Shown here: positions 1 through 64,000 of the stretch, one piece after another
Position numbering within the stretch: position 1 is the first letter of the stretch
How the letters are laid out: each line of letters begins with the position of its first letter
Source of the DNA: Cryphonectria parasitica EP155
Lineage: Eukaryota; Ascomycota; Sordariomycetes; Diaporthales; Cryphonectriaceae
DNA: 64,000 bases
NCBI RefSeq assembly: GCF_011745365.1
Contig: NW_024468911.1
Location: forward strand, 4,706,759-4,770,758
Direction of reading: 5' to 3'
Translations under genes and position numbers: made by a program
The notes under the pieces: generated by a model
Database searches by the model: none
Told to the model about the DNA's origin: nothing
The model's input: only the letters and a program-made list of their open reading frames with translations

Positions 1-276
1 GATGGTTTGGATAGCTGCCGGTGATCTCCCACCTCACTCAGACCAGCTTGCGTCGTGTGTTCTTTCTCTTGTTTGTGCTCCCCCTCCGATATAGAATCTT
101 CCGAAATTATGAAAAGCACGTTCACGTTCAAAGGAGAGGGGCGTTGAGGGTGGAGGGATCCCGTGGTAGGCCAAGTACACAAACTGATCCTGACTCGTGG
201 TAATTTATTGGGTGGAATTACCCGCAGTATTAGAGATCTACCAAAATGAAAGACTCATCTCGCCATGATGGTGTCT

Positions 277-279
<3 letters not shown>

Positions 280-313
<34 letters not shown>
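280..313. repeat. (CT)n microsatellite
   Basis: About 17 uninterrupted CT units, in a pyrimidine-rich intergenic stretch. Confidence 0.95.
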
Positions 314-315
<2 letters not shown>

Positions 316-1721
316 ATTGCGATATTCTCTGCCCGTTGGTACCCGCGCGAGCTCAGATCTCTGCGCTCAGTTATGGGCACTACTATAGATTCCACGTATA
401 TTCATTTCCCTTGGAAAAAGGCAAGGGCAAGACAAAGACAGACAGAACCATACCTAGCACATCTCCTCCCTCTCTCTCTCTGCTGCCTCAACCTGCCATT
501 TTACCCCGGAATCCATCGGGGCTCGGGTGCTTACGTTTCAAGAAGACATGAAACAAGGCTCGGCGAGGCCCACCCCTGCTTCACTATCTTACTACCTTCC
601 TTCCTCCTCCTCCTGCTATTTACATACAGTCCCAGTCTTGTACCCACTATGGAAGACCGAAATGTTCTGTTCTGTTCCGAGCCCACGATCCTTGTTGTTC
701 GCTAAAGAAGCGAACCAGGCCACAGGGATACATGATGATGGATGGATAGTTATGGGGACTGCACAGAACAGCTGCTTCCTATCTCTACTATGTGGTTCAT
801 CCCGCCCCCTCCATCTTTTGATTGCTCAAGTACATAAGTACACATGTTACACACCAATGTACCGTAGCAATATTCTCTGGACAAGAGACAAAAGCCAAAC
901 AAGCCACAAGAGATCTGGACCCCCAGCCCTGGAGGTGTCTGGGATAGTGGTGGAGAAAGAAGGAAAAGCCTCCCCCGCCAGGGACCCTGCCGATCAGTTT
1001 ACATAGTACTACTACTTACTACTGTATGCACTACAGTACCTGGCTGTGGCCCCCTTGTTGTGTGTTTTGTTTCTTCTTCTGTGTATGTAGCATCCTGTTT
1101 TCAGTGGGGTTGGGTTCCCTGAAGAGAGGGCACGCCAAAATAAACTGCTGCAAGAATCTTTCATCTCATCTCTCTCTGACACACATATCATGTACATTGG
1201 GGGGGGCATCAAAACCCTCTTCAGATGATTTTCTGCGCATTAATCAGACACATGCCGGAACAATAGTGCACCACCCCCCCTCCCCCTACGCTTTTGTGGT
1301 TCTCTGCTTCCGCATTCCCTCCCACCTGCAAGGAATGACAACACAAGGACCCCACATACCTTCGGTCACGATTAATTACATACATGAACGAGGCTGGCTG
1401 GATCGGGACTGCATAGAGTATGTTCTGCGACCACCACCGCCACAATTCCTCCCGAGCATTATGCACCAAGACACACACACACATGCCTCATGCCTCAGCC
1501 GTCCCCCCACACCTTCTCATCCCCTGGCAAGCCCGCTGCACGTCTCTTCTCTTCCGCGGCTGTCACCTTCCGCTACAGTCCACACAGGGAAAGGGGATGA
1601 ACCATGGAATCATGGGCCAGACCAAGGATTATTGATAACAAAACCAGGCGTAGGAAAGAATGAGAAATAAATAGAAAGAAGAAAACAAGCAACCTCGCAT
1701 TCCGAAATGGCGTGCACACAT

Positions 1722-1743
1722 CCACACACACACACACACACAC
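1722..1743. repeat. (CA)n microsatellite
   Basis: About 11 CA units in intergenic DNA. Confidence 0.9.
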
Positions 1744-2647
1744 CAGCCCTACGTAGCCACCCTAGAAAGGAAGGAAATAAAGACAAAGAAATAAGCGAGG
1801 GGGAAAAGAAGAAAAGAGTCAAAGAAAGGACAACAGGTCCAGCAGCAGCATCACAGGAGAACATGGTGAAACAAGCCACCTCGTCACCCGTAAGAGTTCT
1901 AATACATGTATGTATCTGACGTGAGATGATGGGATGGATGGGGTGGGATGGGATGGTCCTCACTCACTTTCTCTTCCCCAGACCCTTCCCTTGTCATCAT
2001 CATGTGTAAACGGCAGTCCATCTGCATGTCTCTCGAGAGAAACAAAGGTGGCTTGTAGTGGTGTTGTGTTCTTATCTAGTTGATACTGCTACTTTGCGAG
2101 AGCCGAGGGGTGTGGCGCCTGGAAGGATTTTTCGTGGCTGGCCTTCCGTGTCCTCGGTCGGTGAACCTTAAAAACGCCATCTGGAGAATGGGGGCGCATA
2201 TCAATGGGTTGACACGACTCTGGGATCTGGCATGTAGTAATCGAGCATCTCATACTTGACGTCGAATGCAGTGGTCAATTGCGTGTACATGGGCGTGTGT
2301 GCATGCGTGTGCAGAGAATAGAGAGTGCCCAACTTGCATCGAAAGTCCACCGGCAAGGAGGCAATGTTTCAATGACGTGAACATCGTGAATTATTAAAAC
2401 ACTTGGTGAAAAATACTTGGACCCGTGGTATCAACAAACCGGCCATGACCCGCACATAGGTATAATATCAACTTTGTCCCTGGCCAGGACCCTTTTCAAC
2501 CCAACCCCCTCCCTCGACCTTTGATTGTGTGTAAACCCCCTAATGGACGAAACCTTTTCGACGTCTCTGCCACAGCTTGCCATGCGCTCTCGGCCCTTTG
2601 CCAAGATAGCCTCATCAAGGAAGCAACCACCGCCCGAAACGAGCCTT

Positions 2648-5600
2648 CTAGGCTCCAGCCGTGCCGTTCGCCTCCTTCTCTCGCTGCCTCTTGACAATGT
2701 AGTATGTGATCAGGCTCTTTGGATCGTCCCGCACGTCCTTCATGACATCCCAGAACCTGGCATCGCCCGCTCGCGCATGCAGAGCCACGCACAGCTGGAC
2801 CGCATCCATGCGGACCCCGGACTCACTGCTCTCTAGGCACCGTGCGCACAATGTCGCCATGCTACTCAGCTCGCTGTCGGTGGGCATGAAGTCCGTCTTC
2901 ATATCCACCATCTCCTTGAGCACGTGTAATCCCATGCTCAAGGAACGACAGCCGGCCGGATCACGGGCATCCACCTCGGCCATCCGCCTTGTAAGGACAG
3001 TCGCGATTTCCTGCGCATCGCCAAGCGACACCAGCTCGTCGGCCAGCAGTTCCAGACCCGAGACGATGTGTGTCCGCGCGTCATACGCCGCACGCGCGGC
3101 CAGCAGCGACTCGAGCGCCTTGGAGATGTGTGGCTGGAAGTGGTCACGATGCTTTTTGAGGAGCAGCTTGATCGTCGCCAGGATCTGTGCTTTCACGTCC
3201 TGTACCTTCTCGGGAGCGACGCCTGACTGTGGATCTTCCAGGTAGTCGAAGAGGCCCAGCAATAGTGCGTCGAATTTCTCGTCTGCAAGAGGGACCTTGT
3301 TGTCGCGAATGATGCCCTGGAACTTGCGGAGCCCGTGGACATCGAGGGTCTTGGCCTTGATCTTATTCAGCGCACTGTCGATAAGGCGCAATTGCTGCTT
3401 CGCTTTCTCAGTGGAGACATCATCCCCCTTGGCTGCTGCGTCACCATTTTGCCGTGAGACAAAGCTGGCTGCATCTTCGTTGATGGGCTTTTCCTCCAAC
3501 ACTGCTGCTGCTACTGGCCGTGGGGGGGATTGCTCTCCCGTCACAGGATCCTCGTACACCTTCAGAGACTGAGAAGGCGTCTCGCTCGGGCTCGGCACGC
3601 GGTTTCGCACGGCGGCAGCGAGCCCAGAGTCTTCAGCGGCAGCTGCCTCGGGCGACTTGCTCTCCTGCTCCTGGAGCAAGGGAGGACCCAGGCCTTCGAG
3701 AAGCGGTGATCGGATCACGGGGGTCGGCGAGTCCGCCACGTCGGCAATGTTGGGCATGTCCATAGTGAAACTTTCATCAAGCCTCGAGCTGCTCGCGAGC
3801 GGTGGCCCGAGCTGCAGCCTGGACGACCGCATCGGACTGGGGCGGGGACTCGTAGCGGGCGATGGCCTCGGGCTTGGTATTCTCGTCGGCGTGGGCAGAC
3901 TAGACTCGCTCGTCGTTGACTTGTGGCCCGGAACGACCCTAGGGACAGTGCGCTTGGGAGAGGCGATCATAGTTTTGGGGGTCACGGCCTTCCTCAGCTG
4001 CGGTGGGCTACCCAACGTGGATTCGGTGCCGCCTCTGACATCGTAAGGTCCCGCAGTCTTTGGCCGTGGAGGAATGTTCGGCCGCGTCGCAGTCCGAGGT
4101 CTCACTGGCGCCCCCGATAGACCGCCCACCTTGAGGCGTGTGGCAGCAGATGCTGCAGAAGGGGGGCCAGAGGCGTTCGAGATGCCAGACGTCGTCCGTG
4201 GCACTCGGGGTGGTGAGAACTCCATGGCTGATCCTGGCCTCGACGGACGTGACGCTTCCATGGCCGAGCCCGGTCTCGTTATGGCAGCTTTCTGCGCCCT
4301 TATTGTGTCTCGGATCGATGGTTTGGTTCCCATCGTGCTACGTGAGAATCCCAGGCCTGGGCGGACTGCGGATGCCGTATCTGGCCGCTTCGATGGATTA
4401 GGGTTGTTGGGATCTTTGTCCAGGAGCTTTTGAGCCGTCACGTCCAGGGTATCCATGAGTCTGGACGTAAGGTTAGCAGTCAATCCTGAACCACTCCTAG
4501 AGAGCATTCCCTTCTTGAAGAGTCGTGTACTTACGCATCAGCTCTTGCGGGCCATATCCCGTGGAAGAGCCAAAATGTGCCTCTCATTTTCTCCCTCACC
4601 CCCGGATTCGCATCCGCCAGCCCTCTCTTGATAGCCTTTTCTAACAATTCAAGGCCTCCTCCATGTTCAATATGGCTCTTGTGCTGTGCCTCTTTCTGGA
4701 GAAGCGTCTTCAACCACCCAGTCGCATACGTCCTGGGCTGGACATTCTTGTCTGCGCAGGCCGCTGTGAGATGATCCATGATCCGCTTGGTATAGGTTAC
4801 ACGTCCGACTATGGTATCAACGCAGACGTTTGCCTGTTGAGAAGCAATCTTCTTCGTTGCACCCGCCAGCACGATGAACGTCTGCATCAGCAGTTCTACC
4901 ATTGGGTCCATCCCGGGACCGTAGACAACAGCAATGTCCTGGACCAGGCTGCAGCCCTCTTTTGACAAACTTGTCCTCAAGGACTTGACGGCCTTGATGA
5001 TGCCGTCAAGAAGGCCTCTGAGACCTGCGAGGAAAGGATCCGCGTAGTCCGTCGGGGCGTTGCCGGCCAGTAACCTCCGGAGTTTGGTTATGCTCTGCTC
5101 TCTCAGCTTCCAGTTATGCTCGGACTCATTGCCGTCGAAGTAGCCATGCATATCTCTAAACATGTCGTCCAGCTCGCGCGTAGTATTGACGTAAGAAGGC
5201 TCGACAGGGTCCGCTCGCGTGTCGGGCGCCGGCGTAAAAGGTCGGTCGACAGACATCGTAGACAGGGATGATACGCTCGCGGTCAAGTTGGGTCGCATCG
5301 CAGGCACTGGGTCGGCAGCAGGCACATCCGCGTCGAGACCAGGTGTGGTAGCCCTCGGTATCAGCTCCTTGAGTATGGTCGTCTGCGTAGCGGGACGAAC
5401 GTTGAACTCGACCAGCTTCTTCTTCAGGTCGACCTTGGCAGGCCCAGACGAGTCTCGGAACAGCTCGATGACGGTCTTCCTGGCCGTGTCGCGGACGCCT
5501 GGGTCGCCATTCTCCAGCAGCTTCATCAGCAGCGGCACGTAGGTCTTGAACGGGAGGCCGGTCTCCTGGTGAGCCTGGAGCAGCCACTGCAGGCCTGCCT

Positions 5601-6048
5601 CCCCAGCTTTGGCCTTGACGGTCTTGCCATCCATGATCTCCTTGACTGCCGCCTCGACTGCCGCCCTGACATCGTCCACCTTGCACATGGTAACCATGGA
5701 CTGCACTGCGATCGTGCGAAACTTGTCCTTCTGGTCGCCCATCTTGTCGACGAGCAGCTTCAGGGTCTCCTTGCGCTCCTGGGTGATGTACCTGGGCTCC
5801 TGCCGCGACAGGCGCGTCAACAGGTGGTTAAGGGAGGTGAGTCCAGCGTTGATGAGAACCCCATGAGGGCTCCTAGAAGCTCTGCGCAGGGCGTCGAAGA
5901 GTGGCGCGACGCATGTGTCGGGGACATTGTGATGTTTGATGCCTGTCTTGACGGCAGTCACCTGTGCGACTTTCTCATCGATGGGGCGGTCGGAGGCGAG
6001 GATTCTCTGCAGGGCCTCGACCTGCTCGTCCGTGATCCTCTCGGCCAT
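2648..6048 (-). CDS. STU1: STU1, CLASP-family microtubule plus-end protein
   Basis: Two exons on the minus strand, 6048..4535 and 4460..2648, give 1108 aa. The 74-bp intron has donor GTAAGT, branch GCTAAC (4472-4477) and acceptor TCCAG, and the frame is kept across it. The protein begins MAERITDEQVEAL. It has a TOG/HEAT-type array over roughly the first 230 residues and a CLASP N-terminal HEAT domain at about 290-510. A long Ser/Pro/Arg-rich linker of the kind that binds microtubules follows, then a helical C-terminal domain. CLASP proteins stabilise spindle microtubules by promoting rescue and tubulin addition at kinetochores and the spindle midzone. Length and domain order fit fungal Stu1. 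The start at 6048 is the ATG that opens the first TOG-like helix. The gene is divergent from the BSP-like gene across about 1.2 kb. Two nearer acceptors were considered: one gives a 38-bp intron and the other a stop. Confidence 0.9.
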
Positions 6049-7292
6049 GTCGTCTTGCCCTCGCAGTGCGAGGACTCTGTTGGGGTCGTTCGTTTGGGGA
6101 TGGCTCTCTGGATATCGGTGCTGGTGAAGCTTTCGATGGATGGATCGTGTGTCAGCGGCTGCGCACTATTTGCGCTGTAGCCAGGCGCGTGATCTGTAGA
6201 ATCCTGTGTGAGCAAGTTGTTGTCGCTGTCGGACATTACGGAGAACACGCGCGATGTTCGTATCGACATGACAGGCCCTGCTAAGATTGCGCTCGGTCGG
6301 GACGCATGTGTGGAGAGAGGGGGGAAGGGAGGGATACTGACACGAAATTGGTGGAGTACTGCTTGGCCGCGGTCGAGTTCTCCTTCTAATCGATCAGCAA
6401 TTACTAGATGAAGGAGAAGTTGCAATCGAAAATGCCTTCTCGAAAAGAGATGCCGCGATTTTCCCTCAGTTGGGGAAGGGAATGTAGAGCGGGAGCGAAA
6501 TCATTTTGGGTATTGATTTTATTAACCCTGCAGCAACCGGCAGCGGCAGGTGGGCGAGCATGCGAACTGGGGTGGAGGGGTGTGACATTACTTTTGGGAC
6601 GACAACAACAAAGCTAGCTCTTTGGTAGCATCTGAGGTTCTATCACCGTTGCCAGGGGCGCCCAGACTCCACATACACCCAACTAGTACAGGCCCATGGG
6701 TGGTAGTAGTAGTATGTACCATAGTACTTAGAGTACTGTACTGTCCCATTAGCATGTAGCGTACATAGTGCTTTCGAGGTAGGCGGCCTGTAACTTACCA
6801 GGACCTACGAACAGGGGCCTGTGGGGTGGTGATTACCAGCATGGCATGCCCTGTAAGCCCCACCCCCACGCCCCCGCTACCCGATCTCCCTGTGTCAATT
6901 CACTTGGTGGTTGTATCTAACTTGGAAGACTTCATGAACCTTTGTGTCTCTTATAAACTCTTTGAGAGTCTCAATCCCTCTTTTTCTCCTCACCGACTTT
7001 TCGTATCAAAATCTAAAGCTTTGAATCAGTGACGAGGGTTTCACGAAATCAAACCAGCGTCTTCGTCTACGTCCTCTCTATTGACCGTCCAGTTGACTCG
7101 ACCGGCCAAAGCAGTAGAGTGGGAAGGCTGCTTATCCAAGGGCCCCCATCTCGTTTTCAAATAGCTATCCTCCTCCCTATTGGGACTACCGGCCTGTGGA
7201 GCAGTCGCCAGTCTCCTGTGAGACACTCGACATCCACCGTGCTTACAGCCTCATCACGTACTTACTCCCCCGTCTGCAACTTTGTAAACAAC
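6049..7292. other. Divergent intergenic/promoter region of STU1 and the BSP-like gene
   Basis: No supported gene. The segment separates STU1 (leftward) from the metallopeptidase-like gene (rightward), so it should hold both promoters. Several GTACT/AGTAC-type short inverted motifs cluster near 6705-6745. The open frame of the right-hand gene extends upstream to about 7029 but has no ATG before 7293. Confidence 0.5.
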
Positions 7293-8186
7293 ATGACTCG
7301 TCTCCCACCTACATCTGCAGTTCCCAACCCAGCCTCCATCTTCCTTCATCCGACCTCAACAGCCATGCCCGCACCAGCTGGACCAACACCCACTCCGCTC
7401 CCCGTGTCACAAGCAGGGGCTGTAGAGGACGGAGGGGCTCCTCACCAGCCAGCAGGCCAGGCTCGCCATGACCACGAGGACCCAGGCGAGGACCACACCA
7501 CCTTCAAACTGCCCAAGCTGCGCCTGAACGTGCCAGACCTCGCCCACCCAGGCGCCTCCCGCCTCCTATCCGCCATCGACACCTCGGCCATCCTAGCCGA
7601 GAGCGTACAGACCGTGCTGCGCCTGCTCTACCAGAAACCCTCGCCCAGCGTACCCGGCACCCGCTCCGTCACGCTCTACCTGGAGGACATGGGTGGTGTG
7701 GCGTACACCAAGGGCTCCGACCTCGACGACGACCACAAGGAGATCCACTTCTCCCTCCGCTACATCCACGGCATCAAAAAGGCCCCCGAGGGCGCCAAGG
7801 GCGATACCACCGGCGCCTACGAGATCCGCGGCGTGCTGGTGCACGAGCTGGTGCACTGCTTCCAGTACAACGGCCGCGGCACTTGTCCCGGCGGACTGAT
7901 CGAGGGCATCGCGGACTGGGTCCGTCTCAAGGCGCACTTGGGAGCCCCGCACTGGAAGCGGGACAGCCTCCCTGAGCGTTGGGACCAAGGCTATGAGAAG
8001 ACGGCTTATTTTCTGGAGTGGCTCGAGGCGCAGTATGGCGAGGGGACGGTCAGGCGGGTCAATGAGACTCTGAGGACGGAGAAATACGACAAGGACCAGT
8101 TCTGGAATGACCTGTTTGGGGCCGGTATCGATACTCTTTGGCAAGACTATAAGAAAGCCTCTTCGATGACCGAGGCTAAGGACTAG
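7293..8186 (+). CDS. BSP-domain protein (peptidase of plants and bacteria family)
   Basis: Single exon, 297 aa from the ATG at 7293. The frame is open back to 7029 without another ATG. An in-frame ATG at residue 25 (7365) is an alternative start. The first ~70 residues are Pro/Ala-rich and look disordered. The remainder matches the basic secretory protein / 'peptidase of plants and bacteria' family. It has the zincin-like motif HELVH at about residues 184-188, followed by CFQYNGRGTCPGGLIEG and IADWVRL, which is the family signature. A C-terminal helical region with EWLEAQYGEGTVRRVN follows. Family members are putative zinc metallopeptidases, often secreted, but I see no signal peptide in this one, so it may be cytosolic. 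Catalytic activity and substrate are unproven in this family. It converges on the 8542-9714 gene with about 355 bp between stops. Confidence 0.82.
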   Translation: MTRLPPTSAVPNPASIFLHPTSTAMPAPAGPTPTPLPVSQAGAVEDGGAPHQPAGQARHDHEDPGEDHTTFKLPKLRLNVPDLAHPGASRLLSAIDTSAILAESVQTVLRLLYQKPSPSVPGTRSVTLYLEDMGGVAYTKGSDLDDDHKEIHFSLRYIHGIKKAPEGAKGDTTGAYEIRGVLVHELVHCFQYNGRGTCPGGLIEGIADWVRLKAHLGAPHWKRDSLPERWDQGYEKTAYFLEWLEAQYGEGTVRRVNETLRTEKYDKDQFWNDLFGAGIDTLWQDYKKASSMTEAKD

Positions 8187-8541
8187 AAGAAGCAGATAGG
8201 GCTATCAAGGGTTTCCAAGGTTATGATTGAGCAATGCATACAAGATCTCTTTGTCGATAGTTTTAGACACCATCATGGGCGGGGGCGTTGTGAGATGGCC
8301 ATAGTTAACATCATCTTTATCACTCATCATGGACATTTTGATAGTGAACCTCCAGTTGGCATAAAATTGTACGCCAATTCATTTTCTCCTCAACGCCGAA
8401 CAAACCGAAACTAGAAGATCCCTCGCCCCTCCCAGTTCACCATTATATAAAAACAGCCCTTTACTCCAGGAAAACAAACGAAACCCAATCCATCGAGAGC
8501 CTGTTCAAGCGGTGTAGACCAAGTACAAAATGTGTTATCTT
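8187..8541. other. Convergent 3' intergenic spacer
   Basis: Short spacer between two convergent stop codons, presumably two 3' UTRs. I saw no gene in it. Confidence 0.6.
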
Positions 8542-9714
8542 CTACGCGTGCTGAGCGTTTTGATGTCCATCCTCGCTCTCACTGACGACGCTGCCAACCT
8601 CCGTCCAGCTGTGCGCAGGAGTCGCGATACCATCCTCATCCTCGCTCATGATATCGTAGTATTTCGAAGACCCATCCTGCGAGGCGACTTCGTGTGCGAC
8701 ATCCACGCCGGACTCGGCAACGGAGGCAGAGTCGGTAGGCGTCAGCTGCCCATCACTGATCAGCTCGCCATCAGACATCTCGCTCAGAGGCGCGTTGGGC
8801 GTTACGGGAAGAGGTGAGTAGAAGTCAAGGCCGGGCTGTTGTTGCTGAGCCCAAGCCTGGATCGAGGCATAAGCGGCCTGTGGCTCCTCCTCGTCGTGGT
8901 CCTGGCCCGCAGTCATGTACTCGTCCGCGGGTAGTTCGGAAGTGGTCTCGGACTGTGGAACGGATCGTGACTGGGCGAAATTTCCATTGTCGGAAGGGAT
9001 AGGCATAGGGTCGACGGAGATCAGCTCAGGCAGGGTTTCAGGGCTCATGGTACGAGACGCTAGGGAGGCAGGTGTTATTTGTGGCGTGGCGTTGTAGATA
9101 TCCTGAGACATGACATCTTCCTTCTCTGACAAGATGTGGTCTTGCTCCATCTGTTCATCGTAATCGATTCCGTGCTCGTCCGCGAATGGATTGGCGTACA
9201 TGGAAGGGCTCAGGCCGCGAACACCGCCCTCGGTAACTCGGCGTCGAACCAAGCCATCATCGTTATTTCGGACGTCGGTCCCGGTGTTGAAGACGTAGGA
9301 TCCCTTCTCGTCGGCATCCTTGTCCTCGGTCAGGAAATCGTCAAAGCTCGTCGGAGAGCCGAGGCTCTTCCGTTTTTCGTTCTCGGCGGTCTGCTGTTCC
9401 AGCTCCTTGGAAAGCTTCACGGCATTCCAGTACATCAACTCCTCGCGCTGTCTCCGACGACTCTCATCGTCGGCATCGACCTCGGTTTGGAGGAAGCCCT
9501 GGGCATCTTCGGGTCTATTGAAAAGAGGCTCGCCGTCGGAGCCCTCAGGTCTAATTCCGTCGCCGAGGGATTGGAGGGCCAGGGCGATACGTCGTCGAAG
9601 GTCATTTGCCACACGCTGAAGATCGGGGCTCTCGTAGATGGCGATAGCGGCGGCCACCGCTACCGAGGCGACGATGACGCCGGCTGAGATGGCGGCATTG
9701 TTAATAGGAGGCAT
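8542..9714 (-). CDS. Conserved fungal hypothetical protein with N-terminal membrane anchor
   Basis: Single exon, 390 aa from the ATG at 9714 (MPPINNAAISAGVIVASVAV). The frame stays open upstream to 9762, but only through a GTG, so 9714 is preferred. One strongly hydrophobic Ala/Val/Ile segment at about residues 8-27 looks like an N-terminal signal anchor. A charged helical stretch follows, with DLQRVANDLRRRIALALQSL and a coiled-coil-prone EESRRRQREE-like part near 80-120. The remaining ~270 residues are acidic, Ser/Pro-rich and probably disordered, exposed on one side of a membrane. I recognise no catalytic motif and assign no function. It resembles a conserved but uncharacterised ascomycete family. 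Confidence 0.75.
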   Translation of the reverse strand: MPPINNAAISAGVIVASVAVAAAIAIYESPDLQRVANDLRRRIALALQSLGDGIRPEGSDGEPLFNRPEDAQGFLQTEVDADDESRRRQREELMYWNAVKLSKELEQQTAENEKRKSLGSPTSFDDFLTEDKDADEKGSYVFNTGTDVRNNDDGLVRRRVTEGGVRGLSPSMYANPFADEHGIDYDEQMEQDHILSEKEDVMSQDIYNATPQITPASLASRTMSPETLPELISVDPMPIPSDNGNFAQSRSVPQSETTSELPADEYMTAGQDHDEEEPQAAYASIQAWAQQQQPGLDFYSPLPVTPNAPLSEMSDGELISDGQLTPTDSASVAESGVDVAHEVASQDGSSKYYDIMSEDEDGIATPAHSWTEVGSVVSESEDGHQNAQHA

Positions 9715-12700
9715 TTCCACAAGTTTCAAGTGTGAGACTGGAGGGCGATGCAGAAACGCCACGCGTTGGGGAGGGTTCAGTGGCGAGTAGCCTTATAAGT
9801 GGGGTAGTATGCGGTTGAGACGTGCAGGTGAAAAGTCGAAAGAGGGAAGGCCGTGCAAAAGCAGTCTGCGTGACTGAGGGGAAAAGAACAAAAAATGTCG
9901 TCTGCAGTTGGAAGATGCTTGAATTTGTAGGGGAGGGGGAAGCAAGGTGCTGTCGCATCAGGGAGTAGGTCATTGCGTGGTTATTGCCACCCAGACACCG
10001 CAGGAGTGTGTGGCCAAAGCAGCCCTGGCCTCCGCACTTGTCTGTAGAGGCAGCCAAGGCGAATCGCGCTGACTCCCCTTCCCTACTCACTTGAGCCCCG
10101 CCATGATCAACGGTTTTGGAGATTTCCCATCATCACCAGATCAAGTGCTGAATGAAGTTGGTGGAATTGTTGAAGTACGGCATAAGATGTGCAAAGACAC
10201 ATGCATGAGATGGTAGAAGCGGGCATTTGAGAATCGTCTAGTACACACCTTTTGCGGCTACAGCAACGGGCATCTTGACTGCAGGATCCCTGGTTTGGAG
10301 TCGAGGCTGACCCAAAGATTTTATGAAGCTTTAAATCGTGAGCCCCCTCTGCCAGGGCTGTCTCCCTGGAGGTTTTGAATGGGCAACTCGCTCGTGAGCT
10401 GGAGAATGCAAAAAGGGCTGAGGGAGGAGGATGAAGGTGTCGCAGGAGAGGATGAACTGAAGAGGGAGGGAGTCCGGACTTAATCTAAGCTCGGCTCCTT
10501 CCATAACCACCCAGGCACCCTGCCATCGCATGGGGAGGGGGGAGGGATGCATTCGGCGGAGTAAGTGCCCTGCCCCTCTTTTCGATAAGCGATAAGAAAG
10601 TACCTGATCTACCACACAATTTAGATGTATCCCTAGGTCACTCTGGCCCTTGGTCATTTAGCCCACCAGGTAGCACTAAACACTATGTCTACTTATGTAC
10701 GCGTAGTATGTAGTGTTTCGTAGGTCTACGTAACCAACCCCCTGGCGTCAGCCTCGGGCGAATTCACTGCAGCTTCTTACGTCCACCTCTGCTTCACAAA
10801 AAAACATATTTGAGAACTTGGGTACTGGATATTACTCAAAGCTGTATGTGTGAGCTTAACACCCAAATTGCGGCCAACGTCACTAGAAACATGCCCTCGG
10901 AGAACACAGATAAGTAAGCTGGGTTACTTGAGACTGCTATTCAGTCATGTGCCTCCACTTTGCAACTTTTAGAGTAGAATTTCTACACTTTGCCGCCTGG
11001 GCAATACATGCTCATGTTGTAGCTTTTCCCATTTCCTTTCCCTACATTTACCATTAGTGGTTTTTTGCGATATTACTCAGTACAGACAGGTTGTGATTAT
11101 ACCTCAGTATCTATTATCAAATCAGCATTATTTACCAGGATAAGGCTGGCCTTGGTCTGGGTACTGCATGGCATGATGTGTACTACTCAGAGAGCGAAGT
11201 ATTAGAATTGTATTCTGCGAATTGCGAGCCATTACGATTATCTGCTATCTAGGTATGGAGCACCCTGGCGTGGCATGCGCGCAACATCTCAACTACTGAA
11301 GTACCCAGTTACTCCACGTTGAGTGATAGGGAAATGCTCATTGGAACTAATCAGAACGAGCCTCATCGAGAACCTCAAGACATAAGGATTACGTACAGAT
11401 GTAACGTTGGCATAAACGTGTTGAAGTAAGGAACAAAGATGTATGCGAGTAAGAACGAGTCAAAACCAGAAAGCTTGCATCATTATGCCGCATCATATGA
11501 AGATAGTACGAATCATCTATACTGTGGTCAATTTCAAAAAGGTAAAAATGGAAGCTGTGTAAAGCCATTACGAGTATTCTGTGTATAAAACCCGATTTAA
11601 GTAACAAACATACACAAAGCACTTGGAAACCTGGGAAGTAATGTTCTAGGCTGAGGACTCTATATTTGTAGTGCTGGACCCAGACAGTGCGCAAGTGCTC
11701 TCTATCTCTGCTATGTGTGCAGTGCTCTTGGAAGATGTAAAGTGTTGCTTGTTAGAATATGTATATAACTGGGGTAAATCTATGTCCTTGATTTAAGCGC
11801 GACGCCCTATGTACTTAGGTCTCGTTGAAATAACAAGAACCTACTTGGTAATAGAGCATACATTATTAGGAGTTGGTACTAATTCCAAGGCAGTGATAAA
11901 TGAAAGTTCCTGAGGGGGAGAAGGAAAAGAAAGAAAAAGAAGAAGGGGGGATGGAGCGAAGTCCCTCTCATGTTTTTGAGACAAGTCTTGATACCTCTAA
12001 AAATATGAAATGGTAGTATGGGTGTATTGAATCCACCACTGGTTCAACTTCACTTGCTTTGAGATGCGGATACCCAAACCTCAATTTGGGACATTTCATT
12101 TTCTCATCGACAGCCAACAACGTTGAAAGCGAATGCAATAATTACCTTAGCAATCAAAGCTGAGTATGAGAATCCACCATAAAGTGTGATGATTGCGGGT
12201 ATTGTTGTCAAAGCATGTATGAAGTCACAGTGGGGACTAGATGAGAAGAATCTGTTGTAGCAGACCCAAAATTAGAAGTGGGTGATAGAAAACGCCTGGG
12301 CGTTAACTGACCGACCATATGACTTGGACTAGATTTCGCCTTGGGCATCAATCTCCCAAGTTCAAGAGTGACTTGGGAGGCGCTAATTCAATGTGAGAAG
12401 GATAGCAAGTGGCAAACGGCAGTTCGTAAGGTGCTTTCTCTGTGTCCTGTACAAAATTTGGCTTGCATTACTTGTGCAAGAGCCATTCAGCCTTCAGTAA
12501 CTCGTCTGTGTTCTCGAGTCGGCTAGTAGGAGGCTGAAGGATCCAGAAGTTTCGGTGATGTTCTCTGATGATCTAACACCCTGTGGGGTCTACGTAGTTT
12601 GGCTTCCAAGGCTGAGATGCAGGGGTGCGCGCTAAGCAATACCCAGTAGGCAAAGCTGGCACCGGCGGGCAACCAGTTTTTTTTCTGCCAACGCCCCAAA

Positions 12701-13009
12701 CCGCATCCCAGGCATCCCACCAGAGACACCACAGCAATTCTCGACCACTCAAAACTACATCTCCATTCCCAGACCACCACCACCACCACCACCAACCCTT
12801 CACCCTCCCTCCCACAACACACGGACTTCTTTTCTTGTTACCTCTCTTTTTGACACTCAAACTTGGCAAAGACCATTTGCTTGTAAGCAAAATCAACAAA
12901 GAACAAATCGCGAAACCAGCAGACACGCTTGTTTACACGATATCAGCTTCCTACTACCCCGCCATACCCATTTTCTTCTAACCGATCCAACTTCACACAA
13001 GTCGCCATA
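9715..13009. other. Large divergent intergenic region upstream of hsp88
   Basis: About 3.3 kb with no supported coding frame. The part around 10650-12400 is richer in A+T than the genes, and its open frames are short and lack protein character. The right end (about 12700-13009) is C/T-rich with an ACC trinucleotide run near 12772-12795 and is probably the Hsp88 5' UTR. A single GAA-N2-TTC pair occurs at 12546-12553. Confidence 0.5.
12772..12795. repeat. (ACC)n trinucleotide run
   Basis: About eight ACC/CCA units in the presumed 5' UTR or promoter of the hsp88 gene. Confidence 0.85.
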
Positions 13010-15745
13010 ATGACAAGTGTAGTGGGTATGTTGAAACAGCCAGTTAATGCTACAGATGATGATGTCCTACAAATGGTCTTGTATACTGACTGTCTATCTC
13101 TTTCCAGGTGTTGATTTCGGTACCCTTAACACGGTCATCGCCGTTGCCAGGAATCGTGGTGTCGATGTTGTACGTACAATCCACCCCAAACGACCACACC
13201 CCAGCCTCATCTGGGCAGACATACAACGAGATGATTGCGCTGCGATGATACATGGGCCTCTTGATGCTGACCCTTTCTTTTGTGACAGATCGCAAACGAA
13301 GTTTCCAACCGCGCCACACCGTAAGTTCTTTTCGACCCTCGTTATCCTACTGGCCTACCTATTTCCGGACTGCTGCTAAAATGTTGTCTTAAAAACAGAT
13401 CCCTGGTGGGATTCGGCCCCAAGTCGCGATACCTCGGCGAGTCTGCGAAGACACAAGAGATCTCCAACCTCAAGAACACTGTCAGCTGTCTGAAGCGTCT
13501 GGCTGGCCGTTCTCTCAATGATCCCGATGTCCAGCTTGAGCAGGAGTTCATCTCAGCGCCCCTGGTCGATGTCAACGGCCAGGTTGGCGCCGAGGTGTCC
13601 TACTGCGGCAACAAGGAGAAGTTCTCTGCCACGCAGCTGTGCGCCATGTTCCTGAGCAAGATCAAGGCCACCACCTCCGCCGAGATGAAGCTGCCCGTTT
13701 CCGACATCGTCCTGAGCGTTCCCGCCTGGTTCACCGACATCCAACGGCGCGCTCTGATTGACGCTGCCGAGGTTGCGGGCCTGAAGATCCTTCGTCTGAT
13801 GAACGACACGACCGCCGCCGCCCTGGGCTATGGTATCACAAAGCTCGACCTGCCCGGCCCTGAGGAGAAGCCCCGTCGCGTTGCCTTTGTCGACGTTGGC
13901 CACAGCAACTACACTTGCTCCATTGTGGAGTTCAAGAAGGGCGAGCTGGCTGTCAAGGCTACTGCCTGGGACCGACACTACGGTGGCCGGAACTTCGACA
14001 AGGCTCTGGTCGACCACTTGCAGAAGGAGTTCTTGGGCAAGTACAAGATCGATATCTTCTCCAACCCAAGGGCTGTCGCCCGTGTGCAGGCCGCTGCCGA
14101 GAAGACCAAGAAGATCCTGTCCGCCAACCAACAGGCCCCTCTCAACATCGAGTCCCTCATGAACGACATTGATGTCTCCGCCATGATCACCCGGCAAGAG
14201 TTTGAGGCTCTTATTGAGCCCGTCCTTAACAAGACTGCCGCACCCCTGGAGCAGGCTCTGGCCGATGCCAAACTCACCAAGGACGACATCGATGTGATCG
14301 AGGTTGTTGGTGGCGGTTCCCGTGTCCCAGCTGTGAAGGAGCGCATCCAGGCCTTCTTCGGCAAGCCCCTCTCCTTCACGCTGAACCAGGACGAGGCCAT
14401 CGCCCGAGGCTGCGCTTTCAGCTGCGCCATTTTGTCCCCGGTCTTCAAGGTTCGCGACTTTGCTGTCCAGGACGCCATTTCCTACCCCATCGAGTTCGCT
14501 TGGGAGAAGGCTGCCGACATCCCTGATGAGGACACCAGCCTGGTCGTCTTCAACAAGGGTGGCATCCTGCCCTCCACCAAGATTCTTACTTTCTACCGCA
14601 AGCAGCCTTTTGACCTCGAGGCCCGCTACGTCAGGCCCGACGAGTTGCCCGGCAAGACCAACCCCTGGATCGGTCGTTTCTCGGTCAAGGGCGTTAAGGC
14701 CGCCAATGGCCCTGATGACTTCATGATTTGCAAGCTGAAGGCCCGGGTGAACATTCACGGCGTGCTGAATGTCGAGAGCGGATACTACGTCGAGGACCAA
14801 GAGGTCGAGGAGCCGATCCCCGAGGAGGAGACCAAGAAGGAAGATGGAGAGAAGAAGGACCCTGATGTGAGTGAAACGGCGACAGCGAATTTCGATGAGC
14901 TGGTGATATCGCCCGCGAAGCGCAAGCCGACGTCTTCCCCACCAGTGGAAGATGACGACGCGACCAAGCAAGCAAAACGCAAGCGGCCGTCTGCGCAGAG
15001 TAGTGGCGGCGAAGCTGCTCCAGTCTCATTGCCCTCGAGACACACAGAGAGAGACGAGCTAACAGATTCAAAGGCTATGGACACCGATGGCAAGCCCAAG
15101 ACGCGCAAGGTTAAGAAGCAAGTGCGCAAGGGCGAACTGCCGATTGTCGCTGGCACAGCCTCTCTCGACACCAACGGCAAGAACACCTTGACTGAGAAGG
15201 AGGCTGCCATGGTCATGGAGGATAAGCTCGTCGCCGATACCGAGGAGAAGAAGAATGAGCTGGAGACTTACATCTACGAGTTGCGGAACAAGCTCGACGA
15301 CCAGTACGCCGAGTTCGCCACTGATGAGGAGAAGGAGAAGATCAAGGCCAAGCTGGAGGCGACTGAGGTAAGTCACCAGTGCCACTGATCCTCCGCTAGT
15401 TTTTTTCGAGAGGAACCACAGTTTGCTGACAACTCTTAGGACTGGCTCTACGACGAGGGTGACGATACCACCAAGGCCGTCTACATCGCCAAGATGGACG
15501 AGATCCGCGCCATGGCCGGCCCCATTGTGCAGAAGCACTTTGAGAAGGTCGAGAAGGAGCGACAAGAGGTGCAGGCCCGTGTCGACGCCGAGAAGGCTGC
15601 CAAGAAGGCCGCCGAGGACGAGGCTCGCAAGCAGGCCGAGGCCGAGAAGGCTGCGCAGGAGCCAGCATCAAAGGCCGATACGGAAATGACGGATGCTACT
15701 GACGCACCCAAGGCTGAGGTGGAGGAGGCCGACGATCCTAAATAA
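13010..15745 (+). CDS. hsp88: Hsp88, Hsp110/Sse1-type Hsp70 nucleotide-exchange chaperone
   Basis: Six exons: 13010-13025, 13108-13169, 13289-13320, 13399-14866, 15074-15367 and 15440-15745, giving 725 aa. All junctions keep frame and use GT-AG. The N-terminus is an Hsp70 ATPase fold, with VGVDFGTLNTVIAVARN in exons 1-2, then SVPAWFTD, NDTTAAALGYGI, VDVGHSNYTCS and the EVVGGGSRVPAVKERI block. A beta domain and an acidic linker follow, then the Hsp110-type C-terminal helical domain, and a Lys/Glu/Ala-rich tail. These proteins recycle Hsp70 by nucleotide exchange and hold unfolded clients in the cytosol. Length and blocks match fungal Hsp88, and the start is the only ATG joining the VGVDFG motif. 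The intron at 14867-15073 (GTGAGT...GCTAAC...AAAG) is 207 bp, in frame and free of stops. If retained the product is 794 aa. The gene converges with eIF5B. Confidence 0.93.
14867..15073 (+). other. In-frame, stop-free intron (candidate exitron) of hsp88
   Basis: It begins with the consensus donor GTGAGT, has branch-like GAGCTAAC near 15056-15063, and ends TTCAAAG. Its length is 207 bp, exactly 69 codons, with no stop in the gene's frame. Translated, it gives a Ser/Pro-rich segment containing two basic clusters, AKRKP and AKRKRP, separated by an acidic spacer. Hsp88/Sse1 family knowledge favours removal, because the flanking exons join cleanly at the acidic linker. The sequence alone cannot exclude retention. 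Confidence 0.7.
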
Positions 15746-16467
15746 ATCAGCGGGCTCTAGCCTTCGAAAGTTCGACCCGGTTCCGCCCAGATAGAGAATG
15801 GCTGGGGGAGGGGGAGGACAGCATTTGATTCATGACATGATGCACTAGGAATACAGGACGAATGCCATAGAGGGAGGTCTCGATGCACATTTAAGAATAT
15901 TCACACAAGAACGCGCGGCTTTCCGGTGATGGTTGAAGGAGTGCAGGAAAAGAAAGGCTTCATAGAAAGGGATCATGATGGGGACAAACACCAATTCTTT
16001 TCTTTCCACACTGGGTCTGCCTTTTTTTCCCCATTTTTTCTTATTTCCCACTTTGTCCTGTGTATTTGTGATTCGATGATGATAATTGATGGCTCGAGTT
16101 TAGAAAGAGAGAGCTTAGATTTGAACAAGGAACATGACTATTACTAGGCAATCTTTTACCTTCCACAGCACGCCAATGGCCTTCTATGCCCCAGGAGGTT
16201 GCCTTGCTTGATTTCTTGAGACATTGTATCTTTCTTCATGAGAGCACAAGAAGGAAAGGAGGTACGGGACAAGTTGCTTCACAAGTAGAGCAAATAAAGT
16301 CCAGGCTACTGGAGATGCCATACAAAGACTGAACATGCGTGTGAACATTGCGATCGTCACTAACCAAACTGGAGCCATTTTTCTACGTTCTGATGACCTG
16401 GATAGATACAATACACTTTTTGGACCAAACTACGCCTTCCTTTCGTCGTTTTCCCCGGTAGGCCTCT
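15746..16467. other. Convergent intergenic spacer between hsp88 and eIF5B
   Basis: About 720 bp between two stop codons. It holds presumed 3' UTRs with A/T-rich runs, and I see no gene. Confidence 0.6.
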
Positions 16468-19400
16468 TCAAGGAATGTCGAACAGGGGCTTGAGCTTCAC
16501 GATGAGCTTCCACTCTTCGTTACTGACGTCCTTGCGGTAGAACTCCTTCAGACAGTCGATCGAGGCACGCGAGATCATGCTGTACAGGGTATCGGCCTCC
16601 TCGAGCTGACGACCGTACGATGGCTGGTGGCCACCCATCTCGATTCTTGCGGCCACGGAGGGCTGGCCCTGCTTGCAGACATCCATCTTCTTGTGGTCAC
16701 GCTCGATTGACGTTCTGCCATTTATAATTAGTTACAATCCTCAAAAGAGCAGAATGAATGGGTGTGGGAGAAGAAAAGAAGAAAGAAAAAAAAAAAAAGG
16801 GGGGGGGGGTAAGATTAGGTGACTTACACTCTGCCCATAGACACGATTTCCTTGAGACCCGTCGTAGAGTTGTGCTTGACTGCGGCAATAGGTGTGTTGA
16901 CCTTGAGTTGGCCCTCCACCACGTCGACACCCACGACGATGGGATTGTGCCTCATGAAGACAGCCACGGGCTTCAGGACGCAAGGGAAGACGGCCAACAT
17001 CTTGGAGTCCTCCTTCTTCTTCTCTAGGAGTTCGTCCATGTGCTTCGTGAAGGAGTCGAACAGATGGTAGATAATGTCTGCTGTGAAGATCTTGATGCCG
17101 TTGTCTTCAGCATACGCCTGTGCTTCCTTTTCGACCTTGACATCGAAGCAGAGCATGACGGCGTAGTCGGGCGCCTTCTCCAGCATGACACCACACTGCA
17201 TGACATCGCGCTTGGAGACAGGACCAATGCCCACGTTGGCGACGGGGATCTTGCAGTCCTTCAAGAAGTCCAGCAGGGCCTCGAGCGAACCAAGGGTCGA
17301 CGCCTGGACGGAGACACCGCGACCGGTCCTCTCGACCCTGCTGAAGAGCGACTCGAGATCGCTCTCGAGCTCATCCTCAATGTCGTCCTCATCATCATCA
17401 GGACCTGCGACGAGGAGACGAGAACCGGCGATGGCCTTCTCCAGACCTGGAGCAACAATCTTGACACCAAGGGCAGCTTTGACCTCCTTGTTGTGCACGT
17501 ATTGTGACTTGAGACGCAGCTCCTTGAGTTTCTCCGGGGTGAGCAGAGCTCGGACGTTGGTCTTGATCACGCCTTCTGTACCACACAACAGAATCCTGTC
17601 GCCTTCGCGCAGGATACCGTTCGACAAGATGACATCGATGGTCATACCGAAACCCTCGATCTGCTTGACCTCCAGGACGGTAGCCTGCACCTCGGAGAGA
17701 TACATCAGAGAGCCAACCATCCTCTCCTGGGTAAGCTGGATGATGAGCTTCAGCATATCCGGGATACCCTCGCCGGTGTGGGCCGATGTGGGAATCAACG
17801 AGACGAATTTGGCCATCGACTTGTTCTCGTAGAAGAGCTCAGCGTTGAAACCTTGTTCGGCAAAGGCCAGCTTGGTCTGGTCCAGCCTGTTCCTGAACTC
17901 ATTCTGGACACCCTTGGTCTGCAGAGCCAGACTTTCCTGGAAGCCGTTGTTGTCAATCTTCTTCCAGCCGTAGAGACGATCGATCTTGTTGAGGGCCACG
18001 ACGAAGGGGGTTTTTCTGTCGCGAAGGAGCTTCATCGACTCGAGGGTCTGGGGCTCCAGGCCGTGCATGATATCGACGACAAGAATCGCAATGTTACAGA
18101 GGGAAGAGCCACGGGAACGGAGATTGGAGAAGGACTCGTGCCCAGGAGTATCGATGACCAGGAGACCAGGAACCTTGAACTCAAACTTGCCGTCTGGGTT
18201 GATGACGGCCGTTTTCTGCTTGATGGCCTCCACGGGAAAGTACGTAGCACCAATCTGCTGCGTGATACCACCTGCTTCGCCCTCTTGGACGTTGGTTTGA
18301 CGGATCTTGTCGAGCAGCTTCGTCTTGCCAGTATCGACGTGACCAAGGATACAGCAGATGGGTGACCGGAGGTTGTCTTTTGACCGTGCAGCCAGGGCAG
18401 CCTGGTGTATCTTCTCGCGTCTTGCCAGAGCCTCCCGCTTGCGCTGTGCCTCGGCGTCATCTTCCGATGAATCCGACTCCGACTCTGAGTCTTCATCCTC
18501 CTCCTGTGGCTTGGGTCTCGAAGGGAGGGATCCTGCGGCGGGCGTAGGCTTGCCGTTCTCAGCTTCTGCCTCCGCCTCGTCGTCGCTGTCGGCATCCCAG
18601 CTCTCCTTGACATCCTCGTCTGATCCGGCGGCAGCCTCCCAGTCGTCCATGACCTCGTCGTCGGCGGCTGCTTTAGCCTTGGCAGCAGCCTCGGCATCGG
18701 CCTTCTCACGGGCGATGCGCTCCTTCTCGGCAGCTTCTTTGGCAGCAGCTTCGGCCTGCACGCGGGCACGCTCGGCAGCCTCGGCAAGTGCCTTCTCCTC
18801 GTCCACCTTGTCGGCCTTCTTGCCCTTGCCCTTTTTCTTGTCGAAAGTGGGCTTCTTGGGCGCAGGGGCCTCGCCGTCCTTGAGACCGCCGACCTGTATG
18901 CCGGCAGCCAGCATCTGCTGGAGCTTCTTCTCATTCCGGGCCTTCTCCTCCTTCTGCGCCTTGGTGAGATATTTGCCTTCCTTCTTGAGCTGGTCGATCC
19001 TCTCCTTCTCCTTCTGCTTCTTACGGGCCTTCTCCTCCTCCTTGCGCTTGACCTCCTCCTCCAGCTTGCGCTCTTCTTCCTCTAGACGGGCGCGTTCCTC
19101 GGCGTCGAACCGGGCAGCCTCTTCTTGTTGCTTCCTGAGCTCCTCCTGTTGCTTCTGGAGCAATTGCAGATGCTTGGGCAGCTTCTTGCCGGGCTTGGCA
19201 GCCTCGGGGGCAGCCTCTGGGGCAGCAACAGGCTCGTCCTTTTTCTCGACGGCGGGCTTCGCAGGCTCGGGCTTGGCTGGGGCGGTGGTCTTCTTCTTGG
19301 CTGCCTGAGAACTATCTGTGAGTGTTTGCTCTCTCTGGTGCATGGTGATGCAGACACCATCAAAAAGGCCGGGGGTGACAAGTCTCTTTGTTTAAGAAGA

Positions 19401-19917
19401 AGAAGAAGAAGAAGAAAAGGGATTGTCTGCATACCTGCTCCTTCTTGCGCTGCTTCTCCCTCTCCTTCTTGAGCTTCTCCTTCTCGGCCTTTGTCAGGAC
19501 GCGGCCAGATGCATCAACTTCGTCGTCATCACCACCTTTTGCAGGTGCTTGCTTGTTGGGCTGCTGTTTGCCCTTGCCACCCTTGCCCTTCTTGTCAGGC
19601 AGGTTCCACTCGTCGTCCATGGTGGCCTCCTCAGGTGCCTTGCTGGCCAGATCCTCTGCTGGTTCTGCACCGGGGGCATCCTCGCCCTGGACAAAGTCTT
19701 CTGTCAGGCCCTTCTTCTTCCTCTTTTCCTTATTCTTGCGCATGATGGCCATCAGGCCACCTGCTGCGGGCTCATCATCACCGGGCGCTGCAGCATCACC
19801 ACCAGCAGCAGCTTCAGTACCCTCAGCAGTGGCCTCGCCGGCTGGTGCAATGCTCTCGCCCAGCTCAGCCTCCCAGTCATCCTGGGCCTTCTTGTTACCC
19901 TTCTTCTTAGGCGGCAT
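16468..19917 (-). CDS. FUN12: eIF5B, translation initiation GTPase (IF2 family)
   Basis: Three exons on the minus strand, 19917..19435, 19304..16828 and 16714..16468, give 1068 aa. The introns are 130 bp and 113 bp, and both keep frame. The N-terminal ~460 residues are highly charged (Lys/Glu/Ala-rich, coiled-coil-prone) and begin [16 protein letters not shown]. The GTPase domain has G1 GHVDTGKT at about 482-489, G3 DTPGHE at about 546-551 and G4 NKID at about 600-603. Beta-barrel and IF2 domains follow, and the C-terminus ends in KLKPLFDIP. eIF5B joins the 60S to the 40S initiation complex in the cytosol through GTP hydrolysis. The N-terminal extension is usual for the eukaryotic protein and absent from bacterial IF2. 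The start is the MPPKKKG ATG. Intron 1 contains an AAG/CTT run at about 19395-19416, and intron 2 has a long poly-pyrimidine tract. Confidence 0.95.
19395..19416. repeat. (AAG)n microsatellite in eIF5B intron 1
   Basis: About seven AAG units on the plus strand (CTT on the coding strand), inside the first intron of the eIF5B gene. Confidence 0.9.
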
Positions 19918-21070
19918 CTTGTCAGGCAGGTCTTGTCGTTTCTTGATGAGAGAGGGGTTTTGAATGGGGGGAGGAGGGGAGGGAGTGATTGTAGACAAGG
20001 TGCTGCCTGGGGGGTGAACAATGGCAGAATTATTATGGATTGTGCAAGGTCTAACCTGCCGGGCCACCAGAGGTGCGAAAGTGCTGCTGCTTTGCTACTT
20101 TCTGGATTGTGTGGGGTAATTTTTTTTGGGAGTGGAGTGGAGTGGCAAGGCCAGGGTAGGGTGATCTTGTGCTTGACCGGTATGGATCGCACCAGTGGTG
20201 CTGGTCAGTCAGTGGTCAGCGGTTGGTGGCCAGTGGGCGGATAGGTATAGGATGTAGTGGGGCCCAGGACACACAGCAGTGACAGCACCGTGCTCACAGC
20301 GCCATGACGCTGCTATCCTCAAGCCTGTCAGGCTGAGTCACCCACTCCCTAACTAATTACTTAACCCAACCATGCTTTTATATGGCAATTTGAAGATGGC
20401 AACTGAAGAGGTGAGAAACTTCATACAATTGTGCGCTAAACCATAGAAGATTTACTGTCCTGTTACAGATACCAGTCTGGCAGCGCAACCAGCAGAAATA
20501 TAGTATGTCGTTGTATATCTCCCTCGGATGAGCATTGCACACAGATCATGTTGATTTGTCAATGCCAGTGTGAATACTGTTTGACGTAGGATCATCCGTA
20601 CACATGGGCAGATAGATGGGTTTTATGATCCATAGTTAAGTAAGTATCTTATCAGGCCAGCCCTGAGCAGAACAGCAGCAGGAAGGAGCGAGTAAAAGGA
20701 CTGGCAGTGTTGACAGGGGAGGGGATCAAATCTCCGCAGGCCCAGCTGGTACTAGAGCACTTTTCCATCAGCATCATTATCGACCTCAACAACAATTTCC
20801 CCCTTCATCGTTTCCTGGATGATGACTTCCATCTTCACAAGCTAATGTATCATTCTTCCTATACAGCTCAAATTCTCTGTATCTACCTGTATTGTTCATA
20901 AGTATGATCATAAAATAGCAAGGCATAACTCATAATTCTCATAACTCACCCCAGGAGACCTTTTTGTTTTTATTCCCCTTCTCTCTCCAAATCAGTCCCC
21001 ATTTTCAAATACCAAAGACTTTCACCAAAATCCTCTTGAAATTATGCATGTAGACCACCTGCCTAGAAGA
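19918..21070. other. Intergenic region, eIF5B promoter and chitin synthase 3' flank
   Basis: About 1.15 kb between two genes on the same (minus) strand. No convincing gene. Open frames overlapping 20000-20240 are shadows of the eIF5B start region. Confidence 0.6.
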
Positions 21071-24000
21071 TCACCTCCCTCTTCCCGTCGAAGCAAGCCC
21101 TCCAGGGTCCAAAGGCTCTCCCTCACCCTCCTCCCCGTCCTCCTCGTCCTCATCCTGTGCCTCCTCATCATCTTCAAACGGGACCCTGACAAAGGTCTCG
21201 CGAGAGAGTGGGCTCCGACCTCTTCCGCTCCTCCTGCTCCTCGGATCTCCTCCGGTCGATGGCGGCATGAGGAGGCTCTGCTGGCCATCCCTCCTCTCCC
21301 TCTCAGCACTACTACCACCAGCAGAACTAGGCGGACTCGCCCCTCCCCCTTCGACCTCGAACCCGAACTCGGCCCTCGTCGGTGTCGTCCCGCCCATCCC
21401 CAGCGCATTCACCGGCGTACCAGGCAATGTCTCGGCGTACCCAGCCTCCTGCATCGCCACAGTCTCCATATCCGAGCTCGAGTCCGCGGTTCGAAGGAGG
21501 TTGTCATCGTACGTCCTACCTTGCTGCTGCCGCTGCTGCGTCGTTTGGTGTCTCGGCCTCGGCCTCGTTGTCTGTGCCCGCGTTGTCATGTATGTGCTAA
21601 CCTGGTTCGCGTGTGCCATCTCGTATTTGCGCCTGTCCTCCTCGCTCATGAAAGGCAGCTCCTCGCTGCCCACCTGCGCAGGCGCCCCGCTTGGCATGTA
21701 CACGGGCGAGCTCGGCTCATCCCTATACGGCGCCATCACTGGTGTGTAGCCCTTTGCACGTGCGTACGTGCCTTGTGTGTTGGTTGACCTCATCGTGCTC
21801 TCTTCGTCCGAGTCGCGCCACAGCCTGTCAACTCCACTGTCCTTCTTCAACGGCGCCAGGGGAACTCCCTCTTCCTCCTCGTCCGTCCTCCTCCTCCTGG
21901 CCTGGCCACGCTGCTGCTGCTGGAGCTGCAGCTCATCACCACCACCCGTAACCGTCGAGGAAAAGTCCCCGCTGCCGCTCGAGTCACCCGCTGGGTCGAG
22001 GTACCTATAAAACCCGCCCGCTGTCCTCTGCGGCGCGGCGAACAGTCCCTCGACCTGCGGCGGCGGCTGCAGCACGCTTCGCTGGCGACCCAGGCCGTCT
22101 CGCCTGCTGCCCCTACTCTTGCGTCTGCTGGCACGCCGGAAACCACCGCCAGGTCCTCCCACCAAAGGATGGCCAGTCTGTTGGGTCTGGATCTGGGCCT
22201 GTTGGGCCTGGTCACTGTCGACGTCCATGTCGCCACCAACCTTTACGGCGTGTTCCTCCCTCTGCGCAATGACGGCGGGAATAAACGTCTCGGGCACAAC
22301 ATTCAGATCATCACCCGTCTGCTCAGCATGCTCGATGGCTTCCTGGACAGTCGTGTTCTTGTCCGCAGCCCCAGCATCTGCCCTAGGCCCGCCCCAGGTC
22401 CTTTGCCCCGCTGTGAAGATGCCATAGACCATGTAGTACCAGTTCAGGAACGGGTTGAGCACGAACATCATGGGATACAGCCAGATCTTATACCTGCGCA
22501 GCTTGGCGCCAAAGTAGATCATCATGAGCCAGTTGAGGCCGAGCGAGATGGCGATGAAGCCCACGGGCAGGTCGTTGATGGACTTCTCCGTCGACAGCAG
22601 GGCGAGCACCATGATAAAGAAGAGCAAGGCCGTCGTGCGGATCGTGTTCTGAAAGAAGCGGTAGGCGACCAGCACGGGATACCGCCGCCACAACCGCCAG
22701 TCGGTCAGCATGCAGGCCTCGTTGGTGATGAAGCCCAGGAACCAGCGCCTCCTCTGCTTGACCAAGGACTTATACGTCTGCACCGCCTCGGTCTTGCAAA
22801 ACGCAGACGTGCACATCTGGATCTGGTAGCGCTTCTTGGCCCCGATCATGAACAGGTGCGTCAGGTAGCGGTCCTCGCCCAGGTGGTCCTTGGCGAAATC
22901 AAAGAGATCTTCGCACGTCTCGGCCTTGTCGGCGAAATAGTACTTGGCCATGCGCCGGAACGCGCTGAAGCGCAACATGGTCAGCGCACCGGGGAGGCAG
23001 GTGACAGACCCGCACCCGGACTCGACGGTGCGCTCAAACAGCTGACCGTGGATGTACTCCATGTCCTGCAGCAGGGTGAGGATGCTGTGCTTCTTTGTCG
23101 TCGAGGTGATGACGCCCGTCATGGCCAGCATGTTGCGCCTATTGCCCGGGGAGAACTCCATGTCGTAGAGGAAGTTCTGCAGGCACACGCGGTCCAGGAT
23201 GCAGTCTGAGTCGATGAAGAGGATGAAGAGGTTGTCGTTGCGCTTCAGGTACTCGTTGTACACCCGGTCGATGAGCTTGAAGGTCGCCTTCTGACAGTTC
23301 CGCTTGCCGCCGTGGGGGAACCGCGAGACTGTGATGCGCGCGTCCTTGTAGGCGACATCAATGCTCTTTGGGTACGACTCGAGGGTCAAGGGGACCCCGA
23401 GCCTCTCGATGCAGTTGAGGTACAGCTCGTCCTCCTGGTCGCCGTCAAAGGACAAAAACACGTGGATACAGGACGGCGGATAGTCGGACTCGACCACCGA
23501 GTTGACGGCTGTGATGAGCACATCGAGGTCTTCCTTATAACAAGGCATGACGATGACAACCTTGGGCGCCGAGTCCTCATCCAGGAGCTGCTTGATCCGC
23601 TTAGTCCGCCCAAGCTGGTGCGTGACCAGGTAATACACGCAGAACAGCCACGGGATGGTCAGCAGGCCGGCAAAGGACCAAAATGCAAACCACATCAGGA
23701 CTGATACCATCTCGTCGGGCCAGTACCTGACGATCTGGCTGGGCAGGGGGAGTGTCACGACCATGATCGGTAAGAAGATGACCCTGTCACAAAGGAGCGA
23801 GAGGAAACCTCTGATCAGCTGCTGGATAATGAAGCAAGCAACTTTGGCAAAGAGAGGGGGAGAGAGAGACAAGAAAAAAGAAAGAAAGAGGGAAAAGAGT
23901 TCCTGAGACGTACCTGAGAAGTAGGAAGCCGACGGATATGAGTACCGCCAAGATGTTGACTGTCCAGTGTTCAGATTTCCTAAACACCTTCCACAGGCAG

Positions 24001-24221
24001 TACATGAACGCGCCGATCCATAGGAACCATTCCAGAAGAGCTGCCAGCATCACCAGACCGACAATGGCAGTGTAGACTATCTAATATTTCATACAGACAG
24101 TCAATTGTTTTGCCGCCAGGTGCTCCCCCCGGGCGGCCGGGGGGGGGGGGGTCGGGAACTGCATATATTGTAAGAGAATAGAGGGAGAACTCACATCTTT
24201 GACAGCCCAATGCACAGCCAT
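21071..24221 (-). CDS. Chitin synthase, probably class VI (ChsD-like)
   Basis: Three exons on the minus strand, 24221..24195, 24080..23914 and 23783..21071, give 968 aa. The enzyme polymerises UDP-GlcNAc into chitin at the plasma membrane. N-terminal membrane segments (MLAALLEWFLWIGAF, NILAVLISVGFLLL) lead to a GT2 core. The core has VVIVMPCYKED, the acidic DSDC motif, CLPGALTML at about 327, EDRYLT at about 368 and the product-binding QRRRW at about 408-412. More transmembrane helices end in TWGGPRADA. No myosin motor and no cytochrome b5 domain is present, which argues for class VI. About 430 residues of low-complexity Gln/Arg/Ser tail follow, ending in a Glu/Asp/Gly-rich stretch. The exon 1 start is uncertain: the frame is open further 5' without ATG, so a 5' exon could exist. 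An alternative exon 3 acceptor (ATCAG, 5' of the chosen site) would also keep frame. Confidence 0.88.
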
Positions 24222-26675
24222 CTTGACGACCGTAACGAGCACAACGCTCTGAGCCCAACCAGGAGCAAGCGTTATGTGCTGGCACAAACGGGCAGAGAGA
24301 TAGGGAAGAGCAGAGGGTGCAACCCTTAGTGATGCCTGGAGCAGATCATGAAGACACGGGGAAAAACAAAATCGTTTAGAGCAGCCAGGTACAGAAAATG
24401 AAGCGGCGGCACATGCAACGGGAGGGCATGTCTCTGGAAAAATCCCACGCCCAACAATGAATCAGGAGAGATGTATGTAATACGCCGGGCAGTTGGTCGG
24501 CTGCCGTTCCAAAAGTGTGGCTTCGCTGTTCGGCTGCTTGCAGGAGACCCCAGGGAGGGGGGCGTTCACTGAGATATGCTGTCGTAGCCCTTCGAGCCTG
24601 TCTAGCAAGGAAACGTTCGTGCTTCTTCTTCTTCTTCTTTTAAGGTCTGAAGCCCCCAAAACTTTAAGAGCCAAGGCAATTGGGATGGAATGGGATTGGA
24701 TGGTGACCACGGTGAATAGCGAAAGTTTGCTGGTGAGTTGGCGTGGAGGTGCAAGTCACCTCACCGACAATCCTTGTGTGTGGATGTGTGAGGAAATTCA
24801 GACAAAAAGGTTGTCAAGAGCGCACTGCACCACGGCCTCTGTCCAGAGAGAAAGTGAAGGCGATATTTTTTTTAATTTTTTTTTTTGCCCCTGCCGGGTG
24901 GGCGCTGTCTCAGAAGCAAAATGCCGAGGATGCGAACGAAGGAGAAAAATGAAGGAAAAAATAATGAAAAAGAAAAAAAAAAAGTGATATTGCGGCGGTT
25001 GGATGTCTCAGACTTTTTGGTCAGTTTTGCGTATGGAATAAATAAACTTCAAAAACCTACAAGCACCCAACTAAGGTGAAGTGATAAATTAAGTTAGAAC
25101 AAAGTATGTCGTGGGCGTCTAAACAATTTCAACAGACATCTGAATCATCACATGATCTTTCTCTCTTTTTCTCCTCTTTTTTTCTTTCTTTTTCCGTTGC
25201 TCTCTATTCTGTCGTTACCTGGGGGCGTTTTAAGCCGTTACTAGTAAGTGAGAAAAAGGAAGAAAGCCCGAAGTGAGTGGGAAAAACAAGAACAGCAACG
25301 CAGGGAACAAAATCGGTCGTACTGGGGCTGCTCCGACCCGAGCCCCCGAAAGGGGGTCTGACCAAACCCCAGCAGAAGATAAAACTTGGAAGGAGGGAAT
25401 AGAGAGAGAGAGAGAGAGTAGTAGTAAAAAGAGTCTCGGGGCGGCGGCGGCTACGAGTGTCTCGAAGGATTCTCGTGGTACAGAATCGAGACGGCCTTGG
25501 TTGTAGTGGATGGGTGTGAGCTGCACCTCGGTGGGGTGGGCCCCCCCCGCCCAACCTCGTGTTGCCCAAAAACCGGGCGGCACACCAACACAGCAGCAAG
25601 CAGCAGCAGCAAATCAAGGGCTATACTGTTAGCTGCAAAGAAGCGCCCCCTGCTGCAACTTTTGTCGCCCTGGGATTACTCACTGGCGCTGGTCACTGCA
25701 GATCTGATCCCACTTTTTGAGAGGTATCTTTAACTCCAGAGAATAAAAGAAAGAAAAAAAAATAAAAAATAGGATCGCCCAACACTGAACTCAGTTTGGA
25801 ACACAGCGTTCCACAGCCAGCGTGGGCGCGCGCGGCAGTGATGATTATGGGGGTGGTCAGCACCAAAGAGAGATCCAGAGCCGATTACCCGATGTGATTA
25901 CTTTCAACCTCGAGGGAATGTCAATCGTCACTTCTGAGATGCGGTGCAGCCAAGGAAGGGGGCACAAGGCTCACTCCTGAGTTGATCTTTTTTGAGCATG
26001 ATGAGAAATAAGAGGAAATTGACTCAAGTCATGGTTGTACAAAGACACATTCCCACCGCCTACGAAAATAAGTTTCGGGTTCAACAAATAGTCAAGTCTT
26101 GTTCAACATTCCCCCAGTGGAAGCACGGAAGTAGAAACAAGATGTCGACCAAGAGAACCAAAAAAAAAAAAAAGAGGCACACAAGAAGATCGGACGAAAA
26201 TCGCAACTGTCGTATTGCCCTCCCCTTCCTCCCACGTGTACATTTCTGTGCCAGCCAGGACTCTTTAAATCCCTCCCGATCCGTTCCACGACGACAAGTT
26301 AGAGCCCAGCACGTCGCCGATGCTTTGATCCCGTGTTACCACAGCTTAGTCTCTCTTCAATGAGCGAGACTTGGAGAAGGTACCAATGCCCGTCAACAAG
26401 GGGACTGCTTTCCACACAAGGGCTCTGGTATTAGTAGGAGGGGGAAGGGGGGGGGGGGAGAAAGCAACGTAACCCCAATGCACAACCTAGGCACACATGG
26501 GAGAAACCGTCCACATGGGTAGTAGTGCTAAGCCTTATGCATCACCATGCAAGCCAAGCCATGTCTGGGCGCTGCTGGTTCTTCTAGTTTTCTGCAGGAC
26601 GGGAAGAATGGACCGCAGCGTGGCAGTCAGGGATTGCTGTGTGTATCTTGGCGTACGTCCGTGTGCGTGTGTGTC

Positions 26676-26708
<33 letters not shown>

Positions 26709-27851
26709 TCGCGATGCGGAGGCTGACTAGGCACGCTGGCAGTCATGAATTAAGTCATCTTGGAAGGTGTAATACCTTCGCGATGACTGATATCCTCCTG
26801 CTGGGGGTCATCCGTCCTCACGAAGCCATATCTCACGAAAAACACTGACCTTTGGCCGGCAATGCTGATCGGCTTGGGGCAGCTGGCTAGGCTGGCCAGC
26901 GGTGACCAGGGAGGATCACGACATGTAGGCGTAACTCCGCAGATATTGGTTCAGGTCACACAGCCTATACATCTCTGCACTCTGATGCTGTCCCGATCTG
27001 TGAAGGATGCGAGAGGCGGCTAAGAAGGCCCATGTTGACTGGAGTCAAATATGCAGAGAACATTGAACGGAAATGAGTGTCAAAGGATTGGTTCAGATTC
27101 TTGCACTACCTCTCTACCTGCCTCGGTCATCCCCACGGGAGTTGAGCGTCAGGGACCTGACGCCACACCCCGAAGCAACACCGGCAGTGGAATTCCAAAA
27201 TCAGTCGTCGAGAAGAAATGTCAAAACCATACCGCTGTGCCATGCTTTCACACAGTGCCAGTGGCGTGAAGAGAACGGGGTCCTAACTATCTCCCATCGA
27301 TGTTCCCCATACAAGACCTCAGAGTCTTGTCCGGACTCAGTCTCTCACCCCTTTCTTGCCACCAAGTGCCAGCGTTCAAAGGAGTTCAGCGTACTGCATG
27401 TGACGTCTGTGCGGACTGCACAACGGAAACCTGCATGCACTGGACGATCTCGGCATGACTAAACCTGGAGCGAGGATGCTTGCGAGCCTTGGGTGCATGT
27501 TCTGTCCAGAGCGTGCTCTGCGATTGGACTGAACAGTATCCTCCGTCCGATTCTTGACGCCGTCGTACTTACTCCGTTAGGGCAGAGCCGCACGCACGGC
27601 TTGGTGGTTTATGCTGTTCCGATGGCGGCTTGGGAACGCGGTTGACGCAATGACGGGCATCGCGCAGCTGAAAAAGGAAGCTGAACACAGAGGTGCTAGC
27701 CAGAGGTTTTCTCAATCATTACGGCGGATCGACCAAATTGTGGTCACTCTCATATCAAGTCCTATAGTAGATGCCGTAGCCCTTGTATGTTAGCCAAACG
27801 TTCTCGTCCATGTGCGGCTGTCGGGAAACAACAGCCCGAGAGAAAAAAATT
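24222..27851. other. Large gene-poor intergenic region
   Basis: About 3.6 kb between the chitin synthase 5' end and the UPF2 3' end. It holds homopolymer runs, a GA tract near 25401-25418 and a GT tract at about 26661-26696. Short open frames lack recognisable domains, plausible splice partners or sensible composition. Part of it is presumably the chitin synthase promoter and 5' UTR. Confidence 0.5.
26661..26696. repeat. (GT)n microsatellite
   Basis: Imperfect GT/GC-GT dinucleotide tract followed directly by a short GA tract, in intergenic DNA. Confidence 0.85.
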
Positions 27852-30800
27852 TCATCGCGATTGATAGCCTGGGTTTTGTCGAGGGCGACGGAGGAATCGT
27901 GCATGTGGACGCGACATGACAAGGTCGCTCATGTTTCCTTGTGAGTTGGTATCCACACTCAGATAATCCTGTCTTCGCTCTGGTCCTGACAGTCGTTTTG
28001 GCAACCGTCGACCCTCAACACTGCCAGGAATATCGCCGGACTTGTTTGCATGTGATGAAGTCTCGTACCACTCAAAGTCTTCAAACTGAAGTTTTCTCCC
28101 ACGTTGAGCCTGGCCTTTGTTGGGCTTTTCGAGCCGGTGATTGTGATGGTGTGATATGGGCTTGCTCTCGTGATCTACGTAATGATAGTTGATTAGATCT
28201 TGTAGTGCATCGATATTGCCCAAGTGTAGAACGCTCACCGTCTGGCTCATCATTTTCGCGTAGATCCAGGTTCAGAACAAGGTTTTTGATCCTCTGCTGC
28301 TCCTCACGCTCCGCCTGTTGCTGGTTTCTCATAGCAACCGCAAATTGGGAGTCGGTCGGGAGTTCGAGCGTCCGAGTCTGCAGTTCGTTAGATATCTTTT
28401 CCATACAACCAAGAGATCAAAAATTAGATACTCACCTGCTGCTTGTTGCCCTTCTTGGTAAGCACTGAGAAAGCCATCTTGGGAGTCGGGGCCTCGACAC
28501 TGCCATCAGCTTGATCGGCTGTTGCGACGGGCTCACGTGGTCTCGATCGAACGGGCAGCGCGACATCGAATACGGTACGGCGCTCGAGTTTCCGGGACTC
28601 CAGGCTTTCGGACATCATCTTGGCGTACTCCCGCTCAAACTCGGCGTCCAGCTCTGGGTCGAACTCTTCTTCTTGCCGAGTGACAATAATAGCCTCGTCA
28701 TCTGATTCCCCTGATGAGGATTGCCGCTCATCGTCCTCGCCGTCATCATCGGCGCCTTCTCCATCGTCAGATGCACCGCTATCATCAGCATCACCATCGG
28801 CGTCGGCATCCGCCAATTCGTCCTCGGTCGAGGGCCCGCTTGGCTCATCGTCTTGATCTTCAGCCTCCGGCTCGTCCAGGCCGGCAGCTTTTCTGTCCTG
28901 AGCGAGCACCAGTTGGAATGCCTTGCTGGCCTCCTCAAGGTTAGACGCGAGTTTCCACTGAGGCCTAGTACCTGTATAGACATCGTGGACAAGGAACTCA
29001 ATGTCCATCGGCAAAGGATTCTTGGTGAAGATGTAGTACTGGTCATAATGTTAGCTACGACGAGTCCGCTCAGTATCGTACTGAATGCGGCACTGACCTG
29101 GAAGAACGAAAGAAAGTAGTCGAGCTTCTTGCCTGCAGCCCCCTTGTTGAAATAAACACCAGAGGCCTCGAGAATGAAGTAGATGAGGCGGATACGGAAG
29201 AAATCGTCAGGCAGGTCAAAGGGGTTCAGACGCCCTGGAGCTGGCGGGCCCCCATGGCCGAACGTCATGATCTTGTACATGACATCAAAGATAACAGCAT
29301 GCTCCACGAGTCGGTAGTTGTAGATCTCGGCCAGGTACTTGACCTCCGCAATGCGACGTTGGTTGTTCTTGAAATCGTTTTGCTCTAGACCAACGCATAT
29401 CGACTCGATGACATTGTCAATCACCCGGACGACGAATTCTGTTCGATATCTGTAGAGGTGCGCCAACAAGGACGCGAGCAGGTGGATCGTGCTGTACTTG
29501 ACCTTCCCGGGCTTGGAGAATGCTTTCTCGAGAACCTGTCGAACCTAGAGGCTGTTTGTTAACACAATACCTTTGCGAGTGGTCGGTTCATACGTACCTC
29601 TGCCTCTTCCCAGTGCATCCTACGAATCTGCCTCGCGATCTTATCAAGAGTACGTTTAGATAGGTCAACGTAGAGTAGCTTCCTCACAAACAGCTCCAGA
29701 GGCGTCCGTTCCTTCTGCTGAATGGCAGGCCTCTCAGGTGGGTCGACATAGTAGATGGCGTTCTCAATAAGCATCCGCTCGGCCGGTCCGATATGTTGCA
29801 CAGATTTCTTCCGCTGGAGAGTATCCATAAACGAGCTCATCCGCGGGGCGGTCTCAGGGTTGCGAAGGAGATAGCGGCCACAATTTTCCAGTAGGTCGCA
29901 GATGATCTGGATGTTCATCTTGGAGAAGTCATCCAGACAAACCTTGAGACAGTGGAACACGGTGTAATCAGGGACGTTTCCAAACTTTGTCAACTCAGCA
30001 AGATAGCGAATGTTTGCGATCCGGACCTGAGCGAGGAACTCTTTGCTCTTGCGAGCCTGGAGGCTGCGGAACTCTGCATCCAAGTACTCGATGACGCCTT
30101 TCGGAATATCGGGCATATATTGCCCAAGAGTAGCAATCAGCCTAGCCCAGGATGGCAGCAGATCGCCGCGATTCTTGGGCACGTCCGTGAGAGCTTTGAT
30201 CAGGCGGTTTCGGGACGCTTTGGAGTTGAGGAAGCAGAAGTCTATGGCGGTCTGGTCGATGATCTCCTTGTGAGTGAGTTCTGGGAGACGCAAGATGATG
30301 GCATCGACCTGGGCACCGATGGTCTTGTTTGCAATCGCAGTCGACTGGTCGTCCAAGGAAGTATCGACAGGCTTCGAGACCTCGCCGTTCTCTGCAGGCT
30401 CAGTCTTTTTGCCGACCGGCTCATCATTGTCCACTTTCTTTTTCTTGCCGTCCTCCAGGAGGATTCCCGGTACTTTGCCCTTCAGGTCGGCTAGATTTTC
30501 GTAGAAACGGCGTTCCTCTTCGTCCTGCCAGATACCAGCCCCATCGCCCTGTCCTCGCAGGTATTCGCCTGCCTTGACAATACCAATCGATCCGTTGGTC
30601 GTTGCGTTCGAGCCATCGCCGTCCTTGAGCTCCGGCATATCAAGTCCCAAAGCGTCGGCCAGAATCTGCGCGTTGGCGACCAGCCGCTCTTGGGCCTTGC
30701 ACTGCTTCTCGAAATTTGCCTGGCGGTCTTCGAATACCTCTCCGGACTTGACATACGCCTCCGCATTCCGACGAGACTGGCTGAAGATGGCTTTTTGATC

Positions 30801-31889
30801 GCGAACAAGATGCGCCTTGACGTCCTCAAAGTAACGCTTCAGGATGTTTCTGAAGCGCTCCTGTATTTCGGAGGCAATCAGAGAGGGGTCATCGGTGGGC
30901 GCATCGCCTTCCTCTTGCTCTGCAGAGCCTTCAGCAGACTTGCCCGCGCCCTCGTCGTCTATGGCACGTCGGCCCTCGGTACCAGCGGCCCTTCCAACCC
31001 CCAAGATGTCCCAGCTAAAGGTCTTGACAAATGTGACAAGCAGGGGGAGGTTGGCATGGTCGCGATCGTGACCCAACAGATCCTTCAAGACCTCCAATGG
31101 GAAGGGCTCGGCACCGCCACCCTTGCTGCTACGGGTCTTGAGCTCCGGGGCCTTGGTAGAGGCTGCTTTGACGGTATCATCAGGGATCACATCTTCGAGA
31201 GTCCGAAGGGCACCGACCAGCCACAACTCGGTAATGACGCGCAGAAGGGCCTTCTGCCGGATGGGCCGCTGTTTCTCCTCCTTCTCACGAACATCGGGCG
31301 GCAGGCTTTTGAGATAGCTCTTGTCCAGAGTGGCAATGCCCCGGCCCAGCTGCCAGCCAAGCTGCATGGTGAACTCCTCCGGGCCGAAGCGCTGGTGCAG
31401 AGCACTGACGATCTCCACTCCGGCCTCGACATCTCCTCCGGTGGCCTTGAGCTTGGTGAGACCCTCGTAACAAGCGGAAATGATCTCGGACAAGTATCTG
31501 TGCAGGCTAAGGGTTCGGATCTCCTGGATGAAGGTGGGCAGAGTCGCGGCGGTGACGGCTGTGCGCAGTCGCTTGATAAATGCAGTGTGCTTGGCCAATT
31601 TCGAGTCGAGAGACTTGCTGACTTGGAAAAGATCTACGCCATGCCAGCCCCCCAAAAGATATCAGCGACCAGTGCAGCAGCACGCCAGAAACGGATGATG
31701 GCGAGGTACTCACCAGTCTCGCCGGCCCATGCGCGCTCGTTCAAAGAGCGCAATTCACCTGTTGTTCCGCCCAATGGTTAGCTCACGTTGTATTCTTTTT
31801 TTCTTTCTTTTCTTTCGCGTCGACCTCCCAGTCCTGCTTTCCTTTCTCGCTGGGTTTCGGGGCTCCTCACGTTTTCTAGCGCGATCCAT
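27852..31889 (-). CDS. NMD2: UPF2/NMD2, nonsense-mediated mRNA decay factor
   Basis: Seven exons on the minus strand, 31889..31871, 31758..31714, 31633..29598, 29544..29098, 29038..28436, 28377..28239 and 28174..27852, give 1203 aa. Introns run from 53 to 112 bp, with GT-AG ends and CTAAC-like branches in several. The product begins MDRARKRELRSLNERAW. It has three MIF4G-type helical domains at roughly 23-250, 445-635 and 665-860. An acidic Asp/Glu/Ser-rich stretch at about 890-950 follows. The C-terminal region (KLQFEDFEWYETSS and after) corresponds to the UPF1-binding part. UPF2 bridges UPF3 on mRNA to the helicase UPF1 and triggers decay of transcripts with early stops. Two very short first coding exons (19 and 45 bp) precede the main exon. 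All junctions were checked for frame. Confidence 0.93.
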
Positions 31890-33687
31890 GGTTGATGGAC
31901 CGCGGTGCGGTATTTGTAGTGGGTGTAAAAAGATCTTTGCGAAGGGCTACATTCGTAAGATGAAATCGTGGGCCAGTCTAACTAAGGGTTAGACAGCCCA
32001 GAGCATTGGAAGCGACAGTCGGCGTCAACTTCGGTAGGCATTGGGGAGACCAAGGCGACCAAGAGAGCCTTGTCACAAAGGCACCCTCAGGCTGACTGGA
32101 ATTGCGGTTGTTTCTTCGAGGCTTTGATTCGCAGGGAGGATGGAGGGGATGGGGTGTCGGTGTTTGGGAGGAGGGAAAAGAAGTTGGACGGTTGCCGCAG
32201 TTCGGTGCACAACTGACTGCCGGCGCGGAAGAGGTCGTTGCCAGTGTGGCTTGCTGATGGGAACCCAAGAGATTGGAGTCGAAGGAGAAATATTCAACCA
32301 AGTCGGGAGTCAGGATTGAGAACCTGTCGTTGTCGGCAGCAGGATGCACGTGGAGAGAAACCTTGCAGGTGATGACGGGTGCTCGCGCGCACTCTTTCCC
32401 CAGGACAGGCGCTATTGGAGAATCTTCAAAGTGCTGAAGCAGCAGGCGGCATTGGGGTCCGGTGCAGGGAGTCTTGGTTGGTTGGATTGCTGCTGTTGGA
32501 GGCGACCTAGCTCCTCTTGTAGTGGGGGTAAGCTTGGTAGCTACAGCTACCTTGGTACATGCAGCCATGCCCTATAGTATTGTGAAGTAATGACTGGCTT
32601 GACTGACACACTGACTGATCTTGACTGCTTTGTCCCAGCTTCACAAAGGCAGATTCGTCACAACCCAAGTCTTCATTAGCTGCAGATTTTCAGCGTGAAC
32701 AAACCCCCCAATCTCCGTTGCCTTCAGAATCAGTAATTACTTATTGTGTTCTTCTCAATGGTGACAGCTGCAGCTGTACGCTTCCGTTCTTTATCCGCGT
32801 GCTTTTCCTCTTCTTTTTCGGTGTTGATTTGCTAGAAAGGAAGTACCCTGACTTTGATAGAGCGAATTCAATCCTCGTACATACATATGGGACATCGAAT
32901 CTTAGACTGACTACCTCGTCTGCGTGCCCTGATACTGAATGAAATTCTTCTCTCTGTCTGTCCTGATCAGCGGTAGGGGGGGGGGGGGGCTTTTCTATAT
33001 CGGTAGCATCTAGCCAAGAGGCAACTGCGTGTGACAATGATGAAAAGGAAGACACAAAGAATCAAAGGCTTGAATTTGCACAGTACGTAATAGGAGGCCT
33101 GATCGAATGCATCGTTGCACTTCAGTACTTCTCATCTTACAAGATGTGTCCCGTCATTCATTCCTGTTCGCCAATCTTCCATGCCGAGAAGAGAAAAGTA
33201 AGAAAAAACTAAGGAAAAAATCAAAAAGAAGTTCAAGATCAGGGAACAACCAGAAGCCACAACCTTGCTGCCATTAATTTTGTCCGAAGCGCCCGTCGAC
33301 AGACATGGATATGCCAAAATAAGGGAAGACCACAGGGTGTCATCAGCAGGAGATGTGGCCAACAAGTAAAAAAAGAAGAAAGAAAGAAAAAAGAGAAAGG
33401 AACAGGTAAATCATCCCTTGCCGTCATGTTGCAGCCGAACTGAGGATGCCAGATCAGAACACCAAGAAAGCCCCAGTCTTGTCTGACGGTCTAGATGGAA
33501 ATCGCCCCCGCTATGCAGAATGTGAACGTCGTAAAGCTGTCGTGAACTTGAAAGTCGTAAAGGCCATTTGTAGTAGAATGCTATGCATGAATTGAAAGTC
33601 ATGATTCCCGCTCCTCCAAGTCGCGGCATGTCATCGTTCAGCACCACCGACTGTCCTGTGAAAAGCTCACCTCGCCCGGACTCCACG
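31890..33687. other. Intergenic region, UPF2 promoter
   Basis: About 1.8 kb with no supported gene. It contains a poly-G run near 32976-32989 and A/T-rich stretches. The left part is the UPF2 promoter or 5' UTR and the right end is the 3' flank of the next minus-strand gene. Confidence 0.55.
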
Positions 33688-34621
33688 TCAATAGTAGGGG
33701 CCTAGGTGGCTATAGTAGGGGTTTGCAGGCGGCACCCGTCCATAAGAGCGCCTCCGCTCCGGCTCCATGGGTCCTGGCGTCCGGCGATCGGCCCTGGACG
33801 GTGCGAAGCTGGGCGGTGTCCTCCTGCCGGGCAGTCCTCTTTCCATGTGGCCAGACGCTATCGTCGGAACGCCGTCGCCGCCCAGCCTACGTTTCGGCAT
33901 CGGCTGTCGGCTGCCACCGAGCGCGGAGAGTGGAGGGTCACGAACACCAGGCTCGTCGTCGGCAGGAAGAGTGAATTCGACTGTAGGGCACCAGTTAGTT
34001 CAGCACGAAACCCCCCCAAGGGAAAATAACAAGGCAGATCGCTAAACGGACCCAGACTGTAGAAATACTGTAAGACCTCAGGGTACCGCTGGACAGAGGT
34101 CTGCCAGTCCTCGTCAATGCCGAGCTTCAACGCCTGCTGAGCGGCGTTGAGCTCTTCCGGGTGCGGCGGTGCGTGGTAGTAAGTTGCAGCATGATGGGTG
34201 ATGCGGTCGATGTGGGCGGTATGGGCTTCCTTGCGCCTGTCGGTCAGCAGGCGGAAGTATTCGAGAATATAGTCTTGTGCGTGAGCCCTGACCCAACTCC
34301 TGCAAGAAGCATTCACGTCAGCTCGTCCCGTGATGATGAGGACCTCGTAGATGCCACTGCATCATGCCAGATGGAGGAAGAGAGGTCGCATCGCCGAAGC
34401 TCAGATAAGAGGTAAAACGAAGAGCAGCCTTACCGGATTTCGTTATAGATGTTCTGCATCATCCGTGCTTCGGCTTGACGAATGGCTGTCTCGAGGCCTT
34501 TTGCCTCGCAGTCACACGCCATTGTTGCAGGAGCGTGGCATATTGCACAGTCAGGGTCCATCTTGACCGAAACCTTCTTCGTCACGAGCAGTTGGTGGTG
34601 GTAATCCCTGATAGGAAACAT
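33688..34621 (-). CDS. Conserved fungal hypothetical protein with Cys-rich N-terminus
   Basis: Three exons on the minus strand, 34621..34434, 34299..34052 and 33980..33688, give 242 aa. The third exon acceptor CTACAG follows a good AACTAAC branch. The second intron's donor is GTCCGT, a weaker GT site, but it is the one that keeps frame. The N-terminus carries CAICHAPATMACDCEAKG, a four-Cys motif that could bind zinc. A helical, Tyr/Ala/Glu-rich middle follows (WVRAHAQDYILEYFRLL, ATYYHAPPHPEEL). The C-terminus is Pro/Arg-rich with PPANPYYSHLGPYY. I believe the central part is conserved in filamentous ascomycetes, but I know of no function. The ATG at 34621 sits four codons before a possible acceptor (TATCAG). 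The true start may therefore lie in an upstream exon, with the first residues wrong. Confidence 0.7.
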
Positions 34622-35539
34622 GGTTCAGCAGGCGGTATCCGCAGAAGGAAAGCAAAGAGAATGGATGAGAAGAGAGAACGAGAAAAGGACAGCAAGAGCG
34701 AAGGCGAGAGTAAGAACAAGATGATAAGGACAAGGCCGAAAGGAATAGATTCATGAGACTGCTCTGAAGTCGGACAAACAAAATCAATTTGCAATTGTAC
34801 AGAGATAATTAAAGGTAGACACAACTAAGACAACAACTCCAGCAAACTTATTCCTCTCCTCATTACATCTCAAAAAGGAGGGCATGAAGAAGAAGAAGGC
34901 GGCCAAACGGTGTAGTGACCGGGGCTGCTGGATATGAAGGGGCCTCAGAGAAGAGGGCGAGATGGAGGAGGATGGATTCAGGGACGCAGATGGGGAGGGA
35001 GAGATAGCAGATGACATTGGAGAGACGGATGGGGAGGGATATGTGGTTGACCACTTGGCGGGCCGTCAGGAGACAGAAGGGCGGCGCGGTAAGAAGGGTA
35101 AGGAGAGTGGAAATCGAATCGATCTCCAAAGTCAATGCAAGCTGCGGGAGGTGCAGCAACATCGACCTAAAGATGCAGACACTGGATGATGGGAGACAGA
35201 CTACCACCCTCCATGCTTTGGTGGCGGCGTGGGTTGTAGTCAATTGACGTGTTTATCCCACGACATGATCCGTGCTTGTGAAGGGGGGGAAAGGGCCCAA
35301 CTGGTGGTATTGGTATGTGGATCGTGAGGTGAGTGGTCGGAACGCATTGGGGAGTCTGCAAGACGACAGGTGATGCCTCCACCTCGAAAGAGGGCCTTGC
35401 AGAAGAGAATTCCCCCGGCCCTGCTTCGCATGCAGATCTCGCTGAAGAACCGAAACAGCTGAGGACTTTTTGAAATACAAGAAAATACGTACAGACGCGA
35501 GGCAATTGAGTTTATCGCGGTTGTGGAGGCTGTGCTGTT

Positions 35540-35564
35540 GTGCTGCTGCTGCTGCTGCTGCTGC
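35540..35564. repeat. (CTG)n microsatellite
   Basis: About eight CTG units in intergenic DNA. Confidence 0.9.
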
Positions 35565-36124
35565 GACGAAGGGCAGAAACCAGGTAGCAGCAGTGAGGGA
35601 TGTGTGATGAGGTGGACGACCGGGAGTTGTGTGAGAAGTCTAGAGGAGGTTTTAATTCTTGCCCTCTGGGGCGCTCGGGCTCTGGACTACCCACATTAGC
35701 CTTGGGGAAACTTGTGTCGTGGCTCGAATGCGGATGAGATGTGTCGCGACCTTATGCAGCATCCAGGTTCCATGCTGCATATAACCAATAGAAAGAGGAT
35801 CTCCTTCTTGGATCTTTGGGCACCGAGCGGGTCCAACGGTCTTCAGAGGAGACTGGCCACCGAGGGCGTTGCTTCTGCGACTTCTCCCAGTCCCGCCTGC
35901 ATCACGGGGGCATGAATATCACCCTATCTTTTCCGCGCCCGGTTGACAAGACAGCCTGAGCCTGCATGGCAATTTTTTATCAGAGAGGCACGTACTCAAA
36001 CAAACCAGGAGTATTCGGCGTGCTTAAAGTCCTCTTGTCCATCCCGATGTGGCCGGTCCTGGGCAAACGACGAGCCGACCCTGAGGTTTAGACCCTTGAC
36101 GGGCGAGAACAGAGATTAAGTTTC

Positions 36125-36150
36125 TGTGTGTGTGTGTGTGTGTGTGTGTG
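36125..36150. repeat. (GT)n microsatellite
   Basis: About 13 GT units in intergenic DNA. Confidence 0.9.
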
Positions 36151-36955
36151 AGAATGAACTGCTCGGCAATACCCGATACGAACAAAAAGCCAAACCATCA
36201 ATTCTTCCAGAGAACATGATCCTTTGGCGGCATTCTCATTTTCTTGTTAGGTGCTCGATACACTCTCGCTGAGACACTGCCCTGTTGGACAACAGCAGCA
36301 CACCGCCAGATTCCGGCCGGGGCAAGGCTCCCAGGTAGATTGGTTTAGTGTGAGACAAACTATTAAGCTGACGGTGGGATAGCCTGTGTGGCCCGCAGCA
36401 GCTTGTGTTTCCCCAGATACATGGGAGAGGGGGGGAGAAGAGGGAGACCATGTTTGGATGGCGAGATGGGCTTATGTGGAGCGAGCGGCAAAGAGCCGCA
36501 TGATGAGATGCAGAAAAGTCCGTGGCTGGTGAGAAGTGAAACACGCCCTAATCAGGAGCATCAAGCGAGGCGTCTTTGCTTTGAATGAGAAATATTGAGA
36601 CCCTAAGAAACGCATTGGCTGGAGAGCGCATCTTGGAAATTAATCCAGTGTTCAAATGCGTTGAGGAAGCTTTATTCAGGCACTGTATTGAGGTATCTTA
36701 AGAGGGAAGGAGTCGACAGGGGAAGGAAACCCCGACAAGGATGGTGGACAGAGGCGAGGAGGGGACGATCCTCTCCCGTTCTCACACCCCTCGGGAGTGG
36801 GCGTATGTGGTTCTCTTATCTTATCGTAACGCCCAAATTTCTCCCCATACCTCATAGTTAAGAGTATCCAGCAACTCGATCAGCTAAACCACGACGACGT
36901 GCATGCATTTCAAGCAGCCAATCGCACTGCTAAAGGCCCATCATCTCAAGTGGAG

Positions 36956-38674
36956 ATGGCACCTTGCTGTGCAGGAGGCTCACCAGCCTTTCTTCCTTTC
37001 CTCTACCCATCTCTCTTTCTCGCCAGGTTCCCAAAGACAAGCAGGGCCGTCAAGGTCAGACACCATGTAACGGAGACGGCGTCGGCAGAAACAACCTCTC
37101 CGTCGTCGACATCATCTAGGCTTGACCCCAGTCCTGACGACTACTATATCACCAACTTTGCCGACAAGGCCAAGCTGAGTTTATTTGCTGGTGCTGGTGG
37201 CAATGGCTGTATCAGTTTTGCCCGCGATGCCTACTTGCCGGATGGCCCACCGAACGGAGGCGACGGCGGCCATGGCGGCAACGTCTACATCCAGGCCGCC
37301 TATGGCGAGACGTCTCTTCACAAGCTAGCACGACGACAGTTCTTCAGGGCAACGAGAGGCACCAACGGTCAGGGCGGTACTAGGTCTGGGAGGCGAGGTG
37401 AAGATCTCATCATCACCGTGCCCGTGGGCACCGTTGTTCGTGAGATCAGCCGGGAGGATCCTGAAGCAGACGAAGAATTCCGCAGACGGGCAGCACGGTC
37501 GCGCAAATCCCTCGCCGCACCAGGAGATGGGCAGTCGGAAGAAACCTCGACAGCACAGTCATCATCCTCCTCGTCAGCAGAGGAGTCACAATACGACAAC
37601 CCCGAAATCGAGAAGTGGGTGCTGTACCCAGGCATAGCCTCTTCCGAGAAGAAAAAAATCTGGATTCCCGACCTCCCCAGACGCGAGAAGCTCTTTGCTC
37701 AACCACCTGCACCTATCCAGCTTGATCTGTCCAGACCCACACGGACCCCTATTCTGCTCGCAGCAGGTGCCCTGGGCGGGCTCGGAAACCCCCACTTTGT
37801 TTCCAGGGAAGTACCAAGACCGCTGTACGCGACCAAGGGGGACAAGGCCGTCTCGATGAAGATCGAGCTGGAGCTGAAGCTTCTCGCGGACGTCGGGCTC
37901 GTGGGCCTCCCCAACGCGGGAAAAAGCACACTCGTGCGAGCCCTGACCAACAGTCGCGCGCGGGTAGGCGCTTGGGCTTTCACGACTCTGCAGCCCAACA
38001 TTGGCACCGTTGTGCTTGACAACAACCGTGGCAGGCCCATCGTCACGAGCTATCACCGGCAGGACCCGGATGAAACCTGGGAGGGGGATGTGGACGTAAG
38101 GCAGCGCAAGAGGTTTACCATCGCAGACATTCCTGGTCTGATTGAGGGTGCTCACCTCGACAAAGGTCTGGGAATTGCGTTCCTTCGTCATGTAGAGAGG
38201 GCCGGCGTGCTGGCTTTCGTGATTGACCTGAACGCCGGGAATGCGGTCGCGGCACTCAAGTCGCTGTGGAATGAAGTCGGCCTCTATGCACAGATGCGAG
38301 AGGAGCAGGAGCTGGACCGCGAACGCGAAGCGAGGATTGAATATGACCTCAAAGCAGGGCTTGATGGACCAAACTTTGGTCAAGAATGGCCGATTCACTC
38401 CGAGTATCCGTCCGCGCCGGAAAACCAAAGGGGTCTTCACATTGCAGCGAAGCCGTGGTTTGTCATCGCCACAAAGGGTGACCTGCCGGGCGCGAAGGAG
38501 AACTTCAAGGAGCTCCGAGAGTACTTGACCAAGGTGACCAACGGCGACGCGCCGCATCCCAGCGGGATTGAGAAGGCATGGATCAAGGACTGTGCGGCTA
38601 TACCAGTCAGCGCTATCAAAGGACAGGGCGTGGACAGGATCATTCACTGGACCGTGGGACTGCTGGACGACTAG
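36956..38674 (+). CDS. MTG2: Mitochondrial Obg-family GTPase (MTG2-like)
   Basis: Single exon, 572 aa from the ATG at 36956. The frame is open to 36899 through a GTG only. The N-terminus is hydrophobic and basic with few acids, consistent with mitochondrial import. An Obg glycine-rich fold begins near residue 70 (LSLFAGAGGNGCISFARD, PNGGDGGHGGNVYI, NGQGGTRSGRRGEDL) and closes with LAAGALGGLGNPHF. Between these parts lies a Ser/Glu-rich insertion of roughly 90 residues. The G domain follows, with G1 GLPNAGKST at about 317-325, G3 DIPGLIEGAH at about 391, a TKGD-type G4 and PVSAIKGQG. Family members assist assembly of the large mitochondrial ribosomal subunit on the inner membrane. The gene converges with the disrupted membrane-protein gene at about 226 bp. 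Confidence 0.9.
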   Translation: MAPCCAGGSPAFLPFLYPSLFLARFPKTSRAVKVRHHVTETASAETTSPSSTSSRLDPSPDDYYITNFADKAKLSLFAGAGGNGCISFARDAYLPDGPPNGGDGGHGGNVYIQAAYGETSLHKLARRQFFRATRGTNGQGGTRSGRRGEDLIITVPVGTVVREISREDPEADEEFRRRAARSRKSLAAPGDGQSEETSTAQSSSSSSAEESQYDNPEIEKWVLYPGIASSEKKKIWIPDLPRREKLFAQPPAPIQLDLSRPTRTPILLAAGALGGLGNPHFVSREVPRPLYATKGDKAVSMKIELELKLLADVGLVGLPNAGKSTLVRALTNSRARVGAWAFTTLQPNIGTVVLDNNRGRPIVTSYHRQDPDETWEGDVDVRQRKRFTIADIPGLIEGAHLDKGLGIAFLRHVERAGVLAFVIDLNAGNAVAALKSLWNEVGLYAQMREEQELDREREARIEYDLKAGLDGPNFGQEWPIHSEYPSAPENQRGLHIAAKPWFVIATKGDLPGAKENFKELREYLTKVTNGDAPHPSGIEKAWIKDCAAIPVSAIKGQGVDRIIHWTVGLLDD

Positions 38675-38900
38675 CTCCGTCAAATCTATTGGAGACTGCA
38701 GCTTGCCATGATTCTAGCAAAGTGCTGTTCGAGATAATGAGATTGGATTCCTGCCACCATAAGAACATGAAAACTCTGACATTGCATCATGAAACGTTCC
38801 AGGGCAGACGAGTCCGGCCGCTCCCCTTCGCACACACACTCTCTCAATCGTCGAAACAACTTGACCCATATCTTCACTGCGTCTCGTCGAGCTCGGCCTC

Positions 38901-39550
38901 TCAAGAGGACCTCGGTGCACCACGGTCTTGGTGCGCAGTCCCTGCTGCTTCTGTGACTGCTCTCCTGAAGTCGGCGTCGCTCTTGTTCATTTCAAATTCC
39001 TCCATCTTGTCCTCATGCACTTTTCTTTTGCGAGTGAACTTCAGCATGGGTATCGAGCCGGCGATGATCCCCAAGCTGCACTCAATGACGGTCCACATGA
39101 CGATCTTGCCTGTGCTGTACAGGTAGTTATCATCTGAACTGTATGCATCTGTGTACACGGTGCGCAACACCGACGCGACGGAAGCACTTATTTGCGCCAC
39201 GTCAGTTGTCAGCTAACCGTCGAATCACAATCGGGCAAGCGTAAAATGGATTAAGGTTTTAAACTCACATGATACCGAAGCCTAGAGCCACACCCGTCAT
39301 GATCTTCGACTTGACGGCCATCTCAGGACTCCACAGCAGGAGGGTCGAGATAGTGGCCATGGCCAGGTCCGACACAACGTCAAATGCATACCCTGTCTTT
39401 GCGAGGGCAACGAAGATGTCCGAGTCCATGCAGGTCCCATCACCAGTCCAGTTCGACTGAATGGGCCTGCACTTCGCTAGCAAGGTAATAACGCCTGCGA
39501 TGCACAGCACGATGACGAGTGCAATGAGGCCCCAGACGATGTAGACGAAT
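38901..39550 (-). pseudogene. 3' part of a retrotransposon-disrupted rhodopsin-fold membrane protein
   Basis: Minus strand; the downstream remainder of the gene whose 5' part is at 47530-48069. The exon at 39550..39269 resumes codon-perfectly after one copy of the target duplication. An 82-bp intron (donor GTGAGT, acceptor ATAAG) leads to the last exon 39186..38901. The sequence shows FVYIVWGLIALVIVLCIAG, then TGDGTCMD, two more helices, and STLLLWSPEMAVKSK. GFGIIASVASVLRTVYTD spans the intron, and KIVMWTVIECSLGIIAGS precedes a charged tail. This is the layout of the fungal rhodopsin-domain/PTH11-like integral membrane family: seven helices with a conserved WxxVE near the last one. With the transposon removed, the ORF would encode 316 aa. 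The copy here has no start codon of its own. Confidence 0.85.
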
Positions 39551-39555
39551 CGTCT
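39551..39555. repeat. Target-site duplication (left copy)
   Basis: CGTCT immediately before the left LTR. It equals the 5 bp following the right LTR (47530-47534). Ty3/gypsy integrases typically duplicate 5 bp. Confidence 0.92.
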
Positions 39556-39788
39556 TGTAGAAGGCACTCTAGGGGCTGTACAAATGGTAGAAGGGAAGAT
39601 GATTCTTCAATTAATCTATCTCAAGGCACGCTTGCCAATTGCCTTCTATATAGAAGGCAATTAGCACTAGTCCCAACTGAGCTAGCGTACCTGGCGACTC
39701 ACTGCCTTTCCATTGAATGGCCCAGGCCAGTGAGTCAGGGTGGCCACCCAGGCCTCATTCACCTAAGGCCCCTATGGCCACTGCCACA
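39556..39788 (-). repeat. LTR (3' LTR in element orientation)
   Basis: 233 bp, TGT...ACA ends. It matches 47297-47529 with no difference that I could see by eye. It contains the 26-bp palindrome at 39637-39662. Confidence 0.96.
39637..39662. repeat. Perfect 26-bp palindrome inside the LTR
   Basis: The half-site AATTGCCTTCTAT is followed directly by its reverse complement, with no spacer and a TATATA centre. The second LTR carries the same palindrome at 47378-47403. The centre could serve as a TATA element in either direction. Confidence 0.9.
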
Positions 39789-39828
39789 AGTGCCGGCCAC
39801 GGAAAAACGTTCCTGCTGTCCTCAGCAG

Positions 39829-42800
39829 CTATCTAGGGGTCACGTGTCCACGTGTCAGTCTCGCGCTTCTTCGGAGGCCAGGAGAGGTCTCAGGGCCCTG
39901 TTTTCCATCCTTTTCAGGCTCAGGGAGGCCTCCAGACGCGTTGTCAGACGCGTCAATGTTGACAGCCGGGGAGGCTGTGCCCTTGGCAGGCCGACCTCGC
40001 TTCCTCCGTGCTGGCACGGCTTCTCCATCCTCATTGCCGTCAGGCAACAGTTTCTTGGAAGGCCGGCCGCGCTTTCTCTTCACGGGGTCAGCTGGGCTGT
40101 CTTTCACGAGGATTTCTGTAGCCTTGTCGGGGTGTGCGCGTTCGTATTCCTCGATGAGGCCAGGGCACTTAAGGCTTCTCAAATCCTTCCAGCGATCGTG
40201 CCGCGAGGACCATCCCTTCCATCGCACCAGATATCGCACTGTATTCTTGCCACCTCGTCGCTCGATCTTCTTGTCTACGATGCGATCGACTTCGTAGTAG
40301 TCCTCATCAGGTCCAATTGAGTCATCGCTGTCTTCGTTGTGCTCGATCGGGCCAGGCTCAGGTAGCTGGCGGTTGAAGGGGTCGTCGGTAGGCTTGTACC
40401 GACTCAGGTACTGAATGCTGACCACTGGGTGTACTTGAACGTCAGCATCACGGTCACCAGTTTTGAAGTCAAGTTCATAAGCCAAAGGTGACACTTTTCT
40501 GATGATCGTAAAAGGGCCTTCGCGAAGAGCCTGTGTCTTGTTGGCCTGGCGCAGCAGTGGCTTGTATGCCTTGCCAAGTTTTAGCCAGACTTTGTCGCCC
40601 TTCTCGTATTCTTCGTGTCGGTGTTTGGCATCGTACGTGCGTTTGTTGTCTGCTGCGACGATGTCCATAGCCAGTTGCGCGTCTTTTCGCAGGTGTTCAC
40701 GCATAAAGCGTATCTCGGACAGTTGTTTGGTGATGTTGACTAATCGGTCGGACGGTGACTGGATCTTGAATCCGAACAGAAACTCGTGAGGGCTCGCGTC
40801 AATGGAGCGTTGGTGTGAGTTGTTCAGATTCCACTGCAAAGAGGGAATTAGGTCTATCCAAACCTCGTCAGGGTGTTCAGCAGCGTGGTATCTGATAGCC
40901 AGCTCGACATCCTGATTCTTTCGTTCAGCTGCTCCATCAGCCTGAGGGTGGTGTGCTGTAGTCATCTGTAGACGCGTGCCAAAGGCCTTCCATAGGCCCG
41001 TCCAGTAGTCTGAGGTGAACTTGGCGTCGCGGTCAGAGATAATCGCTCGAGGGCATGCCCAGTCGCTCAACAGCAGCTGTCTGCCCAGGACAGCTCCCCA
41101 TTGCTTGGCTGAGTAGGTTGAGTGGCCTGGAATCAGTAGAGTCCTCTTGGAGGTCTTGCAAGTGACGGGCATCAGCGAGTTGTAGGCTTTGGAGCCTTTT
41201 ACCTGCCACGGGGTGCCTGTTGATTCGACTGAGGGCAATCCAAGGATGAAGTCGAGGGAGATCGTATGCATAGGTTCAGAGGGGGCCTGAATCGGTTGGA
41301 GTAAACCTGCTGGCTTCTGGTTTTGCTTCTTCTGAGCGCCACACTCGTGGCAGTGATCGACATACTGTGAGACAAGCAGTCGCTTCTTCCTGAAGTGAAG
41401 ACCATCCAACTCGGCCATCATGCGGTCTCTGCCAAAGTGGTGCTTATCGTCGTGTGCGTCGCGCAGAAGTTCCTGCACCAGAGGTCGTGGGACGACAAGG
41501 CGTTCTTTTCCATCATTGTCGTAGTTGTACAACAGTTGGTCCTTCAGGCGGAATGGGTGGCCGGGCTTAGAAGCAGAGACAATGTCCTCATTGTTTACCA
41601 AGGTAGGAGGCTTCTTTCCGGCTGAACCGACCTTTGTCAGGTCTGTGATGATGTTCCCATAGACTGTATCCTCCTTGTATCCTCGCCAGAAGCGCTGTCG
41701 CATATCCTCAGACATTTGTGCTTCCGACAAGACAAGGAAGACTGTGGGTAGATCATCAACTACCGTGTCGAGAGTGGCTGGTTCGTCGCTCCGTCGCGCC
41801 TCCGCATCTCCTGTTGCAGACAGCCTTGACAAGGCATCAGGGACATAGTTGAGCTTCCCAGCCAGGTGGTGAATGTCGAACTGGTACTGGCTGAGGTAGA
41901 TGGAGGCGTTGACAAGACGTCGGTTAGCACGGTCTGTAGACGAGGTGTCAAGGCGCGTTTGGGTAACGATGCCACGCGTGGCGTCGTGATCTGTGAGGAC
42001 AACTACAGGCTGCGCTTGGTTTGATTGAATCAGCTTGCGCAGGCGTTTCGTTGCCCAGACCAGACACGCAACCTCTTGCTCAGAGGGACCGTAGTTCATT
42101 TCAGCTTTCGTCAAGCAGCGGCTGAGGAACATTACTGGTTTGATAGCGTGCGAGGGGATCGGCTTGCCAGGTTGCCAGATATAGTCTTCCTTCAACTGAA
42201 AGACCATCACGCCAAATCCTCGTTGCAAGCATCCATCTACTTGGATAAACAGCTTCTGCAATGGTTCCATATGGTACAAGCGCATCTTTCTGCAGATAGT
42301 GTTCTGTAGGTCCTCGAAAGCTATCTTTTCAGCGTCTGTTGGCTCGTAGTATGTGCGACGTGTATAAGCTTGACGCTGCGACTTCTTCCCAGGTGTGATT
42401 TTTCCAAGCTTACGGCCTTCAGCCAGCAGCGCTGTCTTTCGCAGTTGAAGCGGTTCCACGAGCTGCGCGTAGTACGGGATCATCGTTCGTAGGAAACCGG
42501 TCGCGCCAAGGTAGGTTTCGAGGTCCTTGAGGTTTCTAGGGAAGGTCATCTTCCGAAAGGCCTCAGTGCGTTCCTTCGTGGTAGACAGGCCAAGCGCGTC
42601 GACATAGAAGCCAAGAAGTTCGACCGAGGGGAAACCGATGTGACTCTTTGTGGGAGAAATAGAGATTCCCTTCCTGTCGAAGATGTTCAGGGCGACGTCG
42701 AGGTGCTTCAGGTGGTCCTCAAACGAATCTGAGAAGATCACGATGTCGTCGATAAATGCCTTGACGAAGTGCCTGTGGTCACGAAGTAGCCTGTCCATAT

Positions 42801-45800
42801 ACCTCTGGGCGTGAGCTGGCGAGTTGCGGTAGCCCATCAGGGCCACTGTTGGTCGCTCAAGGCCACGGTGCGTGACCATGGTCTGACGGTCACGATACTC
42901 AGGGTGGACAGGGAACTGGTAAAAGAAAGCTGTGGCGTCGATAACCGTGATGTGCCGCTTACCGCGTATAGCCTCGATCACGTCTGACTGAAGAGGAAGG
43001 GGGTAATTATCAGGCACTGCCCACTTGTTGAGGGCCCTGAGATCTGCAACGATGCGGCCCTTTTCCTTCCCGTGTACTGTTCGCCAGACCACGAAGATCG
43101 GCAATGCGAACGGACAGACGTCGTCAGCGAACTCGAGGCGGCCAGCTTCGTGCATTTCTTCGTGCACCTGGTCGATGAACTTCTCGTCCTTGCGGGAAAC
43201 AGGGTAGCGGGGACGATTCAGTTTTGCGTGTTGCCATCCTTCCATCAAGGGGATCTTCATCATCTGGTCCTCAGGCATGTCAAGAGGGCCTTTGTTTTCC
43301 CACACAGCAGGGTACTTTTCGACAATCCTCTTGAATTGTCGAGCTTTGACCGGGTCCTGTGAACAGATGCGAACGCCGTTATCAAGGACCATTGCTGGGG
43401 CTTCGTCTGGGGCTTTGATGCCCAGGGATCCCTTGATAATGGTCGAAGGTTTCCGTATGTCGAGGTCGTGGTCGTCGGACGGTAGTGCCTCGGTATCCGT
43501 CGAGAGGTCGATGCCATAGGCCATTCCCATATCGCCGAGGGAGTGACAAACAGCGTCGCTGTAAGGCGTAGAGGACAAGCTATCCCTTAGCAGGAAATCA
43601 CCAATAGGACGTGTCTCTGTTTCTGCGCCCTTGGCTGTTGCGATGATCTCTGGCGTGAGGTCGAATTCTCCGTTCACTGCCACCTGACCAACAGGAACCT
43701 TCAATGAAGATGCGAATTGCACGCTGTGTGCACCTATCGCGTGGGTGTCGGCCGGCTGGTAGGTCGACGCCAGTCCTCCCAAGGCAGCTGCCACTGCCAG
43801 GGCCTTTACAGCGCCCTTGAAGGTAGCTTTGAACCATCCCGTGTCCTCACACTCGTGGATAGTTCCCATGCGGGTGCCTTTGGGGATCTTGACAGCTCCT
43901 TCCGTAGCGTTGTGCAGGGCTACTACAGGGGGTGAAGAAGCATCGACCTGCGCGTTCAGCGCGGTGCCGTGGGTCGATGTGAAAGAGAATGAGCGGCCTT
44001 TGGGCAGTTCAGCGTACCTCACAGCCACCTGAGCAGTCTCGCCAGGGCTGACAACATAGGCGTGGGCCATCCTCACCTTTCGCACCGTAGGTGAGAGGGC
44101 CTGACGCTGAACCTCGAAAGGCACCTGGAAGTTGCCTTGCCCTGGGTATGTGATAGCCTGGTCCTCGTAATTGATGATGGCCTTGCGGGCTTTGAGCCAT
44201 CCGTTGCCGATAAGGGCTCCAGCGGGTAGGTCATCCACGATCCATGCCCCAGCACGCTGGCACAGCAGTCCAGGAGAGCCGTCGGCACGCCTGCCACAGG
44301 CGTAGAAGTCCCATTCAGCGTATTTGGACAGCGTGATCGTGCCCTTTCCCACACCCCCGATCTTTTGAGGCTTGTGAACCGAGACCTCAGCGGCAGGGAA
44401 CTGACTGAGGAACTGTCGGTCCACCAAGTCGTGACCAGTGCCAGTGTCTTTGCAGAGGGTCATATCAGGTCCGGTGGGAGTAGCTCGTACGGTGATTTTC
44501 ATGTGAGTGTAACCGCCGATAGGCTCGTTCGGCTGCTTTTCGGGCGTGGCTTCCGTGAGGATGTCTTCATCACGGTATTGGACCGGTGGTATGCTTGTCT
44601 CAGGCGAAGTAGTTCCAAAAGACATAGCGTGCTTCAGACGTCTCTTGACCTCTTTGAAGACGTTCGTCTTCTGGTCTCGATCCTGGCAAGCGCCCACGTG
44701 CTGGAACATCTGGCTTCGAGAATCAAACTCTCTGTCACAGAAGATACACGTGCGGTTGACTGGGTGGTCGACTTCGCGTAGGTTGTAGACGCGGCCTACA
44801 GGGCTAGGCGATCGAGAGTAGTATGACGAGGTTGGCGAGGGCGATCGTCCAGGACTATCGATCCAGTGTACCTGCCTATCGCCAGGCGAAGGTAGGTCGT
44901 CACTGTCGTCCTCAGAGGGCGTGTCTTCACCCTTGTCCTCGGTAACGTTGTAGGCTTTCTTTTTGTCGGAGGTCGCTGGGCGACTCCAGTCGCGTTTCTT
45001 GCGATCCTCAGACTTGCCATCCTTCCTGGACCGATCGTAATCACGGTCGCGGTTGCGATCCCGAGGCTTGTCGCGGTTGGAGTCCCGGTTTTGGTATGAA
45101 TCGCGATCTCGAGGCTCGTACCTTGAGGAACGAGTCACGCTCTTGTCACGATAGCTTGACCGATCTTTGTCGCGGCGGTCATGACCACGATCCCTTCCGC
45201 GATCACGATCGCGGTTATCTCGACGATCTCGGTCGTCGCGGCGGTTGCTGCTGGTGCGAGAGTCGTACTTGCGGGCTGGGGAACGGTCTCGACGACTACC
45301 CTTTCCTCTGTAGTACTCAGGGTAGCGTCGATCAGCGATGTTGACCAAGATGCTCTTGGCCTGCTCGACCTCCTCCATATACTCGTCCAGGGTGTTGTAG
45401 CGACGAGGAGGGGCAAGGTGGTGCTGAATGCGTTCATCCATCTTGCTCCAGATGTCGTTCAAGGCGCCCTTCCAGTTGAGGTTCTCGCGGTCGAGAATGC
45501 CCATACCGCGCGCGTATCGGAGGTTCTTCTGGATGAACTTTCGCAGGGCAAACTCGTCCTCAGCAATGTTTCTCAAGGTCAGGTAGCTTTCGCGGAACTT
45601 TCGCGTGGCACGCGTGGGTTCCATGGCGAATCGCTGAGCCAGGAGATTGGTGACGACGCCATATCCTCCTCGACGAAGCTCGGCGCGCTTAGTGTTGGTC
45701 AACTCGTTGGTCCACCAGTAAATGGCAGCGCCTTGCAGTAAGGTGCTGAACATGCGCAATATCTCGTTCTCAATATCAGCATCATTCGTGCCATCTTTGA

Positions 45801-46728
45801 GGGACTCAAGACGGTCTAGAAAGGACCAGACATCAGTGAAGACGAGGTCCTTGCCGACTGTAACCATGCCAACATCTTCGGGGTCGTCGTATTCAGGGTC
45901 GAAGACTCCCAATTCCTCCCTCTTCATCTTGATGACGTGCTGGGTGCTTGATCGGTTCGAGAACGGGGTATCGTCGCGCTGGCTACGAGGATTGCCCGAT
46001 CCAGGTCCTGGAGGCCTGTCGGGAGGATGACGGCCACCGCTACCACTTCCCTGGTCGTCGGAGTCGTCGCCCGAGTCACCAGGGTCGCCTCCTCCAGCGC
46101 CGTAGTGAACAGTTCGTCGGGGAGCGGTTGAGCCCTGAGAGGGTCCAGGTACGGCGGGGGGTATATTACCATTGCTGACCTGAAAGCGAATATCCGAGGC
46201 AGTTGCCTCAGGGCCAAGTTTGAAGTGGCGCATCAGCTGGGCTAGCATGTCGGTCTGCCTACCGACCTGAGTATCGAGGGCTCCTTGTTTGATGGCTATC
46301 GTGGCTTGCTGGGTCTCAAGGCGAGCTACAGCGTCGGCGGTTTTCCTGATCTCCAGGTTTGCGTGCACCGCAGCCATCTTCGCGTCGTCAGCCTGCGTCT
46401 TGATGTAGCGAATATATTCCTTGAAAGCAGGGTTGTTCGAGAAGTTGGCTGGCTCTTCAAGGTCCTCGTGCTGGAGGGTGCCAGTCTCGCGTTGCGCAGC
46501 AGGGGACTCGAACAGTGCTGAGCTGTTGCCATGGTAGTCTCCCGCCTGGAACGGGTTGTCCTGACTGGCGGTCTCTTCTTCTCGAGAGGCCATCGCGTCT
46601 TCACTCGTCGAGCGTCCGTGAAGAAGTTTGGGGTCTTTGCCTAGCTGTGTCGCCAGACTGGCAGCCAGGTCGGCTGTGGTAGCACGGTGGATAGGTGGTC
46701 GAGTTGGGTTCTTTGAGAAACCGCTCAT
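39829..46728 (-). CDS. Gag-Pol-chromodomain polyprotein of the Ty3/gypsy element
   Basis: One frame of 2299 aa with no frameshift or stop between Gag and Pol. The start is the ATG at 46728. The N-terminal ~450 residues are Gag-like, helical with WWTNEL and a capsid-type region. A basic Arg/Asp/Ser-rich stretch (about 480-600) follows. A Cys2-His-Cys finger lies at 661-681, with spacing C-x2-C-x12-H-x3-C. The aspartic protease has DTG at 761-763. The reverse transcriptase catalytic FIDD is at 1325-1328. The RNase H region follows near 1490. The integrase has an HHCC-type zinc region from about 1759 and a core including SDRD at about 1898-1901. A chromodomain at about 2143-2193 (VRYLVRWKGWSSRHDRW) precedes a basic tail with AT-hook-like KRGRP repeats. 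The chromodomain and basic tail probably steer integration to particular chromatin. Confidence 0.95.
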   Translation of the reverse strand: MSGFSKNPTRPPIHRATTADLAASLATQLGKDPKLLHGRSTSEDAMASREEETASQDNPFQAGDYHGNSSALFESPAAQRETGTLQHEDLEEPANFSNNPAFKEYIRYIKTQADDAKMAAVHANLEIRKTADAVARLETQQATIAIKQGALDTQVGRQTDMLAQLMRHFKLGPEATASDIRFQVSNGNIPPAVPGPSQGSTAPRRTVHYGAGGGDPGDSGDDSDDQGSGSGGRHPPDRPPGPGSGNPRSQRDDTPFSNRSSTQHVIKMKREELGVFDPEYDDPEDVGMVTVGKDLVFTDVWSFLDRLESLKDGTNDADIENEILRMFSTLLQGAAIYWWTNELTNTKRAELRRGGYGVVTNLLAQRFAMEPTRATRKFRESYLTLRNIAEDEFALRKFIQKNLRYARGMGILDRENLNWKGALNDIWSKMDERIQHHLAPPRRYNTLDEYMEEVEQAKSILVNIADRRYPEYYRGKGSRRDRSPARKYDSRTSSNRRDDRDRRDNRDRDRGRDRGHDRRDKDRSSYRDKSVTRSSRYEPRDRDSYQNRDSNRDKPRDRNRDRDYDRSRKDGKSEDRKKRDWSRPATSDKKKAYNVTEDKGEDTPSEDDSDDLPSPGDRQVHWIDSPGRSPSPTSSYYSRSPSPVGRVYNLREVDHPVNRTCIFCDREFDSRSQMFQHVGACQDRDQKTNVFKEVKRRLKHAMSFGTTSPETSIPPVQYRDEDILTEATPEKQPNEPIGGYTHMKITVRATPTGPDMTLCKDTGTGHDLVDRQFLSQFPAAEVSVHKPQKIGGVGKGTITLSKYAEWDFYACGRRADGSPGLLCQRAGAWIVDDLPAGALIGNGWLKARKAIINYEDQAITYPGQGNFQVPFEVQRQALSPTVRKVRMAHAYVVSPGETAQVAVRYAELPKGRSFSFTSTHGTALNAQVDASSPPVVALHNATEGAVKIPKGTRMGTIHECEDTGWFKATFKGAVKALAVAAALGGLASTYQPADTHAIGAHSVQFASSLKVPVGQVAVNGEFDLTPEIIATAKGAETETRPIGDFLLRDSLSSTPYSDAVCHSLGDMGMAYGIDLSTDTEALPSDDHDLDIRKPSTIIKGSLGIKAPDEAPAMVLDNGVRICSQDPVKARQFKRIVEKYPAVWENKGPLDMPEDQMMKIPLMEGWQHAKLNRPRYPVSRKDEKFIDQVHEEMHEAGRLEFADDVCPFALPIFVVWRTVHGKEKGRIVADLRALNKWAVPDNYPLPLQSDVIEAIRGKRHITVIDATAFFYQFPVHPEYRDRQTMVTHRGLERPTVALMGYRNSPAHAQRYMDRLLRDHRHFVKAFIDDIVIFSDSFEDHLKHLDVALNIFDRKGISISPTKSHIGFPSVELLGFYVDALGLSTTKERTEAFRKMTFPRNLKDLETYLGATGFLRTMIPYYAQLVEPLQLRKTALLAEGRKLGKITPGKKSQRQAYTRRTYYEPTDAEKIAFEDLQNTICRKMRLYHMEPLQKLFIQVDGCLQRGFGVMVFQLKEDYIWQPGKPIPSHAIKPVMFLSRCLTKAEMNYGPSEQEVACLVWATKRLRKLIQSNQAQPVVVLTDHDATRGIVTQTRLDTSSTDRANRRLVNASIYLSQYQFDIHHLAGKLNYVPDALSRLSATGDAEARRSDEPATLDTVVDDLPTVFLVLSEAQMSEDMRQRFWRGYKEDTVYGNIITDLTKVGSAGKKPPTLVNNEDIVSASKPGHPFRLKDQLLYNYDNDGKERLVVPRPLVQELLRDAHDDKHHFGRDRMMAELDGLHFRKKRLLVSQYVDHCHECGAQKKQNQKPAGLLQPIQAPSEPMHTISLDFILGLPSVESTGTPWQVKGSKAYNSLMPVTCKTSKRTLLIPGHSTYSAKQWGAVLGRQLLLSDWACPRAIISDRDAKFTSDYWTGLWKAFGTRLQMTTAHHPQADGAAERKNQDVELAIRYHAAEHPDEVWIDLIPSLQWNLNNSHQRSIDASPHEFLFGFKIQSPSDRLVNITKQLSEIRFMREHLRKDAQLAMDIVAADNKRTYDAKHRHEEYEKGDKVWLKLGKAYKPLLRQANKTQALREGPFTIIRKVSPLAYELDFKTGDRDADVQVHPVVSIQYLSRYKPTDDPFNRQLPEPGPIEHNEDSDDSIGPDEDYYEVDRIVDKKIERRGGKNTVRYLVRWKGWSSRHDRWKDLRSLKCPGLIEEYERAHPDKATEILVKDSPADPVKRKRGRPSKKLLPDGNEDGEAVPARRKRGRPAKGTASPAVNIDASDNASGGLPEPEKDGKQGPETSPGLRRSARLTRGHVTPR

Positions 46729-47296
46729 AGTTAGCTCAGCTTGTCTGATTGTCTTGCCAGGGTTAAAATCAACAGTGAATCGCTGTTAATCAAGCCAATT
46801 GGCGACAAGCAACAGATGGATATGAAGGCTAGGGGATGGTTTAGGCTTCTCAGGCGAGCGTGCCGTAACCAGGGTAACTCGTGGCGTCTGCGCGAGGATG
46901 TCTATGGTGCTCGCGAGGATCAGAGTGTGCTTGCTGATTTCAACTGCCAGGGCTTCCACCAGCGACGGGGTAAAAGGAAAAAACAGCTTAGCTGTGAATG
47001 CTTGTGAATGCCCGTGGGCGTGTTTTTGATGGTTTTTTGTGGTGTTTTTGATGAAAACGCCTGTTTGCGAGGTCTCAGGTGAGCGTAACGCGTCAGGGAA
47101 GTCCGTGGCACAGTCTCAGGTGAGCGTGGTGCCAAGGGCTTGTTGTTTTGGTGCCACGATCTTCACGATAGTGGGCTTTTGGTGTTTTTGGGTTGCCAAG
47201 GCCGCTGATTTCCCAGGTGGGCGTATCAGCGCAGTGGCTTCGTGGGGTGAATCCTCAAGGAATTCCTCAATGCAGTGTATGATCGTAGCTACCACT
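46729..47296 (-). other. Retrotransposon 5' leader with short repeated motifs
   Basis: 568 bp between the 5' LTR and the polyprotein start. On the plus strand, TCTCAGGTGAGCGT occurs at 47073-47086 and 47114-47127. A one-base variant is at 46848-46861 and a looser copy lies near 47211-47224. GTGTTTTTGATG also recurs near 47019 and 47041. I see no separate protein here. It probably serves packaging or translation control. Confidence 0.6.
47281..47294 (-). other. Candidate primer-binding site
   Basis: In element orientation the sequence TGGTAGCTACGATC begins two bases after the 5' LTR. TGG at this place is the usual complement of a tRNA 3' CCA end. The specific tRNA is not identified. Confidence 0.55.
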
Positions 47297-47529
47297 TGTA
47301 GAAGGCACTCTAGGGGCTGTACAAATGGTAGAAGGGAAGATGATTCTTCAATTAATCTATCTCAAGGCACGCTTGCCAATTGCCTTCTATATAGAAGGCA
47401 ATTAGCACTAGTCCCAACTGAGCTAGCGTACCTGGCGACTCACTGCCTTTCCATTGAATGGCCCAGGCCAGTGAGTCAGGGTGGCCACCCAGGCCTCATT
47501 CACCTAAGGCCCCTATGGCCACTGCCACA
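47297..47529 (-). repeat. LTR (5' LTR in element orientation)
   Basis: 233 bp, matching 39556-39788. It carries the same TATATA-centred palindrome and should contain the element's promoter. Confidence 0.96.
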
Positions 47530-47534
47530 CGTCT
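47530..47534. repeat. Target-site duplication (right copy)
   Basis: CGTCT directly after the right LTR, identical to 39551-39555. Confidence 0.92.
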
Positions 47535-48069
47535 CTCCTTATCGATCCGCTTCAGAGTAATGAGGATGCTAGTCTTTATGAACACGAGGTTGATCGTGTA
47601 AAAGATCTGCCAGAGAAAGAGATACTGGAATCACAATGTTTGTCAGATCAGGACCACAGGCGACGTTTGACGGGCTGAGAAGGGGTCGCAAACCTTCTTG
47701 CCCTCGCGCTGCAGCTCAGAGTTGAGCTTCGAGTCCGGCGATCCAATGCCCACGAATGTCCCATGCATCACGATGGCATTCTGCACCAAATTGACAACCT
47801 GAGCGAGGACGAAGATTAGCCTTGCTAGGGTCCCCTCGAGCGCTACGCCGGTAACGTTGAGATCACAGCAGGGAGGGTGAACTTGCCAGTGCCGTACACA
47901 TCAGGTAGTCATCGTTGCCAAGCTGTTTGCTCCGGAACCTCAGCCAGGTTCGGAAGCCGACTACATTTGTCGAGATGATAGTGAAAGCGAACGTGACGCC
48001 AAAAATGGCTGCGGCAAACCTTTCAGGCTCGAGAAGATCGGCCAGATACTCAGAGGCGAGCGCAGCCAT
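47530..48069 (-). pseudogene. 5' part of a retrotransposon-disrupted rhodopsin-fold membrane protein
   Basis: Minus strand. Exon 1 is 48069..47887 (MAALASEYLADLLEPERFAA...), exon 2 is 47798..47694, and exon 3 starts at 47624 and runs into the right target duplication at 47530. Exon 1 ends CACTG and the 88-bp intron begins GCAAGT, a GC-AG intron. It has branch GGCTAATC and acceptor GCTCAG. Exon 2 (VVNLVQNAIVMHGTFVGIG) ends before GTTTGC, and a 69-bp intron leads to YLFLWQIFYTINLVFIKTS. Exon 3 would continue in frame into the exon left of the element. Translation from this start now enters the LTR after about 128 codons and stops about ten codons later. The family is the fungal rhodopsin-domain/PTH11-like integral membrane proteins. 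Ligand and role are unknown. Confidence 0.85.
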
Positions 48070-51000
48070 GTTGAAGAACGAACGAAGGAAGGGAAACGAA
48101 TGGAAGTGAACGAATGAGAGAAAGAGGTAGCGAGTGAGTGAATGAGTGGATGGATGGAGGGATGGATAAACGAATGTATACTGAGATTGAGGCCTCACAG
48201 TCCCTGCTGCGCGCTACCGAGACCAGAGCTGAGGACTGGATGCCAAAAGGGAGAGAGACTCTCTTCTCTCACAAGCCAGCATGAGGATGCATGGCATCCT
48301 TTTAATGAGCCTGAAAACACATGCCATGCCTCGCAATATAATAACATTCTCTATGTTATAGCAGAAACAAAGTGGTACTAGGGAGGGAGTGTCCACTTTA
48401 TTCTCCCGGGAGGTCGTCTCCGTCCCTCCTCCCCTTTTCCTCACCATCCCTTGCCCCCCGCTCCGGTGGTCCATAGCATAACGTTGATAGGCTCTATGCC
48501 TCTCCCTGGCCAAGATGCACGAATGGTAGTAGCATATAAGGAGAGAAAACGGCTTGGGGGCGCTTTAAATAGGTGCATGATGGTGCATGTCAAAGCACAT
48601 CGTGGACCACTTCAGGACAGGGGTCGTTGCCGTGGGGTCGATCCGTTCATCCTGTTTCGAAACACCCGCCTTTATGCCGGGATCTCAACAAGGGGATCTG
48701 TTAGGCATAAATCAATTTTGATCTCCGAGACCCAAGCATGCACTACCCCAGGTTTGTGCAAGGTGCCTGGTAATTTCTCGAAGACTTACTTTGTTGCGAC
48801 TGTGGTGGTTTTAAGCATATGTATTGAAAGCCTCCAGACTTTCTAGACTTGTGAAGGCAAGACACTACCCCAAACTACAGAGCAAAGAGAGAAGAAGAAG
48901 AGAATGAATAAAAAGGAAAGACAGTCTTGTAATGAGGGGTAGGAAACCCAAAAAGTCTCTTGAGTTTCGGATCCAGTTCATGCCTGACGCCGCACCCTGG
49001 CGAGCGTTGAAATGCATCGTGAGAAGACTGTCGCCCTCTCTGCTCAATTTACTGGCACTTTCGATGCGCATCAATCAATGTTTTCTACTGCAAAAGATTG
49101 GACTATACCTCTGTATATATACATGTTGTCACAATACACATGAAAAAGATCCTGTAATTAGCAGCCAGAACATTAAACTCTATTTTCTAAAGGTTCAGCC
49201 CATAATACTGACTTCGTCTACAACCTTGGAACACAACAGATATTTGTGTGGGATTCAGCATTGAAACATCACAATGTCATGGGAATGTTGATTGCACGTA
49301 AAACTCCCGATCCTCATCTTTCACTTTGACAGGTCACGTTGGTTATGAATATACAACCAGCAAAATCACCCTGGGCAGTAACATACGAAAACCTGAATTG
49401 ATGTTGACAAAGAGTCATCTTTACTCTCCAATATCTCCTCTATATGCGCCTTTATCTCAGACCAATGGTTCTCTAAAGTACTTCAAGTGAGGCGATGATT
49501 TACTGGTTCTGAACTTGGAGCTATATCATCTTTTTTCATCTTTTTCCCTTTTTTTCACTCCTTTTTTTTCCTTTTTGGAATCATAGAGTGACGCCCTGTT
49601 TCAAGGCCTTTAAAGACACCGATATTGCCGCGAAAACGTGCAGCAATGTGTAGCATTGCATCAGAAAGTATTAACTAGAGGAAGCGAACGAGACAGCTCA
49701 TATATCCAATAATGATCATACTACTGACACTTGTTGGGCCGCACAAAGCGGCCTATATCGAAGGAATGTTATTAAGCCTAATATCACTCGGCTGTCCGTA
49801 GAGTGAAAAGTGCAAACTCTATTACAACCACCCCAGAATTGTCATCGGATCCCAGAGGAGTGAATCCAGTGTGTATTACGCGCCCAAGCCTCAGACCTTG
49901 TACTGGTCAGCTTGCGGATCCAACGGGCCGAGCCTGATCGAATGTCGGGTGTCACCAGTGTGTCGGTGAGATCAGTTACATCGTCTCTTACAATTAATAT
50001 GCATATTCACACAATTGACGTGCCATATATATCACAAGCTGAGGACTCGCTAGCCTGCAAGTTAATAGACGATCGCCCGCAGCTTCGCTTCGAGTGAGTC
50101 TAGGAGCAAGTTTTGGGGGCAGACTGATGAAGTGTTCCCTCTAGTCTGACGCCTTAGAGTTACAGTGCAGATGATCGCTGTTTGCCCTCCTTCCCCTTTT
50201 CCCTTGGCCCCACATCCCGGAACCACCCGCTAGATATTGACTGAAAGTTTGGTACAGGAACCTTGAAGAGATCAAGACAATACGAACTATATACCCTTCT
50301 CAAAGGGCATCTCATAACCAATGAATTCTTCTGCACTAAGAGACCGCAGGCATCAAGTTGATCAACTCTACTATCGATCTTCATTTAGGATACTGAACAT
50401 GGCCACGAGAGTCAGTAATTTTCCCCATGATGTAATTCATTCTCTCAGGATCGAATGAAAGTGCATATATAGATTCTTATACATATACGATCCCGTTATA
50501 AATTGACAAGCTGAATCACGCTAGGGCCCGATCATCATGGTCCAAGGCAGCAGGGCTCATGGCAACGAGCTCAAGCTGCTTCGTCTTGTGCGTTTCTCCT
50601 TGTCAAGCGTGTACCAGCCTCGCATCGTGTTTGCGAAGCGCTGCATTCAGCGGTGAAACGGAAGCCCAAGAGTAGTCGGCCCAAGATTGGTCGTCGACAC
50701 TTCGTATTCTGTTCTAGAACTGTTGCTTCTGGCTTATTTATAGCATCTTCGTGCAGGAAGCGGTGTAGGTTCGACATTCCAGCGCGAGAGCTAGGCGTGT
50801 TCATCACCGCCAGGCGCGGGCTATTAGCGGGCGTGTGGCCATTCAAGCCATGTGCTGTCGTAGCTACGTGTTGCGCTTCCCCCAAGACAATACGCCGTGC
50901 GCTAGCTGAAAAAGCTGTACCATAGAAATGATCACCCAGCGGGAAGCCGGCCGGGTGGTTACGAAGGCTAAATATAGAACATTTATGACGTAGTAGCCAG

Positions 51001-52423
51001 CATGCCGTTGCCGATGAGGGTGGCACGTGACGACTTGGCCTGCAGTAATTGTTGAGAACAACAACCTTCCCGTGGTTTTCCCTTCATACCTAATGACCCA
51101 GCCGCAGTTGATTTTCGGAAGCCGTGCAAGCGAGGTCTTGAGAAAAGCGGGAACAGAGTTTGATTATTCACTGTGGGGGAGTCTCTTGCCCCTGGAGAAG
51201 GAAAAGATAAAGATGGAAAAAAAAGAGATCTGCTTCCGCTGGAGGTGCTCTGAGGCTCCTCTTTTTCGAAACGTCCCTGCCCCCCTCCCAGCCTTGACGA
51301 TGCATGTGATAGGAGAAAGCCCGAGTGGAATATATCAGCTAATCGCATTCATCATGCCAATCCGGTTATGTTGCCGTTTTACATTACTACAGTGGTATTG
51401 GGACCGTCATAACCGCATCGAGGCGAGAAAGCAGTTGGATATGTGATATGACGAGAATGGATGAAATTCGCTCGGTGCTGACTGCATGCATTAGGCCCAC
51501 TCACAAAATGTTACGTTGTATGAACCAGAGCACCCTATTGGCAGAAATATAGGCCAGTTGACCAGCAAATCCACCAATCTGACGTGAAACGTAGGGAAAC
51601 AGTACAGTGCACCCCGTACACCATAAAGTGGTCAAGGTCGTATTTCGACAGCGGTCTGATTCAGTCACACACGCAAGCGACATATCACTGAAAGTTTCTT
51701 TTTTTTTCTTCCTCTTTCTTCTTCTCCCTCGGCCTTGTCTCCTTTTACAAGGGACCAGCAGCAGTGGTGGTCCATATAATGCGAAAGGAGCAGACCCCGG
51801 TTGGTGGTCATCTGATTGAGCGGCATCCCGTCCAACTCTATGTCACATACGAGGAAGCGGAATCCTTCAAGGACGGAGTCGGAACAGCGGGGGTATCGAA
51901 TCACCCGCAACGGCGAAAGAGTTCAATTGTACTTACGGGCAAAGCCAAGGTAGTGGGGGCCAAAAATCCTTCCGCTCCCATCCATCCTTACGGCCAAAAC
52001 AGGCAGAGCTGCAAGGTAAGTACTTAATAGTCGGGGTTTGTGGCATTGCCTGGCGTTGGTGGTTCAGTCATCTAACACACGGTCTCTGCAATCAGCAAAC
52101 TTCTCGCAACAGCTAAGCCTTTTCACAGCATTTTCTTGACTTCCTTTATCTGCGTTCGTCCTCCTGCAGCCTGCCTTGCCTGTCCCTCGCATCAATCTCC
52201 CGTCATACCGTCTCAAGCGCTTGAATCAACATTTTGTCTCTCTCTGGATCTTACCGGCTCAAGGCGAGAGGCACGAAACCGAAGAAGAAAAAAAAAGACC
52301 GAGTTGCGGAGTCTTGAGAACCCCCCCCCCCTCTTGGGGTCCAGCGCCTCTCTCGCTTGGGGAATAACACATCTCCCGACCTCACAAGCCACAAAGCCCC
52401 GGCAGAGGTCCAGAACACACACA
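48070..52423. other. Large gene-poor region
   Basis: About 4.3 kb with no supported gene. The section 49100-50560 is comparatively A/T-rich. Open frames near 50571-51026 and 51501-51683 are short, lack recognisable domains and have no clear splice partners. The right end, from about 52100, is the probable 5' UTR of the acetyltransferase gene. Confidence 0.5.
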
Positions 52424-53266
52424 ATGGCAGCAGATTTTCCGCAGAAGCTAGAAATGTCCTTCGACCAAGACGACTGGGAGAAGCTGGGCATCACTCCTTG
52501 GTTTTCGTACAAAGTTCGACTGCCTCTCCGGCCACTGCCGCCCATCTCTGCCCGACCAGTGATCCGAACAAAACGGCTCATCATACGGCCGATCCTGCCG
52601 TCTGACCTGGAAGCATTCTACGAGCTCCGGCGGATCCCCGAGACGCAGATGCATTCCACGTCACGGGGCCGACCAGACCGGAGCCTGGACGAGACGCGGC
52701 AGAGTATCGCACGCCTTCAGGCGCCGTACGACGAGCGACATTGGTACTTTGGGGCGTTCCTGGCATCTACAGGGGAGCTCATAGGCGAGGGCGGCCTCCC
52801 AGACACCGAGCACCAGCCTGTCTCGGGGTGGACCAGGTGCGAGGTCCTGATCAAGCCGGCATACTGGAGACAGGGCTATGGAACCGAGTTCTTCAAGACC
52901 GTCCTGGACTCGTGGTGGAGCCTGCCCCGAAAGCTCAGGAGACACCAGCTCTTACCCTTCTGCATCGGGAACCAAGAGCCTGGCACCGTGGTGGCGGAGC
53001 GCCTCGAGCTGATCTGGGAGGCCAGCAACACGGCCGCCTGCAACTTCTTCCCCAAAGCCCTCAGCCAGGCACCGGTGTCGCATGAGGGGTTCTTCACAAG
53101 CCTCGACTGGCGCGAGGGACGTGAGGGCGAGCTTGTCCGGTGGGCCGGGACAATGGTGGTGAACCCGCTACGGAGAGAGCCCAATTCCGACTCGGAGGAT
53201 TGCGACTCGGAGGATTCGGACTCCAAGGATCCCAGCTCTAATGATGACGATTCAGGTGCGGAATAG
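52424..53266 (+). CDS. GNAT-family N-acetyltransferase (RimJ/RimL-like)
   Basis: Single exon, 280 aa from the ATG at 52424 (ACACACAATGG). The frame is open further upstream, but that part is not protein-like. The N-terminus is followed by RPVIRTKRLIIRPILPSDLEAFYELR, the beta1-alpha1 entry typical of acetyltransferase_3/RimJ proteins. WYFGAFLASTGELIGEGGL follows, then WTRCEVLIKPAYWRQGYGTEFF, the acetyl-CoA pyrophosphate loop with QGYGTE at its centre. The last ~30 residues are an acidic Asp/Ser tail. GNAT enzymes transfer acetyl from acetyl-CoA to amines on proteins or small molecules, but the substrate here is not predictable. A second half-motif (EASNTAACNFFPK) resembles the family's ASN-rich C-terminal loop. 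Confidence 0.87.
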   Translation: MAADFPQKLEMSFDQDDWEKLGITPWFSYKVRLPLRPLPPISARPVIRTKRLIIRPILPSDLEAFYELRRIPETQMHSTSRGRPDRSLDETRQSIARLQAPYDERHWYFGAFLASTGELIGEGGLPDTEHQPVSGWTRCEVLIKPAYWRQGYGTEFFKTVLDSWWSLPRKLRRHQLLPFCIGNQEPGTVVAERLELIWEASNTAACNFFPKALSQAPVSHEGFFTSLDWREGREGELVRWAGTMVVNPLRREPNSDSEDCDSEDSDSKDPSSNDDDSGAE

Positions 53267-53502
53267 CCGGAAATTACAAAGTCATTCTGTAATCGGTATG
53301 TGTATATGTCTTAAAAAACTTTGTGTTATATTATTATTGTTATCATTGTTACATCTTTAACCGCTGGAGCGGCAGCATTTTTGGTCATTTGGGAGGGAGG
53401 GGGAAGTTGAACGGACCACAAATATTACAGAATCCGGTGCATAAACTGCCGCGGCTCCCGAAAGAGAATATACCCTATACGGCACATGGCCTGGACCCCT
53501 GC

Positions 53503-53534
53503 CTTTTTATTTTATTTTATTTTATTTTATTTTT
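53503..53534. repeat. (TTTTA)n pentanucleotide repeat
   Basis: About six TTTTA units just downstream of the acetyltransferase gene. Confidence 0.85.
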
Positions 53535-54875
53535 AGGAAAAGGTACGAACTATAGAATTCCGCCCTGCATAGGAACACTATGTACATAGGCAACACTTCC
53601 CAGAGCCCCGCAATCATGTACCATACTAGGAATATCGACTGGCCTGCCCCCCACATGCCTTGGAGAGGAAAGAAAGAGAAGTAGGGAGGGGGTGAGAAGG
53701 AGGCTTGCTGTATATAGGCACATAGTACCTGGCCATCCAAGTACTCAAGTACGTAAGTAAACCAGAGTAGTAACAAAACAATATACGCCTACAACTAAAA
53801 CGTCAAATATGAATTCGCATCAACATAGGCCAAATGGAGGGACGGATACTATATCAAGCCCGCTCCAAGCAGTCACCCGCATGTGACGACACTCTCATCC
53901 TCTTAGCACTTGTGGTCTGCGCCGCACATTCTCTAGTATCCCGCATCAATTTCCTCAAGCTGTGTAAATTTCCCAAAACAATCAAGTAGAAGTGCACTTC
54001 TTGTTCTTACTCTTTTGGTTCAATTATGGTCTTGAATGCAGAGCCCAGCCCTCGACGTGTAAGAAACTCGTAATCATGACTTCAGAAGTGTGCTGAGGAT
54101 CCGTCACGCCCCTCCCCCCCATTTTTCCATCTCTTCTCGCCCCATCTTCATGACACGGTGTCATTGCTGCAGGTTTGACTGACGACCCTGTAATATGGCC
54201 CGATTTATATACTATGTTGATCAACTCGGTATGTCACGTCCCCCCCACCCCCCCCCCGGTTTTGTTTGTTGTGAGCGCAGGAGCGTGGTTGCAATTTCCG
54301 CAACTTGTGATGCGACAAGTTTGTTGTGTAAAGATCTTCTTGGCTGCTGTTGTTCATGGTCTGTTCAAACTGATTGCAGAATTTCCGTCCAGCATGGGTC
54401 TAAATGGCGTACTTCCTATCTAGGAGGCCCACTCTGTAAAGCGACTTGTCACTATGAGCACGCAGGAGGTAGGCCCTTCTCCTGCATGAAGCATAAACAG
54501 GGGCCGCTTAACTTCTGTGCTCAGGACGGGCCAAGATAGTCCCAACCAGAGTTCAGTAAGTACCGAGGAATGAACTAGCATCTTTTTCTTCTCTTTTCTT
54601 TTTCTTACCTCACCTTTCCTTCTTCTTCTTCTTCTTCTTCTCCTTATTGGAACAAGCTTGCAAAGGGCCCAATACATTATCGCGACAAATGAAAGAAAGA
54701 GCTGGGTCAGGAGGTTCGTTCGAGACATCAAGTGATTGTCGTATGACGAATATGTCAGCAGCACATCGCTAGATAAGTAATTCCCCAGACTGATCCACAG
54801 GCTCCTCTAGCATGAATCGTTTCAAAGCCCGAGGGGTAAGTCGATACCAACAGACGCAGCCATGCTTGACCTAAC

Positions 54876-54894
54876 TGTGTGTGTGTGTGTGTGT
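54876..54894. repeat. (GT)n microsatellite
   Basis: About nine GT units in intergenic DNA. Confidence 0.85.
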
Positions 54895-55294
54895 CTTGGA
54901 GGTAAAGCTTTCAGCGAGCGCATACGCGCGGCATAACTCTTTGACCGCACTTTTCTCGCGCTCTGGAAGCTGATCCCAATTTTCGCTACCCTCAGAGGAC
55001 TAAACTATTTTCACATTTGAGTTGTGAATCTTTCCTTAACACGGCAATTCGAAATTGTTGACACGATATTGAGCGGTGTGATGCACATGGTATGAATCAA
55101 TCTTGTTCCAAAGCATCGTGCGAACGTTGGCTTTAAGTCTTATAGGGAGTAATGGAGTAATGGTGTAACTATTGTACACTGGCGTATAGGTCGTGCATAT
55201 TCCCAATATCCAGTCTACAATGGTAGAGATGTTTGGAAGTCTGGAAGTGCTGGTTGAACTCGAAGTCATGTTCTTTGTGAGTCGAGCCTGGGAT

Positions 55295-56077
55295 CTATCG
55301 ATGACGATCCTCAGCCATGAACCTGGCAATCGACGTGTGCTTGGGTAGCAAGTGGCTGTGCTGCATCAATGCTGATAGTATTTGAGCACTCTTCTGTGCT
55401 TGTGTATCATCGAGTCTGGCTTGATTAAGGATGACCTCCATTTGCACCTCATTCAGCCCCATATTTTTACTTGCTTCCTCTATTAGAATTACGTTGCTAG
55501 AATGTAGCAGCAAGTATGATTATCCCCTTGATGTTGAGACTTGGCAGATTGATCATTCATTATCCAGAAGGAAGTTCAGAGATCATCACACAATGATCAA
55601 GAGATTTTTCTCCATAAATTTGAGTTTCCCAAGGATGGGCTTTCATCAGGGCGTTAGCAACAATTTAGTGACAAGAATTATCTACCAAATCCCGAGAGAC
55701 AGACACTGCACTACCACACAAATGTAAATCCGTGTGATTCTTGCACTCTTTGTGATCAGAACAGGGTTCAAGCTCTTCCTTTTCTTTTCGTTCTTCTTTT
55801 TCTTTTCTTTCACGATTTCTGGCTCGATAAGGCAAGGGAGTGCTTTTTGATATAGGATAGGAAAGGGTCGTATGCCTTCCGAGATTTGTTCCTCTTGAAA
55901 GGACGGAGCCCGGTGACGACTTTGGAAGGTGGATCCGGACTGACATCGATAACCACAGCATGGGGAGATCCTACGGAGGGAATTTAAGTAGAGGGGTGTG
56001 GGTCTCACAACTGGCTGCTGTTGAGGTGGAGTGAAAGACGTGCCGCCTGTGGAGCCTCCGCTGAGGAGACCAAACAC
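55295..56077 (-). pseudogene. Possible small gene or relic, unrecognised
   Basis: Several minus-strand pieces look coding-like but I cannot join them into one model. Near 56070 there is FGLLSGGSTGGTSFTPPQQQ, then a GTGAGA donor. Near 55960-55810 one frame reads PHAVVIDVSPDPPSKVV, then GLRPFKRNKSRKAYDPF. Near 55460-55295 there is NEVQMEVILNQARLDDTQAQ through ARFMAEDRHR and a stop. No ATG opens the first piece. The phases of the visible splice sites conflict. I recognise no family. It could be a real short gene with missed introns, or a decayed one. Confidence 0.25.
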
Positions 56078-57118
56078 GAGTGGGAGTCCTCAAATATTGA
56101 AGCGAGTGAGTGCATGTGATCATTCCCCTGGATGGGAATAATGTCAATTTCTGCGAAGCTTCAGGCTTGAAGGGGAGTAATTAATAGCTGAGGGGGCATC
56201 TAACTTCGGACGTGATCACAGAAATAAGGTCTAATATTAATTTACTGAGATGTATGGAGATGGTGAAGGCACAGATTTGTGTATAGCATCAAGTAGACGA
56301 GAGGTCAAAAAACGAGGTGACGTTGGGGAGAAGGAGGGAAAGAGAGAACCGAGGGAAGAATAAAAAGAGGAAGGAAACAAGAACAGAGAAATGGCAAATG
56401 GTCAAGGAGGGAGGAGGGTGCCTTCCTATGTATTGGATGGACCAGTCTAGACTATACTGTACCTGGGGTAGTCTCTACCGGTGGGGGGCAAGTCTTCCTT
56501 GGAGCTCTTGCCGCGATCCCCATTCCGGCTCTTCCCCTCACCAATAGCGCCATAGGCTTATCCCCCTATTATTTCCAGCCCTTCCAACACTTCTTTCCCC
56601 CCCCTTAACGAAACCCCCCCTCTGATTCCGTCCATTTGGTTGTTCCTTTACTGCCTCGTCTCCCACATATGCTCAAGCGGATCATGGTTCACTTCTTTCT
56701 CCTTGTTCAACCTTATTCCCAGTACAAAGCCGAGCTCTCTCTCCTTTTATGATTTTCTTTTTTTGGTCCTTGGCGACTCACAGCCAAGGGATTGGATTTA
56801 CCTTTTTGTCCGCTTCGATCCGAACCGAAAAGCGGCTCTGACACAGCCGAGAAAAAAAAAAAAAAAGAGCGCGTTCGTCCCCAAAACCCAACGCCCAAAC
56901 CTTCTTATTCCCGGATAGCCGTGCTACCCATCTGGGTCCCGAATCCACGGTCCAGGAGCCTGGCCTCTCTCTGGGGGAGGCTCGTGCTACTTGAGGGAAG
57001 AGAGAGAGAGATAGAGAGAGTGTGAACCCCTGCTTCATGTTCATGCTCACTGATCGCCAGTGTCACCGGGAATCAACCGGTGATAAGAAAATATATTAAA
57101 AAATTATTGTCCTGTCCC

Positions 57119-59777
57119 ATGGATCATCATCAGTCAAGAGGGGAACCCTCGAAACCGAGATATAATCCTATGCCCATCGGAGGCCCGGATCGACCACCCA
57201 TTACACAGTCATCGCCCAGCCCAGGGACCATCTATGCCTCGACGCCAGGACACAAGGATAGCTACTATGACCGCAGCGAGAGGCGCTCCGTGGACCCCAG
57301 CCTGAACAACAACGACGACATCAACAACCCCAAAGACAGCAGCAGCCCGCCCGCCACCAGGGGGAGTGGAGGCCCAGCAGCCTTGTCCAGCTGGAGACGT
57401 GATTCTGATTATCCACCCGAGCCTCCAAGTGCGACGGCCACAGACTACACAGACCGCAACTCGACCACGACCACGACCACCACTCTTACTGGCTATCCTG
57501 AGTCGAGAGGCTATGCCTTCAGTAGTGGGGTCGTCGACGGCGATGGTGAGCCGCAGAAGAAGAGACAGAAGCGCAACAAACCGACTCTGTCATGCTTCGA
57601 GTGCGTGGAGAGGAAAACCAAGGTAAGCTTTCATTCATTTGGCCTCCCCTGATTGTTGTTGTGTTGTGTGTGCGCGTTTGTTATATCAGCAATTGGCCCT
57701 GGTCTTCTTATTCCTTTTTTTTCTTTCTCTCTTCTTCTTTTCTTTGGGACGACATTCTTTCTCTGTATCCCTTTCTTGCTGCTTGCTTCTTCTGTTGGTT
57801 CAGCTGAACTACATACGATGCCGACAACCAGCTTCACCCTCGTCTCTGCATCATGAACTTCACCTAAATCTCCAGCGGTGCAAGGGACAAAGTAAAGTGA
57901 TTGATGACGACGACGATGACGACGATCAAGATGTCGACCCCTCTCCCATCGTTCTGCCACACGCACCAACGCTCATGTTACCATCTCGTGATGGTTTGTA
58001 TCTCCCTCCTTTTCACACAGCTGACATGGCCATAGTGTGATCGGGGTCGGCCAAACTGCCTCGCATGTATCAAGAGGCAGACGGAGTGTCGGTACGCTCA
58101 GGTGGCCAACCTCCTGGAAGAGACATCTCGGGCATCCGCCAGCGGCAGGCGGACGACTAAGCCGCCCAAGAAGAAGCCTGGGCCAGTGATGAACCCGAGG
58201 TCAGCCATCCCTAACATCGCAGACCGCGGTGTGTTCTCCACCAACAACTACCTTAGCAGGGCCGCGGTCGCCCTCTCAACGGGCCTCCTGTCCAACATCC
58301 CCTACTCGCTGGCCACAGGCTCCAACATTTTTGGCATCGGGGCCGGCCACCCTTTTACCAACATCTGGACGCGCAACTGGGGCCTTGACGAGGTCATAGT
58401 TATGATGCCCAACAAGGTCCAGTGCGACATCCTCCTGACGCGCTACTTTGAGTGTGTCGACCCTGTCTATCCCATGCTGCACCGCCAGGCCTTCCTCGAT
58501 GAGTATGACCACTTTTGGGCTCTCTCCGTCGAAGAGCGGTGCCAGTCGGACCCGGCCTTTGTGGCCCTCATGTTTGTCATGTACGGCCTCGGCACCCAGT
58601 TTCAGCGTATCCCCAACAGCAACGAGCAGTCCAAGGCCAACACCGCCGAGATGTACGCCTCGGCGGCGAACCAGGCCCTCCGCGCCGCCTCGTACCTGTC
58701 GTGCGCCTCCATCCGCTCCATCCAGGCCATGGTGCTGATGGTCTACTTCCTCATCAACGACAACCACGCCAGCGACGGCTGGGCCTTTGCCGGCATTCTC
58801 ATGCGCCAGTCGTACGCCATGGGCCTGCACCGCGACCCCAACATTGTCACACCCGAGGCCACAGCCTTTGAGAAGAACGAGCGCCGCAAGCTGTGGCAGG
58901 CCGTCCTCCTGCAGGACACCTTCATGACTGTCCTGCTGTCTCTGCCCCCCAACGCCACCCACACCGATGTCAACGTCGACGACCTCTACGACGAACCCGC
59001 CGAGGCCTACACCACCCACAACGGTACCAGCCACGCCACTACCGACACCGCCTACATTCGCGGCAGCTGGACCCTGGCCAACCTCGTCCAGGAGTCCATC
59101 TGCAGCCCCCGCTGCCTCGACATGCCCATCTGTGCGACCCCGCGCCACAAGACCAAGCTTGTTGCCGACTTCCGCGCCGTCTACCGCTCCTTTCCAGACG
59201 TCTTCCGCTCTTGGGACGCCGAAAGCCTCACCTCCCTCGCCATCCAGGACAGCCGTGCCGTCCGCCAGACCCTGTTCCTCACCAGCAACTACTTCCACAA
59301 CCTCATGCTCGTCCACGCCAGCGAGAGCACCGAGGTCCCCGTCAATGTCCGCGGCACCCTCGAGGCCGCCCACGAGGCCATGAACGCCTTCTTCATGCTC
59401 TTCACCCTCTTCGAGCAAGAGGCCCGCACCTGGTGGGTCTTTAGCCACCGAGCCTTCCTCGAGGCCATGTGTATCGGCAGCGTCCTGCGCGAGACAGCAA
59501 AAGAGCCAGGCGGGGACGAGACTGTTGCAAAAGATCAGCTTTTTGTCAGGGGCAAGGGCGACATTAGTAAGTTTCCATTACCACAACAACGCCCAAATCA
59601 TCATCATCATTACCAACAACATCTTGGCAATTTGGCTGACTGGGGCGGCCCCTTTCGGATGGGGGCAAAAACTTAAAAACAGATCGCATGGTCCAGATCA
59701 TGAACCGCATGGGCGAAGGCGAAGACGGCTCCGACGTGGCGAGGACGAGGGCGCAGGTGCTGAGCGAGTTTTTATGA
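57119..59777 (+). CDS. Zn2Cys6 transcription factor with fungal-specific TF domain
   Basis: Three exons, 57119-57622, 58036-59566 and 59683-59777, give 709 aa. The Zn2Cys6 cluster has Cys at about 159, 162, 169, 176, 179 and 186 (spacing 2-6-6-2-6) and is preceded by a basic KKRQKRNK stretch. It is split by the first intron between the second and third Cys. A Pro/Ser/Thr-rich disordered arm of ~150 residues precedes it. The fungal_trans regulatory domain follows from about residue 275. It contains YFECVDPVYPMLHRQAF, the typical 'first-helix' block, and YAMGLHRDP, then ERRKLWQ. This class binds paired CGG half-sites and activates or represses metabolic genes in the nucleus. The target pathway cannot be told from the sequence. 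The first intron (413 bp) is unusually long for this window. The last exon adds a short C-terminus ending SEFL. Confidence 0.88.
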
Positions 59778-61145
59778 TCATCATTCTATCCCTCCATCTG
59801 TTGCGTTCTATAGCATGTTTCTCTCATTCTCACTATACCTCCTCTTCTTCTTTCCTTCGATTTCCTTCCTCCAACACACATAGTCGATGGTGACTCATTA
59901 CAATGTCCATGTTCATTGCAAAAGGGGAAGGGATTGGTTGGCTGGGCTCACATTTGTTGTTGCTTGCATTTCCAGATGCTTACATGCCTTGCCATGCATG
60001 GTCTCACTCTCATAATAAACAGCGGACAAGAAAATAATCAAACAAACGCGACAGGATCTCTACAGAATGAGAAATGGAGATTTGTACAGCCCTGGACTAC
60101 GTATCTACCTGTGATGACTAACCTTAGAGCCCCAGGGGTGCAGCATGTCATCAAGCTCGTTGCCAATCAGAAACCAACATCTGCCGGGGTCTGTAAACAG
60201 AGTCATGTTGTTTCCCCATTCCCCACCTCTCATCGCATAAAAAGAGATGTGCTGTCTAATGTCATTCATTGCCTCATGGGCTGGTCTATAAGCCATCTCC
60301 ATAGTGTCCTGTTGCAAGCGACCTCAACTGGCCTGATGTAGATGTCCTCCCCTAATCCCATGTCTCCAAAGCTAGGCATCAGGCCTGAAAGAAATGAACA
60401 AGTCCGAGTAGCAGGTTATGCTGATAAACGGTTTCCCACACTGCCCAGGAGACATGACTCCCTTTCGAGGCTCTTGCCCAAAAACCCTGGTCCCTGTATG
60501 CCAGAGTCGTGCCTCAGGATTGATGAGCAGTATCTGCCCTGGAACGTGCTTTGGTGTGTGTTGTGCCCTGGGTAAAGGGCAAAATCAAATCGAGTCCATT
60601 AAAGAGAAGTAATGGAAAAATGCTGACGAAACATGATAACTTGCTCGCTCGCTCCCTTCCTAATGTTGTGCCAACCTCGAGACAGTGCGTGCTGGGTTTC
60701 TGCACATGACCTTTCCCCCTCCCTCTAATCTGTACAAGTAATTTGATGTACCCGTGGTACCAAATGTGTTCATCTCTACAGAGTGAGAGAGAGAAGAACT
60801 GGTGCTGAGCAAGTGGGGCCCCTCGAATAAAAATTGACCACCTCACGTTTCTCAATGCCGGGGCAGCTGCACAACGTACCGGTCCTGCTCTAGAACCAAG
60901 ACCCCAGGTTCTGGCTCGTACCCTTGTTCCACCAAAACCACCACCTGGGATCCTGGTGGATATGAGCCTGATCTGAGGATAGAAGCGATAAGCTCATCAT
61001 ATGATTGGGTTTCACTCCGTAGTACATGTCGCCAGAATCTGGACGTCGTAGCCGTAGATCGGGAGAAAGAAGGTCGTGCTGAGAGGGGTGAGACGACTTG
61101 TCTCAGCGCCTCTCGAAGTGTCCGTGTTGGAGCTGGCTGCCTCCT
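59778..61145. other. Convergent intergenic spacer
   Basis: About 1.4 kb between the stops of two convergent genes. I see no coding frame of merit and assume 3' UTRs and neutral spacer. Confidence 0.55.
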
Positions 61146-62920
61146 CTAGGACCGCCGCCGACTCTGACTACTGTTGTGACTGTTCCCGCCGCCACCGAAT
61201 CGATCTCGGAACCAGTTTATGGGGCCTCCTCCTCCTCCATGTCCGCCGTCCTCGCGTCCATCTCCAGAGCTGTGCCTGTTCCGATCGCCCCGCTGAGAAA
61301 CGTAACTCGACGAGTTCGTCCGACCAGCACGAGGACGAATAGGGGATCTATCCCTAGCGGACGATGCACCCGGCGGTGGGCTCGTGGGAGACCAGGAGTC
61401 CCGCCTAGGCGAGGTGGAAGAGGCGGGGACTTCAGTGTCAGGCCATCCGGCCCTCGCGGTCTCCCGGAGAACACGCGTCCGTCGTGATTGTTCCTCGTCT
61501 GTTCGCGGTGCAGATGAGCTGCTACCGCCGCCGGCCGCCCTAGAAGCCCAGGATCCATCACGGCCGCTGGGAGCGGTCCAGCCACCGAGAATGATGGGAT
61601 CGTTGCTTTGTCGCTGACGACCGAAGCTGCCGCGTCCACCGAGAACGCCAGAAAATCTAGGGCCATCAGGACGGTTTTCGAATGGGCTTGGACGTTGACT
61701 AAAGGGCCCGCCGGCAGCGTTTCCACCGGCTTGGGCATCGCGCGTCTCGATCGGCGCTCGGCAGATAGGACAGGTGTTGTGCTCGTTCAGCCACAGCACC
61801 ACACACTCCCCGTGAAACCAATGCTTGCAGGGCAATACGGTCACCTCGTCTCCGATGTTCATCTCATCTAAGCATATGGTGCACTCGGCCTTGCCGCTCT
61901 CGCCCGTCATTTCCTTGTCCAGCTTTTTCTTAAGTAGGTTGTTGATGGCTGTCTCGCTTGCGGGTGGCGCCGCGTTCGACTGGGGGCTGTTCTCCATCAG
62001 CTGCGTGATTATCCGGTCCAGAGCCTCCTGAGAATAGACGGCATCACCATGGACGGCATCCTGAGCGCCTACGCCCATACCGGGGCCGCCCAACAGGAGG
62101 GAGAACAGACCCTGCATGCCGCCATCGAGGCCTGGATGGCCTACGTTGGGGGCAAGGATGCCGCCGCCGCGCATGGCATGGCCAAAGATCCTATTCATAT
62201 AAGGTTGATTAGCATCGTGGCCCACCGGAGTAACCATGATCCCGAGACTGCTGGGCGGAGGGGCGAGGAGGAGGAGGAGGGAGGTACTCATACATGCCAA
62301 AGTTGTCTTCGAGGTCAGGGTCAGGGCCGTGCATCCCGCGGCCTCCAGAGCTGGTGGTGATAGAGAAGGTCGCACGCCCTCCTGGCGTGGTGTAGGTTCT
62401 TGTCTGGGTACCACCGCCTGCTCCACCGAAGAGGGCCTCGCGATCAGCTCGGAGGCTCGGGTCCATCGTATGTATGGGTCCCATGAGCATGTTCAAGGTC
62501 TCTGAGAAACGGGCGAATATCTCCTGCTCACTGCTGGGATCGGTCGGGCCTCGTCCGCCCTGACCACCGAAGTGGTTGTTTGGCGGCCGGTGCAAATGGT
62601 CGGGAGGAAATGCTTCATCTATGGGCTGCTCGCTTGGGTCTGGAAAGGAGCCAGGCGATGGCATCTCGTGATCGCGGGGGTCATGATTGGGGGAGATCTG
62701 TAGGCACTTTGTTAGACGATGTATTGCTATTCTGTATGTGTGGTTTGCGCCTCCTGTAGGAAGAGAGGAGATAGGAGACTAGACTTACAATTTCACAAAT
62801 CTCCCCCTGACACTCAGGGCAGTGTAGACCATGCTCATCCTTATACCACTCACTGTAGCAGCCATGGCAAAAAACAATCTCTCTGTCGTCGACAAATTCA
62901 AGATGGCCACTACGGGACAT
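61146..62920 (-). CDS. RING-H2 E3 ubiquitin ligase, RNF126/RNF115-like
   Basis: Three exons on the minus strand, 62920..62789, 62697..62294 and 62190..61146, give 526 aa. The frame upstream of 62920 is open but holds no ATG (only a GTG at 63043). An N-terminal C2-C2 zinc ribbon is seen as FCHGCYSEWYKDEHGLHCPEC (Cys 18, 21, 34, 37), like the ubiquitin-binding finger of mammalian RNF126. A long Gly/Pro/Ser-rich linker follows. The RING-H2 domain (C3-H2-C3) lies around residues 320-360, with ECTICLDEMNIGDEV, PCKHWFHGECVV and CPICRAP. The tail, over 150 residues, is Ser/Arg/Gly-rich and likely disordered. The enzyme would attach ubiquitin to misfolded or mislocalised cytosolic proteins together with an E2. 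The last intron has branch GCTAATC. Confidence 0.88.
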
Positions 62921-64000
62921 GTTGGCCTGCTGTTGTCGACGATATTGCTGCTCTTGGTTTCGTTGGTGTTGCTGATGGGCAACCAAGGCTGTAAGTCCAA
63001 GGCCTGCTAAGAGGCCGGCTGTGCGGAGAGCTCTGAACGCCACGGTGAATGGGAATGGAAAGGACCAGTGATTGGCAAGGCTCTGTTGATGTTTGGAGGT
63101 AGGGCGACGGGGTATCGTTACCGGTGGCTTGTTGGCTTGTCTGCTGACTATTCAACACAGAGTCACAAACGTCGACAGGAGGTAACCTTGGCTGATGCGT
63201 CCTGGGCAGAGTCACAAGTATTAGGTACCTTTGTAATCGTGGTAGTGCAAAAGGGTCACAAAAAGAAGGAGAAAAGAGAAGGCAAATCAACAAGGGACAA
63301 GGTATTAGGTTGTTTGTAGTGCAGTGCGTGGAGATGCAGGTGAGGGAAGACGGATGGATCGATGAGGTGATGAAGTTCAGGTCATGGAAACCTAACCTGG
63401 CGACGTCAAGTAGACAAGGTCCCCAAGCAGAGTGGTTGCTTAATGGCTAGCAGGGCACCTAGACAGGGATCGGTGAGGCCCACTTGTTTTTGGGAGACCG
63501 GGGGGCGTGGCGGGGTTGTTTAGCTGGCCCTAACTCTTCTCATACCCACAGCATTTTCTCTGACTTGCTACCTACTTAGGTTCACATTAGATGCAACAGC
63601 TCCTACTCACTCCCAGTAGCTTAGTCTACAGGCTACAGATATTTTGTGTGTGTGTGTGTGTGTGTGTCCAGCTGCCCAATCAAAGTCACAAGATAGCAGA
63701 CAGGGCAGGCAGATAGCAGGTCACCTCAATGAGGAGGGGAACGCCCAAGCTTCCCAGACCTGTGACATCCCGTTGAGGGACCACCTCAAGGAGGTAATGC
63801 AATTCAATTTATTGACTGGCCAGATCACACCAGCAAACATGCCTCTATCAAAATGCACCAGTACCTCATATTGACTGCTTGATATTCACAAGCAAGGAGC
63901 TCATTCAAAGGGAGAGTGCGCAGGATATAGACAAGCTGAATGTCTCAGGTCTCGGGGAATTTGAGTGCAGCACAGACTGGACTAAAGGCAGGAAGCCCAA
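62921..64000. other. RING gene 5' flank and intergenic DNA
   Basis: No further gene seen. A GT dinucleotide tract lies at about 63643-63667. The open frame from 63043 to 62920 is continuous with the RING gene but lacks an ATG, so I treat it as 5' UTR. Confidence 0.5.
63643..63667. repeat. (GT)n microsatellite
   Basis: About 12 GT units near the right end. Confidence 0.9.

What the first reader, a model, noticed from the sequence alone, without database searches (positions are those of the whole stretch)
38901..48069. Recent LTR retrotransposon insertion splits a coding exon of a rhodopsin-fold membrane protein gene
The host gene reads in frame on both sides of the element. Exon 3 (47624..47530) ends two bases into a codon, and 39550 supplies the third base when the transposon and one CGTCT copy are removed. 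The LTRs look identical, the TSD is perfect and the internal frame is open, so the event is recent and the gene was probably functional just before it. Element and gene share orientation. Upstream transcripts therefore run into the LTR and stop after about ten codons. The LTR could in turn drive the 3' half.
Basis: partly seen in the sequence, partly recalled or inferred. Interest (0 to 1): 0.78.

Follow-up and report, generated by a model that had tools for sequence, protein, structure and literature searches.

The report
Jumping gene splits a receptor gene
In the reference strain of the chestnut blight fungus a virus-like jumping gene has landed inside, and very probably switched off, a receptor-like membrane protein gene that related fungi keep whole; this is a clean example of an ordinary kind of mutation, worth knowing because the strain is used as the wild type.

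Summary
A 7,974-bp chromodomain Ty3/mdg4 ("gypsy") retrotransposon (39556-47529, minus) has two identical 233-bp LTRs, a 5-bp CGTCT duplication and an open 2,299-codon frame. It sits inside exon 3 of a four-exon gene (48069-38901, minus). Searched apart, the two gene pieces (127 and 190 aa) align without gaps to residues 1-127 and 127-315 of one Coniella protein (80% and 76% identity) and to the two halves of Pfam Fung_rhodopsin: a Pth11-type seven-helix membrane protein cut between helices 3 and 4. Contig length and a protein record identify the genome as Cryphonectria parasitica EP155; that 124-aa record covers only sequence downstream of the insertion. The element family looks young: another copy is identical over all 7,974 bp, while two hypermutated copies (98% C>T/G>A) otherwise differ from it by only 29-32 substitutions. 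The insertion most likely made a loss-of-function allele. Its age, spread among isolates and any LTR-driven transcript are untested, and LTR identity is a poor clock here (a hypermutated copy also has identical LTRs). 230 resequenced isolates exist for the test. Ordinary in kind, useful in detail.

The parts
47887..48069 (-). exon 1 of the interrupted gene (start codon at 48069-48067)
   Evidence: aligns without gaps to P0001
47799..47886 (-). intron 1, GC-AG type (GCAAGT...CTCAG), 88 nt
   Evidence: this reading gives the orthologues' protein sequence; the GT-AG reading tried gives 11 extra residues
47694..47798 (-). exon 2
47625..47693 (-). intron 2, GT-AG, 69 nt
47530..47624 (-). exon 3, 5' part, ends two bases into a codon at the element
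47530..47534 (.). target site duplication, copy upstream in gene sense (CGTCT on +)
47297..47529 (-). 5' LTR, 233 bp, TG...CA
47287..47294 (-). primer-binding-site-like TGGTAGCT, two bases after the 5' LTR
   Evidence: sequence; match to an initiator tRNA-Met 3' end is recalled, and a tRNA pattern search found nothing
39829..46728 (-). single open frame, 2,299 aa: RT, RNase H, integrase zinc-binding, SH3-like, chromodomain
39556..39788 (-). 3' LTR, 233 bp, identical to the 5' LTR; TATATA at LTR nt 137
39551..39555 (.). target site duplication, copy downstream in gene sense (CGTCT on +)
39269..39555 (-). 'exon 4': the 3' part of the same original exon 3
39187..39268 (-). last intron, GT-AG, 82 nt
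38901..39186 (-). last exon, stop codon 38903-38901

Best explanation
A recently active chromodomain-bearing Ty3/mdg4 LTR retrotransposon inserted by its integrase into exon 3 of a Pth11-type seven-helix receptor-like gene of Cryphonectria parasitica EP155, duplicating five bases. The gene has orthologues in other Diaporthales and no close second copy in this assembly. The element reads in the same direction as the gene and separates the coding sequence for helices 1-3 from that for helices 4-7. Transcripts entering from the gene promoter meet an in-frame stop 11 codons into the 5' LTR and probably end at LTR signals, so the strain is very probably null for this protein. Shown: insertion, duplication, frames, homology and copies of the family. 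Inferred: loss of function, transcript fate, and that the event is recent within the species.
For: Identical LTRs and 5-bp duplication. Open pol with RT-RNaseH-integrase-chromodomain order. Gene pieces searched apart: Fung_rhodopsin profile 2-85 for the 5' piece (E 1e-12) and 89-233 for the 3' piece (E 1.3e-24); P0001 of Coniella lustricola residues 1-127 and 127-315 without gaps. 24 of 24 aligned homologues have residues on both sides of the junction (P0036 lacks the stretch just after it). No close second copy: the best other match is 31% over residues 2-122 of the 3' piece, and a distant relative on the same contig (about C3:1.8215-1.8226 Mb) matches both pieces at 31-45%. Stop after 11 LTR codons. 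Seven helices in the orthologue's model, junction residue 127 between helices 88-123 and 130-152. Genome identity: contig C3 has 5,282,195 bases, the contig length listed for EP155 protein M406DRAFT_70126, whose 124 residues are all identical to the 3' piece, with 24 residues skipped. Young family: L019 identical over 7,974 bases; of the mismatches of L021 and L022, 1,609 of 1,641 and 1,553 of 1,582 are C>T or G>A.
Against: No other isolate's DNA was available, so an empty site was not seen. LTR identity over 233 bp is a weak clock: L020, hypermutated and 14% different overall, also has 0 differences between its two LTRs. If this copy is the parent of L019, their identity does not date this insertion. 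Expression and phenotype are unknown. Intron 1 needs a non-canonical GC donor, so the gene might already have been weak before the insertion.
Confidence: 0.9

Rival explanations
1. The insertion is older and fixed in C. parasitica; LTR identity reflects chance over a short LTR or gene conversion among copies, and the gene has been dead for a long time.
For: 0/233 allows up to 1.3% divergence. L020 keeps identical LTRs although its inside is hypermutated. L017/L018 differ from this copy mostly in two blocks, which suggests that lineages exchange sequence. Other isolates were not examined.
Against: No stop or frameshift in the 317 codons of the two pieces. The element lacks the hypermutation that hit L020-L022. 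0 of 7,974 differences to L019.
Confidence: 0.15
2. The insertion changes rather than ends the gene: the 3' LTR promoter drives a shortened protein from the first in-frame ATG in the 3' half, as in the annotated 124-aa model.
For: TATATA at LTR nt 137 and no ATG between it and the LTR end; an in-frame ATG lies 126 nt after the element. EP155 model M406DRAFT_70126 starts there.
Against: An out-of-frame ATG comes first, 115 nt after the element. The product would lack helices 1-4. The model skips 24 residues that orthologues have and looks like a gene-prediction compromise. No transcript was seen here.
Confidence: 0.05
3. Assembly artefact: a repeat copy wrongly placed in an intact gene.
For: An identical 7,974-bp copy exists elsewhere (L019), and identical repeats are hard to assemble.
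Against: Both junctions carry a target duplication specific to this site, CGTCT against CCCAC at L019. The public gene model is of the same assembly and so no independent check.
Confidence: 0.02

Closest known systems
Chromoviruses: chromodomain-containing Ty3/mdg4 (gypsy) LTR retrotransposons of filamentous ascomycetes (Metaviridae)
   Same: TG...CA LTRs, 5-bp duplications, RT-RNaseH-integrase order, C-terminal chromodomain. The RT region is 67% identical to a protein of an unnamed source; the first hit with an organism name is Chaetomium globosum CHGG_08393 at 59% (best 120 of 285 hits listed)
   Different: No named relative was compared as a whole element. One 2,299-codon frame, in which Pfam recognised neither gag nor protease
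Pth11-related receptors / Pfam PF20684 Fung_rhodopsin
   Same: Both gene halves match the profile; a Diaporthales orthologue is modelled with seven helices; distant Fusarium homologues are named 'related to integral membrane protein PTH11' (P0033, P0034)
   Different: No CFEM domain was found in either piece; most of the family also lacks it (46 of 296 have it, PMC5526305, passages seen)
[quoted passage not shown] parasitica (PMC8545091, passages)
   Same: Two adjacent inverted copies carry C>T on both strands at 15-51% of cytosines, by context
   Different: In L021 CpG is hit most (0.51), then CpA 0.44, CpC 0.36, CpT 0.16, without the strong CpA bias of Neurospora RIP (that bias is recalled). 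The copy in this window shows none

Membership tests
Chromovirus (Ty3/mdg4 LTR retrotransposon) | direct LTRs with TG...CA ends and short target duplication | tested here: met
Chromovirus (Ty3/mdg4 LTR retrotransposon) | order RT - RNase H - integrase | tested here: met
   RT 1224-1375, RNase H 1491-1615, integrase zinc-binding 1746-1801, SH3_Tf2-1 2044-2111 (below its cut-off, 28.5 against 30); the integrase catalytic core itself gave no Pfam match
Chromovirus (Ty3/mdg4 LTR retrotransposon) | chromodomain at the end of integrase | tested here: met
   PF00385 at 2145-2197, E 7.5e-11
Chromovirus (Ty3/mdg4 LTR retrotransposon) | gag and aspartic protease | tested here: inconclusive
   no Pfam match upstream of RT; not pursued further
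Chromovirus (Ty3/mdg4 LTR retrotransposon) | tRNA primer-binding site after the 5' LTR | tested here: inconclusive
   TGGTAGCT two bases after the LTR; host tRNA not found with a recalled pattern
Pth11-related receptor (PF20684) | Fung_rhodopsin domain | tested here: met
   both pieces above the curated cut-off of 27 bits: 48.5 and 87.5
Pth11-related receptor (PF20684) | seven transmembrane helices | tested here: met
   in the model of the orthologue P0001, mean pLDDT 83; the interrupted gene itself was not modelled
Pth11-related receptor (PF20684) | signalling through a G protein | not testable with these tools
Retinal-binding rhodopsin | retinal-linked lysine in helix 7 | not tested
RIP | C>T and G>A changes on both strands of repeated DNA | tested here: met
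   L021 1,609 of 1,641 and L022 1,553 of 1,582 mismatches against this copy
RIP | strong CpA preference as in Neurospora (recalled) | tested here: not met
   CpG 0.51 and CpA 0.44 in L021, 0.49 and 0.43 in L022; so 'RIP-like'
RIP | premeiotic, dependent on the RID methyltransferase | not testable with these tools
   a rid orthologue is reported (PMC8545091 passages)

The most novel reading that the evidence does not exclude
The laboratory reference strain of the chestnut blight fungus is a natural knockout of a receptor-like gene that Diaporthales keep, made by a retrotransposon family still moving faster than RIP removes it. The allele is absent from many other isolates, so part of what is called wild type in this species is a transposon mutant.
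Probability: 0.55. Interest if true: 0.45.

Novelty: new member of a known kind. Interest (0 to 1): 0.34.

Why it matters
EP155 is the sequenced reference and a laboratory wild type of the species. A disrupted receptor-like gene with a misleading 124-aa model affects orthology and gene-loss analyses that use this annotation, and means that strain comparisons may differ at this locus. The locus is also a ready marker of retrotransposition: four compact copies with identical LTRs and no heavy hypermutation (this one, L017, L018, L019) coexist with hypermutated relatives (L020-L022), so the balance between transposition and RIP can be tested directly in the resequenced populations. In kind it is an ordinary insertional mutation.

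Tried and rejected
A close second gene copy in the genome was sought and not found. An intact Cryphonectria protein was sought with the Coniella orthologue as query: 39 hits, none named as Cryphonectria, 12 of them without a name. Of all 53 proteins, only EP155's own P0015 is identical to a gene piece over its aligned residues (84% with its gap counted); all others are below 88% to either piece, so none looks like an intact allele. DNA collections of fungi are not held, so no empty site could be looked for.

A bidirectional role for the 34-nt TATA palindrome of the LTR (32 of 34 self-complementary) is unsupported: across 37 other LTRs (L044, partial, left out) it is not more conserved than the rest (1.88 against 1.59 differences per site; rank 126 of 200 windows). 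Other insertions as gene breakers: frames of 60 aa or more next to L017, L018, L019, L023, L024 and the nested pair L025/L026 were listed (8 frames, none at L017 or L018) and 4 of the 8 were scanned with Pfam. L023 lies beside an NmrA-like frame and L025 beside a Zn2Cys6 frame; no split coding exon was shown, but this check was coarse. A first exon 1/exon 2 boundary (GT-AG) left 11 extra residues against the orthologue and was replaced by the GC-AG reading. Pattern search for the initiator tRNA found nothing. Foldseek gave no match at E 0.001 or better.

Searches for a published report of this insertion (PubMed Central papers only) showed none by title or abstract start: 6 of 6 listed; 30 of 76; 15 of 4,610; 20 of 39; 20 of 50; 7 of 7; 12 of 149; 0 found; 4 of 4. 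The EP155 genome paper (Crouch 2020, seen only as a reference) and supplementary tables were not read.

Full report
WHERE IT IS. The window lies on contig C3 (5,282,195 bases) of a 43.8-Mb genome in 17 contigs. Among the homologues of the 3' gene piece is protein M406DRAFT_70126 of Cryphonectria parasitica EP155: 124 aa, listed on a contig of 5,282,195 bases, with all 124 residues identical to our piece and 24 of our residues skipped. I therefore take the window as scaffold 3 of the EP155 reference assembly; this is an inference from length and identity.

THE ELEMENT. Two 233-bp LTRs (39556-39788 and 47297-47529) are identical and begin and end TG...CA; CGTCT flanks the whole on both sides. 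The 7,974-bp element reads on the minus strand. One frame of 2,299 codons (46728-39829) holds RT, RNase H, an integrase zinc-binding domain, an SH3-like domain (just under its cut-off) and a chromodomain in that order, which places it with the chromodomain Ty3/mdg4 elements. The RT region has 285 homologues at E 0.001 or better (120 listed); the best is 67% identical and from a source without names, and the first with an organism name is Chaetomium globosum at 59%.

THE GENE. On the minus strand a start codon begins at 48069. Exons 48069-47887, 47798-47694 and 47624-47530 give 127 codons plus two bases; after the element, 39555-39269 and 39186-38901 give 190 codons to a stop. The two pieces were searched separately. 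The 5' piece matches Fung_rhodopsin positions 2-85 and the 3' piece positions 89-233. Against the Coniella lustricola protein P0001 (316 aa), the 5' piece covers 1-127 with 101 of 127 identities and no gap, and the 3' piece covers 127-315 with 143 of 189 identities and no gap. The two ranges share residue 127 because the duplicated bases are read in both pieces. All 24 homologues in the alignment have residues on both sides of the junction. The gapless fit needs a GC-AG first intron; the GT-AG reading tried first adds 11 residues. The pieces carry no stop or frameshift. No close second copy is in the assembly: of 24 matches to the 3' piece two are the gene itself and the best other is 31% identical over residues 2-122, with short pieces up to 43%; for the 5' piece three of five matches are the gene itself and two are partial, at 30% and 45%. 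A distant relative near C3:1.8215-1.8226 Mb is hit by both pieces.

THE FAMILY IN THE GENOME. The LTR plus adjoining sequence gave 73 matches, of which 40 are long and 33 are 30-35-base matches to the LTR palindrome; 40 of 64 candidates were scored, so the copy number is a lower bound. Besides the window I fetched 32 stretches that hold the other 38 long matches: six compact full-length copies, and others with solo, nested or unpaired LTRs. With the window copy, 7 of 7 compact copies have perfect 5-bp duplications, as do 4 of 4 pairs 15-42 kb apart (taken as nested) and 12 of 15 solo LTRs (L036, L042 and the partial L044 lack one; L035 lies in a T run, so its TTTTT means little; L045-L047, without a partner, were not counted). 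L019 (another contig) is identical over all 7,974 bases with its own duplication CCCAC. L017 and L018 have LTRs identical to the window's, differ from the window copy at 229 and 221 sites concentrated in two blocks, differ from each other at 8 sites, all C>T or G>A, and share one premature stop at codon 1,558. L020 is 86% identical, with 775 of 1,099 mismatches C>T or G>A and no frame above 321 codons, yet its two LTRs are identical to each other. L021 and L022, an adjacent inverted pair, are 79-80% identical; 1,609 of 1,641 and 1,553 of 1,582 mismatches are C>T or G>A, leaving 32 and 29 others (L021 also has 33 gap columns), and their LTR pairs differ at 23 and 27 sites. The hit rate per context is CpG 0.51, CpA 0.44, CpC 0.36, CpT 0.16 in L021, and similar in L022. 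This is RIP-like hypermutation with a relaxed context; RIP and a rid orthologue have been reported for the species (PMC8545091, passages).

AGE. LTR identity alone bounds divergence only below 1.3% (95%), and L020 shows that identical LTRs occur in a hypermutated copy too. The identity with L019 bounds the split of those two copies below 0.04%, but if the window copy is the parent it does not date this insertion. That neither copy carries the hypermutation seen in L020-L022 suggests movement since the last effective RIP cycle; this is an inference, since how often RIP acts in this lineage is unknown. A population study reports over twofold variation in TE counts at polymorphic sites among isolates and suggests increased TE activity in one lineage (PMC7935491, section 10 read), which fits.

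HOW IT WORKS. From the gene promoter the reading frame enters the LTR and stops after 11 codons, giving a 138-aa product with three helices if any. Downstream, the 3' LTR carries TATATA; the first ATG after the element is out of frame (115 nt) and the next, at 126 nt, is in frame. That is where the EP155 model starts, so the public model probably describes the stump, not a gene. RNA-seq exists in which about 20 of 104 transposon sequences had significant expression (PMC4182546, passages), but I could not see whether this element is among them.

LIMITS. No isolate other than EP155 was examined. Loss of function, transcript fate and phenotype are inferred.

Noticed in passing
L017 and L018 (G000:C6:2081100-2090900; G000:C3:3321000-3330800): Two copies at different sites share the same premature stop at codon 1,558 of the frame and have identical LTRs, so a copy with a broken frame seems to have moved, with help from intact copies or by read-through.
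   Followed up: partly
L017/L018 against window 39556-47529: About 220 differences lie mostly in two blocks (element nt 800-1600 and 3600-4800), and L020 carries the L018 state at 178 of 221 of them: a mosaic, as from template switching between lineages.
   Followed up: partly
L020 (G000:C7:2857700-2867500): Hypermutated copy, 14% different from the window copy, whose two LTRs are nevertheless identical to each other.
   Followed up: no
L021/L022 (G000:C1:7361500-7380000): Adjacent inverted pair of copies with 98% C>T/G>A differences; CpG is hit somewhat more than CpA, unlike classical Neurospora RIP (recalled).
   Followed up: partly
window 47799-47886: Intron 1 of the receptor gene appears to be a GC-AG intron.
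   Followed up: partly
window 39556-39788 and 47297-47529: A 34-nt near-perfect palindrome centred on TATATA in the LTR; not more conserved than the rest of the LTR across 37 other LTRs.
   Followed up: yes
L023 (G000:C6:930300-932400): Solo LTR identical to the window LTR with duplication ACTGC, beside an NmrA-like open frame: LTR-LTR recombination also happens in the young family.
   Followed up: no
L025/L026 (G000:C5, about 1217000-1235500): LTR pair 18 kb apart with matching CCCAA duplications (probably a nested insertion), beside an open frame with a Zn2Cys6 domain.
   Followed up: no
window 48750-49750: AT-rich stretch (GC 0.39-0.44 in 250-nt windows) upstream of the receptor gene.
   Followed up: no
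window 36899-38674: Neighbouring gene on + encodes an Obg-type GTPase (GTP1_OBG, MMR_HSR1).
   Followed up: no
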